DNA of 64,000 nucleotides. It comes from Gammaproteobacteria bacterium (GTDB lineage: Bacteria > Pseudomonadota > Gammaproteobacteria > Steroidobacterales > Steroidobacteraceae). This document shows, in pieces, positions 1 to 64,000 of the stretch (position 1 is its first letter; each line of letters begins with the position of its first letter). The position numbers and the translations under genes are program-made. Below the pieces are notes generated by a model, which saw only the letters and a list, made by a program, of their open reading frames with translations, had not been told where the DNA came from and did not search any database. The stretch is from positions 1 through 64,000 of the forward strand of contig RFOD01000007.1 of NCBI GenBank assembly GCA_009926865.1. Direction: 5' to 3'.

Positions 1-59
1 GCGAGCTGATAAGCCGCGGTGCGCCCCACCTGTCCGGCGCCGAGGATCACGATCTTCAT
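1..59 (-). CDS. trkA: Trk potassium uptake regulatory protein TrkA, N-terminal fragment
   Basis: Only the first 19 codons are inside the window; the gene runs off the left edge. It starts at an ATG whose complement is at 57-59 and reads MKIVILGAGQVGRTAAY, the opening beta strand and GxGxxG nucleotide-binding loop of a Rossmann fold. That exact opening is typical of TrkA, the peripheral NAD(H)-binding RCK subunit that gates the Trk K+ channel at the inner membrane. The gene is divergent from the MFS gene to its right, with about 90 bp between the starts. Identification rests on a short stretch, so another NAD-binding protein cannot be excluded. Confidence 0.7.
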   Translation of the reverse strand, partial: MKIVILGAGQVGRTAAYQL

Positions 60-152
60 GGCGATGGCAAGACTACTCCTAACGGATCGCCTCGGATAGG
101 GGCTAGCGGGTATCCTGCAGGTTTCGTCCACTCTCACTTGGATCGGCACCTT

Positions 153-1445
153 ATGACGACTGCAAGCTCCAACCTTGAAACCCCCGCTTCAACCAATGAG
201 TTCAGGTTGGGATGGAAGGTGTTGATCGCCTCTTTACTCGGGACCGCGTTCGGCGCCTCGCCGCTTCCTTTCAATACGATCGGTTTTTTTATCGACCCAT
301 TGCAGCAGGAGTTTGGCTGGAGTCGAACGGAAATCAGCTTCGGAATCACCATATACGGCATGTTGGCGGCGTTCTTAGCGCCGGTATTCGGCTGGCTCGC
401 CGATCGTTTCGGCGTTCGGTTGGTGGCCTTGGCTTCGCTTGCAATTTTTGCACTGGTCTTCGCCTCGTTTGCGATCATGCCGAGCGCGCTCTGGGCTTTT
501 TATCTTTTATGGGTGCTGATTGGGCTATTTGGTATCGGCTCGACTCCGGTGACCTGGTCCCGAGCGATTAATCTTTGGTATTTCCGGCAACGTGGTCTTG
601 CGCTCGGACTCACTTTAGTCGGCACGAGTATTTCTGCGATGATCCTGCCTTTTTTGACTACCACGTTCATTGCCGAATTCGGCTGGCGGGCCAGTTTCGC
701 TCTATTATCGCTCTTACCTCTCGCGGTTGCGCTCCCCATAGGCCTACTTTGGTTTCGTGAACCGACACCGGAAGAGCGTCCCGCTGAAATCGGCGCTGGT
801 GCGACCAGTGATTTACCAGGACTCACTTTATCCGAGGCGATGCGTCTCCCGCGTTTTTGGATTCTCTGGTTATCGGTCGCGGTAATCACGCTAGCCTATG
901 CGGGGGCATTGGTTCATATGCCATCGATGCTCTCGGCTCGTCAATTTGAGCCTACGCTGATTGCTACGGTGATGAGTATCTTTGGCTTATCAATTTTTGC
1001 TGGACGCATCATCACGGGTCTTTTATTAGATCGATTTTGGGCTCCGCTTGTCACCCTGCCGATTCTTTGCTTGCCGGCTCTTTCGTGTTGGCTGTTGCTG
1101 GGTGACGGGGCGATGTCATTCATGACCGCCATGCTCGCCGCATTTCTGATGGGCTTTGCTGCAGGCGCTGAAACCGATCTTGTGGCCTATCTCGCGGGTC
1201 GGTACTTTGGAATGAAAAGCTATGGCCAGATCTATGGCGTGCAATACATGGCGTTTGGGTTGATGGCGGCTCTATCGCCGACCGTATACGGATGGGTGCG
1301 CGATACCACGGGTAGTTACGATGGTATTTTGTCGATCGCAGCGGGCATGTTTATAGGCGGCGCGCTCATGATGTTGCTATTGGGTCCTTACCCCGATTTT
1401 GGTCGTATTACGGAGGAAGAGCCTTCACCAGTTGACCCAGCCTAG
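153..1445 (+). CDS. MFS transporter, monocarboxylate/oxalate-formate antiporter-like
   Basis: Encodes about 430 aa with twelve predicted hydrophobic segments. The motif between segments 2 and 3 (GWLADRFGVR) is the family signature of the Major Facilitator Superfamily. The N-terminal half (PLPFNTIGFFIDPLQQEFGW) resembles the monocarboxylate/oxalate-formate antiporter branch, so the substrate is probably a small organic anion, but it cannot be fixed from sequence. The ATG at 153 is chosen; an in-frame TTG at 138 would add five residues, and neither has a strong ribosome binding site. The 3' end overlaps the convergent uppP gene by 21 bp. Confidence 0.8.
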   Translation: MTTASSNLETPASTNEFRLGWKVLIASLLGTAFGASPLPFNTIGFFIDPLQQEFGWSRTEISFGITIYGMLAAFLAPVFGWLADRFGVRLVALASLAIFALVFASFAIMPSALWAFYLLWVLIGLFGIGSTPVTWSRAINLWYFRQRGLALGLTLVGTSISAMILPFLTTTFIAEFGWRASFALLSLLPLAVALPIGLLWFREPTPEERPAEIGAGATSDLPGLTLSEAMRLPRFWILWLSVAVITLAYAGALVHMPSMLSARQFEPTLIATVMSIFGLSIFAGRIITGLLLDRFWAPLVTLPILCLPALSCWLLLGDGAMSFMTAMLAAFLMGFAAGAETDLVAYLAGRYFGMKSYGQIYGVQYMAFGLMAALSPTVYGWVRDTTGSYDGILSIAAGMFIGGALMMLLLGPYPDFGRITEEEPSPVDPA

Positions 1446-2231
1446 TTGCCAGGTCACTAAGATTAGGCCACCGAAGACGATGCGGTACCACGCGAACATC
1501 GCAAAAGAGTGCCGACTGACAAAACGAACCAGAAAACGAATAGCGAGTAGTGCCGCTAGAAACGAGACCACGCTACTTGTGATAAGTGAGATAGCTTCGG
1601 CTTGAGTGATGGGGTCGCGCGCATCGAGCAGTTTGTAGCCGGTGGCTGCGAACATCACTGGGATCGCGACAAAGAAAGAAAATTCCGCTGCAGTTTTACG
1701 GTCGAGACCCGTCAACAGTCCGCCCAAGATCGTTGCCGCCGAGCGACTTGTGCCGGGGATCAATGCCAGACATTGAAAGAACCCAATGCGTAAGGCATGA
1801 CGCCAATTCAGCTGTTCAAGCTCGGTGATACGACCACTGTGCTGACGTCGTTCGGCCCATAAAATTAATACGCCGCCCACCACCAAAGCGATCGCGACTG
1901 GAATCGGGGCAAATAAGACATTCTCAATCGTTTCTTCAAACAATAGACCCAAAAATGCAGCCGGCAGAAATGCAAAGAATAGATTCCACACAAACCGCCT
2001 GGAATTCGTATCATCGCGTAGTGTGATCGCGGTGTGCCACAATCGCTCTCGATACTCAAAACACACGGCCAGAATGGCGGCACCTTGGATAACGATGAGT
2101 TGTCGGAAGGTGGTTTCGGCTTGTAGATCCAGCAACGCACGCGTGATGATGAGGTGCCCGGTGCTCGAGATCGGTAAGAACTCGGTGAAGCCCTCAACGA
2201 GGCCGAGCAGGATGTCGGCTAGCCAATTCAT
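1425..2231 (-). CDS. uppP: Undecaprenyl-diphosphatase (UppP/BacA)
   Basis: Integral membrane phosphatase of 268 aa that converts undecaprenyl diphosphate to undecaprenyl phosphate, recycling the lipid carrier for peptidoglycan and other envelope polymers. The two family signatures are present: EGFTEFLPISSTGH at residues 13-26, with the two catalytic-region glutamates, and PGTSRSAAT near residue 160. The rest is multiple hydrophobic segments, and the length is normal. Its ATG overlaps the stop of the upstream MFS gene (ATGA), so the two are probably translated from one mRNA. The gene is convergent with, and overlaps, the MFS gene at 153-1445. Confidence 0.95.
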   Translation of the reverse strand: MNWLADILLGLVEGFTEFLPISSTGHLIITRALLDLQAETTFRQLIVIQGAAILAVCFEYRERLWHTAITLRDDTNSRRFVWNLFFAFLPAAFLGLLFEETIENVLFAPIPVAIALVVGGVLILWAERRQHSGRITELEQLNWRHALRIGFFQCLALIPGTSRSAATILGGLLTGLDRKTAAEFSFFVAIPVMFAATGYKLLDARDPITQAEAISLITSSVVSFLAALLAIRFLVRFVSRHSFAMFAWYRIVFGGLILVTWQLGWVNW

Positions 2232-3538
2232 TCGGGCATCGCCTGACCACGAGTCTCAATGACCCAGCGCATCAGTAAGAGACCGACGACGGGAACAAAA
2301 CCCACCATGAATAGGGTTCTCAGTACTACGCTCGGATCGCCTGCTCCCGCCGCTGCGATACTACCGACCAGAAAAGGACCACCTGCGGCAATGACACGAC
2401 CAATGTTGTAGCAAAAGCCCGAACCCGTTGCGCGCAATCGTGTGGGAAAGAGCTCAGGAAGATAAAAAGTAAAGCTGCCAAAAATCCCAAATACGGTGAG
2501 ACCCACAAAGAAATACATATAGAGCCGTGTCTGCGGCTCAAGGTCTAAACCGAAAGTACTCATCAATGCGATCGCGGAGCCTGCAAAATAAATGGCAAAC
2601 ATCGGGCGCCGGCCCAGCTTTTTCGCGATGGGGATCGTGAGTAAGGTCCCAATGAGCCCACCAATATTGAAAAAGGTGGTCGCTTGTGTTTTCCAACTTT
2701 CGATCAAGATACTTGCTGCATTGCGGTCGAGCCCCTGTAGCGCTGCCTCGGCTTGAGCGAGATTTGCTGATACCACCGGTATAAATGCGTTACAGCTCCA
2801 CCACATCAGGAGCGCGACCAGCGTCATTAGCAAAGCGCTACGTGTTCTTGGCCAAAGCTCAGGAGAGAAGATTTCTCGCAAACGGGCGGGCGCAGCCGTC
2901 GCTGCAATAGATTTCCAGCGCTCTGGTTCTTTGATAAAGAGCCTCACCACGAAAGCGAACGCAGCGGGCACTAGGCCAAACAGCAGCACAACCCGCCAGG
3001 AAAACTCGGGGTTGTCGCTCAAAAGATTACCTGCAATCCAGGAATTGACGCCCGTAGCTAGAAATAAACCTAAAGGCGCCGAGGTATAAAGTAGTGCCCC
3101 AGCTTCGACGCGCTGGTCCTCGGGGACGACTTCTGCCACCAAGGCGCAGCCCGCTGCCCACTCGCCTCCGATCCCTAGGCTGGCGACAATTCGGCAAAGA
3201 ATCAATTGCTCAATGTTGGTGACCATGGCACAGGCGGCTGTACCGACCGCATACATCACCATGGTCCACATCAGCACCTTACGCCGACCAAACCGATCAG
3301 ATATCGGCCCGAATAGCACTCCACCGGCTGCCCAACCCAACAAAAAAATAGCCGTCAACACTCCAGTCCAGTACAGAGTCTCTGCTCGCGCTGCAGCAGA
3401 ACCGAGCTCAAGGCCCAGTAGAGTTGGAATCGCATTAGGTGCGACATAATTGAAAAGCAGACTATCAAAAATATCAAAGCCCCAGCCGAGCCAAGCAGCA
3501 GCTAGTACCGTCCACTGATAACGTGTCAGCTTGATCAT
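2228..3538 (-). CDS. MFS transporter, sugar/aromatic-acid porter-like
   Basis: Protein of 436 aa with twelve hydrophobic segments. It carries the MFS loop motif GPISDRFGRRK after segment 2, a GIGGEWAAG stretch in segment 4 as in metabolite:H+ symporters, and a PELFPTRLRATG stretch in the C-terminal half typical of the sugar and aromatic-acid porter families. The ATG is preceded by a strong purine-rich site (AGGGGG). It lies 25 bp downstream of pyrF and overlaps uppP by 4 bp, so it is probably part of a uvrD-pyrF-MFS-uppP transcript. The substrate is unknown; pyrF next door does not identify it. Confidence 0.85.
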   Translation of the reverse strand: MIKLTRYQWTVLAAAWLGWGFDIFDSLLFNYVAPNAIPTLLGLELGSAAARAETLYWTGVLTAIFLLGWAAGGVLFGPISDRFGRRKVLMWTMVMYAVGTAACAMVTNIEQLILCRIVASLGIGGEWAAGCALVAEVVPEDQRVEAGALLYTSAPLGLFLATGVNSWIAGNLLSDNPEFSWRVVLLFGLVPAAFAFVVRLFIKEPERWKSIAATAAPARLREIFSPELWPRTRSALLMTLVALLMWWSCNAFIPVVSANLAQAEAALQGLDRNAASILIESWKTQATTFFNIGGLIGTLLTIPIAKKLGRRPMFAIYFAGSAIALMSTFGLDLEPQTRLYMYFFVGLTVFGIFGSFTFYLPELFPTRLRATGSGFCYNIGRVIAAGGPFLVGSIAAAGAGDPSVVLRTLFMVGFVPVVGLLLMRWVIETRGQAMPE

Positions 3539-3563
3539 GCCTGTCCCCCTTCGCTCGCTTTGC

Positions 3564-4418
3564 TTACGATTTTGAAGTACGCGCGCAATTAATCGCTAAT
3601 CGCAGCTCATCGGTGGCGGCACGCGCGGCAGTTGCGAACTGCCCATCCGATCCTGCGTAGAGAATACCGCGCGAGGAGTTGATGATTAGCCCACCGCCAT
3701 CCGCGCGCATACCATGACTGACTGCGAGATCCACATCTCCACCTTGAGCGCCAATACCCGGAACCAAAAATATCATGTCACCGGTTCGCTGGCGGACCTC
3801 AGCAAGCTCTTCAGGATAAGTCGCACCCACCACAAGCAGACAATTGCCATGCTCATTCCATTGATGAGCGACATGTTCAGCCACAATTTGATAGAGCTTG
3901 CGACCGTTGACTTGCAGCTCCTGAAATTCGCCTGAACCGGCATTGGAGGTTTTGCACAAGACGATCACGCCTTTATCGGTATGCGCTAGAAAAGGCGCGA
4001 CTGAGTCATAGCCAAGGTAAGGGTTTACGGTCACGGCATCCGCGCCATAGCGTTCGAAGGCCTCACGGGCATACTTTTCGGCCGTGCTGCCGATGTCACC
4101 GCGCTTGGAATCGAGAATCACCGCGACGTTGGGTGCTCGCTCACGGATGTAGCGGATGGTGTCCTGTAACTGGTCCTCGGCACCGACGGCAGCGTAATGG
4201 GCGATCTGTGGCTTATAGGCGCATACCATGTCACAGGTGGCATCAATGATGGCGCGATTGAACTGCAGAATGGCGTCAGGCCGCGACCGTAAATGATTCG
4301 GCAGGCGCTCGATGTCTGGGTCAAGGCCGACGCAAACCAATGAATCCGTTGCGTGCATCTGCGCTTCAAGGCGTTCGCAAAACGGAGCGACGGGTGACTC
4401 AGAGGGGGTCGCAGTCAT
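3564..4418 (-). CDS. pyrF: Orotidine 5'-phosphate decarboxylase, type 2
   Basis: Catalyses the last step of de novo UMP synthesis, OMP to UMP + CO2, in the cytosol. At 284 aa it matches the longer type 2 family rather than the roughly 235-aa E. coli-type enzyme. The catalytic signature [15 protein letters not shown] is at residues 103-117, with Lys105 and Asp108 as the expected Lys/Asp pair. An early CVGLDPD and a later [10 protein letters not shown] phosphate-region motif are also present. The ATG has an AAGGTG upstream site. It follows uvrD by about 10 bp. Confidence 0.95.
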
Positions 4419-4428
4419 AGATCACACC

Positions 4429-6666
4429 TTAGACGGGTTCGAGATTGGCGTATTGGAGCATTAACCATTTGCTACCAGCAGACTCAAAATTGACCTGGAT
4501 TCGGGCATGCGGCCCTTGGCCTTCCAGGTTCAACACAACCCCCATGCCGAACTTGGCATGTTGGACACGTGCGCCGAGTTTAAGGCCAGGCGCCACTTCC
4601 GCAGCGCGCAGGGCCGACGGTCCGGTTTTACTACTGTACTGTGTCGAGACGCGATCGCCCCAGCCACTACTGCTGCGACTACCGCCTGCGCCTGCAGGAT
4701 GTCGACCGAAGTGCCCGGCCTGGCGCGGGCGTACCTCTTCGAGCAAGCTCTCCGGAATTTCTTTGATAAAGCGCGAGGGCTGGCCGTAGCTATCAATACC
4801 ATGAAGCCGTCGCTGCTCAGCATAGGTGAGATACAGCGTCTGCATTGCACGCGTGGTTCCGACGTAGGCTAAACGGCGCTCTTCTTCGAGGCTGTCTAGG
4901 TCGTTTAGCGAGCGCTGATGTGGGAATAGTCCATCTTCCAATCCTGCTAAAAACACCACCGGAAACTCGAGACCTTTAGCGGTATGCAAGGTCATCATTT
5001 GTACGCAGTCTTCCCAAGATTCCGCTTGTCCTTCGCCAGATTCCAGCACAGCGTGCGCGAGAAAGGACTCAAGAGGTGGTAATGACTCGCCATCGAGTGC
5101 TTCAGGCTCAAAACCACGGGCGGCTGAAACGAGTTCAAGCAAGTTTTCAACACGCGCTTCGCCACGATCGGCTTTATCTTTGCGATGATGGTCCAGCAAG
5201 CCACTACCATGGATGACCTGATCCACAATTTCGTGTAGGGCGAGACCACCTGTGTCGGCTGCCAGCTTTTCAATGAGTTGCATGAAGCCTTGCAAGGACG
5301 TGCCTGCTTTGGCGCCGATGGAACCCTCAGCAATAATGCCAAGCGCAGCAGACCAGAGTGAACTACCTGCGAGTTTAGCTCGCTCGCGAAGACTATCTAG
5401 CGTTTTAGCGCCAATACCGCGGGTGGGTAAATTGACTACCCGCTCAAACGAGGTGTCGTCGTTACGGTTAGAAACGAGTCGCAAATAGGCAAGCGCGTCT
5501 TTGATTTCCGCGCGCTCAAAAAATCGTAGGCCTCCGTACACCTTGTACGGAATGCGCGCTGAAAGTAATGCTTCTTCAAAGACCCGCGACTGTGCATTGG
5601 AGCGATAGAGGATGGCCACGTCACGCCTATTCCCACCACGAGATGACCAGTCTCGAATTCTTTGAATGACAAAGTCTGCTTCATCACGCTCGTTAAATGC
5701 AGCGTATAGCTTAATGGTTTCGCCGCGTTGCCCACTCGTCCAGAGATTTTTCCCCAGACGACCGCTGTTGTGAGCGATCAAGGCATTGGCCGCATCCAAT
5801 ATCGTGGCTGTCGAGCGATAGTTTTGTTCTAAGCGAACGAGCTTGGCATGGGGGAAATCACGCCTGAACGTCTGTAAGTTTTCCACACGGGCGCCCCGCC
5901 ATCGATAAATCGATTGATCATCATCACCGACAGCAAACGGCGCACCATCTGAGCCCGCCAATAATTTCATCCAAGCGTATTGGATCGTGTTTGTGTCTTG
6001 AAACTCATCGATCAGAATATGGCGAAAGCGCCTGCGATAATGTGCGAGCAGATCGGGCTGATCACGCCACAATTCAAAGGCGCGCAGTAGTAGTTCAGCA
6101 AAGTCGATGACCCCTGCGCGCTGACAGGCGTCTTCATAATCCTGATAAAGCTTGATGAGTTGCAGGCGGGTCGGGTCATTGCCATCTTTGAGGGCTTTTG
6201 GTCGCCGCCCCTCATCTTTGTTCTGGTTAATGAAATACTGAATATCTCGTGGCACCCAGCGACTGTCATCTAGATTTTGAGCCTTCAGGATTTTTTTGAT
6301 CAGTCGTAACTGATCATCGCCATCTAGGATCTGAAAGGTTTGTGGTAACCCCGCTTCGCGCCAATGCAAGCGCAATAGACGGTGGGCAATCCCGTGGAAG
6401 GTGCCGATCCATAAAGCCGCACCTGGTACACCGAGCAGCGATTCAATCCGCGCGCGCATCTCTCCGGCGGCTTTGTTGGTGAATGTCACAGCTAAAACGC
6501 TGTGTACAGCCGCGCCTTCCGCATCGATCAGCCATGCGACTCGGTGGGTCAGCACGCGCGTTTTTCCACTGCCGGCACCAGCCAGTACGAGCACTGGTCC
6601 GATGGGCGCGGTCACCGCTTCGCGTTGTGCATCATTCAGAGGGTTGAGAATGGGCGATAGATCCAT
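4429..6666 (-). CDS. uvrD: DNA helicase II, UvrD
   Basis: Superfamily 1A 3'-5' DNA helicase of 745 aa acting in nucleotide excision and mismatch repair. The start chosen reads MDLSPILNPLNDAQREAV, as in enterobacterial UvrD; a frame-open extension 28 codons upstream looks non-coding. Seen in order: Q-motif (Gln14), Walker A AGAGSGKT at 29-36, motif II DEFQDTN, VGDDDQSIYRWRGA (motif III), QNYRS (motif IV), and motifs V-VI around HTAKGLEFPVVF and VGTTRA. The C-terminal tail (VQHAKFGMGVVLNLEG) is the UvrD/PcrA Tudor-like RNA-polymerase-binding domain, which separates it from Rep. It is divergent from the VOC gene. Confidence 0.96.
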   Translation of the reverse strand: MDLSPILNPLNDAQREAVTAPIGPVLVLAGAGSGKTRVLTHRVAWLIDAEGAAVHSVLAVTFTNKAAGEMRARIESLLGVPGAALWIGTFHGIAHRLLRLHWREAGLPQTFQILDGDDQLRLIKKILKAQNLDDSRWVPRDIQYFINQNKDEGRRPKALKDGNDPTRLQLIKLYQDYEDACQRAGVIDFAELLLRAFELWRDQPDLLAHYRRRFRHILIDEFQDTNTIQYAWMKLLAGSDGAPFAVGDDDQSIYRWRGARVENLQTFRRDFPHAKLVRLEQNYRSTATILDAANALIAHNSGRLGKNLWTSGQRGETIKLYAAFNERDEADFVIQRIRDWSSRGGNRRDVAILYRSNAQSRVFEEALLSARIPYKVYGGLRFFERAEIKDALAYLRLVSNRNDDTSFERVVNLPTRGIGAKTLDSLRERAKLAGSSLWSAALGIIAEGSIGAKAGTSLQGFMQLIEKLAADTGGLALHEIVDQVIHGSGLLDHHRKDKADRGEARVENLLELVSAARGFEPEALDGESLPPLESFLAHAVLESGEGQAESWEDCVQMMTLHTAKGLEFPVVFLAGLEDGLFPHQRSLNDLDSLEEERRLAYVGTTRAMQTLYLTYAEQRRLHGIDSYGQPSRFIKEIPESLLEEVRPRQAGHFGRHPAGAGGSRSSSGWGDRVSTQYSSKTGPSALRAAEVAPGLKLGARVQHAKFGMGVVLNLEGQGPHARIQVNFESAGSKWLMLQYANLEPV

Positions 6667-6753
6667 GAGCGGTCCGCATTCTAAACGGTCTCGGCGCTGT
6701 GTTCCCGCTCGCTTTTCACCCCGTCTATACTGATGTTGAAAAAGGAGCAACTC

Positions 6754-7734
6754 ATGAGCGAACCCTTGCCGACCGTAAGCCTAAATCTGGCACGAGAATC
6801 ATTGCGTTCGAAGGCTTTTGCGTTCGCGATCCTCAGTGTCACCCATCTTGAGACGGCCTTGGCGTTGTGGCGAGATCGCTTTGGGATGCAGGTGCTGGCC
6901 CACCGCTCAGGCGCGGATCCCGAGTTATCAAAGATCTGGGGGCTAGAGCCACAGGCGATTGCCGCGCAATCGCTACTGGTGACGCCCGGCATGACGCAAG
7001 GTGGGCTGCACTTGGTCGAATTCACCGAGCCGGGGCCGACGGTTCGTGCTGGCGCAGCACCGACGGATCTTTGTCCGAAGAGTGTCGACATCGCGGTACA
7101 TGATATCCAAACGCGTTTCGCTGAACTGGAAGCGGCCGGGTATCAATTCCGCTCGCGGTTTGAAACCGATGGAATCGTGGTCTACGAGGTGCATTTACCC
7201 GGTCCCGAGGATGTCAATCTCGTGTTTCTGGAACAAGTGGGTAAGCCTGAGCACGTGAGCGCTAAGGGCTATGGCGTCTCGCCGCAAGTGGTTGCGATTT
7301 CACCGGATAATCGTCAGGAAAAACAATTCTTTGAAGCAGTACTCGGAATGGATGAAGCGTCTTATCACCGCTTTGGCGGCCCCGAGGTGGAACGGACGAT
7401 AGGTCTGCCACCTGGGGGGCAGCTAGATGTGCGAATTTTTGGCGATAAGGACTTCGATTATGGCCGCTTGGAGATCGTGCAATACGAGGGTGTGACCAGT
7501 ACCAATCTGTACCCACGAGCCCAACCACCCGCCAGAGGTTTTTTGGGCGTCAGTCTGTATTGCGAGGATATCGACGCTGCCCTCGTATGCGCGCGGAGCA
7601 TGATATCGCGTACGAATCTGAGTCATACACTGACCCCGCAGGATCACGGCGTCGTGAGTTCGGTGCTCGGCTCACATCGGATGGCGACGCTGTTCTCGCC
7701 TGCTGGCCTGCGGATTGAGTTAATTGGCCTGTAA
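6754..7734 (+). CDS. Two-domain VOC (glyoxalase/dioxygenase-fold) family protein
   Basis: Protein of 326 aa. The ATG at 6754 is chosen because AAAGGAG ends six bases upstream (6741-6747); the in-frame ATG at 6733 has no such site. Two vicinal-oxygen-chelate modules are visible: residues about 25-165 (AILSVTHLETALALWRDRFG to VHLPGPEDVNLVFL) and about 180-325 (VVAISPDNRQEKQFFEAVLG to FSPAGLRIELIGL). The fold is used by glyoxalase I, extradiol dioxygenases and fosfomycin-resistance proteins; metal ligands cannot be assigned with confidence and the substrate is unknown. The neighbour on the opposite strand is a glyoxalase II-like gene, which hints at aldehyde metabolism but proves nothing. Confidence 0.75.
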   Translation: MSEPLPTVSLNLARESLRSKAFAFAILSVTHLETALALWRDRFGMQVLAHRSGADPELSKIWGLEPQAIAAQSLLVTPGMTQGGLHLVEFTEPGPTVRAGAAPTDLCPKSVDIAVHDIQTRFAELEAAGYQFRSRFETDGIVVYEVHLPGPEDVNLVFLEQVGKPEHVSAKGYGVSPQVVAISPDNRQEKQFFEAVLGMDEASYHRFGGPEVERTIGLPPGGQLDVRIFGDKDFDYGRLEIVQYEGVTSTNLYPRAQPPARGFLGVSLYCEDIDAALVCARSMISRTNLSHTLTPQDHGVVSSVLGSHRMATLFSPAGLRIELIGL

Positions 7735-7770
7735 GGCATCACGATAGAGAACGTACTACGAGTCGTTGTA

Positions 7771-8568
7771 CTACCAGTCGTTGCGTAGACGGCGTAACGC
7801 TAGGAACACAGCTTTAGAATCGGGCTGTGCTGATAGGGTGGGTAGCGTTGCTTTCAGACCTTCAATGATTTCGTCACTTTGCAGACGAAAAAAGCTATTG
7901 AACTGCCGTTCTTCAGCGAGGGTTGTGACGGGTGTTTCCAAGCCCTCCAAGCGTTCAACCGCTTGTAGCTGTCGCGAGGCAGCCTGATTTCCAGGCTCAC
8001 GGTCTAAAGTAAAGGCCAGATTGCGCGCCATGTAGTCATGGCCCGGATAAACCTCGGTGTCATCGGGTAGGGTTGCTAATTGATGGATGAAGGTCTCGTA
8101 GAGTGCCTCGGGATCGCCGCCGTTATGGCAATTACCCGCGCCCGCGCTGAAGAGCGTATCACCGCAAAACAATTTGGGGTGGGTGCCAACGCGGAGTAGG
8201 CAAGCGTGTGCAAAGGTATGTCCCGGCGTATCGAGTACCCGCAGTGTTTCGGTGGCGCCGATCTGGATCACATCGCCCGCGCTCAGGGTGTGATCAATGT
8301 GCGGTATACGCCCTACCGCTGCGGCATGGGCGAGTATCCGCGCGCCGGTGGCTGCCCTGAGTTGCTCATTGCCGCCAATATGATCCTGATGTTCGTGGGT
8401 ATTGAAGATCTGGGTGATCGTCCAGCCTCGAGTTTGAGCCGTTCGTAGGCAGAGCTCCCAGTCGAGGGGGTCAATGGCGAGCGCTTCCCCCGTATGGGGA
8501 CAGGCAAGGAGATAGTGATAATTGCGCCAACGGTTACCTGGCCAAATACGTTCAATCAGTAAGTCCAT
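7771..8568 (-). CDS. gloB: Hydroxyacylglutathione hydrolase (glyoxalase II)-like metallo-hydrolase
   Basis: Metallo-beta-lactamase-fold thioesterase of 265 aa. The binuclear metal signature THEHQDH is at residues 57-63 (His58, His60, Asp62, His63), with later metal-site regions DTPGHTFAHAC, CGDTLFSAGAGN and YPGHDY. The C-terminal region fits the glyoxalase II substrate domain, so hydrolysis of S-lactoylglutathione to D-lactate and glutathione is the default assignment. The start is the ATG complement at 8566-8568; the frame stays open to 9117 antisense to pcs, but that extension is low-complexity shadow. It is divergent from pcs with 93 bp between starts, so a role with reactive aldehydes or acyl thioesters from that pathway is possible but inferred. 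Confidence 0.88.
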   Translation of the reverse strand: MDLLIERIWPGNRWRNYHYLLACPHTGEALAIDPLDWELCLRTAQTRGWTITQIFNTHEHQDHIGGNEQLRAATGARILAHAAAVGRIPHIDHTLSAGDVIQIGATETLRVLDTPGHTFAHACLLRVGTHPKLFCGDTLFSAGAGNCHNGGDPEALYETFIHQLATLPDDTEVYPGHDYMARNLAFTLDREPGNQAASRQLQAVERLEGLETPVTTLAEERQFNSFFRLQSDEIIEGLKATLPTLSAQPDSKAVFLALRRLRNDW

Positions 8569-8592
8569 GCTGAGAAGTGTAACGGTCAAAAG

Positions 8593-8633
8593 TGTCAGAC
8601 GGGGCTGACAGCGTAGACGATTGCTGCTAGCCT
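8593..8633 (+). promoter_or_regulatory. Candidate promoter and operator for pcs-mcr
   Basis: An 18-bp inverted repeat TGTCAG-N6-CTGACA occupies 8593-8610. Its right arm CTGACA doubles as a near-consensus -35 (5 of 6), followed by exactly 17 bp and TAGCCT at 8628-8633 as a weak -10. A GGAG ribosome binding site is at 8648-8651, ten bases before the pcs ATG at 8662. A factor binding the repeat would occlude the -35. Seen by eye only; the regulator is unknown. Confidence 0.45.
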
Positions 8634-8661
8634 CAAAAGTTGGGGGCGGAGATCGACGTTT

Positions 8662-11600
8662 ATGTCGTCCAACGGCGCGGCTAGTCCAATGCCGACGGTG
8701 GTGCCCCCACCCGACGCACGTATCAACCCCCTGTCCGATCGGTCCGCTTGGGAGCGCGATCGCGAGGCCTGTCAGCGAGACCCTGGGCGCTATCACGGCG
8801 ATATCGCGCGGCGGGAACTCCATTGGTTCGATCCCACTTTTGGCGATAGCGGCGCCTGGATCCGCTTTGATGCGGCCCGCGGCACATGGAGGGGCTATGA
8901 CGCGCGGACGGCTGCTGAGCTTGCTGCGAACGCGCTCGCCGGTCGTGATGCGTCCTATTACCCCTGGTCGTTGGCGCTGGATACGCGCGACGCCCCCTAT
9001 TTCCGCTGGTTTAGTGGTGCGCTCACCAACGCCTGCTTTAATGAAGTCGACCGGCACGTCCTCGAGGGGTATGGCGAAGAAGTCGCCCTGTGGTTCGAAG
9101 GTGATCGCTGGGACCAATCATTAAATGAAGGTCGAGGCGGACCGGTGACCAGTTATTCGGTCACACGTCAGCGCCTCATGTTTGAAGTAGCTCGCTGTGC
9201 CATCGCACTTGAGCGTCTCGGACTTCGGGCAGGTGATCGCGTTGCCATCAACATGCCGAATATCCCCGAGCAGATTTACTGGACTCTCGCGTGCAAGCGT
9301 CTAGGCGTGGTGTATACGCCGGTGTTCGGTGGTTTCAGTGATAAAACGCTATCCGACCGAATCCATAACGCCGGTGCTCGAGTGGTCATCACGGCGGATG
9401 GGGGCTTTCGAAACGCGCAGATCGTCGCGTTCAAAGAGGCCTATACCGACCCAGCGCTCGATGGCTATGTCCCGATTGAGTCGGCGTTAGCGGCGGTGAC
9501 CGATGCCTTACGGGCGCAGTCAGTTCCTCTGGATATCAGCACTGAGATTTTGCATAGCCTACAGACTCAGTTGGCCAATGAAATTACCTTAGAACGTTCG
9601 GATGTCATGCGCGTCGTGGGTCAGGCGCTTGAGCGTTTACCGCAACTCGTCTCCGCAGAGGCAAGTCGTATTCGAACCGCTTTGGCGTCGGCGCTGGTGG
9701 CCGTTCCGCCACGGGTGGATACGGTGATCGTCGTACGTCATACCGGACAGCCCGATCTACTTTGGCGCCCCGAGCGCGATCGTTGGGCGCATGAATTGTT
9801 GGCGCAAGCCGAACAAGAATTACTGCAAGCCGCGAACGCCGCGGGCCACTCGGTAGCCGATGTGGCCGCGCTATGCGCACTTGATGGCCCCGCTTTTTGC
9901 GCCGCCGTCTGGTCGATCTCCGCGCCTCGTCCTGTCGATGCCGAGTTTCCGCTATTTTTTATTTACACCTCGGGCTCCACCGGTAAGCCCAAAGGAGTCG
10001 TGCACGTCCACGGCGGCTACGTTAGTGGTGTCGCGCACAGCATGCGTATCGCATTTGATGCGCAGCCACGGGATGTCATGTATGTGGTCGCAGACCCCGG
10101 CTGGATCACTGGCCAGAGTTACATGATTTGCGCTGCGCTGACGACACGCGTGACCACCGTCATTGCTGAGGGGGCCCCTGTTTTTCCGAGCTCCGGGCGC
10201 TTCGCAAGCATCATTGAGCGTTATCAGGTCAATATATTCAAAGCGGGCGTCACCTTTTTAAAGACGGTGATGAGTGATCCGCAAAATATTGAGGACGTAC
10301 GGGCGTACTCAATGAATTCCCTACGCGTCGCCACTTTCTGTGCAGAGCCTACATCGCCCGCCGTTCAAGAATTCGGTATGAAGTGGGTTACGCCTTGGTA
10401 TATCAACTCTTATTGGGCTACAGAGCACGGTGGTATCGTCTGGACTCATTTCTTTGGTAACCATGACTTCCCGCTCCGACCGGATGCGCACACTTATCCC
10501 CTTCCTTGGGTGCAGGGTGATGTCTGGGTGGCCGATAGCGAGCCAGATGAATCAGGTTCGGTCACGGCGCGAGTGGCTGCTGATGGTGAGAAAGGCGAAA
10601 TCATTATCGAGGCGCCTTATCCCTATCTTTGTCGCACGATATGGGGTGATACCGACAATTTCCGCGTCGATGGTAATCGCATCACAGCAGCTTGGCGCGG
10701 GGATATCGAGCGTTATACCAACACCTATTGGCGCCGCTGGAAGGGAAAGCTGGCTTACACCCAAGGCGACTTTGCGGTGCGTCATGCGGATGGCAGCTTT
10801 TCGTTACACGGCCGATCTGACGATGTCATTAACGTTTCGGGGCATCGTTTGGGCACCGAAGAAATTGAAGGCGCCATTCTGCGTGATAAGCAGATTCATG
10901 CTGATTCGCCCGTTGGTAATGTCATCGTGGTGGGCGCCCCTCATGCACAAAAAGGTCTGACCCCACTCGCCTTTGTAGTTCCCGCACCAGGCCGTCATTT
11001 GGCTGCTGAGGACCGCCGTCGCTTAGTCGAGACAGTTCGACAGGAAAAAGGCCAAGTCGCCATTCCAGAAGATTTCATTGAAGTCCGACAATTTCCCGAG
11101 ACTCGTAGCGGGAAATACATGCGACGTATGGTGCGTGCATTGGTCGAGGGCCAACCGGTCGGCGATACCTCGACCCTACGCAATCCAGAGGCAATCAATG
11201 AACTCGCACGCGTCATTGATGAGTGGCAGGCGCAGCAACGGGTCGCCGATGAGCAGCGAATTTTCGAGGACTATCGATATTTTCGTGTGCAGTATCACGA
11301 CGCGATTGCCGCTGCTGAGCACGCACGCATCGCACTCGTCATCGTCCGTAACCCACCGGTGAATGCGCTTAACGAGCGCGCATTGGATGAGCTCAATATC
11401 GTCATCGATCACCTCGCCCGGCGAGACGACGTCAAAGTCATTATTTTTACCGGTGCCGGTACGAGCGCTTTTGTTGCCGGAGCCGATATTCGCCAGTTGT
11501 TGGAAGATATACACACCCTTGATGAAGCCTTGCCTTTACCTAATAACGCACACTTAGCTTTTCGTAAGATTGAATCTTTGAATAAGCCGGCAATTGCGGC

Positions 11601-14134
11601 CATCAATGGTGTTGCGCTGGGTGGGGGGATGGAATTCGCCATGGCGTGTCATATTCGTGTGGCGGAGCCGATCGCGCAGTTTGGACAACCTGAGGTACGT
11701 CTTAACTTATTACCTGGATATGGCGGCACTCAGCGTTTACCGCGCTTATTGGAACTAGCGGACCACCGGGCTCCACTCGTACGCGCCATGGAAATCCTTG
11801 CGGGCGGTAGAACCTACACCGCCGATGAGTTGTATACCGACGGGATGTTGCAGGCGCTCGCCACGTCCGGCGAAGACGTGGTCAGCCTGGCAAGTCGACT
11901 CGCCATCGAGTACGTCAAGGCGCCGAGGGGTCGAGGGTTGATCGCCCGTGAGTTTGCGCGACGCAAGGCGGCCGAGGCGTCATGGCTGCAACCCGGGCGT
12001 GACTCGCTCACTGAGGCGATGCAGCATCCCCTGGTCCGCGCGTTACAGGCGCAAGCTGAGGCTGTCGGACGTAGCGCCACCTTGCAGCGAATCCTTGATG
12101 CGGTGCACACCGGATGGCAGCAGGGAATCACCATCGGGCTGAAACGCGAGGCCCAGGTTTTCGCCGAGGCAATCGTGGATCCTGCCGGTGGAAAGGCGGG
12201 GATAAGGGCTTTCTTTGATAAACAAAGTGCGCCCTTACCGACCAAGCCTGAGGGCCGGCCTGCTATGAAAGACGCGCGTCGCTTACAGCGCCGAGGTCAG
12301 CTATTACCCATTGGTGCGCCATTCTTCCCAGGGCTCACCCCGATACCTAAATGGCAATATGGACATGCGGTCATCAAGGATCCGCTAACGGGCGCCCCCG
12401 CTCACGGCCTGCCGCGAATCGCTGAACAGCAAATTCTATTACCGGTACCGGAGCCATCTGCTAACGAGGCTGTGGTGTACGTTTTGGCATCAGAAGTCAA
12501 CTTCAATGATATCTGGGCCATTACCGGTATTCCGGTATCACCTTTTGATAATCATGATCTCGACTATCAAGTGACCGGTTCAGGCGGGATTGCCTTGATC
12601 GCCTCCCTAGGTGACGAAAACGCGAGGGCCGGCTCAAAGTCGGTGATCTTGTCACTATTTATTCGGGGCAAAGCGAATTGCTGTCGCCGCTCGCAGGCCG
12701 TGATCCCATGTACGCAGGCTTCTCCATTCAGGGATATGAGACGGATACCGGCAGTCACCAGCAATTTCTGTGCGTACAGGGGCCACAATTACATCCGGTA
12801 CCCCCCGATCTCACATTAGAAGCTGCTGGGTCCTATGTGCTGAATTTAGGGACCGTGGTTCGAGCGTTATTCACCACTCTCAAAGTCCAAAGGAACCGTA
12901 GTATTTTCATTGAGGGTGCGGCGACTGGTACGGGCTTCGAGGCGCTTAAAAGCGCCGCTCGGCATGGGCTCTGCACGGTGGGCGGCGTATCGAGTGAAGA
13001 GCGGGCGGCATTCATCAAAGCCGAAGGCGCGTCGGGCGCGCTCAATCGCAAGGACAGTCAATGGGCTCAGGCCTGGTGCCCGATGACCCCGAAGCGATCT
13101 GCCAATGGGAGGCAGAGGGTGCGCCGTTGCTTGAGGCGCTGCGGGCACAAACAGGCGGGCGCTTAGCTGATTATGTTGTGTCACACGCAGGTGAACAGGC
13201 GTTCCCGCGCTCCTTTCAACTGCTCGCTGAAGGCGGAAAGTTAACGTTCTACGGCGCAACAAGCGGGTATTGGTTCTCGTTCGTCGGCAAGGCTGGCAGT
13301 GCATCACCCGAGAGCATGCTCGAGCGTGCTGAGTTAGCCGCGGGCGAAGCGGTGCTGCTGTACTACGGGGTCGACAGTGCGGAGTTGCTGGACGCCACCG
13401 GGCTAGAGGCCATCGAAGCGGTACGCGCTGCGGGCGCGCGACTAGTGGTCGCGACCTATAGCGATGCGCAGCGCGAATTTGTCCAATCTTTGGGTTTTGG
13501 GGAGGCTGTGCGCGGTGTGGTTTCACTCGAGGAAATTCAGCGTAAAGAAGGCGCTGATTTTGAGTGGCCGGATGCGCTACCTCGCATGCCAGATTCCAAG
13601 ACCGATACGACACGCTTCAAAGAGGCGGTACGTCGCTACCAAGAGCGCACGATGAAGCCGTTTGGTAGTGCCATCGGCCGCTGGTTACGCTCAGCGGACA
13701 ATCCGCGGGGATACCCCGACCTAATCATTGAGCGTGCGGGGCACGATACGCTGGCGGCCTCGACTTCCTTGATCAAGCCGTTCACGGGACGGGTCGTTTA
13801 CTGTGAATCGATGCAGCATCGTCGGTACACCTTTTACGCGCCGCAGGTCTGGATGCGTCAACGTCGTATCTTCATGCCGACCGCCACGATTGCCGGTACG
13901 CATTTGTGTAATGCCTTTGAGGTGACGCGCATGAACGATCTGATCGCAGCGGGTCGGTTAGATGTGAGCGAACCTTTGATGGTGCCGTGGTCAGAACTTC
14001 CGGTAGCGCATCAGGCCATGTGGGACAACACGCACGCCGGTGCGAACTACGTCCTCAATCACGCCTTACCGGCGAGCGGCCTTAAATCGCGGGACGAGCT
14101 CTATCAGGCATGGGGTGCGCAAGATGGCCGCTAA
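8662..14134 (+). CDS. pcs: Propionyl-CoA synthase, trifunctional (3-hydroxypropionate to propionyl-CoA); frame broken twice
   Basis: Converts 3-hydroxypropionate, CoA, ATP and NADPH to propionyl-CoA. Three fused domains are readable. An AMP-forming acyl-CoA synthetase spans about 1-870 with P-loop YTSGSTGKPKG at 435-445. An enoyl-CoA hydratase spans about 880-1230 with VAGADI at 938-943, INGVALGGGMEFAMAC at 981-996 and the GQPEVRLNLLPGYGGTQRL block, retaining both crotonase glutamates. A zinc-independent MDR-type enoyl-CoA reductase ends the protein, with GAATGTGFEALKSA as nucleotide loop. The frame breaks near 12615-12632 and again near 13065-13073, so it reads as 8662-12819, about 12615-13166 and 13061-14134. 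Restoring one base at each site gives 1824 aa, matching the roughly 1820-aa Chloroflexus enzyme. Both breaks fall inside the reductase domain, so a natural split into working proteins is unlikely; sequencing error is favoured over decay. The end overlaps mcr by 11 bp. Confidence 0.92.
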
Positions 14135-17100
14135 ACGTCGCGCCCGATCGGGTCGTCTCGCCGGCAAGGTGAGTCTTGTTACCGGCGCGGGCGGCAATAT
14201 TGGCCAACATATCGTTACTCGCTATTTACAGGAAGGCGCGACCGTCGTCATGGTCGGCCGGAATATCGAAAAGTTAGAAGCGGCCCGAAAAAGCGCACTC
14301 AAATTAAGTGGGGCACCGGCGACGTCCGCTTGGGTTCTGCCTTTCGATGCATCTGATTCTGGTCAAGCTCGATTTGGTATCGAGCAGGTGATCAAAAAAT
14401 ACGGTCGCCTCGATATTTTGGTGAATAACGCGGGTTCTGCGGGACCTAAACAGACGATCGATCGCCTGCCTCTCTCCAAGGAGCAGCTGGCCTCACTACA
14501 AGCGACCGGCGCTAAAGATACCGAGACCGTCGCGGACGCGGCTGGAAATTTACTCGGCATTACTTGGAATATGGTTCGCGCGGCTTCGCCGCATCTTTTG
14601 GCCGGTTCAAGTATTGTCAATGTCTCCACCATTTTTTCCCGTACACGATACTTTGGGCGTGCGGCTTACGTCGTCCCTAAAGCGGCCTTGAATGCGTTTT
14701 CACGACAGCTTGCTTTACAGCTAGGTTCACGCGGGATTCGCGTCAACGTCGTCTATCCCGGGCCAATCGAAAGCGAGCGGATTCGCGGTGCCTTTGCCGC
14801 CATGGATGATTTACGACGGGCACCACAAGGCACGACCGCCAAAGAGTTTTTAGCGACGATGGCGCTTGCGAGTGCTGATGGGGAGGACACGCCACAACAT
14901 CGGTTCCCCACGATGGATGATGTCGCCAACACAATCGTCTTTCTAGGTAGCGACGAGTCGCGCGCGTTCAGTATGCAGGGCTTTGAAGTTACTCACGGTA
15001 TGCAGGTGGTGCAAGAGTCGCGCTCAACTTGGGTGTCTCGGCCAGAGCTACGCACTGTCGATGGAACCGGATCGCTGATTTTAGTTGCGAGCGGTGATCA
15101 GATCGCCGATGCCTTGACCGTGGCGCGTATCCAATCGCGTTGCGGGGCAAAGGTTTTATTGGGTGTAGGTAGTGAAGAAGCGGTCCAATCCGTGCGCAGT
15201 GCCTTGCAGTCCAATGACATCGATGCGCGCATCGAACCCATTTTGTGTGACCGGAGTCGTGCAGAGACCTTGCAGCAATCTTTGGCGCCCTACACCAATG
15301 GTTCGTCCATTCATGGGGCGATCGTGCTGCCTGCGTTTGGTGCGTGGCGTTTCCAGGCACCGCTCGCTGAGGCGAGCGATACCGACGTCGATGCCTTTCT
15401 GAAGGCGGAGCTCACCGGAGCCATTGCGATCGTTCGCGAGTTGTCGCAGCTTTGGCGACGCTATAGTGCAGCCGGCGCCGGACCGCGTGTGCTCTTTATG
15501 TCTAACGGTAACGATACCGCGGGTAATACCTACGGCGATATCTTGCGCGCAGGCGTTGAGCAACTGATCCGCGTTTGGCGCGATGAAAGCCGTACGCAGA
15601 CCGCATCCGGTGAACGGGCGGCAGCCGAATGGTCGAACCAGATCATTCGGTGGACCAATGCGGAGGAGCACGGGCTGCTATTCGCGGCGAGCCAGGCGGC
15701 ACGCTTGCTCTATACCAAACGTCGGGTGCCGCAAGTCAATTTATATATGCCCGCAACGATTGTTGATGCGACCGGATCAACTCGACCCAATTTCGGATGG
15801 ATTGAGTCTTTGATGGGTTTGCATTTGGGCAAGTGCGTGCTGATTACTGGCGGTTCAGGCGGGATCGGCGGTCAGCTCGCACGACTCTTGGCGATCGCTG
15901 GCGCGCGAGTAATGCTGACTGCGCGTGGTAAAGACGCCTTACGCGCCCTGCGGGAGTCGATCGTGCAAGAGCTTGAGGAGATCGGCTACAACCGCCCTGC
16001 CGAACGCGTGCGAATGTTGGCTGATGTGGATGTGGGTAACGAGGCCTCATTGGTCAAAGCGGTATCGACCACGATCGAGGCTTTCGGTCGAGTCGACTAT
16101 TTAATCAATAACGCAGGTGTTGCGGGTGCCGAGCAGATGGTGGTCGATATGGACCCGACAATCTGGCGCAGTACGCTCCAAGCCAATTTAAATTCCAATT
16201 ATTCTTTGATTGAAAAGTTAGTACCTTTGATGAAGCGCCAAGGGTCAGGCTACATTCTCAACGTGAGCTCTTATTTTGGCGGCGAGAAATATATTGCCGT
16301 GCCCTACCCCAACCGTGCTGATTACGCAGTATCCAAGGCAGGCCAACGGGCTCTAGTTGAAAATCTTGCGCGCTTTGTCGGCCCAGAAATTCAGATTAAT
16401 GCGATTGCACCAGGGCCGGTCGAAGGGGAGCGGCTTGCGGGGAAAGACGGCAAGGCGGGTCTATTTTTGCGTCGCGCTCGTTTGATTTTGGAAAACAAGC
16501 GACTGAATTTGGTACATGGCGCGGTACTTGACTGTCTGAGTCAGGGCAAGACATTGACTGACATTTGGCAGCAGTTAGCCGCGAATGATGTGGGCTTATT
16601 ACAGCAGACTAATATTTTTGCACCCTTGCAAAAAATAAGCTCACGTATTCGTCGCGATGTCCATGCGAGCGACGAAGTGGACTACAGCTCCTTACATTTT
16701 TTGCTCACGAGCCAGATGGCCAAGCGTTTGATTACACGCCTACGTAACGGGGGTAGCTTGGCGACAGAGGCTGACTATGCAGAGGCATCTCGCTGGGCTG
16801 AGCAATTACCCGAGCCGACCGAACCCTTTCTAGACCCAGCTCGGACGCAGACGGAGGCTGCCCGTATTCGTGATGGGGTGCTCGGCATGCTGCATTTGAA
16901 ACGGATGCCAACTGAGCTCGACGTGGCATTAGCGACGGTTTTTTTCATGGCGGATCGCGCGATTTCCGGCGAAACCTTTGAGCCCTCGGGTGGCTTACAG
17001 CAAGAGCGAACGATTACTGAGCGAGAACTGTTTGGTCGTGCTAAGCCCGAACGCGTACGGCAAATGGAAGGTGAAACCATTTGGTTGATCGGCGAGCATA

Positions 17101-17786
17101 TGGTTGAGCCTTTAGCCGCGGTGGCCCGGCTTTTTCTTGAGGAAGGTCGTGTCGGTCGCGTAGTCGTGCTTTCGCAAACAGCCGGGGCGCAGCAAGCGTT
17201 ACAGCAATCCCTCCAAGGTATTAAGCAGCTAGACCGAGTGAGTTATCGCGTCATGGGTGATGCTCTTGAAGATAGCCTAGATCAGGCTTTAGCTCAGGGT
17301 ACGCCTGCCGCAGTGATCTCCACTCCACTAGCGCCAATCCCGCGCGGTATGTTTGGCATCGAAGGGGATACTCATCTCGATGCCGCTGGCTTCTCTGAGT
17401 TGATCGAAACTAATCTGACGCAACACTTCCGTGTGGCGCGCAAAGTCAGCCTCTATCAAGGCGCCCGTCTGATTTTGGTGTCACCGGATGTACCCGTCGG
17501 CGGCAGCTTGGCGCAATTTGCGATGGCAAATTTCATCAAAACGACGCTCCATGCGTTCACGGCCACACTGGGCGTTGAAAACGAACGACTCTCAACCTCT
17601 GTCCCGGTGAACCAAGTCAATTTGACGCGACGCATGCGCAGCGAAGAGCCCCGTGATGCCGTTGAACAGGCCGAGGAATACCAACGATTTGCACACGCCG
17701 TCTTGTTAGCGGCGGCGCCCATTGTGGAGGCGCAGGAGAGTCGCTATCGAGCACGTATCTATCGAGGTCTCGCCATCACGGTGTGA
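14124..17786 (+). CDS. mcr: Bifunctional NADPH-dependent malonyl-CoA reductase (malonyl-CoA to 3-hydroxypropionate)
   Basis: Two short-chain dehydrogenase halves in one 1220-aa chain, essentially the length of Chloroflexus aurantiacus Mcr. By family knowledge the C-terminal half reduces malonyl-CoA to malonate semialdehyde and the N-terminal half reduces that to 3-hydroxypropionate. N half: NADPH loop TGAGGNIG at 20-27, LVNNAGSAG, serine-bearing VNVSTIFSR, catalytic Tyr182 and Lys186 in YVVPK. C half: loop TGGSGGIG at 575-582, LINNAGVAG, LNVSSYFGGEK, Tyr734 and Lys738 in YAVSK. Long stretches such as VPYPNRADYAVSKAGQRA and ANFIKTTLHAFTAT, and the C-terminal IYRGLAITV, fit Mcr specifically rather than generic SDRs. 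The ATG lies inside the last codons of pcs, implying translational coupling; an in-frame ATG at 14040 would lie within pcs and is rejected. Intact frame throughout. Confidence 0.96.
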   Translation: MAAKRRARSGRLAGKVSLVTGAGGNIGQHIVTRYLQEGATVVMVGRNIEKLEAARKSALKLSGAPATSAWVLPFDASDSGQARFGIEQVIKKYGRLDILVNNAGSAGPKQTIDRLPLSKEQLASLQATGAKDTETVADAAGNLLGITWNMVRAASPHLLAGSSIVNVSTIFSRTRYFGRAAYVVPKAALNAFSRQLALQLGSRGIRVNVVYPGPIESERIRGAFAAMDDLRRAPQGTTAKEFLATMALASADGEDTPQHRFPTMDDVANTIVFLGSDESRAFSMQGFEVTHGMQVVQESRSTWVSRPELRTVDGTGSLILVASGDQIADALTVARIQSRCGAKVLLGVGSEEAVQSVRSALQSNDIDARIEPILCDRSRAETLQQSLAPYTNGSSIHGAIVLPAFGAWRFQAPLAEASDTDVDAFLKAELTGAIAIVRELSQLWRRYSAAGAGPRVLFMSNGNDTAGNTYGDILRAGVEQLIRVWRDESRTQTASGERAAAEWSNQIIRWTNAEEHGLLFAASQAARLLYTKRRVPQVNLYMPATIVDATGSTRPNFGWIESLMGLHLGKCVLITGGSGGIGGQLARLLAIAGARVMLTARGKDALRALRESIVQELEEIGYNRPAERVRMLADVDVGNEASLVKAVSTTIEAFGRVDYLINNAGVAGAEQMVVDMDPTIWRSTLQANLNSNYSLIEKLVPLMKRQGSGYILNVSSYFGGEKYIAVPYPNRADYAVSKAGQRALVENLARFVGPEIQINAIAPGPVEGERLAGKDGKAGLFLRRARLILENKRLNLVHGAVLDCLSQGKTLTDIWQQLAANDVGLLQQTNIFAPLQKISSRIRRDVHASDEVDYSSLHFLLTSQMAKRLITRLRNGGSLATEADYAEASRWAEQLPEPTEPFLDPARTQTEAARIRDGVLGMLHLKRMPTELDVALATVFFMADRAISGETFEPSGGLQQERTITERELFGRAKPERVRQMEGETIWLIGEHMVEPLAAVARLFLEEGRVGRVVVLSQTAGAQQALQQSLQGIKQLDRVSYRVMGDALEDSLDQALAQGTPAAVISTPLAPIPRGMFGIEGDTHLDAAGFSELIETNLTQHFRVARKVSLYQGARLILVSPDVPVGGSLAQFAMANFIKTTLHAFTATLGVENERLSTSVPVNQVNLTRRMRSEEPRDAVEQAEEYQRFAHAVLLAAAPIVEAQESRYRARIYRGLAITV

Positions 17787-17812
17787 GAGCGGACTGCGTT
17801 AAAGTGTCGGGG

Positions 17813-18457
17813 ATGAAACTTGCAGTCATTCCCGTTACCCCGTTCCAGCAAAACTGCTCGCTGCTGATCTGTGAGCGCACGGGAGCTGCTGCGGTCGTTG
17901 ATCCGGGCGGCGACTTATCGCGCATCGAATCCAAGCTAAGTGAGGCTGGATGCCAGCTCGAAAAAATCTTCATCACGCACGGGCATCTCGATCACGCGGG
18001 CGCCACAGCCGCTTTGGCGCGCGAGTACCGCGTACCGATTGAGGGTCCTCACCCTGATGATGCATTTTGGATTGAGCAGATGCCTGCTCAGGCCAAATTA
18101 TTTGGCTTTCCAGCTGCCGAAACATTTAAGCCTGACCGATGGTTGCAACAGGGTGATCAAGTACAGTTCGGTGAGCAAGCTTTGGAAGTCTTGCATTGCC
18201 CAGGACACACGCCAGGCCACATTGTCTTCTTTGATCGAAGTGGTCGATTAGCGATTGTCGGTGATGTGTTATTTGCAGGGTCGATCGGGCGAACAGACTT
18301 TCCTCGGGGCAATCATCAGGATCTGATCCGCTCTATTCGTGAGCGACTTTTTCCCTTGGGCGATGATGTTCGGTTCTTGCCCGGGCATGGGCCTATGTCA
18401 ACATTCGGCGCTGAACGCCAGACTAACCCCTTCGTCGCCGATCACGTTGTTGATTAA
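17813..18457 (+). CDS. gloC: Glyoxalase II-like MBL-fold hydrolase, GloC/YcbL type
   Basis: Small metallo-beta-lactamase-fold hydrolase of 214 aa, close in length and motif order to E. coli YcbL (GloC), which hydrolyses S-lactoylglutathione. It opens with MKLAVIPVTPFQQNCS; the metal signature THGHLDH is at 55-61 (His56, His58, Asp60, His61), followed by HCPGHTPGHIVFF, GDVLFAGSIGRTDFPRG and LPGHGP. It lacks the C-terminal domain of classical GloB. The ATG at 17813 is preferred over an in-frame GTG at 17783. It starts 26 bp after mcr on the same strand and may be cotranscribed with pcs-mcr. The convergent ctaB gene ends one base away. Confidence 0.88.
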   Translation: MKLAVIPVTPFQQNCSLLICERTGAAAVVDPGGDLSRIESKLSEAGCQLEKIFITHGHLDHAGATAALAREYRVPIEGPHPDDAFWIEQMPAQAKLFGFPAAETFKPDRWLQQGDQVQFGEQALEVLHCPGHTPGHIVFFDRSGRLAIVGDVLFAGSIGRTDFPRGNHQDLIRSIRERLFPLGDDVRFLPGHGPMSTFGAERQTNPFVADHVVD

Positions 18458-18458
18458 A

Positions 18459-19376
18459 TCACGCAGCCCATAGCTGATTCGTGGGTAGATAGTGATCTAC
18501 CAACAAGGCTACAAATAGCCACATCAAATACGAGATCGAGTACCGAAAGACTTTCATAGGTAGCTCGGCTCGCTCGGTCATCTTCAGCGCTAATGCGTAA
18601 TATAAAAACCGACCATTAAGGTAAGTGATACCAGCCAAATAAATTAATCCACTCATGCCAGTTAAAAATGGCATCAACGTGATCAAAACCAGCAATACGG
18701 TGTACAGCAGGATTTGTAGTCGCGTGTAAGCGATACCGTGAGTGACCGGAAGCATAGGGATACCCGCACGCGCATATTCATCGCGACGGGCGATGGCTAA
18801 TGCCCAAAAATGTGGCGGTGTCCAAATGAAGATGATCAAAAACAGGAGCAAGGCATTTGGGTCAGGGTCAATGGAGTTCGTGACAGCTGCCCAGCCTAAT
18901 ACTGGGGGAGCCGCTCCCGCAGCGCCGCCGATGACGATATTTTGTGATGTCGCTCGCTTGAGAAAAACGGTATAGATAACGGCATACCCGATCAACGATG
19001 CAAACGTCAGTACCGCAGTCAGCGGATTGACTAAAAACCAAAGAATGAGCATTGATAAGAGGCCGAGCGCACCTGCAAATATCAAGGCTTGACGGGTACC
19101 TAAACCACCCGTGGGTAGCGGTCGGCTGCGCGTTCGCGACATTTGCTCGTCAATTTTTTGATCAAGGACATGATTGATGGCAGCGGCACAGGCGGACGCC
19201 AGAGCAATACCCAGATTGCCAAATATCAAGGCATCGAGTGGTGGCATACCCGGTGTAGCGAGTAGCGTACCCACGATGGCGGTGAATACGATAAGTGCCA
19301 CCACTCTGGGCTTGGTGAGCTCCAGATAGAGGCGCCAAGTGGGACGCGCGGATGCAACTGAGGCGGGCGCACTCAT
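18459..19376 (-). CDS. ctaB: Protoheme IX farnesyltransferase (heme O synthase)
   Basis: Membrane prenyltransferase of 305 aa that adds farnesyl to heme B to make heme O, the precursor of heme A for the aa3 oxidase upstream. UbiA-superfamily features are visible: [17 protein letters not shown] near the N-terminus, the first aspartate motif [15 protein letters not shown] with the following RPLP, and eight or nine hydrophobic segments. Its ATG overlaps the ctaA stop by 4 bp, so heme O and heme A synthases are cotranslated. E. coli calls this gene cyoE. It ends one base from gloC, leaving no room for a terminator between the convergent genes. Confidence 0.95.
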
Positions 19377-20434
19377 GCGGTAGCGGACTCGCGCAGACGC
19401 TTATTAAAGACCAGCAATGAGAGCAAAAGTAGTGCTGCTCCAGCGTTGTGACCTGTGGCTAACCACAGCGGAAATGCTTCGAGGATCATCAAAACGGCAA
19501 TCAATAATTGTAGGGCCAGAGCGGCGCTGATCCATATCGAACCTCGTCTGACGCGTTCATTGGTTGTCGCTCGCCAAGCTAACCAGGCCGCCCATAAAAC
19601 CGCCAAGGTGGCGACGACCGCGCCAATGCGATGCGTAAGGTGAATAGCGACCCGTGCCGGATGCTCGAGCACGCCACCCGTATAGTTGATATCAAGGCCT
19701 CTCCACAGCACAAACGCTTCGTCAAATTGCATGTTATCGGGCCACCACTCTCCCTGACACTGTGGGAGATCAGGGCAGGCGACAGCGGCATAGTTCGAAC
19801 TGGTCCAGCCGCCGAGCATGATTTGAGCGGCGACTAAAACGACGGCGACTACCCCCGCTTTACGAGCACTGGCTAAGGTGGAGTCGCTCGCGGTAGTGGC
19901 GTGACTCACTGTTCCTGTGGTGCGACGCAGGCCCAACCACATCCATGTCAACAAGCTCAAAGTGGTGAGTCCGCCGATGAGATGGAGCACCACGACCAAA
20001 GGTTTGACTAACCACCAGACTGTGAAAGCGCCGAGCATTCCCTGTAGCAGTACGACTCCCAATAACGTGAGTGCAAACCCGAGCTTGACGGGTTGCTCGC
20101 GGCGATAGGCCAAGGCGATGGCGGTAATTAACACAATGATGAAGCCGAGCAGCGTAGCGGCATAGCGATGGATCATCTCGCGCCAGGCTTTACCGGAATC
20201 ATAATCCCAGCCCGGATCAAAGGATTCGATCTTTCCTTCTACACGTTCGGCGCCGGCTGGCGTGACATGACCGTAGCAGCCTGGCCAATCTGGGCAGCCG
20301 AGACCCGCATCCGTCAATCGTACCCAAGCGCCGAGTACGATAACCACCAAACACAAAAGCATGCCGAGCAATGCAAGACGCTTAATCGCAACGGCACCAG
20401 CGGGTATGGAGGTCATTTCCATTTGCGTAGACAT
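19373..20434 (-). CDS. ctaA: Heme A synthase (COX15/CtaA)
   Basis: Eight-segment membrane protein of 353 aa that oxidises the C8 methyl of heme O to make heme A. Family hallmarks: [20 protein letters not shown] near residues 35-55, a conserved HRYAAT segment, a second cysteine pair in [13 protein letters not shown], and IHLTHRIGA. The histidines in these segments are the expected heme ligands. It starts 12 bp after the true stop of the SCO-like gene and overlaps ctaB by 4 bp, giving a heme A assembly cassette in the order surf1, SCO-like, ctaA, ctaB. Confidence 0.95.
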
Positions 20435-20446
20435 GGGTAATTCAAC

Positions 20447-21059
20447 TCAGCCGATATGCGACAGTTTCAATAATTTTTCGAGATCCGAAAGTAACCCTTT
20501 GGGATTTTCACGGATATCAAAGCGCATCATGAGATTCCCAAGGGGGTCCACAATGTAAATGTAGGGCGTTCCCTCGGTGACGGGAAAGTTTTGCAGCCAT
20601 TGCTTGATCTACTGCCTGTAGCGCTATCACGCCCGCATGCTCTTGGCTTAAAAACTCTCTATCGCAGCAATCACCCACCGCGATGTAAACACGTTGGACA
20701 CGATCCATGTCTTCAGCCAGTAGTAACCGTGTTTGTCGCATCATCCATAACGCATCGCGACATTCGGTATTGCAGCGGCCATCGGCGACATGAACAAGCG
20801 ACCACTTTTCTTTGAAAATATCTACTGAGGCAGTCTTTCCGTCGAGATCGTAGAGCGCAACAGGCTCCAGCGTGATGACGGGCGAGATGAGCTCGGCATG
20901 ATTAGTGCTTCCCGCAGGCCGCCAGCCGCCGAGGTAGTAAAGCCAAAATGCACCCAGTAAGGGAACAAAGAATAGAGCGGCTAAACCGATCAGCGCACCT
21001 TTGCCTTGTCCTGGCCGAACGCTTGGGTTGACTGCATCACCGTTCACTTTACTTCTCAT
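20447..21059 (-). CDS. SCO-like cytochrome oxidase assembly protein (frameshifted)
   Basis: Inner-membrane protein with one N-terminal transmembrane segment (about 22-46) and a thioredoxin-like domain containing CNTEC, a CxxxC pattern like the copper site of SCO proteins. The continuous frame from 21059 runs only to 20517 and ends in aberrant sequence. From about 20610 the other frame reads KQWLQNFPVTEGTPYIYIVD then NLMMRFDIRENP to a TGA at 20447-20449, a convincing thioredoxin-fold end. Removing one base near 20600-20613 joins them into 203 aa. Position between surf1 and ctaA matches the small conserved gene found there in Pseudomonas-type cox clusters. Role in oxidase copper or heme insertion is inferred from context. 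Confidence 0.75.
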
Positions 21060-21828
21060 CTCCTGTCTCTCGGCGCTGCAGATTTAGACTCACATATAAG
21101 ATCAGCAGCACCACCGCAAAACTCCACCACTGAATGGCATAAGACCAGTTCTGCTCAGGTCCCTTTCCTGCGGCAAACGGCGCCCAGTCGCGCCGATAAC
21201 CATATCCACTATCTGCATCCAGCAGGAGCTGGCGTGTTTCGAGTAGCGCAGGATCGCTCCATCCCATTGCAGCCGCTAAATCCGATGTCTCGGGGAACGT
21301 GGTTAATCGCGGCCACGGTCCCGACAGTGCCGGTGCTAGACGACCACTTGCCAATCCAGCTCTTGGCAACTCATCAACCTGACCCGTAATTCGTACTAAC
21401 TGATTACGGTGCAGTTCGGGAAAACCCGCTTGGAGGTCGGGCAGTTGATCGCGAAAACCCGCGAAGGGCAACCAACCTCGATTCACCAATAGCCAACGAC
21501 CATCTTCTAGTTCGAAGGGCGTTAATACTTCAAATCCTGCGCGACCCTCCCGAGTCCGGTTATCCAGTAAAAACTGCCGCTCGAGATCCCAACGACCTTG
21601 GGCTTGGATCCGCGCGTAGCGATCCAGTTCCTGCATCGAGCGGTTACCTAAATATTCGGCCTGCGCTGGGCGGACGACGAAATCATCAAGCAACTGTTGC
21701 TTGAACTCTGCCCGCCCCCATTGCCAGCGTCCGAGTACGATAAAGAGCGTCAGCAGGGCAATCGTCAGTCCCGTCATCAGCCATGACGGTGCAAACACTC
21801 GACGGCCGACGGGGATTCGAACAGGCAC
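21049..21828 (-). CDS. SURF1 family cytochrome oxidase assembly protein
   Basis: Protein of 259 aa with transmembrane segments at both ends (about 16-33 and 225-245) flanking a periplasmic domain, the SURF1 topology. Recognisable elements include LGRWQWGRAEFK after the first segment, LLDNRTREGRAGFEVLTPF, LLVNRGWLPF and YAIQWWSFA at the second segment. SURF1 helps deliver heme A to subunit I of cytochrome c oxidase. It overlaps the SCO-like gene by 11 bp. The divergent small DUF2909 gene starts 44 bp away. Confidence 0.93.
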   Translation of the reverse strand: MPVRIPVGRRVFAPSWLMTGLTIALLTLFIVLGRWQWGRAEFKQQLLDDFVVRPAQAEYLGNRSMQELDRYARIQAQGRWDLERQFLLDNRTREGRAGFEVLTPFELEDGRWLLVNRGWLPFAGFRDQLPDLQAGFPELHRNQLVRITGQVDELPRAGLASGRLAPALSGPWPRLTTFPETSDLAAAMGWSDPALLETRQLLLDADSGYGYRRDWAPFAAGKGPEQNWSYAIQWWSFAVVLLILYVSLNLQRRETGDEK

Positions 21829-21872
21829 GGCCGTATAATACCGTCTTCACGTCACTGAAGCCGAGGGTTGCC

Positions 21873-22085
21873 ATGGAAGTGTTTCGCTTACTCGTGTCCG
21901 TGGCCATGATCGGCATCGTGATCAGCCTGGGTTCCGCACTGTTTCATCTGGTGACGGACAAGGGCGATTCAAAGAAGATGGTCCGTGCGCTGACCATGCG
22001 CATCGGTTTGTCGATCACCTTGTTTCTGTTGCTGATGGGTGCCTGGGCCATGGGGCTTATTCAGCCCCATGGCGTGCAGCCTTAA
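21873..22085 (+). CDS. Twin transmembrane DUF2909 family protein
   Basis: A 70-aa protein, nearly all hydrophobic, with two predicted membrane helices (about 5-25 and 46-63) joined by a short loop containing VTDKGDSKKMV. DUF2909 proteins of this size and layout are found beside cytochrome c oxidase genes in gammaproteobacteria; no biochemical role is established to my knowledge. The ATG at 21873 sits after GAGGG; an upstream open frame from 21783 is non-coding. It is the only rightward gene within the leftward oxidase cluster, lying between ctaE and surf1. Confidence 0.75.
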   Translation: MEVFRLLVSVAMIGIVISLGSALFHLVTDKGDSKKMVRALTMRIGLSITLFLLLMGAWAMGLIQPHGVQP

Positions 22086-22113
22086 ACAGCGTTATCGCCC
22101 GGACGGGCGGAGC

Positions 22114-23001
22114 TCACACCCAGTAGACGAAAACGAATAGCCCTAACCACACGACGTCGACAAAGTGCCAATACCAAGCCACCGCCTCAAACGCGAAATG
22201 GCGCTGCGGCGTGAAATGACCATTCATCGTTCGCAACCAGATCACGACCAGCATGATGGCGCCCAAGGTGACGTGCATGCCGTGGAAGCCCGTGAGCATG
22301 AAGAAGGTTGAGCCGTAGATACCGGTAGAGAGCGTCAAGCCGAGCTCGGTATAGGCGTGGATATATTCTTCGGCTTGCAAGCCTAGGAACAAGAAGCCGA
22401 GCAAGAAAGTCGCCGCTAGGAAAATATTCAGTACGCGACGATTACCCTCTTTCAAAGCGTGATGGGCGATGGTGATGGTCACGCCCGATAGCAGGAGGAT
22501 GGCCGTATTGATGGCGGGCAATCCAAATGCCGGGATCGTTTCAAAGGAGCCATCATCACGAGGACCGAGCGCAGCAGGGCCATTGGTCGGCCACGCTGCC
22601 GTGTATTCAGGCCACAAGAGCAAGTTGTTGAATATTTTGACACCTTCGCCACCCGCCCACGGCACTGACAGCTGACGCGCATAAAACAACGCGCCGAAAA
22701 ACGCTGCGAAAAACATCACTTCAGAGAATATGAACCACAGCATCCCCATGCGGAACGATCGATCGACCTGCATGTTGTATATACCAGCTTGGTTTTCGCC
22801 GATGACCACGCCGAACCAACCGACGAATAAGGCAACCACCATCAAAAGACCAATGGCAAATACCGTCGGGCCATACCACTCGTTCAGCCAGCCACATAGG
22901 CCGATCATCACTACGAAAAGAGATGCCGAACCAAATAGCGGCCACGCACTTTCGTGCGGAACGTAATATTTGTCGGCGTGATCAGCGTGCGCGTTGGCCA
23001 T
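22114..23001 (-). CDS. ctaE: Cytochrome c oxidase subunit III
   Basis: Core membrane subunit of the aa3-type oxidase, 295 aa with seven hydrophobic segments. Typical blocks: YYVPHESAWP near the start, GMLWFIFSEVMFFAAFFGAL, a middle insertion usual in gammaproteobacteria, LQAEEYIHAYTELGLTL, and FFMLTGFHGMHVTLGA with the C-terminal FEAVAWYWHFVDVVWLGLF. The ATG complement at 22999-23001 gives MANAHADH; a TTG nine bases upstream is an alternative. It lies just downstream of ctaG. Confidence 0.96.
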   Translation of the reverse strand: MANAHADHADKYYVPHESAWPLFGSASLFVVMIGLCGWLNEWYGPTVFAIGLLMVVALFVGWFGVVIGENQAGIYNMQVDRSFRMGMLWFIFSEVMFFAAFFGALFYARQLSVPWAGGEGVKIFNNLLLWPEYTAAWPTNGPAALGPRDDGSFETIPAFGLPAINTAILLLSGVTITIAHHALKEGNRRVLNIFLAATFLLGFLFLGLQAEEYIHAYTELGLTLSTGIYGSTFFMLTGFHGMHVTLGAIMLVVIWLRTMNGHFTPQRHFAFEAVAWYWHFVDVVWLGLFVFVYWV

Positions 23002-23006
23002 GATGC

Positions 23007-23570
23007 TCAATCCTCAATTGCGGCAACCCGGGTTGAGTTGTCGTAGAACGTATATGACAGAGTGACCCGATCGATGTGGGACGGCAGCGCCGGATCCACC
23101 ACAAACCTTACTGGCATAACGCGCTCTTCATTCTGCGCGAAATGCTGCGGCGTAAAACAGAAGCATTCAGTTTTGCGAAAAAATGCAGTGGCTTTGCCCG
23201 GCGCGATGTTGGGGATCGCTTGGGCAACAGTGTCACGACCGGTGAGATTGCGCGCGACATAGTCCACTTCATAGAGCTTGCCGGGTTGTACGGCCATCTC
23301 GTACACCACCGGTGAGAACTCCCAGCTACCCACTGTTGGTAGCTCGGCGACGAATTCGACCATCACTCGACGATCGGGATCCGCCGACGGCGTATTGACG
23401 GCGGTGATCGAAGTCGGGCGCAATAAATCTTTGGAGTTACCGATGCCCGTGATGTCGCACAGCACATCGTAAAGCGGGACTAAGGCAAAGCCGAACGCGA
23501 ACGCACCGCCCGCTACACCGAGTAGGCGTAGCAGCATGCTGCGATTGCGTCGCGCTCGATCGGATGTCAC
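23007..23570 (-). CDS. ctaG: Cytochrome c oxidase copper-insertion protein CtaG/Cox11
   Basis: Membrane-anchored copper chaperone of 187 aa required to build the CuB site of subunit I. One N-terminal transmembrane helix (about 12-31) is followed by an immunoglobulin-like periplasmic domain. The copper motif CFCFTPQHF and the upstream ATAFFRKTE are diagnostic. It starts with GTG that overlaps the stop of the preceding 41-aa gene (GTGA), so the two are coupled. Order ctaD, small gene, ctaG, ctaE is the usual gammaproteobacterial arrangement. Confidence 0.95.
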
Positions 23571-23692
23571 GTCCTCACCCCTAAAACTGACATCAAAATA
23601 AACGCCACATAAAACCCGAGCGCAACGACACCAAGCAGAATCGCACTGCGTTTGACGCGCCGTGAGCGCTCGATATCGTTCGGCTCTGTCAT
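23567..23692 (-). CDS. Small cytochrome oxidase assembly protein, 41 aa
   Basis: Short gene of 41 codons between ctaD and ctaG. It starts [17 protein letters not shown], a charged cytosolic tail, then one membrane helix (about 18-36) and a short end. It begins 4 bp after the ctaD stop and overlaps ctaG by 4 bp, so it is embedded in the operon and almost certainly translated. Gammaproteobacteria often carry such a single-helix protein at this place, annotated as cytochrome oxidase small assembly protein; the function is not known from this sequence. Confidence 0.75.
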
Positions 23693-23696
23693 CGGT

Positions 23697-25304
23697 TTAG
23701 TGTTGCTGAGCGACACCTTTAGCGACGACTTCGCGAGTCGGTGGCGGATCCCAGCTGTGATAAGGAGCAGGTGTGGGCAATTCCCAATCGAGGCCCGTGG
23801 CGCCTTCCCACGGACGTGCGGGGGCTTTTTCACCCGAGCGGACGGCCTGCCAGATCACGTACACAAAGAGCAGCTGAGAGAAGCCGAAGACGAAAGCGCC
23901 AATCGAAGAGACCATGTTCCAATCCGCAAATTGGGTGGAGTAGTCCGGAATACGACGCGGCATACCGGCCAAGCCCAAGAAATGTTGTGGGAAGAACAAG
24001 ATGTTGACGCCGATCGTTGACAGCCAGAAGTGCAGCTTGCCGAGCTTCTCGCTGTACATACGACCACTCCACTTCGGTAACCAGTAATACACCCCCGCCA
24101 TGATGGCGAAGACGGCGCCCGGTACCAGTACGTAGTGGAAGTGCGCCACGACGAAGTAACTATCGTGGTACTGGAAGTCCGCCGGCACGATCGCCAGCAT
24201 CAGACCCGAGAAACCACCAATGGTGAACAAGAAAAGGAATGCGAGCGCAAACAGCATCGGCGTTTCGAAGCTGATAGAGCCCTTCCACATGGTGGCACAC
24301 CAGTTAAATACTTTGACGCCCGTTGGTACGGCAATCAGCATGGTCGAGAGCATAAAGAACAGCTGACCCGCCAAAGGCATGCCCACGGTGAACATGTGGT
24401 GCGCCCAGACAATGAACGAGAGGAAAGCGATCGAGGCGGAGGCGTACACCATCGACTCGTAACCGAACAACGGTTTACGCGAGAAGGTCGGGATGATTTC
24501 CGAGACCACGCCGAACGCTGGCAGAATCAGGATGTATACCTCAGGATGCCCAAAGAACCAGAAGATGTGTTGGAACATCACTGGGTCGCCACCGCCGGCA
24601 GCGGTAAAGAAGGCGGTACCGAAGAAATGATCCGTCAGTAGCATGGTGACCGCGCCCGCAAGCACGGGCATGACCGCGATCAGCAGATAGGCCGTGATGA
24701 GCCAAGTCCAGCAGAAGAGCGGCATGTTCAGCAGGCCCATCCCTGGAGCGCGCATATTCATGATCGTGACGACCACATTGATAGCGCCGAGGATCGAAGA
24801 AATCCCCATCAAGTGAATGGCAAAGATCGTCAGCGGGAAGCTATCGCCTGCTTGCAGCGAGAGCGGTGGGTACAAGGTCCAGCCACCCGCCGGCGCGCCA
24901 CCCGGAATGAACAGCGTCAGCAACAACAGCGTGAACGCGAACGGCAGCAGCCAGAAGCTGAAATTATTGAGGCGAGGTAGCGCCATATCAGGCGCGCCGA
25001 CCTGCATTGGGATCATCCAGTTGGCAAGTCCTGTCCACGCTGGCATCACCGCGCCGAAAATCATCAGCAGCGCGTGCATGGTCGTCATGGAATTGAAGAA
25101 CTGCGGATCAACAAATTGCAGCCCCGGCTGGAAAAGCTCTGCACGAATGACCAGCGCCATCGCGCCACCCAAGAAGAACATCGTGCAGGCAAATATCAGG
25201 TATAGCGTGCCGATATCTTTGTGGTTAGTGGCGTAGAGCCAGCGCTTTAACCCAGTTGGCGCGTGGTGGTCATCGTGATGATCGACAGTGCTTGTGTTGG
25301 CCAT
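23697..25304 (-). CDS. ctaD: Cytochrome c oxidase subunit I (aa3 type)
   Basis: Catalytic subunit of the proton-pumping heme-copper oxidase, 535 aa with twelve membrane segments. The N-terminal [18 protein letters not shown] block, [17 protein letters not shown] (CuB histidine, cross-linked tyrosine and the A-type glutamate context), the [10 protein letters not shown] segment and [15 protein letters not shown] with the heme histidines are all present. This identifies an A-type aa3 enzyme rather than cbb3. The ATG is at 25304; an in-frame TTG six bases upstream is less likely. Downstream come the small gene, ctaG and ctaE; upstream is ctaC. Confidence 0.97.
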
Positions 25305-25353
25305 GATCAATTCGCTCTTAGGCTAAAAACTTGTTGACTGAAATCTGAGGAAC

Positions 25354-26211
25354 TTAACCGCGCGGTGAAGGGGCGGGCTCCCGTGACGCTACGGTGGGGG
25401 TTGCGCCGGTTTGCTGTGCGGCAAGCCAGGTGGCAAATTCTTGCTTGCTGACGACTTTGACGACGATCGGCATGAAACCATGATCGCGACCGCAGAGCTC
25501 GGCGCATTGCCCTCGGTAGACGCCCGTTTTTCCGGCATCAACCTTAAACCAAATTTCATTGACGGTGCCGGGGATGGCATCTTTCTTCATGCCAAACTGC
25601 GGTACCCACCAGGCATGAATAACGTCCTGCGCGGTTAAGAGCACACGAACTTTCGTGTCTTCCGGTACGACTAGTGGGTTATCAACATTCAGTAGGTAAT
25701 CGGGCACCGCGTGCGGATCAAGGCCGGAATTCAGCTGACGGGTCTCGTCACTCGTGCGATCGAGCTTGGAGAAGAACTTCACGTCTTTACCCAAATAATC
25801 GTAATGCCACTTCCACTGGTAACCGGTGACTTTAATGCTGAGTTCCGTGTCACGGGTGTCTTCAATTGCGATCAAGGTACGAGCGGCTGGGATAGCCATG
25901 ATGACCAAGATCACCACTGGAATAACGGTCCAGATAATCTCCGCTTTGGTGCTGTGCGTCATCGTGACATCGGGCTCGGCGCCTTGAGATTTGCGGAACG
26001 CCACCAGCGACCAAATCATCCAACCAAAGACGAACACACCGATGGCAACGCACCACCAAAAGATCGTCATATGCAGTGAGTGGATTTCTTTGGACAGTTC
26101 TGTCACACCCACAGGCATATTGAGATCGCCCCACTCGGCGTGCGCGGTCAGCGGGCTGGCCACGACGGTAAGTGCGAGCAGCAGGGCAATCGATCGGTAT
26201 ACGTAAGTCAT
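25354..26211 (-). CDS. ctaC: Cytochrome c oxidase subunit II
   Basis: Electron-entry subunit, 285 aa. A signal peptide (cleavage expected after SPLTAHA) is followed by two membrane helices and a periplasmic cupredoxin domain. The CuA ligands are visible in QDVIHAWWVPQFG and RGQCAELCGRDHGFM (two Cys, His, Met, plus the backbone Glu). There is no fused cytochrome c domain at the C-terminus. The ATG at 26211 (MTYVYRS) is preferred; an open frame 19 codons upstream lacks signal-peptide character. It is the first oxidase structural gene of the cluster. Confidence 0.96.
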   Translation of the reverse strand: MTYVYRSIALLLALTVVASPLTAHAEWGDLNMPVGVTELSKEIHSLHMTIFWWCVAIGVFVFGWMIWSLVAFRKSQGAEPDVTMTHSTKAEIIWTVIPVVILVIMAIPAARTLIAIEDTRDTELSIKVTGYQWKWHYDYLGKDVKFFSKLDRTSDETRQLNSGLDPHAVPDYLLNVDNPLVVPEDTKVRVLLTAQDVIHAWWVPQFGMKKDAIPGTVNEIWFKVDAGKTGVYRGQCAELCGRDHGFMPIVVKVVSKQEFATWLAAQQTGATPTVASREPAPSPRG

Positions 26212-26281
26212 GAGTCTTTCCGATGTAACGACACGTCCAGGACGTGGGGTGATAACAAAATCAAGCACTCCAAAGGCGCAC

Positions 26282-26779
26282 TCATGGAGTGATCACCGTT
26301 GCAGGCAACGTTGGGGATTCGTTGATACGCCCGATCAGTCGCCGTAGCTGCGCAGCCAATGCCTGCCTCTCCGGTTCGGTAAGGAAGGCGGCCAGCTCGT
26401 GACGACGTCCATGCGACTCAACCGTGAGCCGACTCGGATGCCATGCAGAACCCCCAGAGCGGATTCTAACTTGTGCCCAGTGCCGCGGAAACTCGCTTCT
26501 GCGCATCGGCGACACGGAGTGGTCTTCGATGCACACCGTCGTCGGCCCGACGATGATGGTTTGACGCTGTCCTTTGCGGGCGAGATTCGTCTTAAGCGCC
26601 CAGACCAAGAGGGCAAATTCCAGGCCTGCAAACGGTAATACCGGCCAAAATCCCATGAGGGTGACGGGCAACGCGACCGACAGGGAGGCCAGCCCCACGC
26701 TAGCGAGAAAGAGACGTGCCCCGCGCGGACTGAGCGAGCAGTGAGGAGCAATCTCGATGCGGGTTTCGGGGTGGTCCAT
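26282..26779 (-). CDS. DUF2244 family membrane protein
   Basis: Protein of 165 aa starting MDHPETRIEIAPHCSLSPRG. Two adjacent hydrophobic segments at about 20-60 are followed by a soluble C-terminal half containing RSEFPRHWAQVRI and a leucine/arginine-rich end. This is the layout of DUF2244 proteins, which commonly sit immediately upstream of ctaC in proteobacteria. No function is established. It is 70 bp from ctaC on the same strand and may be transcribed with the oxidase genes. A longer frame from 26857 lacks a better start. Confidence 0.75.
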   Translation of the reverse strand: MDHPETRIEIAPHCSLSPRGARLFLASVGLASLSVALPVTLMGFWPVLPFAGLEFALLVWALKTNLARKGQRQTIIVGPTTVCIEDHSVSPMRRSEFPRHWAQVRIRSGGSAWHPSRLTVESHGRRHELAAFLTEPERQALAAQLRRLIGRINESPTLPATVITP

Positions 26780-26885
26780 GATCAGGGTGGGCCATGATAT
26801 GCGGGTTTCAACAGAGGCGCGGATGATAACGGCCGAGAGAAAACCGCGCCAAGTCAAAGGCTTACGTCAATAATTGGCGGCCGAT

Positions 26886-27566
26886 TTAAAGCGCCATCAG
26901 GCGGTCGACGCAGGCCTCGAGGTCGCTAGATTCCGACGCGCCATGGTCGCCATACGACAACACGGCCAGAGGGGGCGAGCCGAGCAGTTGGCTGAGCGTC
27001 GCCAAATTTTCCTCGCTTCGTAACAGATTTGGGTCGATGCGATTAGCAACCCAACCCGTAGGGTGGCAGCCACTCGCATCAATCGCTTCCCAACTCAGCG
27101 CCGCATGGTTAAGACAGCCTAAACGCAGCCCTACAACTAAAATAATTGGTAAATCAATAACTTGGGCAAGGTCGGCCATACTGGTCTGTTGGCTGATGGG
27201 TGCCCGCCAGCCGCCTGCGCCTTCCACGACGAGGAAGTCGGACTGCGCTCCGAGTACCCGCGCACCCTGCGCGAGCGCGCTGAGATCGATCGACACGCCC
27301 TCTTCTGCCGCGGCGATATGCGGCGATACAGGTGCCCGAAAACAATACGGATTCACACTGGGGTAGGGCCAGCCTTGTCCGCTGGCTTCGATGAGTGCCA
27401 ACGCATCTTCATTGCGCCAGCCCGCTTCGGCCTCGAAAGCCCCCGCGGCGATCGGCTTCATGACCCCCACGCGTAAGCCCCGCCTACGCAGACTCCGTAC
27501 TAGCCGAGTTGAGAACCACGTTTTACCGATTTCCGTATCGGTGCCGGTGACGAAGCAGCCTTTCAT
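26886..27566 (-). CDS. bioD: Dethiobiotin synthase
   Basis: ATP-dependent carboxylase of 226 aa that closes the ureido ring of dethiobiotin from 7,8-diaminopelargonate and CO2. The N-terminus CFVTGTDTEIGKTWFS is the modified Walker A loop of the family, followed by GVMKPIAAG; VEGAGGWRAPIS is the second nucleotide/substrate motif. It is the last gene of bioBFHCD, its ATG overlapping the bioC stop by 4 bp. The operon lacks bioA, which is often unlinked in Pseudomonas-type genomes. Confidence 0.94.
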   Translation of the reverse strand: MKGCFVTGTDTEIGKTWFSTRLVRSLRRRGLRVGVMKPIAAGAFEAEAGWRNEDALALIEASGQGWPYPSVNPYCFRAPVSPHIAAAEEGVSIDLSALAQGARVLGAQSDFLVVEGAGGWRAPISQQTSMADLAQVIDLPIILVVGLRLGCLNHAALSWEAIDASGCHPTGWVANRIDPNLLRSEENLATLSQLLGSPPLAVLSYGDHGASESSDLEACVDRLMAL

Positions 27567-28504
27567 GGTGACTTTCGTTTGATTGCGCCGATGGGGATGC
27601 TGACCTCGTTCCGCGATGAGCTCGAGTCTGCCCCCGAGCGTGAGCGTGCGTTAGAGCGTGACGCGAACGCTGAGCCGTAGATCACTTCCCAGGTCGCTCT
27701 ATTGGCATATCGGTCGCGATAGATACTGATCATGGTTGCAAGTCGATTTTTACCCGTCAGGCCGCGCCGTCTGTCGCGCAGTGAATTACCCGCACCTAAA
27801 TCTTTGAGTTCATCGAGCAGATCTCGCGTGGCGGCATAATCGACGACAATACGATCTAAGTCCAAAACAGGTTCTGCTAGTTCTGCACGAGTCATCGCTG
27901 ATCCCAGATCGTGAATATCAATGAAATCGTTAACATGCGGCTGATCGTCGACCATCGCCCACGCTGCCCGTAGTTCTTGCAGCGTGGTGGGCCCGAATGT
28001 GCTGAATAAAAATAGCCCATCGGGCGCAAGCACGCGACCTACCTCAGCCAGAACTTTATCGGGTGGCAGACACCATTGAAGCATCAAATTACTGAAGACG
28101 AGTTGTACGCTGCCACTTGCCAAGGGCAGGTTCGCCGCATCAGCCGCCACCCAATCTGACGATGGCGACTTCACTCCTACCGCTCGTCGCAGGCGCTGCC
28201 ATACTGATTCGTGCTGACGCGGTTTTGAGCGAGCGTGCTGCAGCATCGGTAAGGCGAGATCCACTGAGAGGATGTTAGCCTCTGGGAAATGCGTTCGTAG
28301 GGCTACGCTCGCAAGGCCCGTCCCCGCCCCGAGATCTAATACGACCTTCGGTTTGAGGTTGAAATGTGACAATCGTGAAATCAGTTCATCGCGGGCTAGC
28401 GCCTGTACGCGCGCTGCCGAGTCATAACTTTGACTGGCGCGGCCAAAAGCTCGGCCAACTGCCCAGCGATCGATAGACTCGACTGATGGTTCTTCCGGCG
28501 TCAT
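27563..28504 (-). CDS. bioC: Malonyl-ACP O-methyltransferase BioC
   Basis: SAM-dependent methyltransferase of 313 aa that masks the free carboxyl of malonyl-ACP so the fatty-acid machinery can build the pimeloyl chain. Motif I VLDLGAGTGLASVAL is seen near residue 55, then ILSVDLALPML, the acidic SDWVAADAANLPL and FSNLMLQWC. The C-terminal 40 residues are serine/arginine-rich and longer than in E. coli BioC (251 aa). ATGA overlaps link it to bioH and bioD. Confidence 0.93.
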   Translation of the reverse strand: MTPEEPSVESIDRWAVGRAFGRASQSYDSAARVQALARDELISRLSHFNLKPKVVLDLGAGTGLASVALRTHFPEANILSVDLALPMLQHARSKPRQHESVWQRLRRAVGVKSPSSDWVAADAANLPLASGSVQLVFSNLMLQWCLPPDKVLAEVGRVLAPDGLFLFSTFGPTTLQELRAAWAMVDDQPHVNDFIDIHDLGSAMTRAELAEPVLDLDRIVVDYAATRDLLDELKDLGAGNSLRDRRRGLTGKNRLATMISIYRDRYANRATWEVIYGSAFASRSNARSRSGADSSSSRNEVSIPIGAIKRKSP

Positions 28505-29226
28505 CGCAAAAATTCCTGCACCAGCCCCTGTATTTCTTCTGGGTGTGAGATGAAGGGCGCATGTCCGCAGCGAGGTATTTCAAGGTACAAAGCGTTCGGT
28601 AGTTGATTGGCCAAAGATTTGGAAGCCTCTGGATGGACGATTCGATCATATTGACCCGCAACGACTAAGGTCTGCTGATGGATATTTCCTAACCAGGGTC
28701 TTTGATCGGTGACTTCCAGCCAGCCCAATGCTGCCTGCAACGCTGTGGGCTGCCCTTCCCCGCCCTCCGCAAGCGCTTGCTGAAGTCTCTGCAACGTTGC
28801 GGTGGCGGCTGAATCCCCTCGCACCTGCAAGGCGAGAAATTCGCGGATCGTTCGCGATGTGTTAAGTGTAATTTGTTGGCGGAGGGTTGCGAGCGTTTGG
28901 CTTGTGACGGCATGCGGCCAATCGTCAGCGCGGACAAATTTTGGTGTAGCACCGATCAAAATCAGTCGCTTGACACGCTCAGGTGCTATAGCTGCGATCT
29001 GTAACGCGATTTGGGCGCCGATTGACCAGCCGAGTAGATCAAATGTAGCGGGCAGTTCGCGTAAAAGATATTCAGCCACGTCTTGCGCTTGCCAGACAAG
29101 TATATCCGGCGCGTTACCATGGCCCGGTAAGTCTGGAGCGATACAGTTTCGTTCCAGATTGGCTATGAGGTCCACAAAGATTTTGTGGTTGAGCGCCCAG
29201 CCATGCAGCAATACCAAAGGGGTCAT
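28501..29226 (-). CDS. bioH: Pimeloyl-[ACP] methyl ester esterase BioH
   Basis: Alpha/beta hydrolase of 241 aa that removes the methyl group added by BioC once the pimeloyl-ACP chain is complete. It reads PLVLLHGWALNHKIF (oxyanion HGW), the nucleophile elbow LLGWSIGAQIAL with Ser in GWSIG, and later catalytic Asp (AGQYDRIVHP) and His (CGHAPFISHP). The length and GWSxG motif match E. coli BioH. It overlaps bioF and bioC by 4 bp each. Confidence 0.94.
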   Translation of the reverse strand: MTPLVLLHGWALNHKIFVDLIANLERNCIAPDLPGHGNAPDILVWQAQDVAEYLLRELPATFDLLGWSIGAQIALQIAAIAPERVKRLILIGATPKFVRADDWPHAVTSQTLATLRQQITLNTSRTIREFLALQVRGDSAATATLQRLQQALAEGGEGQPTALQAALGWLEVTDQRPWLGNIHQQTLVVAGQYDRIVHPEASKSLANQLPNALYLEIPRCGHAPFISHPEEIQGLVQEFLR

Positions 29227-30380
29227 ACGCTGTCTCGATGAAGCTCGTCGGCTAATACGCGCAACAAGGCATCAATGTCTGCTGGATTGTGTCGGCTCGA
29301 GAGTGTGATTCGCAAACGGGAGGTTCCTTTTGGCACAGTCGGCGGGCGAATGGCTGCGACTGAAAATCTGTGCTCACGTAGCCGAGCACTCAGATAAAGA
29401 GTGCGTTGCTCCGAGCCGAGTAAGATCGGTTGAATAGCAGATTGAGAGTCGAGTAGCTCGATACCGAGTTGCTGGGCGCGAGATCGAAAATATTGAATAT
29501 TTGTTTGTAGCTTTTCTTTGTGCCAGGGCTCATCAGTGAGCAACTCGAGTGCGGCGCGGGTCGCAGCGGCGACGTGCGGTGGTAATGCAGTGGTATAGAT
29601 ATAGGTACGTGAGGTTTGTAAGAGCCACTCGATCAAAGCCGAATCACCCGCAACAAAAGCGCCAAAACTACCCAATGCTTTACCAAAGGTGCCGACTAGT
29701 ACGGGCACTTGGTCGCTGTCGAGATTGAATAGTTCACAGCAGCCGCCACCGTGCTGCCCCAAGGTACCAATTCCGTGCGCGTCATCAACCACCAACCATG
29801 CCTCATATTCTTTGGCGAGTTGAGCGAGCTCTGGAAGAGGGGCAAGATCGCCATCCATGCTAAACACGCCGTCGGTCACTAGTAACCGGCTCGCTTGTGG
29901 TTGCTGTGTAATCGCTTTTTCGAGACGCGCTTTAGCGTTGGCGACATCTGCGTGGGCGTAGCGCGATAGACCTCGCGGAGCGGCGAGCCGTCCGGCATCG
30001 ATCAATGAAGCGTGATTGAGTCGGTCTTGTATCACGACGGCGTGGTGGCCACTTAAGGCTTGAATGACACCGAGATTTGCCATGTATCCCGTCGAGAAGA
30101 CCAATGCGCGCTCGCGGCCTGTCAGTCGAGCCAGCGCGTATTCCAGTTGCTCGTGTTCTTCGGTATGTCCGTTGATTAAGTGCGACGCACGACCGCCTGC
30201 GCCGTACCGTGAGATCGCGCGTGTGGCCGCTTCCATGAGTCGTGGATGATGGGCAAGACCTAAATAATCATTGCTGCAGAAATCCTGCAGCGCGTAATCC
30301 ACAACGCTTCGCTGCCGACGCCGATGATCTGTCTCGAGCGCTTCGAGGGCGTCGTGCAGCGCCTCAGCCTTACGACGCAC
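29223..30380 (-). CDS. bioF: 8-amino-7-oxononanoate synthase
   Basis: PLP-dependent condensing enzyme of 385 aa joining pimeloyl-ACP (or -CoA) with L-alanine. Family markers are [13 protein letters not shown] near the N-terminus, [22 protein letters not shown], the PLP-ring aspartate in [12 protein letters not shown] and the Schiff-base lysine in [14 protein letters not shown]. It starts with GTG, 11 bp inside the end of bioB, implying coupling. Confidence 0.95.
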
Positions 30381-31434
30381 CGGAAGCGGTCACCATGCCA
30401 AGCCGTTGCAGTAACTGTTGATCATGCTCAACGTCTGGATTGCCAGTAGTGAGAAGTTTTTCCCCGTAAAAAATCGAGTTTGCACCCGCTAAAAAGGCGA
30501 GCGCTTGCAGTTCATCCGACATGCTTTCGCGACCGGCGGAAAGTCGTACTGCTGAGTTTGGCATGAGAATTCGTGCCACCGCGATCGTGCGTACGAAATC
30601 AAAGGGATCAACAGCCGCCTGTTCTGCTAAAGGCGTACCAGGTACCGCGACGAGCTGGTTGATCGGGACACTTTCTGGGTGTTGCGGTAGGTTCGCGAGT
30701 ACTTGCAGCATACGTGCGCGATCCGTCACGGTTTCACCCATACCGACGATGCCACCGCAACATACGCTCATACCCGCTTCGCGCACAGCTTCTAGCGTAT
30801 CGAGTCGATCCTGAAAGTCTCGAGTAGTGATGATTTTTTCATAGAATTCAGGCGAAGAGTCGATATTGTGGTTGTAGTAATCGAGTCCAGCGTCTTTTAA
30901 TTCTTGGGCTTGTTCGCGCGTCAGCATACCAAGGGTCGCGCAGGTCTCCATGCCCAGTTCGCTAACTTCGCGAATCATTGCCGTCATCACCTGCATATCT
31001 TTTTTCTTTGGTGAGCGCCAGGCGGCGCCCATGCAAAAACGAGTCGCACCCGCAGCGCGAGCGGCTTGCGCACGGTCAACGACTTCCTCGATGGCGAGTA
31101 AAGCTTCGCGATCGAGCCCCGTGTCATAGCGCACGCTTTGAGGGCAGTACGCGCAGTCTTCGGGGCAGGCGCCCGTTTTGACCGAAAGCAGCGTGCTCAT
31201 TTGCACGGTGTTGGGGGCCTGATGCGCGCGGTGGACGTTTTGCGCTTGAAATATGAGGTCCTGGAATGGCAGAGCGAAGAGGGCTTCAACTTCGGGCAGG
31301 CTCCAGTCGTGGCGGAGCCCCGCGGGCATCGTAGCTGCGTCCGAGCGCCTGAATGCAGCCGAAGCCACCACGGGTTCGGCAGATACAGGTCCCGCAGATC
31401 GCTCGGAATTGGTGACAACATTGGGCAGATTCAT
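30370..31434 (-). CDS. bioB: Biotin synthase
   Basis: Radical SAM enzyme of 354 aa that inserts sulfur into dethiobiotin. The [4Fe-4S]/SAM motif [11 protein letters not shown] gives Cys90, Cys94 and Cys97, and the [12 protein letters not shown] region is as expected. The N-terminus carries about 37 residues more than E. coli BioB. The ATG at 31434 is preferred over a TTG six codons upstream because GGAGA sits eight bases before it. It is first gene of bioBFHCD, with a candidate BirA operator about 90 bp upstream. Confidence 0.95.
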
Positions 31435-31521
31435 GACTGGTATCTCCGACAAGAGGGGCGTCAGCTAGCGCATCGCTACAAAACTCAGCAGGCCGGCGCA
31501 TGTTCGACATCCCCGACGAGA

Positions 31522-31554
31522 CTGTCAACTTACCACCCCTCTCTCAGTCGACAA
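31522..31554 (-). promoter_or_regulatory. Candidate BirA (biotin) operator with overlapping bioB promoter
   Basis: Imperfect inverted repeat CTGTCAACT (31522-31530), 15-bp spacer, AGTCGACAA (31546-31554). The 9-15-9 layout matches the BirA operator pattern TTGTNAACC-N15/16-GGTTNACAA known from proteobacteria. Read leftward, one arm contains a perfect -35 TTGACA; 17 bp further is GAACAT, a weak -10. BirA-biotinyl-AMP binding here would repress bioB. The site overlaps the proposed comF ATG. Judged by eye, not scored against a matrix. Confidence 0.5.
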
Positions 31555-32237
31555 TGATTGGGGCCCTTGCTGCAGCGCGCCTACCCCTTTGGTGGCGGTT
31601 GACTTACCGGCTGCTCGCGGCGCGTTGTATCTACTGCGATACCCCGGGGGATCTCGGTGAAATTGACCTGTGCTCGGGTTGTTTGCGGGCCTTGCCTTGG
31701 AGTCATTGGCTCAACGCCCCTGAAAACGCTCTATTTGATTACCGACCCGCTGTGAGCCGTAGTTTATTGGCACTGAAGTTCGGGGGTGAATTTCGACATG
31801 CAGCGGTCCTGGGTACGCTACTCGGGTCGTATTGGCGCGAGACGCTACATCACCTTGAGCGACCACTGATCGTACCCGTTCCGCTACACCGAGATCGCTT
31901 GCGCGAACGGGGCTTCAACCAAGTCGCGATGCTCGCTCGCTACGCGAGTCGAGTCGTCGGTTGGCCTGTCTATCCCCGGTTGTTGATCCGAGCCCGTTAC
32001 ACCGCGCCACAAACCCGCCTCGAGGCCCACCAACGCCATCAAAATGTTCAGGCGGCGTTTAGTGCTGCTCGGCCGCCGATCTCCCAGGAGCAAGCTGTGA
32101 TTTTGCTGGACGATGTCGTCACAACGGGTGCTACCTTACAGGCGGCAGGGATGGCTCTTAAGCAAGCGGGTTATCAAGTTCAGCTTTGGGCGGTGGCCAG
32201 AGCAATGCCAACGAAGATGACCAGTCCGATTGTTTGA
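31554..32237 (+). CDS. comF: ComF family phosphoribosyltransferase-like protein
   Basis: About 227 aa from the ATG at 31554; an in-frame ATG at 31500 would place the candidate biotin operator inside the gene, so the shorter form is preferred with modest confidence. A zinc-ribbon-like CIYC...CSGC pair comes first, then a type I phosphoribosyltransferase domain with RDRLRERGFNQVAMLARY and the PRPP-loop VILLDDVVTTGATLQAAG. ComF proteins are linked to DNA uptake and replication-restart functions; the family name is firm, the role in this organism is not. It is divergent from bioB and overlaps convergent ubiA by 58 bp. Confidence 0.85.
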   Translation: MIGALAAARLPLWWRLTYRLLAARCIYCDTPGDLGEIDLCSGCLRALPWSHWLNAPENALFDYRPAVSRSLLALKFGGEFRHAAVLGTLLGSYWRETLHHLERPLIVPVPLHRDRLRERGFNQVAMLARYASRVVGWPVYPRLLIRARYTAPQTRLEAHQRHQNVQAAFSAARPPISQEQAVILLDDVVTTGATLQAAGMALKQAGYQVQLWAVARAMPTKMTSPIV

Positions 32238-33049
32238 TTGCCGAGAAATGCCTTGAAGCAACCCGCTCGCTCGCGTGCGCGCGCCCACCAGAGATGACGA
32301 AGAAATAGTGTGCAGGCGATCAGCACGCTGGCCTCATACCACACGCCAAGTTGTGACATCGCGCCCATGGCCCACAAGCCGACGATCATCAAAAGCTGCA
32401 GTAGACTAATCACAAAGAGGTCCGCTTGGCCGAGGAGTAAGGCTGTGGAATGAATGCCGAGTTGTCGATCGTCATCACGATCCACCATGGCGTAGTAGGT
32501 GTCATAGATGAGTGCCCACAGCACCGTCAATCCAAAGATAAACCAGCCAATATTTGGGATAGCACCCTGTACCGCCATAAACGCCATCGGCACTCCCCAG
32601 CCAAATGCAACACCCAGATACAATTGGGGCGCTGGAAAAAATCGCTTGAAGAACGGATAGCTTAGTAGCAGCGCTGCGGCCACGAAAGCGAGATACATCG
32701 TTTTTCGATCAAGTTGTACGACCAGAAAAAACGCGATGGCCAGTAACACACCGCATAGCAAGAGCGCCTCATACGGAGAAATGCGCCGCGCGGCCAACGG
32801 ACGATCGCGCGTGCGCTCGACATGGGGGTCAATATCTCGATCCGCGAAATCATTGATGATGCAGCCTGCAGAGCGGGTGAGGACTGTGCCGAGCAAAAAA
32901 ATAATTAATATAGAAATCGGCGGGATGCCATCCGCCGCGATCCACAATGCCCATAGCACGGGCCATAAGAGCAGCAAAATACCGATAGGCTTATCTAGGC
33001 GCATCAGCCGCGCATAGTCAGAGAGTCTTCGGCGTAGGGCGGGAGACAT
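32180..33049 (-). CDS. ubiA: 4-hydroxybenzoate polyprenyltransferase
   Basis: Membrane prenyltransferase of 289 aa attaching the polyprenyl tail to 4-hydroxybenzoate in ubiquinone synthesis. It has eight or so hydrophobic segments. The first aspartate motif NDFADRDIDPHVERTRDRP and the second YDTYYAMVDRDDD, which bind Mg-diphosphate, are both intact. The ATG at 33049 is used; a TTG two codons upstream overlaps nothing useful. It starts two bases after ubiC ends, as expected for a ubiCA operon. Confidence 0.95.
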   Translation of the reverse strand: MSPALRRRLSDYARLMRLDKPIGILLLLWPVLWALWIAADGIPPISILIIFLLGTVLTRSAGCIINDFADRDIDPHVERTRDRPLAARRISPYEALLLCGVLLAIAFFLVVQLDRKTMYLAFVAAALLLSYPFFKRFFPAPQLYLGVAFGWGVPMAFMAVQGAIPNIGWFIFGLTVLWALIYDTYYAMVDRDDDRQLGIHSTALLLGQADLFVISLLQLLMIVGLWAMGAMSQLGVWYEASVLIACTLFLRHLWWARARERAGCFKAFLGNQTIGLVIFVGIALATAQS

Positions 33050-33051
33050 GA

Positions 33052-33663
33052 TCAAATGGCTACTACGCCTGAGGATTCTGCCGTTGCAATGGCTGGCATG
33101 AATACTTCGTATAGATCAAAAGAATAAAGTCCTAGATTAAACGCCGAATGTCGTATCCAAAGATTACCGGTTATTAGGCCACAAGTGTGTAAGGCTCTTT
33201 GCATGACCCAGGACTGTTCTAGCCGAGTGTAGCGAGGTGCTGCTCGCTGTAGATCACTGCGTGCAGCGAGCGCTTCACCGAGCGTAGTACGCCCGATCGC
33301 GATCAGCCACGGGTGCGCTTCAGCCGTTCTGGCTGGGATACGCGTATGCGCAAACAGCCATGGCTCATGAGCACAACTCATGGTGATTTCACGCACGTAT
33401 TCGCCTTGCAGTAGACCCTCGTGTAACACCTGCATATTGAAAGCGTCACCGGCGGCGGCTCGTATCCGCTCGGTCAACAAGCCTGGCGTTTGCAACCAAG
33501 ATAGCAGGCGGGCGTCAGCCACATAGCAATTAAGTGCGCTAGCGGGCAGCCACATGGCCGTAGCGGGTACAGCCGGTGGCAGAAGTACTGCGTCAGTAGT
33601 GTCAGTTATCAAAGACTGACTATTCAATGATTTCTCAGCCAATTCGAGCGTACCTATCATCAT
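33052..33663 (-). CDS. ubiC: Chorismate--pyruvate lyase
   Basis: Soluble enzyme of 203 aa making 4-hydroxybenzoate and pyruvate from chorismate, the first committed ubiquinone step. It shares with UbiC the central TRIPARTAEAHPWLIAIGRT region and the LGEALAARSDLQR stretch, and a C-terminal SAFNLGLYSFDLYEVFMPA resembling the UbiC active-site tail. The family diverges strongly, so context (ubiA directly downstream) adds weight. Two adjacent ATG codons, at 33663 and 33660, are possible starts. It overlaps the recG end by 29 bp. Confidence 0.88.
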   Translation of the reverse strand: MMIGTLELAEKSLNSQSLITDTTDAVLLPPAVPATAMWLPASALNCYVADARLLSWLQTPGLLTERIRAAAGDAFNMQVLHEGLLQGEYVREITMSCAHEPWLFAHTRIPARTAEAHPWLIAIGRTTLGEALAARSDLQRAAPRYTRLEQSWVMQRALHTCGLITGNLWIRHSAFNLGLYSFDLYEVFMPAIATAESSGVVAI

Positions 33664-35696
33664 GACCGATCCAGCGCGCGGTCAACGGCGCGATTGTATC
33701 TGGGTATTGGTCGAGAATCTGACTGGCTGCACTCTGTACGGCTGGCAGTAGATCCGCATCGCGCTCGAGATCGGCCACTCTCATCCGAGCCAGCCCCGTT
33801 TGACGAGTGCCTAGGAGTTCGCCCGGCCCGCGTAGCTGTAGATCGCGCCGAGCAATCTCAAAGCCGTCGGTGCTATCGCGAATCGCATTGAGACGCTCGC
33901 GTGCCAGACCGCCGAGCGGCGGTCGATACAAAAGAACGCAGGTGCTTTCAGCGCTCCCTCGTCCGACCCGACCTCTTAATTGATGTAGTTGTGCAAGGCC
34001 CATTCTTTCAGCGTTCTCGATCACCATCACGCTGGCATTCGGGACATCCACACCTACTTCAATGACGGTTGTGGCTACCAAAAGCTGCGTTTGGCCTGCT
34101 TTGAATTCATTCATGAGCCGATCTTTGTCACGCGGTGGCATTCGACCATGGATCAGTGCGACCTGCAGTGAGGGTAGGGCGGCCGTCAAGATCGCGGCCA
34201 TTTCTTCGGCCGCCTGACACTGTAATTCTTCGGACTCTTCAATCAACGGACACACCCAGTAGGCTTGTCGACCTGTTTGACACGCGCGCTCGACGCGTTT
34301 GACTACTTCATCGCGGCGGCTATCGGGCACCACTACCGTTTGTACAGGCGTTCGACCGGGGGGTAGCTCATCAATGATAGAGAGATCCAGATCCGCGTAG
34401 GCCGTCATCGCTAAAGTGCGCGGGATGGGTGTCGCCGTCATGATCAGTTGGTGAGGTCGATGCTCTGGGCCGTTACCTTTTTCCGCGAGCTGTAAACGCT
34501 GCTGGACGCCGAATCGATGTTGCTCGTCAACGATGACGAGGGCTAAGTCTTTGAAACTTACGCCTTGCTGAAAGAGGGCGTGGGTACCGACGAGCAGTGG
34601 TACTTCACCTTGTTGGGCCGCTTCGATCGCACTGCGTCGGGTGCGAGCGGGCTGCGAGCCACTTAACAAAGCCACCGTCACGCCCAATGGGCGGAACCAT
34701 TGATCGAGATTACGAAAATGCTGCTCAGCGAGCAGTTCCGTGGGCGCCATCAACGCAACCTGTCGTCCGCTACCCAAGGCTTGTGCTGCCGCGACGGCGG
34801 CCACCACGGTTTTGCCGCAACCCACATCACCCTGCACTAGCCGTAACATGGGTGTCGTTCTTTGCAAGTCTTCAGTGATATCTTTGATAACTTTTTGCTG
34901 AGCGCCAGTTAAGGAAAACGATAGTGAGTTAATAAAACGGCTAGCGAGCTGCTGCAGATCTTCTAAGCTGTGGGCCTGATCGACTCGCGCGGATTCACGA
35001 AGCTTTCGCAGTGCAACCTGATGGGTGAGTAATTCTTCAAATGCGAGGCGGCGTTGCGCGGGGTGGCATCCCGCATCGAGCTCTTCAAGCGCCACATCGC
35101 GGGGTGGTTCATGCACGATACGCAAAGCGTCACCTAGTGCCGGTAACCCGAGGGCGCGAGTCATCTCTGCAGGTAACCAATCTTTGATACCACTCACGCC
35201 GAACTTCATCGCTTGCTTGATGAGTGATCGCAGTCGCGCCTGACTCACACCTTCAGTCAACGGGTAAATGGGCGTCAGCACCTCTTCTAAAGTAGCGTTT
35301 TTGTCATACACCCGCTGATATTCTGGGTGGACCATTTCAAGGCCCATCGGACCTCGTCTGATTTCACCAAAACAGCGGAGGGTGGCGCCCCGCGCGAGGC
35401 CTTGTTGTTGACTCGAGGAAAAATGAAAAAAGCGTAAGGTCAAAAAGCCTGAGCCATCGGCGAGTCGACATAACAATTGTCGGCGCCGTCAGTTGAATTT
35501 GCCCCTCGATGACGGCACGCGTGCCAGCTAGAACGCTACCGATGGGTTGAATACGCGTCCGATCTTCATATCGGGTGGGGAGAACAAAGAGCAGGTCCTG
35601 TACCTGCTCTACCCCAAGGACGGCCAAGCGTTGTGCTAGCGCTGCACCAACCCCCCGCAGTACTGTGATTGACTGCTGTTCTTTGGGGATATCCAC
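33635..35696 (-). CDS. recG: ATP-dependent DNA helicase RecG (frameshifted near the N-terminus)
   Basis: Branch-migration helicase for fork rescue and recombination. The first segment, from GTG at 35696, reads VLRGVGAALAQRLAVLGV and LLFVLPTRYEDRTRI, the RecG wedge-domain entry, to about 35490. The remainder, 33635 to about 35490, lies in another frame: SGFLTLRFFHFSSSQQQGL, Walker A VQGDVGCGKTVVAA, DEQHRFG (DExH), TATPIPRT, VATTVIEVGVDVPNAS and QLRGRVGRG. Removing one base in ACGGCGCC around 35486-35492 joins them into 686 aa, close to E. coli's 693. The break leaves no start with a proper wedge domain, so consensus error is more likely than a functional truncation. Confidence 0.9.
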
Positions 35697-35729
35697 GGCG
35701 GCGGTGCCCGCTAAAACGCAGGGAATACG

Positions 35730-36113
35730 TCAGTCTAGGTACAGGATGCAGTCGACCTCGACTCGAGCACCCCGTGGTAACTGCGCGACCCCGAGCGCAG
35801 CACGCGCTGGCCAGGGCTGCGGAAAAAAACGCGCCATGATTTCATTGACTCGAGCAAAGTGGGCGAGATCTGTCAAAAATACGGTCACTCGGGCAGCCTG
35901 AGCGAGGCTCGCGCCAGCCGCTTCTGCGATGGCGGCAAGGTTATTGAAGACGCGTTCGATTTCCGCATCGATATCACCACTGACCATTTCACCGGTTTGT
36001 GGGTCGAGCGGAATCTGTCCTGAAATATAAACTGTCTGCCCAACCCGAACCGCCTGTGAGTAGGTGCCGATCGCAGCGGGAGCGTTGGGTGTTTGGATAA
36101 TCTCTCTGCTCAT
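35730..36113 (-). CDS. ridA: RidA family reactive-enamine/imine deaminase
   Basis: Small trimeric YjgF/YER057c/UK114 protein of 127 aa that hydrolyses 2-aminoacrylate and related enamines released by PLP enzymes. Family positions are intact: [20 protein letters not shown], the [12 protein letters not shown] segment, and the substrate-binding arginine and glutamate in [20 protein letters not shown]. It is between spoT and recG, its usual gammaproteobacterial place. Confidence 0.94.
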
Positions 36114-36127
36114 GCTTGCCTTGCCTC

Positions 36128-38323
36128 TTAGTCGTCACGTGAACGCACGGCAAGTGTACGCGAGACGCGAAGCACTTCGGGCATGCGGCGAATGACTCGA
36201 ATGATCTGCGCTAAATGACGTCGGTCGCGAACTTTGAGTTCAAACACCAGCATTGAGGTTTCGGTATCGCGCTCCTGCATGTCCACATGGTCAATATTGG
36301 TTTCGGTTCGGGCGATTGCGGCAGCGATCGCTGCCAACACCCCCATGCGGTTAGCCACCACCACCTGCAGTTCACTCGTGAAGCGCTTGTCGGTGCTTTC
36401 TGACCACGCGACACTCAGCCACTTATCTGGGTGTTTGCGATAGTCCTCCACATTCGCACACGCTTCGCGATGCACCACGATACCTCGTCCGCTCGATAGG
36501 TAAGCGATGATGGGATCACCGGGTAACGGATAGCAGCAACGCGCATAACTGACCAATAGGCCTTCGGTTCCCGCAATCGCTAAAGGCGCCGGAGCAATAG
36601 CGGTTTCACGAGATGGCTCGTTCTGATCACTCGACGCATCCGGCGTCGACCCGATACGTAGTGCAATGAGCGGCGCTAGGCGTTCTCCCAAGCCAACTTT
36701 CTCAAATAGTTCATCGACATCTACCATACCCTGCTCGCCTGCGGTCGCGAGTAAGGTGGCTTCCCCCACCTCCGTCAGTGAGATCTTAAATTCAGCTAGT
36801 GACTGGTTAATTAATCTTTGGCCTAGCTCAATCGCTTCAGCTCTTCGCAGTCCTTTCAAAAACTGGCGGATCGCCGTACGAGCTTTCGCCGTCACCACAA
36901 AATTGACCCAGGCGGGATTGGGCATTGCACCAGGCGCTGTGACGATTTCGACGGTCTGCCCATTACGCAGTTCGGTTCGCAGCGGCGCTAATCGTCGATC
37001 GACTTTTGCAGCAACGCACCGATTGCCTACGTCCGTGTGGACGGCGTAAGCGAAGTCCACCACGGTGGCGCCCCGTGGTAGCCGTAAAATCTGGCCCTTG
37101 GGAGTGAATAAGTAAACTTTGTCCGGGAAAAGATCGAGCCGCACACTCTCAAGAAATTCTTCGGATGACCCACTCTCTTGCATCGCAATGAGATTCGCGA
37201 GCCACTCGCGAGCTTGGGTCTGCTCCGTAGCATCTGACTCGCCCGCTTTGTATTTCCAATGCGCGGCAATACCGGATTCCGCAATGCGATGCATATCGCG
37301 GGTACGGATTTGCACTTCGATGGGTAAGCCATTCGGCCCGAACAAAGTCGTATGTAGCGACTGATAGCCGTTTACTCGAGGAATCGCAATGTAATCTTTG
37401 AATCGACCCGGCATCGGTCGATAGACGGAGTGCACCATCCCAATCGCGCGGTAACAGTCATCAGCGGAATCCACAATTACGCGTAAGCCATACACGTCAA
37501 CGATTTCCGCGAGCGGAATTCGTTTGCGTTGCATTTTGCGATAGATGCTATAGAGATGCTTTTCGCGCGCTTCGACTTCGGCGGGTAGCTTCGATTTGCT
37601 CAGTGAGGAGTCAATATTTTCCGCGATCTTTGCTAAAAACTCTTTTTGATTACCGCGCGCACGCCGTAGTGCTTGGTCGATGACTTGGTAGCGCCGCGGA
37701 TAGAGGGCCCTAAACCCTAAATCTTCAAGTTCTAGTTTCAGGTTATATAGACCGAGTCGCTCAGCGAGCGGCGCATAAATATCGAGCGTTTCTCTGGCAA
37801 TCGCGCGACGACGCATCATCGACATGCCGGAGATGGTGCGCATATTGTGTAGTCGATCGGCGAGCTTGACTAAGATGACTCGCAGATCTCGCACCATAGC
37901 CAAGAGCATTTTGCGAAACGATTCAGCCTGAGCTTCCTCGCGGCTCTTGAACTGGATTTGGTCGAGTTTGGTGACCCCGTCAACGATATCAGCGACGTTA
38001 ACGCCGAAGCTGACGGCAAGCTCTTCTTTGGCGATCGGCGTGTCTTCGATGACATCGTGCAGGATAGCGGCGACGATCGTGTCGGCATCGACCCTGAGAT
38101 CGGCGAGTACGGTTGCGGCCGCTAAGGGGTGCGCAATGTAGGGTTCGCCGGTTTTGCGTTTCTGACCACGGTGAGCGTCGGCCGCAAAGAGCGCGGCCGA
38201 TTGGATTCGTTGGACATGGTCCGTGGGGAGATAGCTACCGACGACCGTCAGCAACTCCTCGAGACCTGGCGTGCGCGAGGCGGCGCCTGAGCGCGATCCC
38301 GGCTGGCTTAGCCCATCGTCCAA
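36128..38323 (-). CDS. spoT: Bifunctional (p)ppGpp synthetase/hydrolase SpoT
   Basis: RelA/SpoT homologue of 731 aa controlling the stringent response. Seen in order: HD hydrolase domain with [15 protein letters not shown] and ILHDVIEDT, the intact metal-site motif that argues for hydrolase activity (SpoT rather than RelA); synthetase domain with [14 protein letters not shown] and [14 protein letters not shown] domain ([19 protein letters not shown]); and a C-terminal ACT domain ([20 protein letters not shown]). The start is TTG at 38323, the first codon after an in-frame stop, with a weak AGG upstream. rpoZ precedes it by 12 bp, as in E. coli. Confidence 0.95.
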
Positions 38324-38335
38324 GACTTGCCTACG

Positions 38336-38626
38336 TCAATCCCCCAGACCGAACTGGGGTGCACGAAAGCCGGGGTCCGGCTCCATGATGTCCGGCAATA
38401 AGCTCGGTTCCGGCTCCGGCTCCGGCTCGGGTTCCAGCAGCATATCAGGCGTGATCTTGCCTTCTGCAATTTCGCGCAGGGCGACTACGGTGGGCTTGTC
38501 GTTTTCCCAAGGCACCGTGGATTCGGCTCCGTTTGCGAGTCGTCGGGCACGTTGCGATGCCAAAATGACGAGCTGGAAGATGTTGTCGACGTTTTGTAAA
38601 CAGTCTTCGACGGTGATCCGAGCCAT
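38336..38626 (-). CDS. rpoZ: RNA polymerase omega subunit with Glu-Pro repeat tail
   Basis: Omega subunit of 96 aa, stabilising the beta' subunit of RNA polymerase. The N-terminal [31 protein letters not shown] and the [13 protein letters not shown] block are characteristic. The C-terminal tail is unusual: five Glu-Pro pairs followed by an acidic, proline-rich end, encoded by a hexanucleotide repeat (38406-38435). It lies upstream of spoT, the conserved arrangement. Confidence 0.95.
38406..38435. repeat. Five-unit hexanucleotide repeat inside rpoZ
   Basis: Five consecutive 6-bp units of the form GGYTCC or GGCTCG, encoding the Glu-Pro tail of omega on the complementary strand. Units 2 and 3 are identical and the others differ by one base. 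Six-base units keep the frame whatever the copy number, so length polymorphism would vary the tail without breaking the gene. Confidence 0.8.
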
Positions 38627-38757
38627 ATTCTTACCTATCGGCCAAGGGGCCGAGTTCCACTACCAAACGGCCGACCAGTATAGCGCGTTTCTAGGCAGCG
38701 GGTCTCGGGGGGGTCCCTATCGACGACCGAGCCCCCCGCTGGTCTTGAAAGCGTCGA

Positions 38758-39393
38758 CTAGGTCTGTAACAAGTGTGTGAGCAGAGGCTGCAGGTTCCCA
38801 CGGTCTGCGCGTAAGTCAGGCGCCTCGTCGCGGATAATTCGATGCAGATCCCGCAACGCATCGGCGAATTGGTCATTGACGATCACGTAATCAAATTCCC
38901 GATAGTGACGCATATCGTCGACAGCATCTCGTAATCGCCGTTCAATGACGGCATCACTGTCGGTTCGTCGTGACCGAAGGCGAGATTCCAGCGCTTGGCG
39001 CGAGGGCGGCAGGACAAAAATGCTGTGACACGGTACGCCGCTGATCTGGGTTCGGGCGCGCACTTGGGCTGCACCTTGCCAGTCAATTTCGAGGATCACA
39101 TCATGTCCGTGGCCAAAGGCTGTGGTCAGCGCCGCCAGGCTGGTGCCATAGTAGTGATCAAAGACTTTTGCGTGTTCTAAAAAGCCATCCCGCCCGAGTA
39201 GCGCCTCAAACTGTGGAATATCAACGAAGTGATAATCGCGACCGTCCATTTCATTGGGTCGTTGCGGGCGCGTGGTATGTGAGACGCAAACGCGTAGGGC
39301 GGGCTCCTGCTCAAGCAGGGCCTTAACCAGGCTAGTTTTGCCGGCTCCCGAAGGCGCTGCAATCACAAATAAACGACCGCCAGACACGCTCAC
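38758..39393 (-). CDS. gmk: Guanylate kinase
   Basis: Phosphorylates GMP/dGMP to GDP/dGDP; 211 aa. Walker A APSGAGKTSLV, the GMP-binding SHTTRPQRPNEMDGRDYHFVD and DVILEIDWQGAAQVR are all present. It starts with GTG at 39393, or GTG two codons later; no ATG is available. It follows yicC after a one-base gap and precedes rpoZ by 131 bp of non-coding sequence, which contains a short TCGGCC/GGCCGA hairpin at 38638-38653 and a G-run/C-run pair at 38707-38737. Confidence 0.95.
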   Translation of the reverse strand: MSVSGGRLFVIAAPSGAGKTSLVKALLEQEPALRVCVSHTTRPQRPNEMDGRDYHFVDIPQFEALLGRDGFLEHAKVFDHYYGTSLAALTTAFGHGHDVILEIDWQGAAQVRARTQISGVPCHSIFVLPPSRQALESRLRSRRTDSDAVIERRLRDAVDDMRHYREFDYVIVNDQFADALRDLHRIIRDEAPDLRADRGNLQPLLTHLLQT

Positions 39394-39394
39394 C

Positions 39395-40273
39395 TCACTC
39401 GATATTTTGGACTTGCTCTCGCATTTGCTCGATTAGGACTTTCATCTCAACAGCCAATCGAGTCGAATCGATTTCTTGCGATTTGGATGAAAAAGTATTG
39501 GCCTCTCGATTGAGCTCCTGCATCAGAAAGTCAAGCCTACGGCCTGCCGCTTCTGGTCCGCGCAGCGTCTCGGAAATCTCTTTGAGGTGGCTATCGAGGC
39601 GATCGAGCTCTTCGTCGACATCCGCTCGCTGCAGTAGCATGACCACTTCCTGCTCAAAACGCTCAGCATCTACACTGGTACCAAGTTCTACGAGCTTCGT
39701 TTGCAGACGATCGCGGAGTTTTTGTCGAAGATCGGGCATACGCTCACGAGCCTGTGCGACCTGCTCGGCTAAGGCGCTGCAGCGCTGTTCGACTAAGTCT
39801 TTGAGTCGTTCGCCTTCGCGGGCTCGCGCATCAGCGAGTTGCTGTAGAGCGGCTGCAAACACCTGTCGACAGTCGGCGTGTAAGCCCTCAACATCGGCGT
39901 CGGCTTCTCTCAAGACGCCGGGCCAACGCAATACTTCAATGATATTGATCTGTGCTTGAGCAGCGGTTTTGTCGGCAACCCGGGCGGCAATGTTGCGACT
40001 CGATGCCAACAGTCGTTCGAGTGCGGCTTCATCGAGTAGCAGCTCGCGTTCAGCCTGCGAGGACTGACGCCAATGAATCATGCAATCGACCTTGCCACGT
40101 CTCAGAGTGGCCGTCAGTTGCCGGCGTAGCTCGGGTTCAAGCGGACGCAGCTCTTCGGGGAGCTTGAAGGAGGCTTCGAGGTAACGATGGTTGACGCTGC
40201 GTAGCTCGCAGGTCAGCGGGCCGTATGAGCCCTGTTGTTCGCAGCGAGCGAATCCGGTCATGCTGTTGATCAT
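39395..40273 (-). CDS. yicC: YicC/YloC family endoribonuclease
   Basis: Protein of 292 aa. The N-terminal block MINSMTGFARCEQQG and YLEASFKLPEELR, the central coiled-coil-rich region (REGERLKDLVEQRCSALAEQ), and the C-terminal GRRLDFLMQELNREANTFSS with KSQEIDSTRLAVEMK are diagnostic of the family. E. coli YicC has been described as an endoribonuclease acting in RNA decay. It is divergent from rph with 63 bp between starts, the same pairing as in E. coli. Confidence 0.93.
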   Translation of the reverse strand: MINSMTGFARCEQQGSYGPLTCELRSVNHRYLEASFKLPEELRPLEPELRRQLTATLRRGKVDCMIHWRQSSQAERELLLDEAALERLLASSRNIAARVADKTAAQAQINIIEVLRWPGVLREADADVEGLHADCRQVFAAALQQLADARAREGERLKDLVEQRCSALAEQVAQARERMPDLRQKLRDRLQTKLVELGTSVDAERFEQEVVMLLQRADVDEELDRLDSHLKEISETLRGPEAAGRRLDFLMQELNREANTFSSKSQEIDSTRLAVEMKVLIEQMREQVQNIE

Positions 40274-40336
40274 GGTGCGCGCGTCAGGTGTCGAGGTGTA
40301 TAAAGCGCGCAGTCTACCGTTTCATGGAAAAAGTGC

Positions 40337-41068
40337 ATGTATCAAAGACCAAGCGGCCGCCGGCGTGCCGATGAACTGCGTCCCGTCAAGTTTGTACGTG
40401 GATTCACCCGTCACGCCGAAGGGTCCGTGCTCGTGGAGTTTGGCCACACGCGAGTCTTGTGTACCGCGAGTATTGAGGACGGTGTGCCTGGCTTTTTGCG
40501 TGGCAAAGGTCAGGGGTGGATCACCGCCGAATACGGCATGCTGCCGCGATCCACTCATACCCGTTCGAGTCGTGAGGCGGCGCGAGGCAAGCAGACAGGA
40601 CGCACGCAGGAGATCCAGAGACTCATTGGCCGCAGTTTGCGCGCAATCGTCAATTTACAGGCATTGGGTGAGCGCACGGTGACGCTCGATTGCGATGTGC
40701 TGCAAGCCGATGGCGGGACCCGCACTGCGTCCATCACGGGTGCTTACGTCGCCTTGCATGATGCGGTGGCTTGCCTCATGTCGCGCGGTGCGATCACCAC
40801 CTCGCCTTTGCATGGTCAGGTCGCGGCTATTTCCGTGGGCATTTGTGCCGGGACCCCGGTACTCGATCTCGACTATGACGAGGATTCGCAAGCTGAGACG
40901 GATATGAACGTCGTGATGCGGGACGGAGGCGCTTTCATTGAGGTGCAGGGTACGGCCGAGGGGCACGCGTTTCGTCGCGACGAACTCGATCAACTGCTGG
41001 ATTTAGCCGCAGCCGGCATCGGCCAGCTGCATCAACTACAAAGCAGCGCATTGGCGTCGGAGCGCTAA
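40337..41068 (+). CDS. rph: Ribonuclease PH
   Basis: Phosphorolytic 3'-5' exoribonuclease trimming tRNA 3' ends; 243 aa. It reads [69 protein letters not shown] and AETDMNVVM with EVQGTAEG, all matching family blocks in order. Its TAA is immediately followed by the rdgB ATG, so the two are tightly linked. A TATAAA at 40299-40304 may be part of its promoter but lacks a clear -35. Confidence 0.96.
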
Positions 41069-41698
41069 ATGCGCGTGGTACTGGCAACGGGTAATACGGG
41101 CAAGCTACACGAGTTCTCCGCCATGCTGGCGCCAACCGGATTTGAGTTTGTGCCCCAGTCGGCGTTGGGAATAGAGGGACCTGAAGAAACAGGGCGTACT
41201 TTCTTTGACAATGCGTTGCTTAAGGCGCGTCATGCTGCTCGCATCTCGGGTATGGCGGCGATGGCCGATGATTCGGGTTTGGAGGTCGATGCCCTACAGG
41301 GCGCGCCGGGGGTATTCTCGGCGCGGTATGCCGGCATCGACGCGACAGATCAGGACAACATCCAGAAGTTATTGGCCGCCTTGATTGAGTTGCCCATCGA
41401 GCAGCGGGTTGCGCGGTTTCGTTGCGTCATCGTTTTACTTGAACATCCGGATGCCGAGCCGATATTTGGTAGCGGTGAATGGGCAGGGCGGATTTTGCTG
41501 GCTCCACGGGGCAGTAATGGATTTGGTTATGACCCAATCTTTGAGCCAGCTTTGAGTGAGACGGGCGCTTATCTTGGGCTAAGCGCTGCTGAGATGGATT
41601 CAGCACATAAGCACCAGCAGAGCCACCGCGCAAAAGCGCTGGAAAACTTGCGGTATACACTCGAGGCTCAGAAGTTACTTGCAAATAAGAGCCCCTGA
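41069..41698 (+). CDS. rdgB: dITP/XTP pyrophosphatase (RdgB/HAM1)
   Basis: House-cleaning nucleotide pyrophosphatase of 209 aa hydrolysing dITP, XTP and ITP. Motifs: VVLATGNTGKLHEF at the N-terminus (phosphate loop), MADDSGLEVDALQGAPGVFSARYAG (metal and active site), GSNGFGYDPIF, and the C-terminal SHRAKALENL. It starts directly after the rph stop codon. Confidence 0.95.
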   Translation: MRVVLATGNTGKLHEFSAMLAPTGFEFVPQSALGIEGPEETGRTFFDNALLKARHAARISGMAAMADDSGLEVDALQGAPGVFSARYAGIDATDQDNIQKLLAALIELPIEQRVARFRCVIVLLEHPDAEPIFGSGEWAGRILLAPRGSNGFGYDPIFEPALSETGAYLGLSAAEMDSAHKHQQSHRAKALENLRYTLEAQKLLANKSP

Positions 41699-41701
41699 GG
41701 T

Positions 41702-42931
41702 ATGAGCCTCACAGAAATAGAAATCTTAGATCCAATATGCATCGCCGAAGTGGCGCCACTATCTGTTTATGTGCATTTTCCATGGTGCGTGAGCAAATGT
41801 CCCTATTGCGATTTCAACTCGCATGCGGTGCGGGGCGCGATACCTGATCGCGAATATGTTGATGCGCTAGAGAAAGACTTAGAGATTCAATTACAGTCAG
41901 CGCCCACGGGCGTTAGTGCGCGTACGGTAAGTAGTATTTTTTTGGGGGGTGGTACCCCCAGCCTCTTTTCGCCTAAGTCTATTGAGAAAGTCATAAATAT
42001 TTTGAGAGCAAATTTAAGTATTGCTCCCGATGCAGAGATCACCATGGAAGCTAATCCTGCCACGATTGAGCGTGGGTCGTTCATTGAGTATGCAACCGCC
42101 GGAATTAATCGAGTTTCATTGGGTGCGCAGAGTTTTTCTTTGTCCGCTTTGAAATCCTTGGGGCGAGTTCATATTCCAGAGGACACCTATCGCGCTGCTG
42201 AGGAGTTACATCGTGCTGGGATTGGTAATTTCAACCTAGATTTGATGTACGGCTTACCCGGGCAAGATGTATTGAGCGCGCTAAAAGATGTCGAGCTCGC
42301 GTTGGAGCTTTCCCCGGCTCAAATCTCGCACTATCACCTGACCATGGAGCCAGGTACGGTCTTTGCTGCCAAGCCACCGGCAGGCTTGCCAGATGAGGGC
42401 ATCACGGATGAGCTTCTGCAAGCCTGTCAGATGCTGTTGAGCGAGCGAGGCTTTGCGCAATACGAGGTCTCGGCCTATGCGCGTGCTGGGCAGGCGAGTC
42501 GGCACAATCAAATTTATTGGACTTACGGTGATTACCTGGGTCTTGGTGCGGGCGCGCACGGCAAGCTCTGCGGTGCGGGGCGGGATGCAACCGATACGGG
42601 GTCGCCCACCTTGGGTATTTGGCGCAGTCAGCGCCCACGGGAGCCGCGACGTTATCAGCGAGACGCCCACCAGCCACCCACGTGGTCGCCGGTACCGCTC
42701 ACCGAAAGGCCCTTTGAATTCATGCTCAATGCGTTACGCCTTGTCGGTGGGGTACCGACCGAGCTATTCGCGATGCGAACGGGACTCACGTGGCCCTCGC
42801 AAGTGTCACGGATACAGGAGCTTCTGGCCGCGGGTTATTTGCGTGCAGATTCCATGGTTGTGGGGCGTTTGCAGCCGAGTTCGAGAGGGCTGCGCTTTCT
42901 CAATGAGATGCTTTTACCCTTTATTCCCTAG
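41702..42931 (+). CDS. hemW: Radical SAM heme chaperone HemW
   Basis: HemN-like radical SAM protein of 409 aa that binds heme and transfers it to respiratory targets. The cluster motif is in VHFPWCVSKCPYCDFNSH (CxxxCxxC). Further blocks are IFLGGGTPSLFS, EANPATIERG, RVSLGAQSFS, NLDLMYGLPGQ and GLGAGAHGKL, ending in the HTH-like C-terminal domain (FEFMLNALRLVGGV). It lacks the extra N-terminal segment of true coproporphyrinogen dehydrogenase HemN. Residues about 285-330 are poorly conserved but in frame. It follows rdgB by 3 bp. Confidence 0.94.
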   Translation: MSLTEIEILDPICIAEVAPLSVYVHFPWCVSKCPYCDFNSHAVRGAIPDREYVDALEKDLEIQLQSAPTGVSARTVSSIFLGGGTPSLFSPKSIEKVINILRANLSIAPDAEITMEANPATIERGSFIEYATAGINRVSLGAQSFSLSALKSLGRVHIPEDTYRAAEELHRAGIGNFNLDLMYGLPGQDVLSALKDVELALELSPAQISHYHLTMEPGTVFAAKPPAGLPDEGITDELLQACQMLLSERGFAQYEVSAYARAGQASRHNQIYWTYGDYLGLGAGAHGKLCGAGRDATDTGSPTLGIWRSQRPREPRRYQRDAHQPPTWSPVPLTERPFEFMLNALRLVGGVPTELFAMRTGLTWPSQVSRIQELLAAGYLRADSMVVGRLQPSSRGLRFLNEMLLPFIP

Positions 42932-43293
42932 CACTCGGCAGCTGCGACTATGCACAAGAGCAGAAAAATCGACTATTCAGCGTGACCTACCACATTTTTC
43001 TTTTTAGTCGCTTCAGGACGCAGCTGTAACATATTGTTTTTAATTGTTTTTTGGGTGAGGCTAATTTTTGTCCAGTAGCGCACAAATGAAACCGCAGCCC
43101 GAGAAAAAGCCGCTGAAAGGGTCTCTGTCCACAGAGTTATCCACAGATTATGTGGATATCCTACCGATATGGAGCTGTTTCGCGAGGAGCCTGCCGATTG
43201 TCAGACGACAGATCAACCGCAGATGCTTGTCTCATGACCTCGGGATGGGTAGACTTCGCGCCCCTTTTCAACGCGGTTTGTGGAAAATCTCTT
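42932..43293. other. Non-coding gap between hemW and rpmE with DnaA-box-like sites
   Basis: This 362-bp stretch has no convincing gene. An AT-rich run covers about 42995-43072. Then come DnaA-box-like sites: CTGTCCACA (43125-43133, 7 of 9), TTATCCACA (43137-43145, perfect), TGTGGATAT (43151-43159, complement, 8 of 9) and TGTGGAAAA (43279-43287, complement, fits relaxed TTWTNCACA). The middle two form a perfect inverted repeat, 8-bp arms around GATTA. This may be a DnaA-responsive rpmE promoter, a DnaA-titration site or part of an origin. Short open frames here look random. Confidence 0.5.
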
Positions 43294-43506
43294 ATGAAGG
43301 CTGATATTCATCCGGAATACACCGAGATTACGGTGAGCTGCACCTGCGGCAACACTTTCCAGACGCGTTCGACTCTGGCTTCGGACCTGCAGGTTGAAGT
43401 TTGCTCCGCTTGCCATCCTTTCTACACTGGCAAGCAGAAGATGGTGGACACCGCAGGGCGCGTCGATAAGTTCCGCAAGAAATACGCCGCCGCTGCGGCG
43501 CGCTAG
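43294..43506 (+). CDS. rpmE: 50S ribosomal protein L31
   Basis: Large-subunit ribosomal protein of 70 aa starting [20 protein letters not shown]. It contains the zinc-binding cysteines of the C+ form (CTCG and CSAC) and the family block [20 protein letters not shown], ending in an alanine-rich tail. The ATG at 43294 is chosen by homology; the open frame upstream to 43150 covers the DnaA-box region and is not coding. The ribosome binding site is weak (GGA). Confidence 0.96.
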
Positions 43507-43573
43507 TCGCCTTTTTTGCTGGTTTGAGCCTGCGGCCCGGGAACTTGGCCGCATCGCCGTGCGTCCGATTATC

Positions 43574-45034
43574 ATGTCTCGGATGCAGGCCCTTCATTCG
43601 GTTCGTTTGGGTATAGCTTCGCTGCTGTTGGCAGTGGAGTTTGTGATGGGCGTGCCCGTCGCAGACGCCAAAGAAAGTGCGAGCGCGCGCAAAGCACACG
43701 AGCAGATCCTCAAAGCCTATGGCATCTACGCCAATCAGACTCTGCAGGATTACGTCAGCGAAATCGGTCAGCGTGTGGCGCGGCAGAGCGAGCTGGCAGA
43801 GGAAGAGTGGCAATTTGTCGTACTAGATGACGATTCGATCAATGCGTTCACCACCGGCTGCTGCTTTGTCTACCTGCATCGCGGTCTACTGACTCATCTG
43901 AACTCTGAAGCCGAGCTTGCTTCGGTGTTGGGGCATGAGGTGGCCCATGTGACCGCGAAGCATCCCCAGAAGCGCATGACACGCGGCATTCTGGCGACGC
44001 TCGCAACGACCGCTGCGGCGATTTACACCGGCTCAGGCCAGGTGGCGAATCTCGCCAACCTCGGTGCACAAGCTTGGATGCAGGGCTATGGGCGTGATAA
44101 CGAACTGGAGGCTGATCGCCTCGGGCTCGTGTACTCGACTCGTGCCGGCTATCGCCCTGAGGCGATGGGCGAGGTCTTCGAAATGTTTCGTCGAGGCGAA
44201 CGTTTCGAGATCGATCGCGCGCGAGCAGAAGGACGTGAGCCACGGATTTATCATGGCTTGTTCTCTTCACATCCCGCGCCCGATGCGCGCGCCGTACAGG
44301 CGGCCAAAGAGTCTGCGCAGGTCGATGAAAGTAGTTTTCCCGAGGGCTGGATCGACAATCGTGAGCGTTACCTGCAGCAAATTGATGGCATGACCTATGG
44401 GTCGAGTCGCGCGCAGGGTATCGTGCGGGGTAATCGTTTCTACCACGCTGAGCTCGGTATCACGCTTGCCGTCCCTCGCGGGTGGACGATTCAGAATGAG
44501 CGCGATCGGCTGCTCGCATTTACCCCTAATCGCGATGCGGTGTTGCAGATGACGTTGCAGCCGTATTCGCCTACACAGACACCGCGAGAATTTTTGTTGT
44601 CGCAATTGCGTGGGGCACGCGTTGCCGACGGCGAGGAACTCACGATCAATGGCATGCCGGCGTATTCGGTGTTAACGACTTCCGGATCGCCTTTGGATGG
44701 TGGCGCAGGGCCCGTTCGATGGTTGGCGATCTATCGTGGGGGTAGCGCGTATCTCATTGCAGGTGCGAGTCGTTCATCGCGAGGACGCGTACCCGAGGCT
44801 GATGGCTTATTCAAATCGATCGCCGGCACCTTACGCGGCTTACGGCCGAGCGAATATCCCTTGGCGGAGCCCTTTCGTATTCGCATCCTCACAGCTGACG
44901 ACGGCACGCAGTTGGATCAGTACGCAGAGTACATGCCCGAGGAGCGCTACCAACTCGAGCAGCTACAGTTGATCAACGGTTTGTATCCCCGCGGTGAACT
45001 GCAGGCGGGTGACACATTCAAACAGGTGGAATAG
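43574..45034 (+). CDS. Periplasmic M48 family metalloprotease, BepA/YfgC-like
   Basis: Zinc protease of 486 aa. An N-terminal signal peptide (about 1-32, ending VPVADA) directs it to the periplasm. The catalytic HEVAH is at 121-125, with the third-ligand glutamate in NELEADRLGL. The C-terminal third carries GITLAVPRGWTIQNE and an end (QLQLINGLYPRGELQAGDTFKQV) resembling the LysM-like tail of gammaproteobacterial M48 proteins involved in outer-membrane protein quality control. It lacks clear TPR repeats as in E. coli BepA, so orthology is not certain. The start at 43574 is selected by the signal peptide. Confidence 0.88.
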   Translation: MSRMQALHSVRLGIASLLLAVEFVMGVPVADAKESASARKAHEQILKAYGIYANQTLQDYVSEIGQRVARQSELAEEEWQFVVLDDDSINAFTTGCCFVYLHRGLLTHLNSEAELASVLGHEVAHVTAKHPQKRMTRGILATLATTAAAIYTGSGQVANLANLGAQAWMQGYGRDNELEADRLGLVYSTRAGYRPEAMGEVFEMFRRGERFEIDRARAEGREPRIYHGLFSSHPAPDARAVQAAKESAQVDESSFPEGWIDNRERYLQQIDGMTYGSSRAQGIVRGNRFYHAELGITLAVPRGWTIQNERDRLLAFTPNRDAVLQMTLQPYSPTQTPREFLLSQLRGARVADGEELTINGMPAYSVLTTSGSPLDGGAGPVRWLAIYRGGSAYLIAGASRSSRGRVPEADGLFKSIAGTLRGLRPSEYPLAEPFRIRILTADDGTQLDQYAEYMPEERYQLEQLQLINGLYPRGELQAGDTFKQVE

Positions 45035-45146
45035 CCACACTCGCGTACGAATTCATCAGGTGTGCCTTGATTCCGACACTCAGGCGTGTCAATTTTGTCA
45101 CACGTCGCGCTAATGCGACGGATTGCTGACAGACGAAGCCAAAGCT

Positions 45147-46429
45147 ATGACTCAGAAAACCTACGAACTCCTTGATCCTGCCTCCGGTAAGAAATCCTCG
45201 CTGCCTTTACGTTCAGGCACCATCGGTCCTGATGTGGTCGATATCGCTGCTCTAAACAAGGAGCATGGCGTATTCACTTTTGACCCGGGCTTCATGGCGA
45301 CCGCCAGTACTGAAAGCAAGGTGACCTACATTGATGGCGATGCGGGCGTGTTGCTCTATCGCGGTTACCCGATCGAACAGTTGGCAGCTCAGAGTTCATT
45401 CGTCGAAGTCGCGTATTTGTTGTTGTATGGCGATCTTCCCAATGCCAAACAGTTGGCAGATTTCACCGTCAGCATTCAGCGGCACACCATGATCAATGAG
45501 TCGTTGCTGCGCATGTTCAACGGCTTTCATTACGATGCGCATCCGATGGCCATGGTGAGCGGCATCATCGCTTCGATGTCCGCGTTTTATCACGACTCCA
45601 TGGACATCAATAACCCGCGCCATCGCGAGATTTTTGCCCATCGCATCATTGCCAAACTGCGGCATACAAGCGCGCGCTCGGACAGCCGTTTATCTATCCG
45701 CGAAATGATTTGGACTACTGCAGCAATCTGTTGCACATGTTTTATGCCGTTCCGTGTGAGCCTTATCACATCGATCCGCTCGCATCGCAGGCGCTAGACT
45801 TGTTGCTGATTTTGCACGCGGACCACGAGCAGAATGCGAGCACATCGACCGTGCGCTTGGCTGGCTCCACTGGGGCAAACCCTTATGCAGCGATTTCTGC
45901 CGGTGTGTCAGCTCTCTGGGGTCCTGCTCATGGCGGCGCCAATGAGGCTGTCCTTGAAATGCTCGAAGAGATCGGCTCGGTCGATAACATTCCGAAATTT
46001 CTTGCACAGGTCAAAGATAAGTCGAGTAATGTACGTTTGATGGGCTTCGGTCATCGTGTGTACAAAAACTTTGATCCGCGAGCGAAGATTATCCGCGAGA
46101 TGTGCCATAAGGTTCTCGCTAAGATGGGGCGTGCTGATAACCCTTTGCTCGAGTTGGCGCAGCGTCTCGAAGAAATCGCTTTACAAGACGAATATTTTGT
46201 TTCTCGTAAACTGTACCCAAATGTTGATTTTTACTCGGGTATTATTTACAGCGCTTTGAACATTCCACGCTCGATGTTCACGGTCATGTTTGCGATCGCC
46301 CGCACGGCTGGCTGGGTATCACATTGGCTGGAGATGATTGCCGATCCGTCGATGAAAATCGGTCGGCCGCGACAGCTGTATACCGGCCCTGCTAAGCGCG
46401 ACTATCAGCCGATCGCCAAACGCAGCTGA
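45147..46429 (+). CDS. gltA: Citrate synthase, type II (small internal deletion breaks the frame)
   Basis: TCA-cycle entry enzyme. The first frame (45147 to about 45660) contains [32 protein letters not shown] and the [16 protein letters not shown] block. The second (about 45659-46429) contains [49 protein letters not shown] and [14 protein letters not shown], covering the catalytic histidines, then a normal end. Around 45657-45662 the expected conserved PT(I/M)AAM segment after AKL is missing, consistent with loss of about 10 bp (1 modulo 3) with TGC at both edges. Repair gives about 430 aa, the usual length. Enzyme would be inactive if the deletion is real; assembly error is favoured for such a central gene. 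Confidence 0.9.
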
Positions 46430-46469
46430 TCACCCGCTGCGGCGCCTTATAAAAGATCTAACGAATAGC

Positions 46470-46490
46470 CTCGCCCCGTCATGGGGCGAG
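46470..46490. terminator. Perfect hairpin between convergent gltA and the 202-aa gene
   Basis: An 8-bp perfect stem CTCGCCCC (46470-46477) / GGGGCGAG (46483-46490) with a 5-nt loop lies 41 bp after the gltA stop and overlaps the last codons of the convergent gene. No T-run follows on either strand, so a classical intrinsic terminator is doubtful, though it could act in both directions. Confidence 0.35.
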
Positions 46491-47087
46491 TAGTAACGAT
46501 TCGACCGTTGCTAAGTCTGCGCGGCGTAGTGGTTTTGCATCCACTGGACTGAGCGGCGATTGGCGGATCCCGTCAATGCCGAACACGATGAGTTCTACAT
46601 TTTGGCCGTCAAAGTCTAGGGTCACACAGGGCTGTTGCACTACACGCTCTGTGTCGTAGCGTACTCGACGCTCGTTGAGTTCAAACGGAACATGCTGTTC
46701 CATCAGCTCAAGCGTGACGGATTCCAGCCTATCGGCAAATACGTGCAACAGCACGGGATCGTGCGGCGTAGCCGTACCGGTTAAAACGGGGCCAACAAGC
46801 CGCGGTTTGAAACTCTGCAGTCGCTGCATGAGTTCACAAGCGACCGCGCGCTGCGCTTGGAGTTGATCCTCATGCGCTTCGCGACCAAATAATCTTTGGT
46901 ACTCCACTAGAGCCGCTTCGATTTCTGTGTTCTTGGGGAGTACAGCGCTATCGGTGATTGAGTAACGCTCCGCCGCTTTACGTTTCGCAAACAAAAAGTC
47001 CCGAATACCCTGCTCGGCCATGATCCGGGCGGCCTCCTGAGCTAATGCACGCCGCAAATGATCGTTGCGCGGCGTCGGCTTTTTCAA
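46479..47087 (-). CDS. Conserved hypothetical protein, cotranslated with PBP1A
   Basis: Protein of 202 aa that I do not assign to a function. It is soluble, with no signal peptide or membrane segment. The N-terminal half is helical and basic (LRRALAQEAARIMAEQGIRD, FAKRKAAERY, IEAALVEYQRLFG); the middle has VGPVLTGTATPHDPVLLHVF and an acidic FADRLESV stretch, a layout faintly like nucleotidyltransferases but without a firm catalytic motif. Its ATG overlaps the stop of the PBP1A gene by 4 bp, suggesting coupling. Proteins of this type are widespread in gammaproteobacteria as far as I recall. Confidence 0.7.
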   Translation of the reverse strand: MKKPTPRNDHLRRALAQEAARIMAEQGIRDFLFAKRKAAERYSITDSAVLPKNTEIEAALVEYQRLFGREAHEDQLQAQRAVACELMQRLQSFKPRLVGPVLTGTATPHDPVLLHVFADRLESVTLELMEQHVPFELNERRVRYDTERVVQQPCVTLDFDGQNVELIVFGIDGIRQSPLSPVDAKPLRRADLATVESLLLAP

Positions 47088-49549
47088 AACAGTGGCTCAG
47101 CGACGGTAGAGTTTGGGCGCTCATCCGCGCGGGCATTCGGCCGAGCCGATTCAGGCAAACTATCGTTCATGAAGGTCTCAAAAATTGCATCGGGCTCGTC
47201 AGCGCCGGCAATGGCACCCGTATTCGGGTTAATGCGCACGCGTACTAGTCCGGGTGGCATGACCCGTGGTGTTTCTTGGACACCTTGGAGAGCGATACGC
47301 ATAAAGTCGATCCAAATGGGCGCGGCTGTACGGCTGCCTTCCTCGGCTTCACCAAGAGGTTTGGATTGATCAAAACCGACCCAGACCGAGGCGACGAGCT
47401 GACGGTTATAGCCGTTAAACCAGGTGTCTCGTGAATCATTGGTTGTGCCGGTTTTGCCCGCTAAATCTGTACGGCCCAACGCGAGTGCACGACGTCCTGT
47501 ACCACGCTTGATGACATCGCGCAGCATGTCGTCCATGAGATAAGCGTTTTGTGCACTGATCACTCGAGGTGCAACTTCTGTCTCAGCCAAGGGGCAATTA
47601 GCTGGTAGCAAGGCAAAGGCTGTGGCCTCGGACTCACTGTCTTCGTTGATTTCGGGCTCCATCCAACCCGCATCGCTCGGGCGATCACATTTCGGCGCTA
47701 CCTTTCGTGGCGTGGCTTGGAACACTACGTTGCCTTGTGGATCCTCGATACGCTCAATGAAATAAGGCTGTACCCGATAGCCGCCGTTGGCGAAGACCGC
47801 ATAGCCAGCGGCGACCTGTAACGGCGAGGCACTCATCGTGCCGAGAGCTAAGGTCAAGTTACGTGGTAGCGTCGTACGATCAAAACCGAAACGCTCAGCA
47901 TACGCAATGACGGGCGCAATACCCACGGCTTCTAAGAGTCGAATCGAAACTAGATTTTTGGATTTGACGAGCGCCTCGCGTAACCGAGTGGGACCTTGAA
48001 AGTCACCCCCAAAGTTTTCCGGACGCCAAGCCTCTTCCATGCCCGGCTCATCGACAACAAAGGGCTCGTCATTGATGATCGAGGCGGGTGTAAAGCCGTT
48101 ATCGAGCGCCGCCGAATAGACAAAAGGCTTAAACCCCGAGCCCGGTTGGCGTCTGGCCTGCACTGCACGATTGAACTTACCTACGACTTGATCAAAATAA
48201 TCAAATCCGCCTACCAAAGCTTCGATGGCGCCGTCGTCAGGTGATAAGGCCACCAAGGCGGCGGAGGCCTCGGGGAGCTGCGCCAAACGCGCGATGACCA
48301 GATCTTGCACGACGACCTGGACCACATCGCCACGCCGCAAAATTTCCGTTGCACGATTGGGGACGGCTGCTAGGCGTCCGTTGGTACTGCGTCGAGCCCA
48401 AGACATGCCATCCCAATCGATTCGTCGATTACCTTCCCCCCTGACCAAGACCTCAGCCGATTTTTCCTCAACTTTGAGAACGACAGCGGGTAACAGCGGG
48501 CCGCTGGCGTTGTAATCGTTGAGCTTATCTTCCAGTTGATCCTCAAATTGGATAGCGGATGGCGGCAGCTTATCGAGCGGTCCTCGCCAGCCGTAACGCT
48601 GATCGTAAGCTAGCAGACCATTACGCACGGCGAGATTGGCCGCTGCTTGACGCTCAGGATCGATGGTCGTGTAAATGCGATAGCCTTCGCTTTGCGCCGC
48701 ATTACCGAAGCGATTCACGAGCTCAAGACGCGCCATCTCGGCCACATACGGCGCTTCGACATCATATGGCCGCGCATGCTCTTTGGCCCGCACGACCTCT
48801 GCGGTGGCCTGCATTTCCGCGTCGCGATCAATAAAACCGGCTTCACGCATACGTCTCAGCACATAACCTCGGCGTTGCGCTGCCGCTTCAGGATTGGCGA
48901 TAGGGTTATAGCGTGACGGTGCTTGGGGTACTCGCGCGAGTGTGGCGGCCTCCGCCAACGTTAATTCATTTAGAGTTTTGCCAAAATAATACTCGGCAGC
49001 TGCGGCAATACCATAAGTACGCTTACCGAAGCTAATAACGTTCAAATAAAGGCCCAGGATTTCTTCTTTGCTAAATTCTTGTTCAATACGATAGGTTAGA
49101 AAGATTTCCTGAATTTTTCTGCGCCAAGTTCGGTCCTGAGTTAAGAATAGGTTGCGTGCGGTCTGCATTGTGATGGTGCTGGCTCCTTGAGTGCGAGAGC
49201 CAGGCATCAGATTGATCAGCGCAGAGCGGAGAATTCCGCGATAGTCAAATCCAGAATGCTCAAAAAATTCTTCGTCTTCTGCCGCGATGAATGCTTGGCG
49301 AACGACTTCGGGGATTTGTTCGAATGCGGCGGGTAGGCGACGCTGCTCGCCGATCTGAGCGATGACCTGACCATCACTCGAGTAGATCCTGAGCGGCACT
49401 TGTAACTCAATGCGCCGCATCTCCTCGATACCGGGCAAAGATGGCTGCACAAAAAGGTAGGCGCCAGAAATCCCTGCAGCCACAATCACCGCGAGGCTCA
49501 GAGTGGTCGCTGCAGCAACGAACAGGAGTTTGGAGGCAAGCGACTTCAC
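47084..49549 (-). CDS. mrcA: Penicillin-binding protein 1A (bifunctional transglycosylase/transpeptidase)
   Basis: Peptidoglycan polymerase and cross-linker of 821 aa anchored in the inner membrane by one N-terminal helix (about 8-34). Glycosyltransferase domain: AAEDEEFFEHSGFDYRGI with the catalytic Glu, then GASTITMQTARNLFL and RKIQEIFLTYRIEQ. Transpeptidase domain: SxxK in PGSGFKPFVYSA, SKN in VKSKNLVSIR, and KTGT in DLAGKTGTTNDSRDTWF. An OB-like insertion between them is as in PBP1A. The start is GTG. It is divergent from aroK as in many gammaproteobacteria, and pilM-Q genes are absent here. Confidence 0.94.
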   Translation of the reverse strand: MKSLASKLLFVAAATTLSLAVIVAAGISGAYLFVQPSLPGIEEMRRIELQVPLRIYSSDGQVIAQIGEQRRLPAAFEQIPEVVRQAFIAAEDEEFFEHSGFDYRGILRSALINLMPGSRTQGASTITMQTARNLFLTQDRTWRRKIQEIFLTYRIEQEFSKEEILGLYLNVISFGKRTYGIAAAAEYYFGKTLNELTLAEAATLARVPQAPSRYNPIANPEAAAQRRGYVLRRMREAGFIDRDAEMQATAEVVRAKEHARPYDVEAPYVAEMARLELVNRFGNAAQSEGYRIYTTIDPERQAAANLAVRNGLLAYDQRYGWRGPLDKLPPSAIQFEDQLEDKLNDYNASGPLLPAVVLKVEEKSAEVLVRGEGNRRIDWDGMSWARRSTNGRLAAVPNRATEILRRGDVVQVVVQDLVIARLAQLPEASAALVALSPDDGAIEALVGGFDYFDQVVGKFNRAVQARRQPGSGFKPFVYSAALDNGFTPASIINDEPFVVDEPGMEEAWRPENFGGDFQGPTRLREALVKSKNLVSIRLLEAVGIAPVIAYAERFGFDRTTLPRNLTLALGTMSASPLQVAAGYAVFANGGYRVQPYFIERIEDPQGNVVFQATPRKVAPKCDRPSDAGWMEPEINEDSESEATAFALLPANCPLAETEVAPRVISAQNAYLMDDMLRDVIKRGTGRRALALGRTDLAGKTGTTNDSRDTWFNGYNRQLVASVWVGFDQSKPLGEAEEGSRTAAPIWIDFMRIALQGVQETPRVMPPGLVRVRINPNTGAIAGADEPDAIFETFMNDSLPESARPNARADERPNSTVAEPLF

Positions 49550-49607
49550 GACGCGATATGGTACCGGATAGGCTTATGAGCGTGGCGCACGGCAACAACA
49601 TGGGCCC

Positions 49608-50135
49608 ATGGGGTCCGGTAAAACTGCGGTCGGTAAGCAACTCGCCCGTCGATTGCGCATGCCTTTTATCGATTCGGATCAGGAGATTGAGCGGCGTACG
49701 GGGGTCGATATCCCACTCATTTTCGAGAAAGAGGGTGAGGAGGGTTTTCGTCGTCGCGAGGCCGAGATGATTGAGGAGTTGACGGCGTCTGACGGGATCG
49801 TCTTGTCCACGGGCGGTGGAGCCATTTTACGAGCGGATAACCGCGAGTGGCTACGCACTCGTGGCTGGGTGATTTACCTCGAAACGTCGGTGGCCGATCA
49901 AGTGCTTCGCGTCAGCCGTAGCGAAAATCGACCCTTACTCACGGGCGTGGCGGATGTGAGCGAACGTTTGCAGCAACTGATGAGCGAGCGAGCGCCGCTT
50001 TACGCCGAGGTGGCTCACTTGCGCATCCGAACGGACGGCCGTCGCGTTCAGGGCGTATTACGCGAAATCGTGCAAGCCTTGAATGCTCGTGGGGATGCGG
50101 CGGGCCCCGATAGCAAACGTATACTGCCCGTATGA
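49608..50135 (+). CDS. aroK: Shikimate kinase (N-terminus probably truncated by an indel)
   Basis: Phosphorylates shikimate to shikimate-3-phosphate in chorismate synthesis. The longest intact frame starts at ATG 49608 and gives 175 aa beginning directly in the Walker A loop (MGSGKTAVG). Following are IDSDQEIERRTG, EGEEGFRRREAEM, STGGGAIL and RPLL. Normal AroK has a short strand (NIFLVGPMGSGKT) before the loop. An ATG at 49576 in another frame reads MSVAHGNN, a typical AroK start, and the two would join if 1 or about 10 bases were missing near 49600-49602. So the true start is probably 49576. It overlaps aroB by 4 bp (ATGA). Confidence 0.88.
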   Translation: MGSGKTAVGKQLARRLRMPFIDSDQEIERRTGVDIPLIFEKEGEEGFRRREAEMIEELTASDGIVLSTGGGAILRADNREWLRTRGWVIYLETSVADQVLRVSRSENRPLLTGVADVSERLQQLMSERAPLYAEVAHLRIRTDGRRVQGVLREIVQALNARGDAAGPDSKRILPV

Positions 50136-51232
50136 GCCCCCCTCTGACCTTACATGTCCCGGTGGCCGACCGGGGTTACGACATCCACATCGGCCATGGC
50201 TTATTAGCCGATGCGTCGACTTTGGCGAGTCAGCTACCCGTCGGCAAGCTTGCCATTGTGACCAACACCCGAGTCGGTCTGCTCTATACGTCAGCTCTCC
50301 AGACGGCCATCCGATCGGCGCGCGAGGGGGCGTCGGCGATCGAGATCGTGCTCCCTGATGGGGAGCAACATAAAACTTTGGCAACCGTCGAGCGAATCTT
50401 TGATGTCTTGGTGGCGAATCGATTTGCTCGAGACGATACCCTACTCGCCTTGGGTGGAGGTGTCGTGGGCGATATTTGTGGGTTCGCTGCGGCATGTTAC
50501 CAACGCGGTATCAGCTTTATGCAGATCCCGACGACCTTACTCGCCCAAGTGGACTCATCCGTAGGCGGGAAGACCGGTGTTAATCATCCGGGCGGCAAAA
50601 ATTTGATTGGCGCATTTCATCAGCCTATCCGTGTCATTGCGGATACCGCGACCTTGTCGAGCTTGCCGCGAAGAGAGCTGCAAGCAGGGATAGCCGAGGT
50701 CATTAAGTACGGCATGATCTGCGATGCCGATTTTTTTGCATGGCTGGAGGCGCATATATCGGCTGTCATGGCCTTAGAGCCGGACGCGGTAGCGTACGCG
50801 GTACATCGTTGCTGTGCGATCAAAGCCGAGATCGTCTCGCGCGATGAACGCGAACAAGGCGATCGAGCGTTATTGAATCTTGGACATACCTTTGGACACG
50901 CTATCGAGACCGTGACAGGTTATCGCAGCTGGTTACACGGCGAGGCTGTGGGTGTGGGCCTGGCTATGGCGGCCACCGTGTCGACTGAGGCGGGTTGGAT
51001 GATGGCATCAGAGCGAGATCGAGTGCTCAAGCTGCTAGAGAAAGCCGGCTTACGTACCCGCGTACAGAATGAAGTCACACCCGCGGCGGCACGTGAAGCG
51101 ATGGCGCTCGACAAGAAGGTAAAATCAGGCCGTCAAAGATTAATTTTGATGCGTGGTATCGGTAAGTCATTTATCACAGCCGATTTCCCTGTGTCGGCAC
51201 TCGATACGGCTCTCGAGGCCCATTTGTCATGA
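50132..51232 (+). CDS. aroB: 3-dehydroquinate synthase
   Basis: NAD- and metal-dependent cyclase of 366 aa turning DAHP into 3-dehydroquinate, the second shikimate step. NAD and substrate motifs are clear: LPDGEQHKTLATVERIFD, LALGGGVVGDICGFAAACY, IPTTLLAQVDSSVGGKTGVN, HPGGKNLIGAFHQP, GIAEVIKYG, NLGHTFGHAIE and LHGEAVGVGLAMA with metal-ligand histidines. It is translationally coupled to aroK upstream and dgt downstream by ATGA overlaps. Confidence 0.96.
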   Translation: MSPPLTLHVPVADRGYDIHIGHGLLADASTLASQLPVGKLAIVTNTRVGLLYTSALQTAIRSAREGASAIEIVLPDGEQHKTLATVERIFDVLVANRFARDDTLLALGGGVVGDICGFAAACYQRGISFMQIPTTLLAQVDSSVGGKTGVNHPGGKNLIGAFHQPIRVIADTATLSSLPRRELQAGIAEVIKYGMICDADFFAWLEAHISAVMALEPDAVAYAVHRCCAIKAEIVSRDEREQGDRALLNLGHTFGHAIETVTGYRSWLHGEAVGVGLAMAATVSTEAGWMMASERDRVLKLLEKAGLRTRVQNEVTPAAAREAMALDKKVKSGRQRLILMRGIGKSFITADFPVSALDTALEAHLS

Positions 51233-52386
51233 ACGACGCACCACTCGCTTGCTATGCCGCACGGGATGAGCACAGCCGAGGCCGACTTCATCGTGAGTTA
51301 CCGCCTGCGCTAAGGGGAGAGTTTCAGCGCGATCGAGATCGGATCATCCACTCGAACGCGTTTCGTCGATTGGTCTATAAAACGCAGGTCTTCGTCAATC
51401 ATGAAGGGGATCTTTACCGTACTCGCATCACTCACTCGATGGAGGTTGCGCAGATTGGCCGCACGATCGCGCGCGCCTTGCACTTACATGAAATTTTGAC
51501 CGAGGCCATTTGTTTGGCGCATGACCTCGGGCACACGCCATTTGGGCATGCAGGGCAGGACACGCTCAATGACTGCATGCGCGATTACGGCGGCTTTGAG
51601 CACAATTTGCAGTCGTTACGGGTCGTAGATTTACTCGAGGAGCGTTATGCCGAGTTCGCGGGATTGAATCTCACCTTTGAGACTCGCGAGGGTATCCTCA
51701 AACATTGCGCTATCGAGCAAGCCGAACAGATGGGCGAGATCGGCCAGCGTTTTGTGGTAGGCACGCAACCAGGATTGGAAGCGCAATTGGCCAATCTGGC
51801 CGATGCTATCGCCTACAACAATCATGACGTGGATGATGGTTTACGTTCGGGGCTCATCAAGCTTGATGATCTGCGTGAGCTTGCTTTATTTGGTAAGGCA
51901 TATCAGTGCGTGCGAGAGGCCTACCCAACATTGGGCGGTCGTCGTCTGGTGCACGAGACCATTCGGCGCATGATTGACCGTGTGGTGCAGGATGTCGTGG
52001 CCGCAAGCCAGGCTAAATTAGCCGAGTTGAAGCCTCAGCATATTGAGGATGTACGTAAGCTTGCGGAGCCTCTGATCATCATGAGTGATTCCGTGCAGGC
52101 AGAGCATCTTGAGCTCAAGCTATTTTTGCACCGTCAGCTTTACCGACACTCGCGTGTCCTGCGTATGACGACTAAAGCACGGCGGGTGTTACGTGAGTTA
52201 TTTACGAGTTTTTTTGAGGATATCGATCTGCTACCTCACGAACATCGCCTCGCGGCTGATCGTGCAGCCCGTGAGACGGGCGACGCCGGACGGGCGCGAG
52301 TGGTCGCCGATTATGTGGCAGGTATGACCGATCGCTATGCGTTGCTTGAGCATCGACGGCTATTTAGCCCAGATGAGCGGTCCTGA
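51229..52386 (+). CDS. dgt: dGTPase-like dNTP triphosphohydrolase
   Basis: HD-domain enzyme of 385 aa that removes triphosphate from deoxynucleotides. The N-terminal RDRDRIIHSNAFRRLVYKTQVF, THSMEVAQIGRTIAR, the metal-binding AHDLGHTPFGHAGQD and ADAIAYNNHDVDDGL follow the family order. It corresponds to the shorter dGTPase-like protein class (about 380-450 aa), not E. coli Dgt of 505 aa, so nucleotide preference is uncertain. Third gene of aroK-aroB-dgt. It is convergent with fadD, 45 bp away. Confidence 0.92.
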   Translation: MNDAPLACYAARDEHSRGRLHRELPPALRGEFQRDRDRIIHSNAFRRLVYKTQVFVNHEGDLYRTRITHSMEVAQIGRTIARALHLHEILTEAICLAHDLGHTPFGHAGQDTLNDCMRDYGGFEHNLQSLRVVDLLEERYAEFAGLNLTFETREGILKHCAIEQAEQMGEIGQRFVVGTQPGLEAQLANLADAIAYNNHDVDDGLRSGLIKLDDLRELALFGKAYQCVREAYPTLGGRRLVHETIRRMIDRVVQDVVAASQAKLAELKPQHIEDVRKLAEPLIIMSDSVQAEHLELKLFLHRQLYRHSRVLRMTTKARRVLRELFTSFFEDIDLLPHEHRLAADRAARETGDAGRARVVADYVAGMTDRYALLEHRRLFSPDERS

Positions 52387-52431
52387 GTCGCACTCGATTG
52401 CTCGTCAGTAATTTTTCGTTATCGACAAAAA

Positions 52432-54105
52432 TCAAAGATTCTGAGCCGCGTCGCGTAGCTCCCGACGTAGGATTTTTCCAACATTCGTTTTCGGGAGTTC
52501 GTCGCGGAAGTACACGAATTTGGGAACTTTGTAGCCGGTCAGCGATTCACGACAATGAGCGATCACTGCCTGCTCATCAATACTAGGGTCTTTGCGGACG
52601 ACGAACAGCGCCACGGCCTCGCCCGACTTCTCGTCAGCCTTAGCCACGGCAGCCGCTTCAATGATCCCCGGGTGATTAACGGCGACGCTCTCTACCTCGT
52701 TCGGATACACATTGAAGCCAGAGACATTAATCATGTCCTTTTTGCGATCTTCAATATAAACGTAGCCCCGCGGATCCATGTGGCCAATATCCCCAGTGCG
52801 TAGCCAGCCGTTAGCCAGCATCACTTTGGCGGTTTCTTCGGGGCGATTGTAATAACCCTGCATCACCTGTGGCCCGCGGACACAAATTTCACCGGTCGCA
52901 CCGAGCTCAAGCATTTTGCCGTCATCATCCACAATGGCAATCTCTGTCGAAGAAATCGGCAGACCAATTGAATCATTGAAATCTTCATTCGGAGGGTTGA
53001 TACAGGCTGCGGGTGATGTTTCGGTCAAACCCCAGGCCTGAGTGAGAATACAGCCGGTGACCGCTTTCCAGCGTTCGGCGACCGCACGTTGCACTGCCAT
53101 CCCGCCACCCAGTGTGCACCGTAGCGATGAAAAATCCAGCTGCTCAAAGCCTGGCGTATGTAGCAAAGCGTTGAACAGTGTATTCACCCCCGAAATGTAG
53201 GTGAATCGATGCTTTTTCAGCTCGGCAACGAACCCCGGAAAATCACGTGGGTTAGTGATCAATACATTGGTCCAACCGAGGCGCAAAAACAGCAGGCAGT
53301 TCGCTGTTAACGCAAAGATATGATAGAGCGGCAAGGCGGTAATTGCCGTGCTCGGTTCGCCACGCGGGAAGGTGCCTTCGATCCACGCCGAGGACTGCAG
53401 CACATTTGCCACCATATTCCCGTGACTGAGCATCGCACCCTTGGAGACGCCCGTGGTCCCGCCGGTGTACTGTAGAAAGGCGAGATCATCGTGGTCGAGG
53501 GATGCAGCTTGAAAGGGAAGCTGGCTACCCTCGCGCAGCACGTCGGAGAAGCGATGGGCATTAGCGAGATTCCATTTTGGCACGGCCTTTCGCACATGGC
53601 GAAGAACAAAATCGACGATTTGGCCTTTTGGAAATCCGAGTAATTCACCAATGCTGGTGACAATGACCTGCTTCACACCTGTGCGAGCAATCACCTCTTC
53701 CAGTACGTGGGCAAAGTTTTCTAGGATGAGAATGATCTCAGCGCCAGAATCATTGAGCTGATGCTCAAGCTCGCGAGGGGTGTATAGCGGATTGGTATTG
53801 ACGACCACTCCGCCAGCTCGCAACACACCGAACAAGGCGATTGGGTACTGCAAGATATTGGGCAACATAATCGCGACCCGATCACCGGGGGCGAGACCCG
53901 CGCGCGCTTGTAGCCACGCGCCAAAGGCTTTTGACTGGCAATCTAATTCGCCATAGGTGAGCTCACGCCCCATTTGCAGGTAGGCTGTTCGAGAGGCGAA
54001 TTCCTCAAAACAGCTATCGGCCATTTCGCCGATCGAGCGGTGTTGTGAGGGATCAATCTGGGCCGGTACGCCCGGCGGATAGCTGGCAAGCCACGGGTGT
54101 GTCAT
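52432..54105 (-). CDS. fadD: Long-chain fatty acid--CoA ligase
   Basis: AMP-forming acyl-CoA synthetase of 557 aa activating fatty acids for beta-oxidation at the inner membrane. The AMP motif LQYTGGTTGVSKGAMLSHGN, the QAWGLTETSPAA A5 motif, the hinge GWLRTGDIGHMDPRGY, DMINVSGFNVYPNEVE and the catalytic-lysine end PKTNVGKILRRELR are all present. The N-terminal MTHPWLASYPPGVPAQIDP matches gammaproteobacterial FadD. No partner beta-oxidation genes are adjacent. Confidence 0.93.
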   Translation of the reverse strand: MTHPWLASYPPGVPAQIDPSQHRSIGEMADSCFEEFASRTAYLQMGRELTYGELDCQSKAFGAWLQARAGLAPGDRVAIMLPNILQYPIALFGVLRAGGVVVNTNPLYTPRELEHQLNDSGAEIILILENFAHVLEEVIARTGVKQVIVTSIGELLGFPKGQIVDFVLRHVRKAVPKWNLANAHRFSDVLREGSQLPFQAASLDHDDLAFLQYTGGTTGVSKGAMLSHGNMVANVLQSSAWIEGTFPRGEPSTAITALPLYHIFALTANCLLFLRLGWTNVLITNPRDFPGFVAELKKHRFTYISGVNTLFNALLHTPGFEQLDFSSLRCTLGGGMAVQRAVAERWKAVTGCILTQAWGLTETSPAACINPPNEDFNDSIGLPISSTEIAIVDDDGKMLELGATGEICVRGPQVMQGYYNRPEETAKVMLANGWLRTGDIGHMDPRGYVYIEDRKKDMINVSGFNVYPNEVESVAVNHPGIIEAAAVAKADEKSGEAVALFVVRKDPSIDEQAVIAHCRESLTGYKVPKFVYFRDELPKTNVGKILRRELRDAAQNL

Positions 54106-54144
54106 GCCCCAACTCTAGCCGCTGCGAGCAGCAGGTGGCAATGT

Positions 54145-54808
54145 TCAGTCGTTTGCGCGGCGCGTCTTCAGCAAGGGGACGAGTGCTGGCCAGACCGTAT
54201 CGAGCATAATGGGTTGGGCTTTGGCGGTCGGATGTAGTCCGTCGGCCTGCATCATCTCAGGCTCCAGCGCGATCTTTTCCAAAAAAAACGGCTCAAACGC
54301 GAGTTGGTAGCGAGATGCGAGCTCACGGAAGACTTTTTCAAAGCCCTCGGCGTAGCGAGGGCCATAATTTGGTGGGATTTTCATCCCTAGCAGCAGAATT
54401 TTGGCGCCTGAATCACGTGACAGCTCGATCATGCGCTGCAAATTATTGCGCGATGTACTAAGCGGCAGGCCACGTAATCCATCATTGCCGCCGAGTTCAA
54501 TGATGACGATCTTTGGCCGATGTAGTTCCAAGGCTCTGGGTAAGCGAGCAGCCCCGCCTGTGGTTGTTTCGCCACTGACGCTGGCATTGATCACGCGGTA
54601 ACCGTACCCTTGTGCGGTAAGCTTTGATTGCAGCAGACTGACCCAGCCTTGCTGGCTCTCAAGGCCATACCCAGCGCTGACGCTATCGCCAAGCACGAGG
54701 ATCGTGGGCGCAGCCGATGCCACAGGACGCTCTGATGGCGTGGCGGTGAGTCCGCTTGGTACCAGCAGCGTGGCGCATATGCACCATAGACACAACAGGG
54801 AACGTTTC

Positions 54809-54816
<8 letters not shown>
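54145..54816 (-). CDS. tesA: Periplasmic multifunctional esterase/thioesterase TesA (SGNH hydrolase)
   Basis: SGNH-fold arylesterase/thioesterase of about 223 aa. Block I GDSVSAGYGL carries the catalytic serine, then VSGETTTGG, the oxyanion GGNDGLRGLP, and the Asp/His dyad DGLHPTAKA. An N-terminal hydrophobic leader (ITKRSLLCLWCIC onward to SAAP) indicates export. No ATG fits; TTG at 54816 is chosen because GAGGAC precedes it by eight bases and it gives a good signal peptide. The frame further upstream is antisense to ybbA. Its start overlaps the divergent ybbA start by 8 bp, the E. coli tesA/ybbA pairing taken to an extreme. Confidence 0.88.
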
Positions 54817-55488
<672 letters not shown>

Positions 55489-55492
<4 letters not shown>

Positions 55493-58014
55493 GTCAATCC
55501 ATGCCGTCAGCACGCGCACTGCAGCCGCGGACGATGGCGCTCGCGATGCGCTTACTTGGTCGCGAGTGGCGCTCCGGCGAAATGGGTGTATTGCTTTTGG
55601 CGCTGATTGTCGCGGTCGCAGCCCTCACGGGGGTTGGGTTTTTGGTCAACCGCATCAGTCAGTCAGTGGCGTTACAGGCCAATGAAGTCTTAGCAGCGGA
55701 TTTACGCCTCGAAGCGACCGCACCGCTTGACGAGCGTTATGCGGACGAAGCGCGCCGACGCGGCTTACAGGTAGCGCGCTCAACGTCCCTATTAAGCGTC
55801 GTGTTCAATGACAACTTTGAACAATTGACCAATGTCCGCGCCGTCAGCGAGGGGTACCCACTACGCGGTAGTCTCGGACTTGCCGATCAAGCCTTTGGTA
55901 CGCCTGAGGCAGTGATCGGGGTGCCGGCTCGTGGTGAGATTTGGCCGGACTCCAAAGTATTGGCAGCCTTAGAGTCAAAGCCGGGCGATGAAGTCTCGAT
56001 CGGTTCTAGCCGCTTTCGTATCGCCCGCGTTTTAATTACTCGCCCAGATCAGGGTGGTGGATTCAGCGAGCTCGCCCCGAATTTGATTCTCAATGCCGCG
56101 GATTTGCCTGCGACCCGTTTATTACAGCCCGGCTCACGCTCCAGCCATGCCCTGCTTTTTGCGGGGCCGCGCGAGCAGATCGCAGAATTCAAAGGCTGGT
56201 TAGAGCAAGCCAAGCAACAAGGGGAGCGCTTGCGCGATATCAGCGAAGCGAGCCCACAAATTCAAACAGCCATTGAGCGTGCGGGTCGATTCCTGAGTCT
56301 GGCGAGTCTTGTTGCCGTGTTGTTGTGCGCCATCGCGGTCGCAATGGCGGCGCGCCGCTATGTGCAGCGACACCTCGACTCGGTTGCTTTGATGAAGACT
56401 TTGGGTGCGAGCCGTCAGACCACGTTAGCGGTCAGTGTTTTGCAGCTGAGCGTGATTGCCTTGGTGGCTGCGATACTCGGTGCGGGCGTGGGGTATCTTG
56501 CGCAGACTTGGCTATTACAGGCCTTGCAAGGCCTCGTACGAGCGGATCTACCGTCACCCGATATGACGCCGTTGTTATTGGGTGTGGTAACGGCGTTAGC
56601 ACTTTTAGCGGGATTTGCCTTGCCTCCGCTTATGCAGCTCTCAAAAGTTCCCGCTATGCGCGTTTTGAGGCGAGACATGACCGCGCCGACTGCGGGAGCG
56701 TTACTTGCCTTTGGGCCTGCAATTCTAGCTGTGGTATTGCTTATATTTTGGGTGCTACGCGAGCCCTTACTTTTCTTTGGATTTGTGGCGGGCCTTAGCC
56801 TATTTGCAGCACTTTTATATCTGGCAGGCTATGGGTTAGTCCGTTTTGCTTCGAGTTTACGCGGTGGGGTGGGTGTGTCATGGCGCTATGGTATTGCCAA
56901 CCTGGGTCGGCGTCGCAGTGAAAGCATCGTACAAATCATGGCGTTTGGTTTAGGCATCATGGTGTTGTTGCTACTTGCGGTGGTGCGCAATGACTTGCTG
57001 TCGGATTGGCGACGTAGTCTGCCGACCGATTTGCCTAACTTCTTTTTCATCAATATTCCGCCGTCGGAACGTACGAAATTCTTTGAGTTCATCGAGCAAC
57101 GCGGCGCGAGTAGTTCCCGCGCTTTACCCATGATTCGTGCACGATTAACCGAGATTAACGGCGCATCAGTAGAAACCTTGCAGTTTGCAGACCCTCGTGG
57201 GGAGGGTTATGTGCGTCGCGATCAAAATATCACTTGGCAGGCAGATTTGGGTGAAGACAATCGGGTGATTGCGGGCCGCTGGTGGACCGCGGACGATCAC
57301 GGTCAGCCGTTAGTGTCGATCTCGGATGAGTATCAGCAGGGTCTGGGCTTACAGATCGGCGATCGAATGACCTTTGATGTGGCAGGCGAGCGAATCGAGG
57401 CGAGCGTTGCCAGCGTGCGCAAAATCGAGTGGGATAGTTTTCAACCAAATTTCTTTTTGGTATTCCCGCCCAAGTTGCTGGATGACTTGGCGGGAACTTG
57501 GATGACAAGTGCCTACTTCAAGCCCGAAGACACGACGTCGATCAGTCAACTGGTGAGACGCTTTCCGAGCGTGTCGGTTTTTGATTTGGATGATTTGTTG
57601 GAACAGGTTCGAGCGGTAATCGATAAAGCCGTTTTGGCTGTCCAGAGTGTTTTCGTGTTCACGCTACTCGCAGGCTTGACCGTGTTATTGGCGGCTATAC
57701 AAGCCAGTCGAGATGAGCGTCGTTACGAGAGCGCCATGTTGCGTACCCTCGGTGCGGCGCGTGGAGTGGTCGCACGTGGCATCGTGGCGGAATTTGCGAC
57801 GCTTGGTATGTTATCCGGCTTACTTGCGGCGGTCGGGGCTTCGATCGCTGGCGTGCTACTCGCCAATACAGTTTTACAAATCGATTACCGTTTGGACCCT
57901 TGGGTGTGGGTCTATGGTCTGGCGGGCGGAGCGCTTTTGGTAGCCGGTAGCGGCTGGCTCGCGACCCGTTCAGTGCTTAGTGAGCCACCTGCTCGCAGTT
58001 TGCGCGGTCAATAG
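55489..58014 (+). CDS. ybbP: YbbP-type FtsX-family ABC transporter permease
   Basis: Large permease of 841 aa with ten or so membrane helices. One N-terminal helix (about 35-55) precedes a periplasmic domain, then a block of helices with KTLGASRQTTLAVSVLQL, and a second FtsX domain at the C-terminus with YESAMLRTLGAARGVVARG. E. coli YbbP is 804 aa with the same duplicated layout. It is the partner of YbbA; the substrate is unknown, though association with TesA suggests lipid or lipoprotein-related export. Its end overlaps the convergent TetR gene by 38 bp. Confidence 0.88.
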
Positions 58015-58639
58015 GTTGATAGGCACGCAAAAATACCTTGACGTGCTCGTCGACGAAGCTCTCAAGACTGAGCGGACGGCAGCGTGTGCCGCCGAGATCG
58101 TGCTGGTGCAGCAGAACCATCAGCAGGGGCGAAATCAGCATCAGCGCAGCGTGACGCGGGTCGCATTCCGCCATCAGTCCGCGTGAAGCATACGCTTGTA
58201 GCCGAACTTCGAGCGCCTGTAAGGTAGGTTCCAGTACATCTAATAAATAGTCGAGCGCGGTGCCATGATGACGTAGCCCTTCGGCGAGCCCGATACGATG
58301 TAAGGTTCCTACATAGCCTTGTGTCCAACCACGTACGACGCGCTGCATGAATACTTTGATGGTTTGTTCGAGATCGAGTCCTTCGACTTCAGCGCTACGC
58401 GCCCTCGCCAAGTGATGCTGGCCTTCTTGCAGGTAATAGTTGAAGAGCGCCTTGATAAGACCCTCTCTCGATCCAAAATAATGTCTAAGAGTGGCCACAC
58501 TGACACCGGTCGCGAGGGCTAATTCGCGGAAGCTCGGCGGCTCACCGGTCTGCAGGGCCAGTCGGGCTCGCGCCCGTTGCAGCAATTCGCCGCGGCGTTG
58601 TTCGAAATCAGCGTTGCGCGCACCGCTTGTTCTGGCCAT
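57977..58639 (-). CDS. TetR/AcrR family transcriptional regulator
   Basis: Repressor-type protein of 220 aa. The N-terminal helix-turn-helix (SFRELALATGVSVATLRHYFGSREGLIKALFNYYLQEG, residues about 36-73) is typical of TetR. The C-terminal ligand domain is variable, with a GLRHHGTALDYLLDVLEPTL stretch. It is divergent from the HlyD/FtsX/ATPase operon with a 127-bp AT-rich region between, so it probably controls that operon and itself. Ligand unknown. Confidence 0.88.
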   Translation of the reverse strand: MARTSGARNADFEQRRGELLQRARARLALQTGEPPSFRELALATGVSVATLRHYFGSREGLIKALFNYYLQEGQHHLARARSAEVEGLDLEQTIKVFMQRVVRGWTQGYVGTLHRIGLAEGLRHHGTALDYLLDVLEPTLQALEVRLQAYASRGLMAECDPRHAALMLISPLLMVLLHQHDLGGTRCRPLSLESFVDEHVKVFLRAYQPIDRANCEQVAH

Positions 58640-58681
58640 CTCAATACCTCGTGTAGGTGCAGCTACTCACAGAGGGCTAAC

Positions 58682-58709
58682 TTGTATAAATTAAATCACA
58701 TGATATAAT
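58682..58709 (+). promoter_or_regulatory. Candidate promoter of the export operon
   Basis: Perfect -10 TATAAT at 58704-58709 with TTGTAT (58682-58687) 16 bp upstream as a weak -35. The region is AT-rich, unlike its surroundings, and contains the small palindrome ATCA-CA-TGAT at 58695-58704 overlapping the -10, a possible TetR-type half-site pair. It lies 57 bp upstream of the adaptor gene. Confidence 0.5.
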
Positions 58710-58766
58710 TAATCGCAACTAGGAATTCGGCGCAACCCGCGTCGTGGCACAGGATGGGCATGGACG

Positions 58767-59906
58767 ATGGCTTTTGATGAGGAGAAACCTGGGTTTCTGA
58801 CCCGCTTCCGATACCCGATACTGGCGGTATTGGTGGTTGGCTTCGCAGGGTATTACTTATATCGCAGCAATCAGCCCTTGCCCGTCGGGGTGGTCGAAGC
58901 CCGTGACGGGCCCGCCGAGCGGGTGCTTGCGGTATCAGGCCGTACCCGTCCCCAGGTGACTGTGACTGTCGCTCCGAAGGTCGCCGGACAGATACTGCGC
59001 TTAACTAAGGCCGAGGGTGACTCGGTGGTCGCTGGTGAATTGTTAGTCGAACTCGAAGCCTCGGCCCCACGCGCAGCATTGGATGAGGCCGCCGCCCGAA
59101 TCACCTTACAAAAGCGTGCCGTCGCAGAAGCTGAGCGTAACTACGCTCGGATCGACCAACTGAAGCAACAGGGCCTAGCGACTCTCAAAGAATTTGATGA
59201 GGCTCGCTTTGCGCTCGATCAGGCTCGGCTTGAACTCGACTCGGTCGAGGCTACTCGCCGCGAGGTCGCAGCACGTTTGCGCGATAGTAGCTTGCGGGCG
59301 CCAGTATCCGGCGTCGTGCTCGCCCGCCCCGTTGATCCCGGGCAGGTCGTGGGCGCGCAGTCTGTCATCTACGAAATTGCGCCTCTGTCGGACGTTGAAA
59401 TCGAAGCCGATATCGACGAGCAATATCTGTCCGAGATCAAGGTGGGCCAGCAGGCCGAGATCAAAATTGCGGGACAGGACGAGACGGTCGGTGCGCGACT
59501 TTACTACATATCTCCAAAGGTAGATCCGCGCACCGGGGGCGCAAAAGTACGCCTCGAACTGGAGGAACAACCTGAGGGACTGCGCTCGGGCTTAACCGCC
59601 GACGTCAATCTCATTATCGAGCGACGCGAGCAGGCTTTGACGGTCGTGCGTAGCGCCATCCTAGGTCGTGATGGTTCGGGTCGAGTACTGCGTGTACGAG
59701 ATGGACAGGTCGAGGTATCACCCGTCGAATTCATTGAATGGCCGAGTGAAAGGGTGATCGTGCTCTCCGGCATAGAGCCGGGTGAGCAACTACTGGCAAG
59801 CCCTCGGCCCGATTTAGTTGGTGAAAAAGTATTGCCGACGACTGACCTCGGTGCCTTGCCCCCCGGCCAGCGGCCAAGAGGATCGGAGGCGCGCAAGGCG
59901 CTTTAG
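58767..59906 (+). CDS. HlyD/MacA-like periplasmic adaptor subunit
   Basis: Membrane-fusion protein of 379 aa. One N-terminal helix (about 14-31) is followed by the lipoyl/barrel-sandwich half VTVAPKVAGQILRLTKAEG, a helical hairpin (about 105-170, rich in Ala, Glu and Arg), the second half LRAPVSGVVLARPVDPGQVV, and a beta-barrel with SGLTADVNLIIERREQALTV. The layout is that of MacA-type adaptors of tripartite ABC exporters. It is followed by a permease gene 32 bp downstream and an ATPase. No outer-membrane channel gene is adjacent. Confidence 0.9.
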   Translation: MAFDEEKPGFLTRFRYPILAVLVVGFAGYYLYRSNQPLPVGVVEARDGPAERVLAVSGRTRPQVTVTVAPKVAGQILRLTKAEGDSVVAGELLVELEASAPRAALDEAAARITLQKRAVAEAERNYARIDQLKQQGLATLKEFDEARFALDQARLELDSVEATRREVAARLRDSSLRAPVSGVVLARPVDPGQVVGAQSVIYEIAPLSDVEIEADIDEQYLSEIKVGQQAEIKIAGQDETVGARLYYISPKVDPRTGGAKVRLELEEQPEGLRSGLTADVNLIIERREQALTVVRSAILGRDGSGRVLRVRDGQVEVSPVEFIEWPSERVIVLSGIEPGEQLLASPRPDLVGEKVLPTTDLGALPPGQRPRGSEARKAL

Positions 59907-59938
59907 CGCCTCGTCGCGGCCCGAACCGGAATAAGCCC

Positions 59939-61147
59939 ATGCGTTTTGATCTCAAAGTTGCCCTGCGTTACTTACTGTCAAACCGACTGCAGTCAGCATT
60001 ACTGATCGGTGGTGTCGCAGTTGCCGTGACGGTATTTACATTTAATGCCGCACTGATCAATGGCTTGGCTGAGTTTCAGATTGATCGTGTAGTCGGCAGC
60101 TCCGCCCACGTCACGATTGAACCCGCCCAGCTGAGACCGGCCGTATTGCCTGCCAGAGATAACACCGATCGATTAACCGCGTCGCAGGTAACTTTAGAGC
60201 GTCGCGAACAGATCAAACAATGGCGATCGGTTGAGCGCACCATCAATACGCTACCGGGCGTGACGGGTGTGTCCTACAATATCTTAGGTACTGGTCTCGT
60301 CTCGCGGGGTCAGCAGACCTTACCTGTCACGATCAAAGGTGTTGAGCCCTCTCGTCTTGCGGCCATCGCGCCAATCGATCGCAACATCGTCGCGGGCGAC
60401 GCCCGACTCGGGCTCAATGATGTCCTGATTGGACGCAAGCTTGCTGAGAATCTCGGCATCCGTATTGGGCAGCCGTTCTTTATCACGAGTGACCAAGGAC
60501 GCGAACGGACCTTGACAGTGCGAGGTCTCTACGCGACCGGCATCGATAGTCTTGATGCCCGCTTGGCGTACGTAAACTTGGACACGGCACGCGTCATGTT
60601 CGATTTACCCGAAGGCTTAAGCGAAATCGAAATTAAGCTCGCCGACATTTACGTCGCACGGCAAGTCGCTGAACAGCTCGCCGAATCCACGGGTCTCGAA
60701 GCCACCGCGTGGATGGATAAGAATCAAAATTTACGCCAGGCCCTAGAGGGACAGGGCAGCTCCGGGAACATCATCAAAATGTTTACGCTCATCACCATTG
60801 TGGTGGGAGTCGCCAGTGCGTTGTTATTGACGACATTCCGGCGTCGTCCAGAGATTGGCATCATGCGCAGTTTCGGCATTTCACAACGTTTTGTATTGTC
60901 GGTATTCATGATCCAAGGCGCCCTCATCGGCGTATTGGGTTCTCTTGTCGGCTGTATCCTTGGCTTCGGGTTTAGCACCTTGTTGGCTAATATTTCCACC
61001 GGCTCTGGGCGAACTTTGCCCGTTGATCCGAGTCTAGGACAGTATGACGTCGCGTTGCTATTGGCTGCTGCAGCCAGTATCGCAGCGGCTTTGTGGCCTG
61101 CACGCGCAGCCTCGCGCATTGATCCAGTAGAGGCGATTTCGCAATGA
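59939..61147 (+). CDS. FtsX/MacB-like ABC transporter permease
   Basis: Permease of 402 aa with one N-terminal helix (about 17-40), a periplasmic MacB-like core domain and three C-terminal helices. The FtsX block RRRPEIGIMRSFGISQRFVL is clear, and the end LWPARAASRIDPVEAIS is the family's typical terminus. It has no fused ATPase, unlike MacB; the next gene supplies it, with a 4-bp overlap. Substrate unknown. Confidence 0.88.
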   Translation: MRFDLKVALRYLLSNRLQSALLIGGVAVAVTVFTFNAALINGLAEFQIDRVVGSSAHVTIEPAQLRPAVLPARDNTDRLTASQVTLERREQIKQWRSVERTINTLPGVTGVSYNILGTGLVSRGQQTLPVTIKGVEPSRLAAIAPIDRNIVAGDARLGLNDVLIGRKLAENLGIRIGQPFFITSDQGRERTLTVRGLYATGIDSLDARLAYVNLDTARVMFDLPEGLSEIEIKLADIYVARQVAEQLAESTGLEATAWMDKNQNLRQALEGQGSSGNIIKMFTLITIVVGVASALLLTTFRRRPEIGIMRSFGISQRFVLSVFMIQGALIGVLGSLVGCILGFGFSTLLANISTGSGRTLPVDPSLGQYDVALLLAAAASIAAALWPARAASRIDPVEAISQ

Positions 61148-61977
61148 TTAATCCCGCATTCACCCCCTCGTCCGACGATCTGGCTTTACTAGAGGTCAAA
61201 GACCTACGCAAAGTTTTCATTGATCGAGACTTTCAGACCCCCGTATTAAAGGGTGTTAATTTCACGCTGCAAAAAGCAGAGATGGTGGCCTTGCTCGGCC
61301 CGTCAGGTAGTGGCAAGAGCACCTTGCTGACGATCCTCGGTACCCTGATGCGCCCGAGTTCGGGTAGCTTCAACATGCTAGGTCGAGAGCTGACAACACT
61401 CAAAGAAAAAGAGCTATCTAATTTCCGCAATCAGGAAATTGGCTTTATCTTCCAGTATCATCACTTGTTGCCTGACTTCACGGCGCTCGAGAACGTAATG
61501 TTTCCGCATGCTGGGCGTCTATGGCGCGAGACTCGCGTGGGCCGGGAGCGGGCGGCGATGTTACTCGATCGCGTCGGACTCAAAGATCGGATGAATTACC
61601 AGGCGACGCGCTTATCCGGTGGTCAAAAGCAGCGCGTGGCGATCGCGCGGGCTTTGATGAATCAACCAGCACTCGTATTGGCCGATGAGCCAACGGGTAA
61701 TCTTGATCGCGAAAATGCAGATCAGGTCTTTGATCTGATGACTGAGATTCAACGCGAGACAGGAACAACGTTTTTGCTCTCTACGCACGACCGCGAGCTG
61801 GCGGAGCGTTGCCAGCGGCGGATCTACATTGAAAGTGGTGTCGTGGTTGACCAACCTGTACCGCGCGAGCGGACGATCTCCGCTCCGCGTACGGGGTTAC
61901 GTGTCATCGATGGCGACGCACCGTCGGTGGTCGATCGAACATCGACGACAGATCGGGATCTACAGCGACGGGCTTGA
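61144..61977 (+). CDS. LolD/MacB-type ABC transporter ATP-binding protein
   Basis: ATPase of 277 aa. Walker A LLGPSGSGKSTLL, Q-loop FIFQYHHLLPDFTALENV, signature [16 protein letters not shown], Walker [12 protein letters not shown] and H-loop STHDRELAERC are intact. The C-terminal 45 residues after the nucleotide domain are a hydrophilic extension not found in LolD. It is coupled to the permease by ATGA and completes a TetR-controlled adaptor/permease/ATPase exporter. Confidence 0.9.
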   Translation: MINPAFTPSSDDLALLEVKDLRKVFIDRDFQTPVLKGVNFTLQKAEMVALLGPSGSGKSTLLTILGTLMRPSSGSFNMLGRELTTLKEKELSNFRNQEIGFIFQYHHLLPDFTALENVMFPHAGRLWRETRVGRERAAMLLDRVGLKDRMNYQATRLSGGQKQRVAIARALMNQPALVLADEPTGNLDRENADQVFDLMTEIQRETGTTFLLSTHDRELAERCQRRIYIESGVVVDQPVPRERTISAPRTGLRVIDGDAPSVVDRTSTTDRDLQRRA

Positions 61978-61996
61978 TCCCGAGCAACTTGCGCCA

Positions 61997-63013
61997 TCAG
62001 CGCTCGATCATGTCCATCGCGCGTGGTGTATAACGGGGGCCGCTAGCCTCTTGCACGTTATCTAGGCGCGCCAGATCCTCGGCTGACAACAAAAGCTCCG
62101 TCGCGGCCGCGTTGATTTCCAGATAGCTGCGACGCTTGGTGCCCGGAATCGGTATCACATCAGGGCCTCTGGCCAGTAACCATGCCAAGGCGACTTGTGC
62201 CGGCTCCGCATTCAGCCCGACCGCAATATCTTTGACGACACCCAAACGTTGCAGATTTTGTGCGTAATGTTCGGCACTGAATCGCGGGTCGAGTCGACGG
62301 TAGTCGGTGTCCGATAACGTTTCCGGCGCCGGTAGTTTGCCGCTCAAAAAGCCGCGACCCAGCGGACTATAGGGGACGATACCGATATCGAGCTCGCGAC
62401 AAGTTTCTAGGATACTCGGACCACCGTCTTGCGCTGGATGTTCAATATTCCGCTCCCACAAAGAGTACTCGCTTTGTAGAGACGTGATGGGGTGAACGCT
62501 ATGTGCACGACGGATAGTGGTCGCGCTCATTTCCGATAAACCCAAGAAACGTACTTTTCCCGCTTTGACCTGCTCAGCCATCGCGCCCACCGTATCTTCG
62601 ATGGGAACTGCGCGATCACGCCGATGTTGATACCAAAGATCAATGTAATCGGTACCTAGGCGCTGTAAGCAGCCATCGAGTGCGCGGCGGACATTTTCGG
62701 GTCGACCATCCACTCCAACTATCTTGCCTGCAGCATCGAGTGCAAAGCCAAATTTGGTTGCGATAATGACCTCAGACCGACGGCTTCCAAGCGCTTTAGC
62801 GAGTAATTCCTCATTAATATAGGGGCCGTAGACTTCCGCAGTATCAAAGAAATCGATACCTAGTTCCAACGCTCGGTGGATCGTTGCGATCCCCTCAGCT
62901 TCATCCGGTGGACCGTACATCAACGGCATACCGGCTACCCCAGACATGCCCATTGTGCCGAGCCCAATAGCCGATACCTCAAGACCCTGGCCGCCCAATC
63001 GTCGCCGCTGCAT
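61997..63013 (-). CDS. Aldo/keto reductase
   Basis: NADPH-dependent oxidoreductase of 338 aa with a TIM-barrel fold. Catalytic tetrad regions are visible: FFDTAEVYGPYINEELL (Asp, Tyr), VIIATKFGF (Lys) and DYIDLWYQHRRDRAVPIEDT (His), plus the C-terminal cofactor motif VIPIPGTKRRSYLEINAAA. It resembles the IolS/YghZ/AKR13 group acting on varied aldehydes and ketones; the physiological substrate is unknown. The ATG at 63013 overlaps the stop of the DUF1838 gene (TGATG), so the pair is coupled. Confidence 0.9.
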   Translation of the reverse strand: MQRRRLGGQGLEVSAIGLGTMGMSGVAGMPLMYGPPDEAEGIATIHRALELGIDFFDTAEVYGPYINEELLAKALGSRRSEVIIATKFGFALDAAGKIVGVDGRPENVRRALDGCLQRLGTDYIDLWYQHRRDRAVPIEDTVGAMAEQVKAGKVRFLGLSEMSATTIRRAHSVHPITSLQSEYSLWERNIEHPAQDGGPSILETCRELDIGIVPYSPLGRGFLSGKLPAPETLSDTDYRRLDPRFSAEHYAQNLQRLGVVKDIAVGLNAEPAQVALAWLLARGPDVIPIPGTKRRSYLEINAAATELLLSAEDLARLDNVQEASGPRYTPRAMDMIER

Positions 63014-63966
63014 CACTTTTTCGCTCCGTCAGCGCTTTGCTGGCTACGCTGTGCATCAATATATTTTTTGGTGACGGTCCACGTTGTTTCATTGGGTCGA
63101 GGGTCGCCGAGCGCCGGCGCCTCGAGGTAGCTTGGGAATCGGTCCTGCAAGACACTCATGAGTCTTGGCGGGATTCTTGCCCGATCAAAGCTTGAATAGC
63201 CTGTCGCGTTGAAAATCATGACGCCGGGTCGATCTCCCATCTGCATCCATGGCAGCCAGCCGGAGATACGTTGCCAGGAGATCCGCGATTCGCCGATACG
63301 GCTGCGCTGCTCATTGAGGAAATCATCAGCCCGATAGTAGGTATTGAAAATCTCCATCGCGTGATAGGTGCCGCCTATGTACTCCTGATAATTGCCGCCT
63401 AAGGGGTTGGTGTAAAAAAGCGGAATTTCAGCGGAGGAGACTAGCGTATCGTCGTAGCGACGCAGACTGACTTTCAGGGGTGAGCCATCGACCTTGCGTT
63501 CATAGGTAGGCGCTCGCATGTTCACCGGATCGTTGGCGACGTGAATGACTTCCACCGTGCGTCCGGTCCATGGGTTTTCCCAAGAGTCGATAATTTCCAG
63601 AGTCTTAGGGTCGAGATACACCATGATCTCGCGGGAGATGCTCCGAAATCCTTTGCCACGAGCGGAGTCCTCATGGGCCTCACACTGGCGTACGTTGATT
63701 CCGAGCACGTTGAAAAGGTGGCGGTCTCGCTCCCCGGGGGCGCGACTGTAGAGCTTGCCTTCCCACATGCCGTAGCGTGTGACGCCTGCCTCGGTCGTGC
63801 CGCAGGTAAGCTTTTGATTCCAGCGTAGCGCAGCGGCGCCCTCGCGCTCTTCGGCGGGAGCCAGCAGATCGTCAGTTGCCATCGCTGCTGGCAATAGACA
63901 CATCAACGCGGTGATGACGATGGCCTTTTTCTCACCCGCGATGTGATGAACGAATTTTGATGCCAT
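63013..63966 (-). CDS. DUF1838 family exported protein
   Basis: Protein of 317 aa from the ATG at 63966, which has GGGGAA upstream. A signal peptide is apparent (about 1-31, ending LLPAAMA). The mature part contains MVYLDPKTLEIIDSWENPWT, VEVIHVANDPVN, PLFYTNPLGGNYQEYIGGTY and MQMGDRPGVMIFNATGYSSF, blocks I associate with DUF1838. The fold and function are uncharacterised. It is cotranslated with an aldo/keto reductase. Confidence 0.78.
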   Translation of the reverse strand: MASKFVHHIAGEKKAIVITALMCLLPAAMATDDLLAPAEEREGAAALRWNQKLTCGTTEAGVTRYGMWEGKLYSRAPGERDRHLFNVLGINVRQCEAHEDSARGKGFRSISREIMVYLDPKTLEIIDSWENPWTGRTVEVIHVANDPVNMRAPTYERKVDGSPLKVSLRRYDDTLVSSAEIPLFYTNPLGGNYQEYIGGTYHAMEIFNTYYRADDFLNEQRSRIGESRISWQRISGWLPWMQMGDRPGVMIFNATGYSSFDRARIPPRLMSVLQDRFPSYLEAPALGDPRPNETTWTVTKKYIDAQRSQQSADGAKK

Positions 63967-64000
63967 TTTGATTCCCCCGTGTAACAATTCGGTGATTCGA

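What the first reader, a model, noticed from the sequence alone, without database searches (positions are those of the whole stretch)
8662..17786. Overlapping pcs-mcr gene pair: a 3-hydroxypropionate route from malonyl-CoA to propionyl-CoA in a gammaproteobacterium
Two large multidomain enzymes specific to the 3-hydroxypropionate bi-cycle lie back to back with an 11-bp overlap. Mcr is full length (about 1220 aa, two SDR halves with both YxxxK sites) and Pcs has all three domains. Established knowledge: in Chloroflexus these enzymes turn malonyl-CoA into propionyl-CoA; homologues have, as I recall, been noted in a few marine proteobacteria such as Erythrobacter NAP1 and OM60/NOR5 relatives, without a fully demonstrated role. 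Inference: with acetyl-CoA and propionyl-CoA carboxylases encoded elsewhere, this could form a mixotrophic CO2/acetate assimilation or redox-balancing route to succinyl-CoA. The tight operon differs from what I recall of Chloroflexus, where the genes are apart.
Basis: partly seen in the sequence, partly recalled or inferred. Interest (0 to 1): 0.9.

Follow-up and report, generated by a model that had tools for sequence, protein, structure and literature searches.

The report
Half 3-hydroxypropionate pathway in RuBisCO-less phototroph
An uncultured bacterium with photosynthesis genes but no detected RuBisCO carries a linked gene pair for turning malonyl-CoA into propionyl-CoA, probably a way to build CO2 and spare electrons into cell carbon; the enzymes are known, their fixed place in this phototrophic genus is the interesting part.

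Summary
The pcs-mcr pair is real. Mcr (14124-17786) is full length with every checked catalytic residue. The same window has single-base frame breaks in gltA and recG, so assembly indels are likelier than a dead gene; of 20 genus loci, 14 show one complete pcs ORF, 2 are open but cut by the contig end, 4 (this one included) are broken. The genome also holds accA, accD, a propionyl-CoA-carboxylase-type pair, methylmalonyl-CoA mutase, MeaB and an epimerase-like ORF: an open route from acetyl-CoA to succinyl-CoA taking up two bicarbonates. New: the genome has pufLMC and puhABE; of 24 genus genomes 21 have Mcr and 20 have PufL/M, while an even draw of the class gave Mcr in 2 of 369. Likeliest role: light-supported CO2 co-assimilation and NADPH disposal, as already proposed in print for Porphyrobacter. 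Known enzymes, new host clade; activity untested.

The parts
8662..14134 (+). pcs, propionyl-CoA synthase (three-domain), read in frame 1 to about 12618, frame 3 to about 13067-13091, frame 2 to the stop
   Evidence: AMP-binding (aa 165-652 of the first ORF), AMP-binding_C (747-818), ECH_1 (887-1089), then crotonyl-CoA-reductase-like pieces; match to 6eqo
12614..12622 (+). first frame break in pcs: one base fewer than in relatives, at or near the run GAAAAC
   Evidence: pcs is one complete ORF in 14 of 20 genus loci
13067..13091 (+). second frame break in pcs: one base fewer than in relatives, exact place not fixed
14124..17786 (+). mcr, bifunctional malonyl-CoA reductase; N half to about 15761 (alcohol dehydrogenase side), C half from about 15762 (CoA-acylating aldehyde dehydrogenase side)
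   Evidence: nine of nine C-half residues named for the Roseiflexus enzyme conserved in 32 of 32 rows, 29 of them different
17783..18457 (+). MBL-fold hydrolase gene directly behind mcr (start codon overlaps or follows its stop)
   Evidence: Pfam Lactamase_B 132 bits; below the gloB cut-off (95 of 201 bits); directly behind mcr in 18 of 20 genus genomes whose stretch goes past mcr; role in the pathway unknown

Best explanation
pcs and mcr form a closely linked, probably translationally coupled pair that makes propionyl-CoA from malonyl-CoA. Mcr reduces malonyl-CoA to 3-hydroxypropionate with 2 NADPH; Pcs activates it to the CoA ester, dehydrates it to acrylyl-CoA and reduces that to propionyl-CoA with a third NADPH. 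Acetyl-CoA carboxylase supplies malonyl-CoA; propionyl-CoA carboxylase, epimerase and methylmalonyl-CoA mutase (contig C8) carry the product to succinyl-CoA. Net: an open, anaplerotic route that takes up two bicarbonates and three NADPH per acetyl-CoA. In this bacterium with reaction-centre genes and no RuBisCO it most likely serves light-supported co-assimilation of organic carbon and CO2 and disposal of excess NADPH. Shown: the genes, their domains, the Mcr active-site residues, the neighbourhood, the co-occurrence with PufL/M. Inferred: enzyme activities (from characterised relatives), direction of flux, the link to light, and that pcs is intact in the living cell.
For: Mcr full length with catalytic residues. 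Pcs domains and match to 6eqo. accA and accD above cut-offs; mutase and MeaB above cut-offs, with a carboxyltransferase, a 694-aa biotin carboxylase and an epimerase-like ORF in one run on C8. pufL, pufM, pufC, puhA, puhB, puhE above cut-offs in the own genome; PufL/M in 20 of 24 genus genomes; RuBisCO in 0 of 24. Mcr in 21 of 24. Mcr and PufL/M together in 19 of 24; outside the genus 5 of 6 chosen Mcr-bearing genomes have PufL/M and 0 of 5 chosen Mcr-lacking ones. Frame breaks elsewhere in the window, gltA and recG included, and ordinary relative distances of pcs and mcr, favour an intact pcs. In Porphyrobacter sp. ULC335 3-hydroxypropionate genes are up by day (PMC10674011, passages).
Against: pcs has two frame breaks here, and pcs is also broken in G008, G010 and G011, so 4 of 20 genus loci, while the 18 full-length Mcr matches have no stop inside. 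G006 has PufL/M but no Mcr; G005 and G010 have Mcr but no PufL/M found (both about 77% complete); the genome of L008 has Mcr without PufL/M. The Mcr-PufL/M association is not significant inside the genus (Fisher p = 0.06). The carboxyltransferase and the epimerase-like ORF score below curated cut-offs. Isocitrate lyase is present, so the route is not needed for acetate growth. No expression or activity data.
Confidence: 0.58

Rival explanations
1. Pcs is really broken in this species: the gene is decaying, and Mcr alone makes 3-hydroxypropionate or the route is being lost.
For: Two frame breaks in pcs while mcr is intact; pcs frame breaks at other places in G008, G010 and G011; pcs relative distance 1.49 against a median of 1.18 for 29 neighbours.
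Against: Three other frame breaks in the window, in gltA, recG and a small ORF, with missing and extra bases; the Pcs pieces behind the breaks are as conserved as the first (72, 79, 78% identity to G001); 1.49 lies within the range 0.72-2.51 of neighbours.
Confidence: 0.13
2. The pair mainly serves another need: uptake and use of 3-hydroxypropionate or acrylate from outside (Pcs), or supply of propionyl-CoA and methylmalonyl-CoA for odd-chain lipids or other products, with little net CO2 assimilation and no tie to light.
For: The cut MBL hydrolase link and the open route leave such uses possible; Garritano and co-authors proposed assimilation of organic substrates for Actinobacteriota with an incomplete pathway (PMC9802188, passages); Mcr without PufL/M in G005, G010 and the genome of L008.
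Against: Use of outside 3-hydroxypropionate would not need Mcr, which is tightly linked to Pcs; co-occurrence with PufL/M. No transporter or lipid gene was tested.
Confidence: 0.18
3. A full 3-hydroxypropionate bi-cycle, autotrophic CO2 fixation in this genome.
For: Mct-like genes in five other genus genomes, G003, G010, G011, G012, G021 (604-673 bits in four, two fragments in G010), with an HpcH/HpaI lyase gene directly behind in four of them, not in G011.
Against: The own genome (96.9% complete) has no Mct match above 88 bits and only CitE-like HpcH/HpaI pieces near contig ends. Mch and Meh were not searched for.
Confidence: 0.05

Closest known systems
Partial 3-hydroxypropionate route of Porphyrobacter sp. 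ULC335 and Erythrobacter sp. NAP1 (PMC10674011, passages)
   Same: Phototroph without a full carbon-fixation pathway that has key 3-hydroxypropionate enzymes; CO2 co-assimilation proposed; genes up by day in ULC335.
   Different: Alphaproteobacteria (recalled), isolates; here a gammaproteobacterial genus known from MAGs, with pcs and mcr overlapping. Gene order in Porphyrobacter was not checked.
3-hydroxypropionate bi-cycle of Chloroflexus and Roseiflexus (PMC10470521, passages; otherwise recalled)
   Same: Homologous bifunctional Mcr with the same active-site residues and Acc, carboxylase and mutase steps to succinyl-CoA.
   Different: No convincing Mct and no Mcl-type gene behind one in this genome, so only the first half; isocitrate lyase present.
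3-hydroxypropionate genes in Burkholderiales (Ga0077523, Burkholderiaceae) and Gemmatimonadota MAGs (PMC9802188, passages)
   Same: Same class in the GTDB sense for the Burkholderiales ones, photosynthesis predicted there too; our L007 and L008 are Gemmatimonadota with the same pcs-mcr pair.
   Different: Another order as far as can be told, and a fuller pathway reported. The paper's supplement was not seen, so I cannot say whether members of this genus were in its data.

Membership tests
Bifunctional malonyl-CoA reductase (Mcr) | About 1220 aa, two SDR halves, end-to-end homology to characterised Mcr | tested here: met
   C half 54.4, 53.9 and 53.0% identical to 6k8s, 8hi5 and 8aet
Bifunctional malonyl-CoA reductase (Mcr) | Catalytic and binding residues: SDR1 Thr165, Tyr172, Arg175, Tyr178, Lys182; SDR3 and beyond Ser731, Tyr743, Arg746, Tyr749, Lys753, Arg785, Leu795, Arg799, Arg1164 (Roseiflexus numbering) | tested here: met
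   C-half nine by script; the SDR1 five by eye on the alignment
[quoted passage not shown]
   No assay
Propionyl-CoA synthase (Pcs) | Ligase, dehydratase and reductase domains in one chain | tested here: inconclusive
   All three regions present, but the frame is broken twice in this assembly; one complete ORF in 14 of 20 genus loci and 4 of 4 outside
3-hydroxypropionate bi-cycle | Acetyl- and propionyl-CoA carboxylase, epimerase, methylmalonyl-CoA mutase | tested here: met
   accA, accD, mutase, MeaB above cut-offs; carboxyltransferase (797 of 999 bits) and epimerase-like ORF (45 of 115 bits) below cut-offs but in the same run of genes
3-hydroxypropionate bi-cycle | Mct, mesaconyl-C1-C4-CoA transferase (TIGR04253) | tested here: not met
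   Own best 88 bits, cut-off 725; no genome searched passes the cut-off, so the cut-off itself may be strict
3-hydroxypropionate bi-cycle | Malyl-/methylmalyl-/citramalyl-CoA lyase (Mcl) | tested here: inconclusive
   Only CitE-like HpcH/HpaI pieces near contig ends in the own genome
3-hydroxypropionate bi-cycle | Mesaconyl-CoA hydratases (Mch, Meh) | not tested
   The genome search cap reached (12 of 12)
3-hydroxypropionate/4-hydroxybutyrate cycle | 4-hydroxybutyryl-CoA dehydratase (PF11794 taken as its N domain, by recall) | tested here: not met
   0 of 24 genus genomes above the cut-off; one weak match in G016

The most novel reading that the evidence does not exclude
A genus-wide, light-powered, open CO2-assimilating module: phototrophic gammaproteobacteria without RuBisCO keep a coupled pcs-mcr pair as a main electron sink and CO2 entry, and the pair has moved as a unit between Gammaproteobacteria and Gemmatimonadota, perhaps along with photosynthesis genes.
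Probability: 0.33. Interest if true: 0.68.

Novelty: new member of a known kind. Interest (0 to 1): 0.46.

Why it matters
Bacteriochlorophyll-bearing bacteria without RuBisCO are usually seen as photoheterotrophs. A half 3-hydroxypropionate pathway kept across an uncultured genus (Mcr in 21 of 24 genomes) that mostly carries reaction centres (20 of 24) and shows no RuBisCO (0 of 24) makes it directly testable what such cells do with light-driven reducing power, and would add to CO2 budgets wherever they are abundant.

Tried and rejected
Complete bi-cycle in this genome: set aside for lack of a convincing Mct. HP/HB cycle: no PF11794 match above the cut-off in 24 genomes. Calvin cycle: no RuBisCO large-chain match in 24 genomes. 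Acetate growth as the sole purpose: isocitrate lyase is present. Pseudogene reading of pcs: weighed with window-wide frame breaks and relative distances and kept as a rival. Not searched, cap reached: crotonyl-CoA carboxylase, methylcitrate cycle, sulfur-oxidation genes, Mch, Meh. The Kentron paper (PMC6593406, passages) looked like a precedent but reports Mcr and Pcs absent. PMC11089705 (passages) reports an incomplete 3-hydroxypropionate bicycle in bloom phototrophs. PMC11599936 (passages) used the ligase domain of Erythrobacter NAP1 Pcs. Paper searches made; listings only, apart from the papers named. Nothing on this genus was recognised in them, but only open-licence PMC papers are held and the genus has no name here, so absence from print is not claimed.

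The Mcr tree used only the C-terminal half, and the tool warns that its long branches (Chloroflexus, Porphyrobacter, L086) may join falsely. No Pcs tree was built. The fold tools, RNA tools and annotated-record searches were not used.
Full report
OBSERVATION. The ORF 14040-17786 is an intact Mcr; its likely ATG is at 14124, giving an 11-nt overlap with the end of pcs at 14134. It aligns over nearly its whole length with solved Mcr chains (8hi4 1187 bits, 8hjw 1112 bits). 8HI4-8HI6 are the Roseiflexus castenholzii enzyme (PMC10470521, passages); the organisms of 8hjw/8aet (Chloroflexus) and 6k8s (Porphyrobacter dokdonensis) are recalled. The residues that paper names are present: nine of nine in the C half in 32 of 32 rows (29 different sequences), and five in SDR1 by eye on the alignment. 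Upstream, 8662-14134 codes for Pcs: an acetate-CoA-ligase-like region, an enoyl-CoA hydratase region and a crotonyl-CoA-reductase-like region, matching chain 6eqo. The table calls 6eqo acetyl-coenzyme A synthetase; that it is Erythrobacter NAP1 Pcs is recalled.

Pcs is not one frame. Its match to the intact Pcs of G001 runs in frame 1 to about 12645, in frame 3 from 12618 to 13106 and in frame 2 from 13076. Both steps are explained by one base fewer than expected, near 12618 and between about 13067 and 13091. I compared the window with syntenic stretches of two genus relatives, G001 and G013. Single-base frame breaks also occur in citrate synthase (about 45659, a base missing), recG (about 35491, a base extra) and a small ORF (about 20600, a base extra), each one frame in both relatives. 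Five breaks of both signs in 64 kb, two in core genes, look like sequencing or assembly indels. The Pcs pieces behind the breaks are as conserved as the first (72, 79, 78% identity to G001). The relative distance of pcs (1.49) and mcr (1.34) lies inside the range of 29 neighbouring genes (0.72-2.51) but above their median (1.18). So pcs is probably intact in the cell, but this is not proven. In the genus, 20 loci show pcs: 14 have one complete ORF of 1814-1861 aa, 2 (G003, G014) are open but cut by the contig end, and 4 (window, G008, G010, G011) have a frame break, at different places. The four loci outside the genus with pcs (L005, L007, L008, G025) are single ORFs.

CONTEXT AND SPREAD. pcs lies directly upstream of mcr in 19 of these 20 loci; in G011 they are about 2.6 kb apart. 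An mcr start codon overlapping the pcs stop by 4 nt is found in 18 of 20 genus loci (not in the window, 11 nt, nor in G011) and in 3 of 4 outside (L007, L008, G025; not L005). The MBL hydrolase gene follows mcr in 18 of 20 genus genomes whose stretch goes past mcr (not in G019, G011), and ctaB comes next on that side in 17 of 19 that reach it, with extra sequence between in G004, G008 and G020; gloB lies upstream in 13 of the 15 stretches that reach at least 1 kb beyond pcs (not seen in G019 and G021, the latter ending after 1.3 kb). In one search general SDR hits made every genome match, so I counted as Mcr only hits of 640 bits or more: 21 of 24 genus genomes (18 full length; G005, G010 and G012 in pieces at contig ends), none in G006, G016 and G022; among the 16 relatives outside the genus, only G025. 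In an even draw of the class 2 of 369 genomes have Mcr at E <= 1e-100: the own one and G064 (44% identity). Named relatives: Rhodocyclaceae (L004, no pcs within its 22 kb), Steroidobacteraceae (L005, L009), Gammaproteobacteria (L006) and two Gemmatimonadota (L007, L008); three further hits, in Nostoc, are 29-30% SDR matches. L006 and L009 lie on contigs of the same length as contigs of G013 and G005, so the genus probably includes MAGs labelled Gammaproteobacteria and Steroidobacteraceae (inference). In a tree of the C half the window falls with the genus members other than G011 (99/97), on a longer end branch than theirs; G025, of the same order, groups with the two Gemmatimonadota (97/93), which suggests transfer between phyla; the three PDB chains lie outside, on long branches.

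PATHWAY. Own genome: accA on C93 and accD on C39, above curated cut-offs. On C8 in one run: methylmalonyl-CoA mutase and MeaB (above cut-offs), a carboxyltransferase (TIGR01117 797 bits, cut-off 999), a 694-aa biotin carboxylase and a 158-aa epimerase-like ORF (TIGR03081 45 bits, cut-off 115; Glyoxalase_4 120 bits). Mutase-family matches occur in 23 of 24 genus genomes; in G007 and G022 they are IcmF-like only. Isocitrate lyase is present. Mct: own best 88 bits, cut-off 725; strong matches below the cut-off in G003, G011, G012, G021 and, in two pieces, G010, with an HpcH/HpaI lyase behind and a CoA-transferase in front in G003, G010, G012 and G021. Outside the genus, the genomes of L007 and L004 have Mct-like genes (688 and 529 bits), the other seven searched do not at E <= 1e-40. 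So the own genome has the first half only; some sister species may have more.

PHOTOTROPHY. The own genome carries pufL, pufM, pufC, puhA, puhB and puhE above curated cut-offs on C71. PufL/M: 20 of 24 genus genomes. RuBisCO large chain: 0 of 24. PF11794 above its cut-off: 0 of 24. Mcr and PufL/M: both in 19, Mcr only in 2 (G005, G010, each about 77% complete), PufL/M only in 1 (G006), neither in 2 (G016, G022). Eleven chosen genomes outside: of six with Mcr, five (G025, G064 and those of L004, L005, L007) have PufL/M and that of L008 does not; of five without Mcr, none has. Fisher p = 0.06 in the genus and 1.3e-4 pooled, but the genomes are related and partly chosen, so this is support, not proof.

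HOW IT WORKS. From established biochemistry of these enzymes (recalled; Mcr in PMC10470521, passages): acetyl-CoA + bicarbonate to malonyl-CoA; Mcr, 2 NADPH, to 3-hydroxypropionate; Pcs, ATP and NADPH, to propionyl-CoA; + bicarbonate to methylmalonyl-CoA; to succinyl-CoA. In a phototroph without RuBisCO this is both anaplerosis and an outlet for reductant. The tie to light is inference; in Porphyrobacter sp. ULC335 such genes are up by day and CO2 co-assimilation was proposed (PMC10674011, passages).

NOVELTY. The enzymes, the partial route and its tie to phototrophs are in print (PMC10674011; PMC9802188, passages). What I did not meet in the searches made is this genus, its overlapping pair across two phyla, and the genus-wide combination with reaction centres and without RuBisCO. 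Hence a new member of a known kind, of middling interest; the bolder reading is given as the novel case.

Noticed in passing
window 45123-46429 (gltA), 33635-35690 (recG), 20450-21170 (small ORF): Single-base frame breaks against two relatives in which each is one frame, pointing to indel errors in this assembly.
   Followed up: yes
L044 (G008), L051 (G010), L048 (G011): pcs has a frame break in three other genus genomes, each at another place, while mcr is open. Error or decay was not resolved.
   Followed up: partly
L077, L078, L079, L081 (G003, G021, G012, G010): CoA-transferase - Mct-like - HpcH/HpaI lyase run, a possible second half of the bi-cycle in sister species.
   Followed up: partly
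window 17783-18457: MBL-fold hydrolase gene directly behind mcr in 18 of 20 genus genomes whose stretch goes past mcr; its role in the pathway is unknown.
   Followed up: no
L090 (G000:C71): pufLMC and puhA-puhB-puhE with a dxs gene near the contig end: the window's genome is a phototroph by gene content.
   Followed up: yes
L049 (G025) with L007 and L008: A gammaproteobacterium of the same order has Mcr grouping with Gemmatimonadota (97/93), a sign of transfer between phyla.
   Followed up: partly
L004: mcr without pcs in the surrounding 22 kb in a MAG labelled Rhodocyclaceae, whose genome also has PufL/M and an Mct-like gene.
   Followed up: no
G016 and G022: Two 1.4-Mb genomes of the genus, each about 83% complete, lack Mcr and PufL/M; G016 has no mutase-family match and G022 only IcmF-like ones: perhaps joint loss in reduced lineages.
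   Followed up: no
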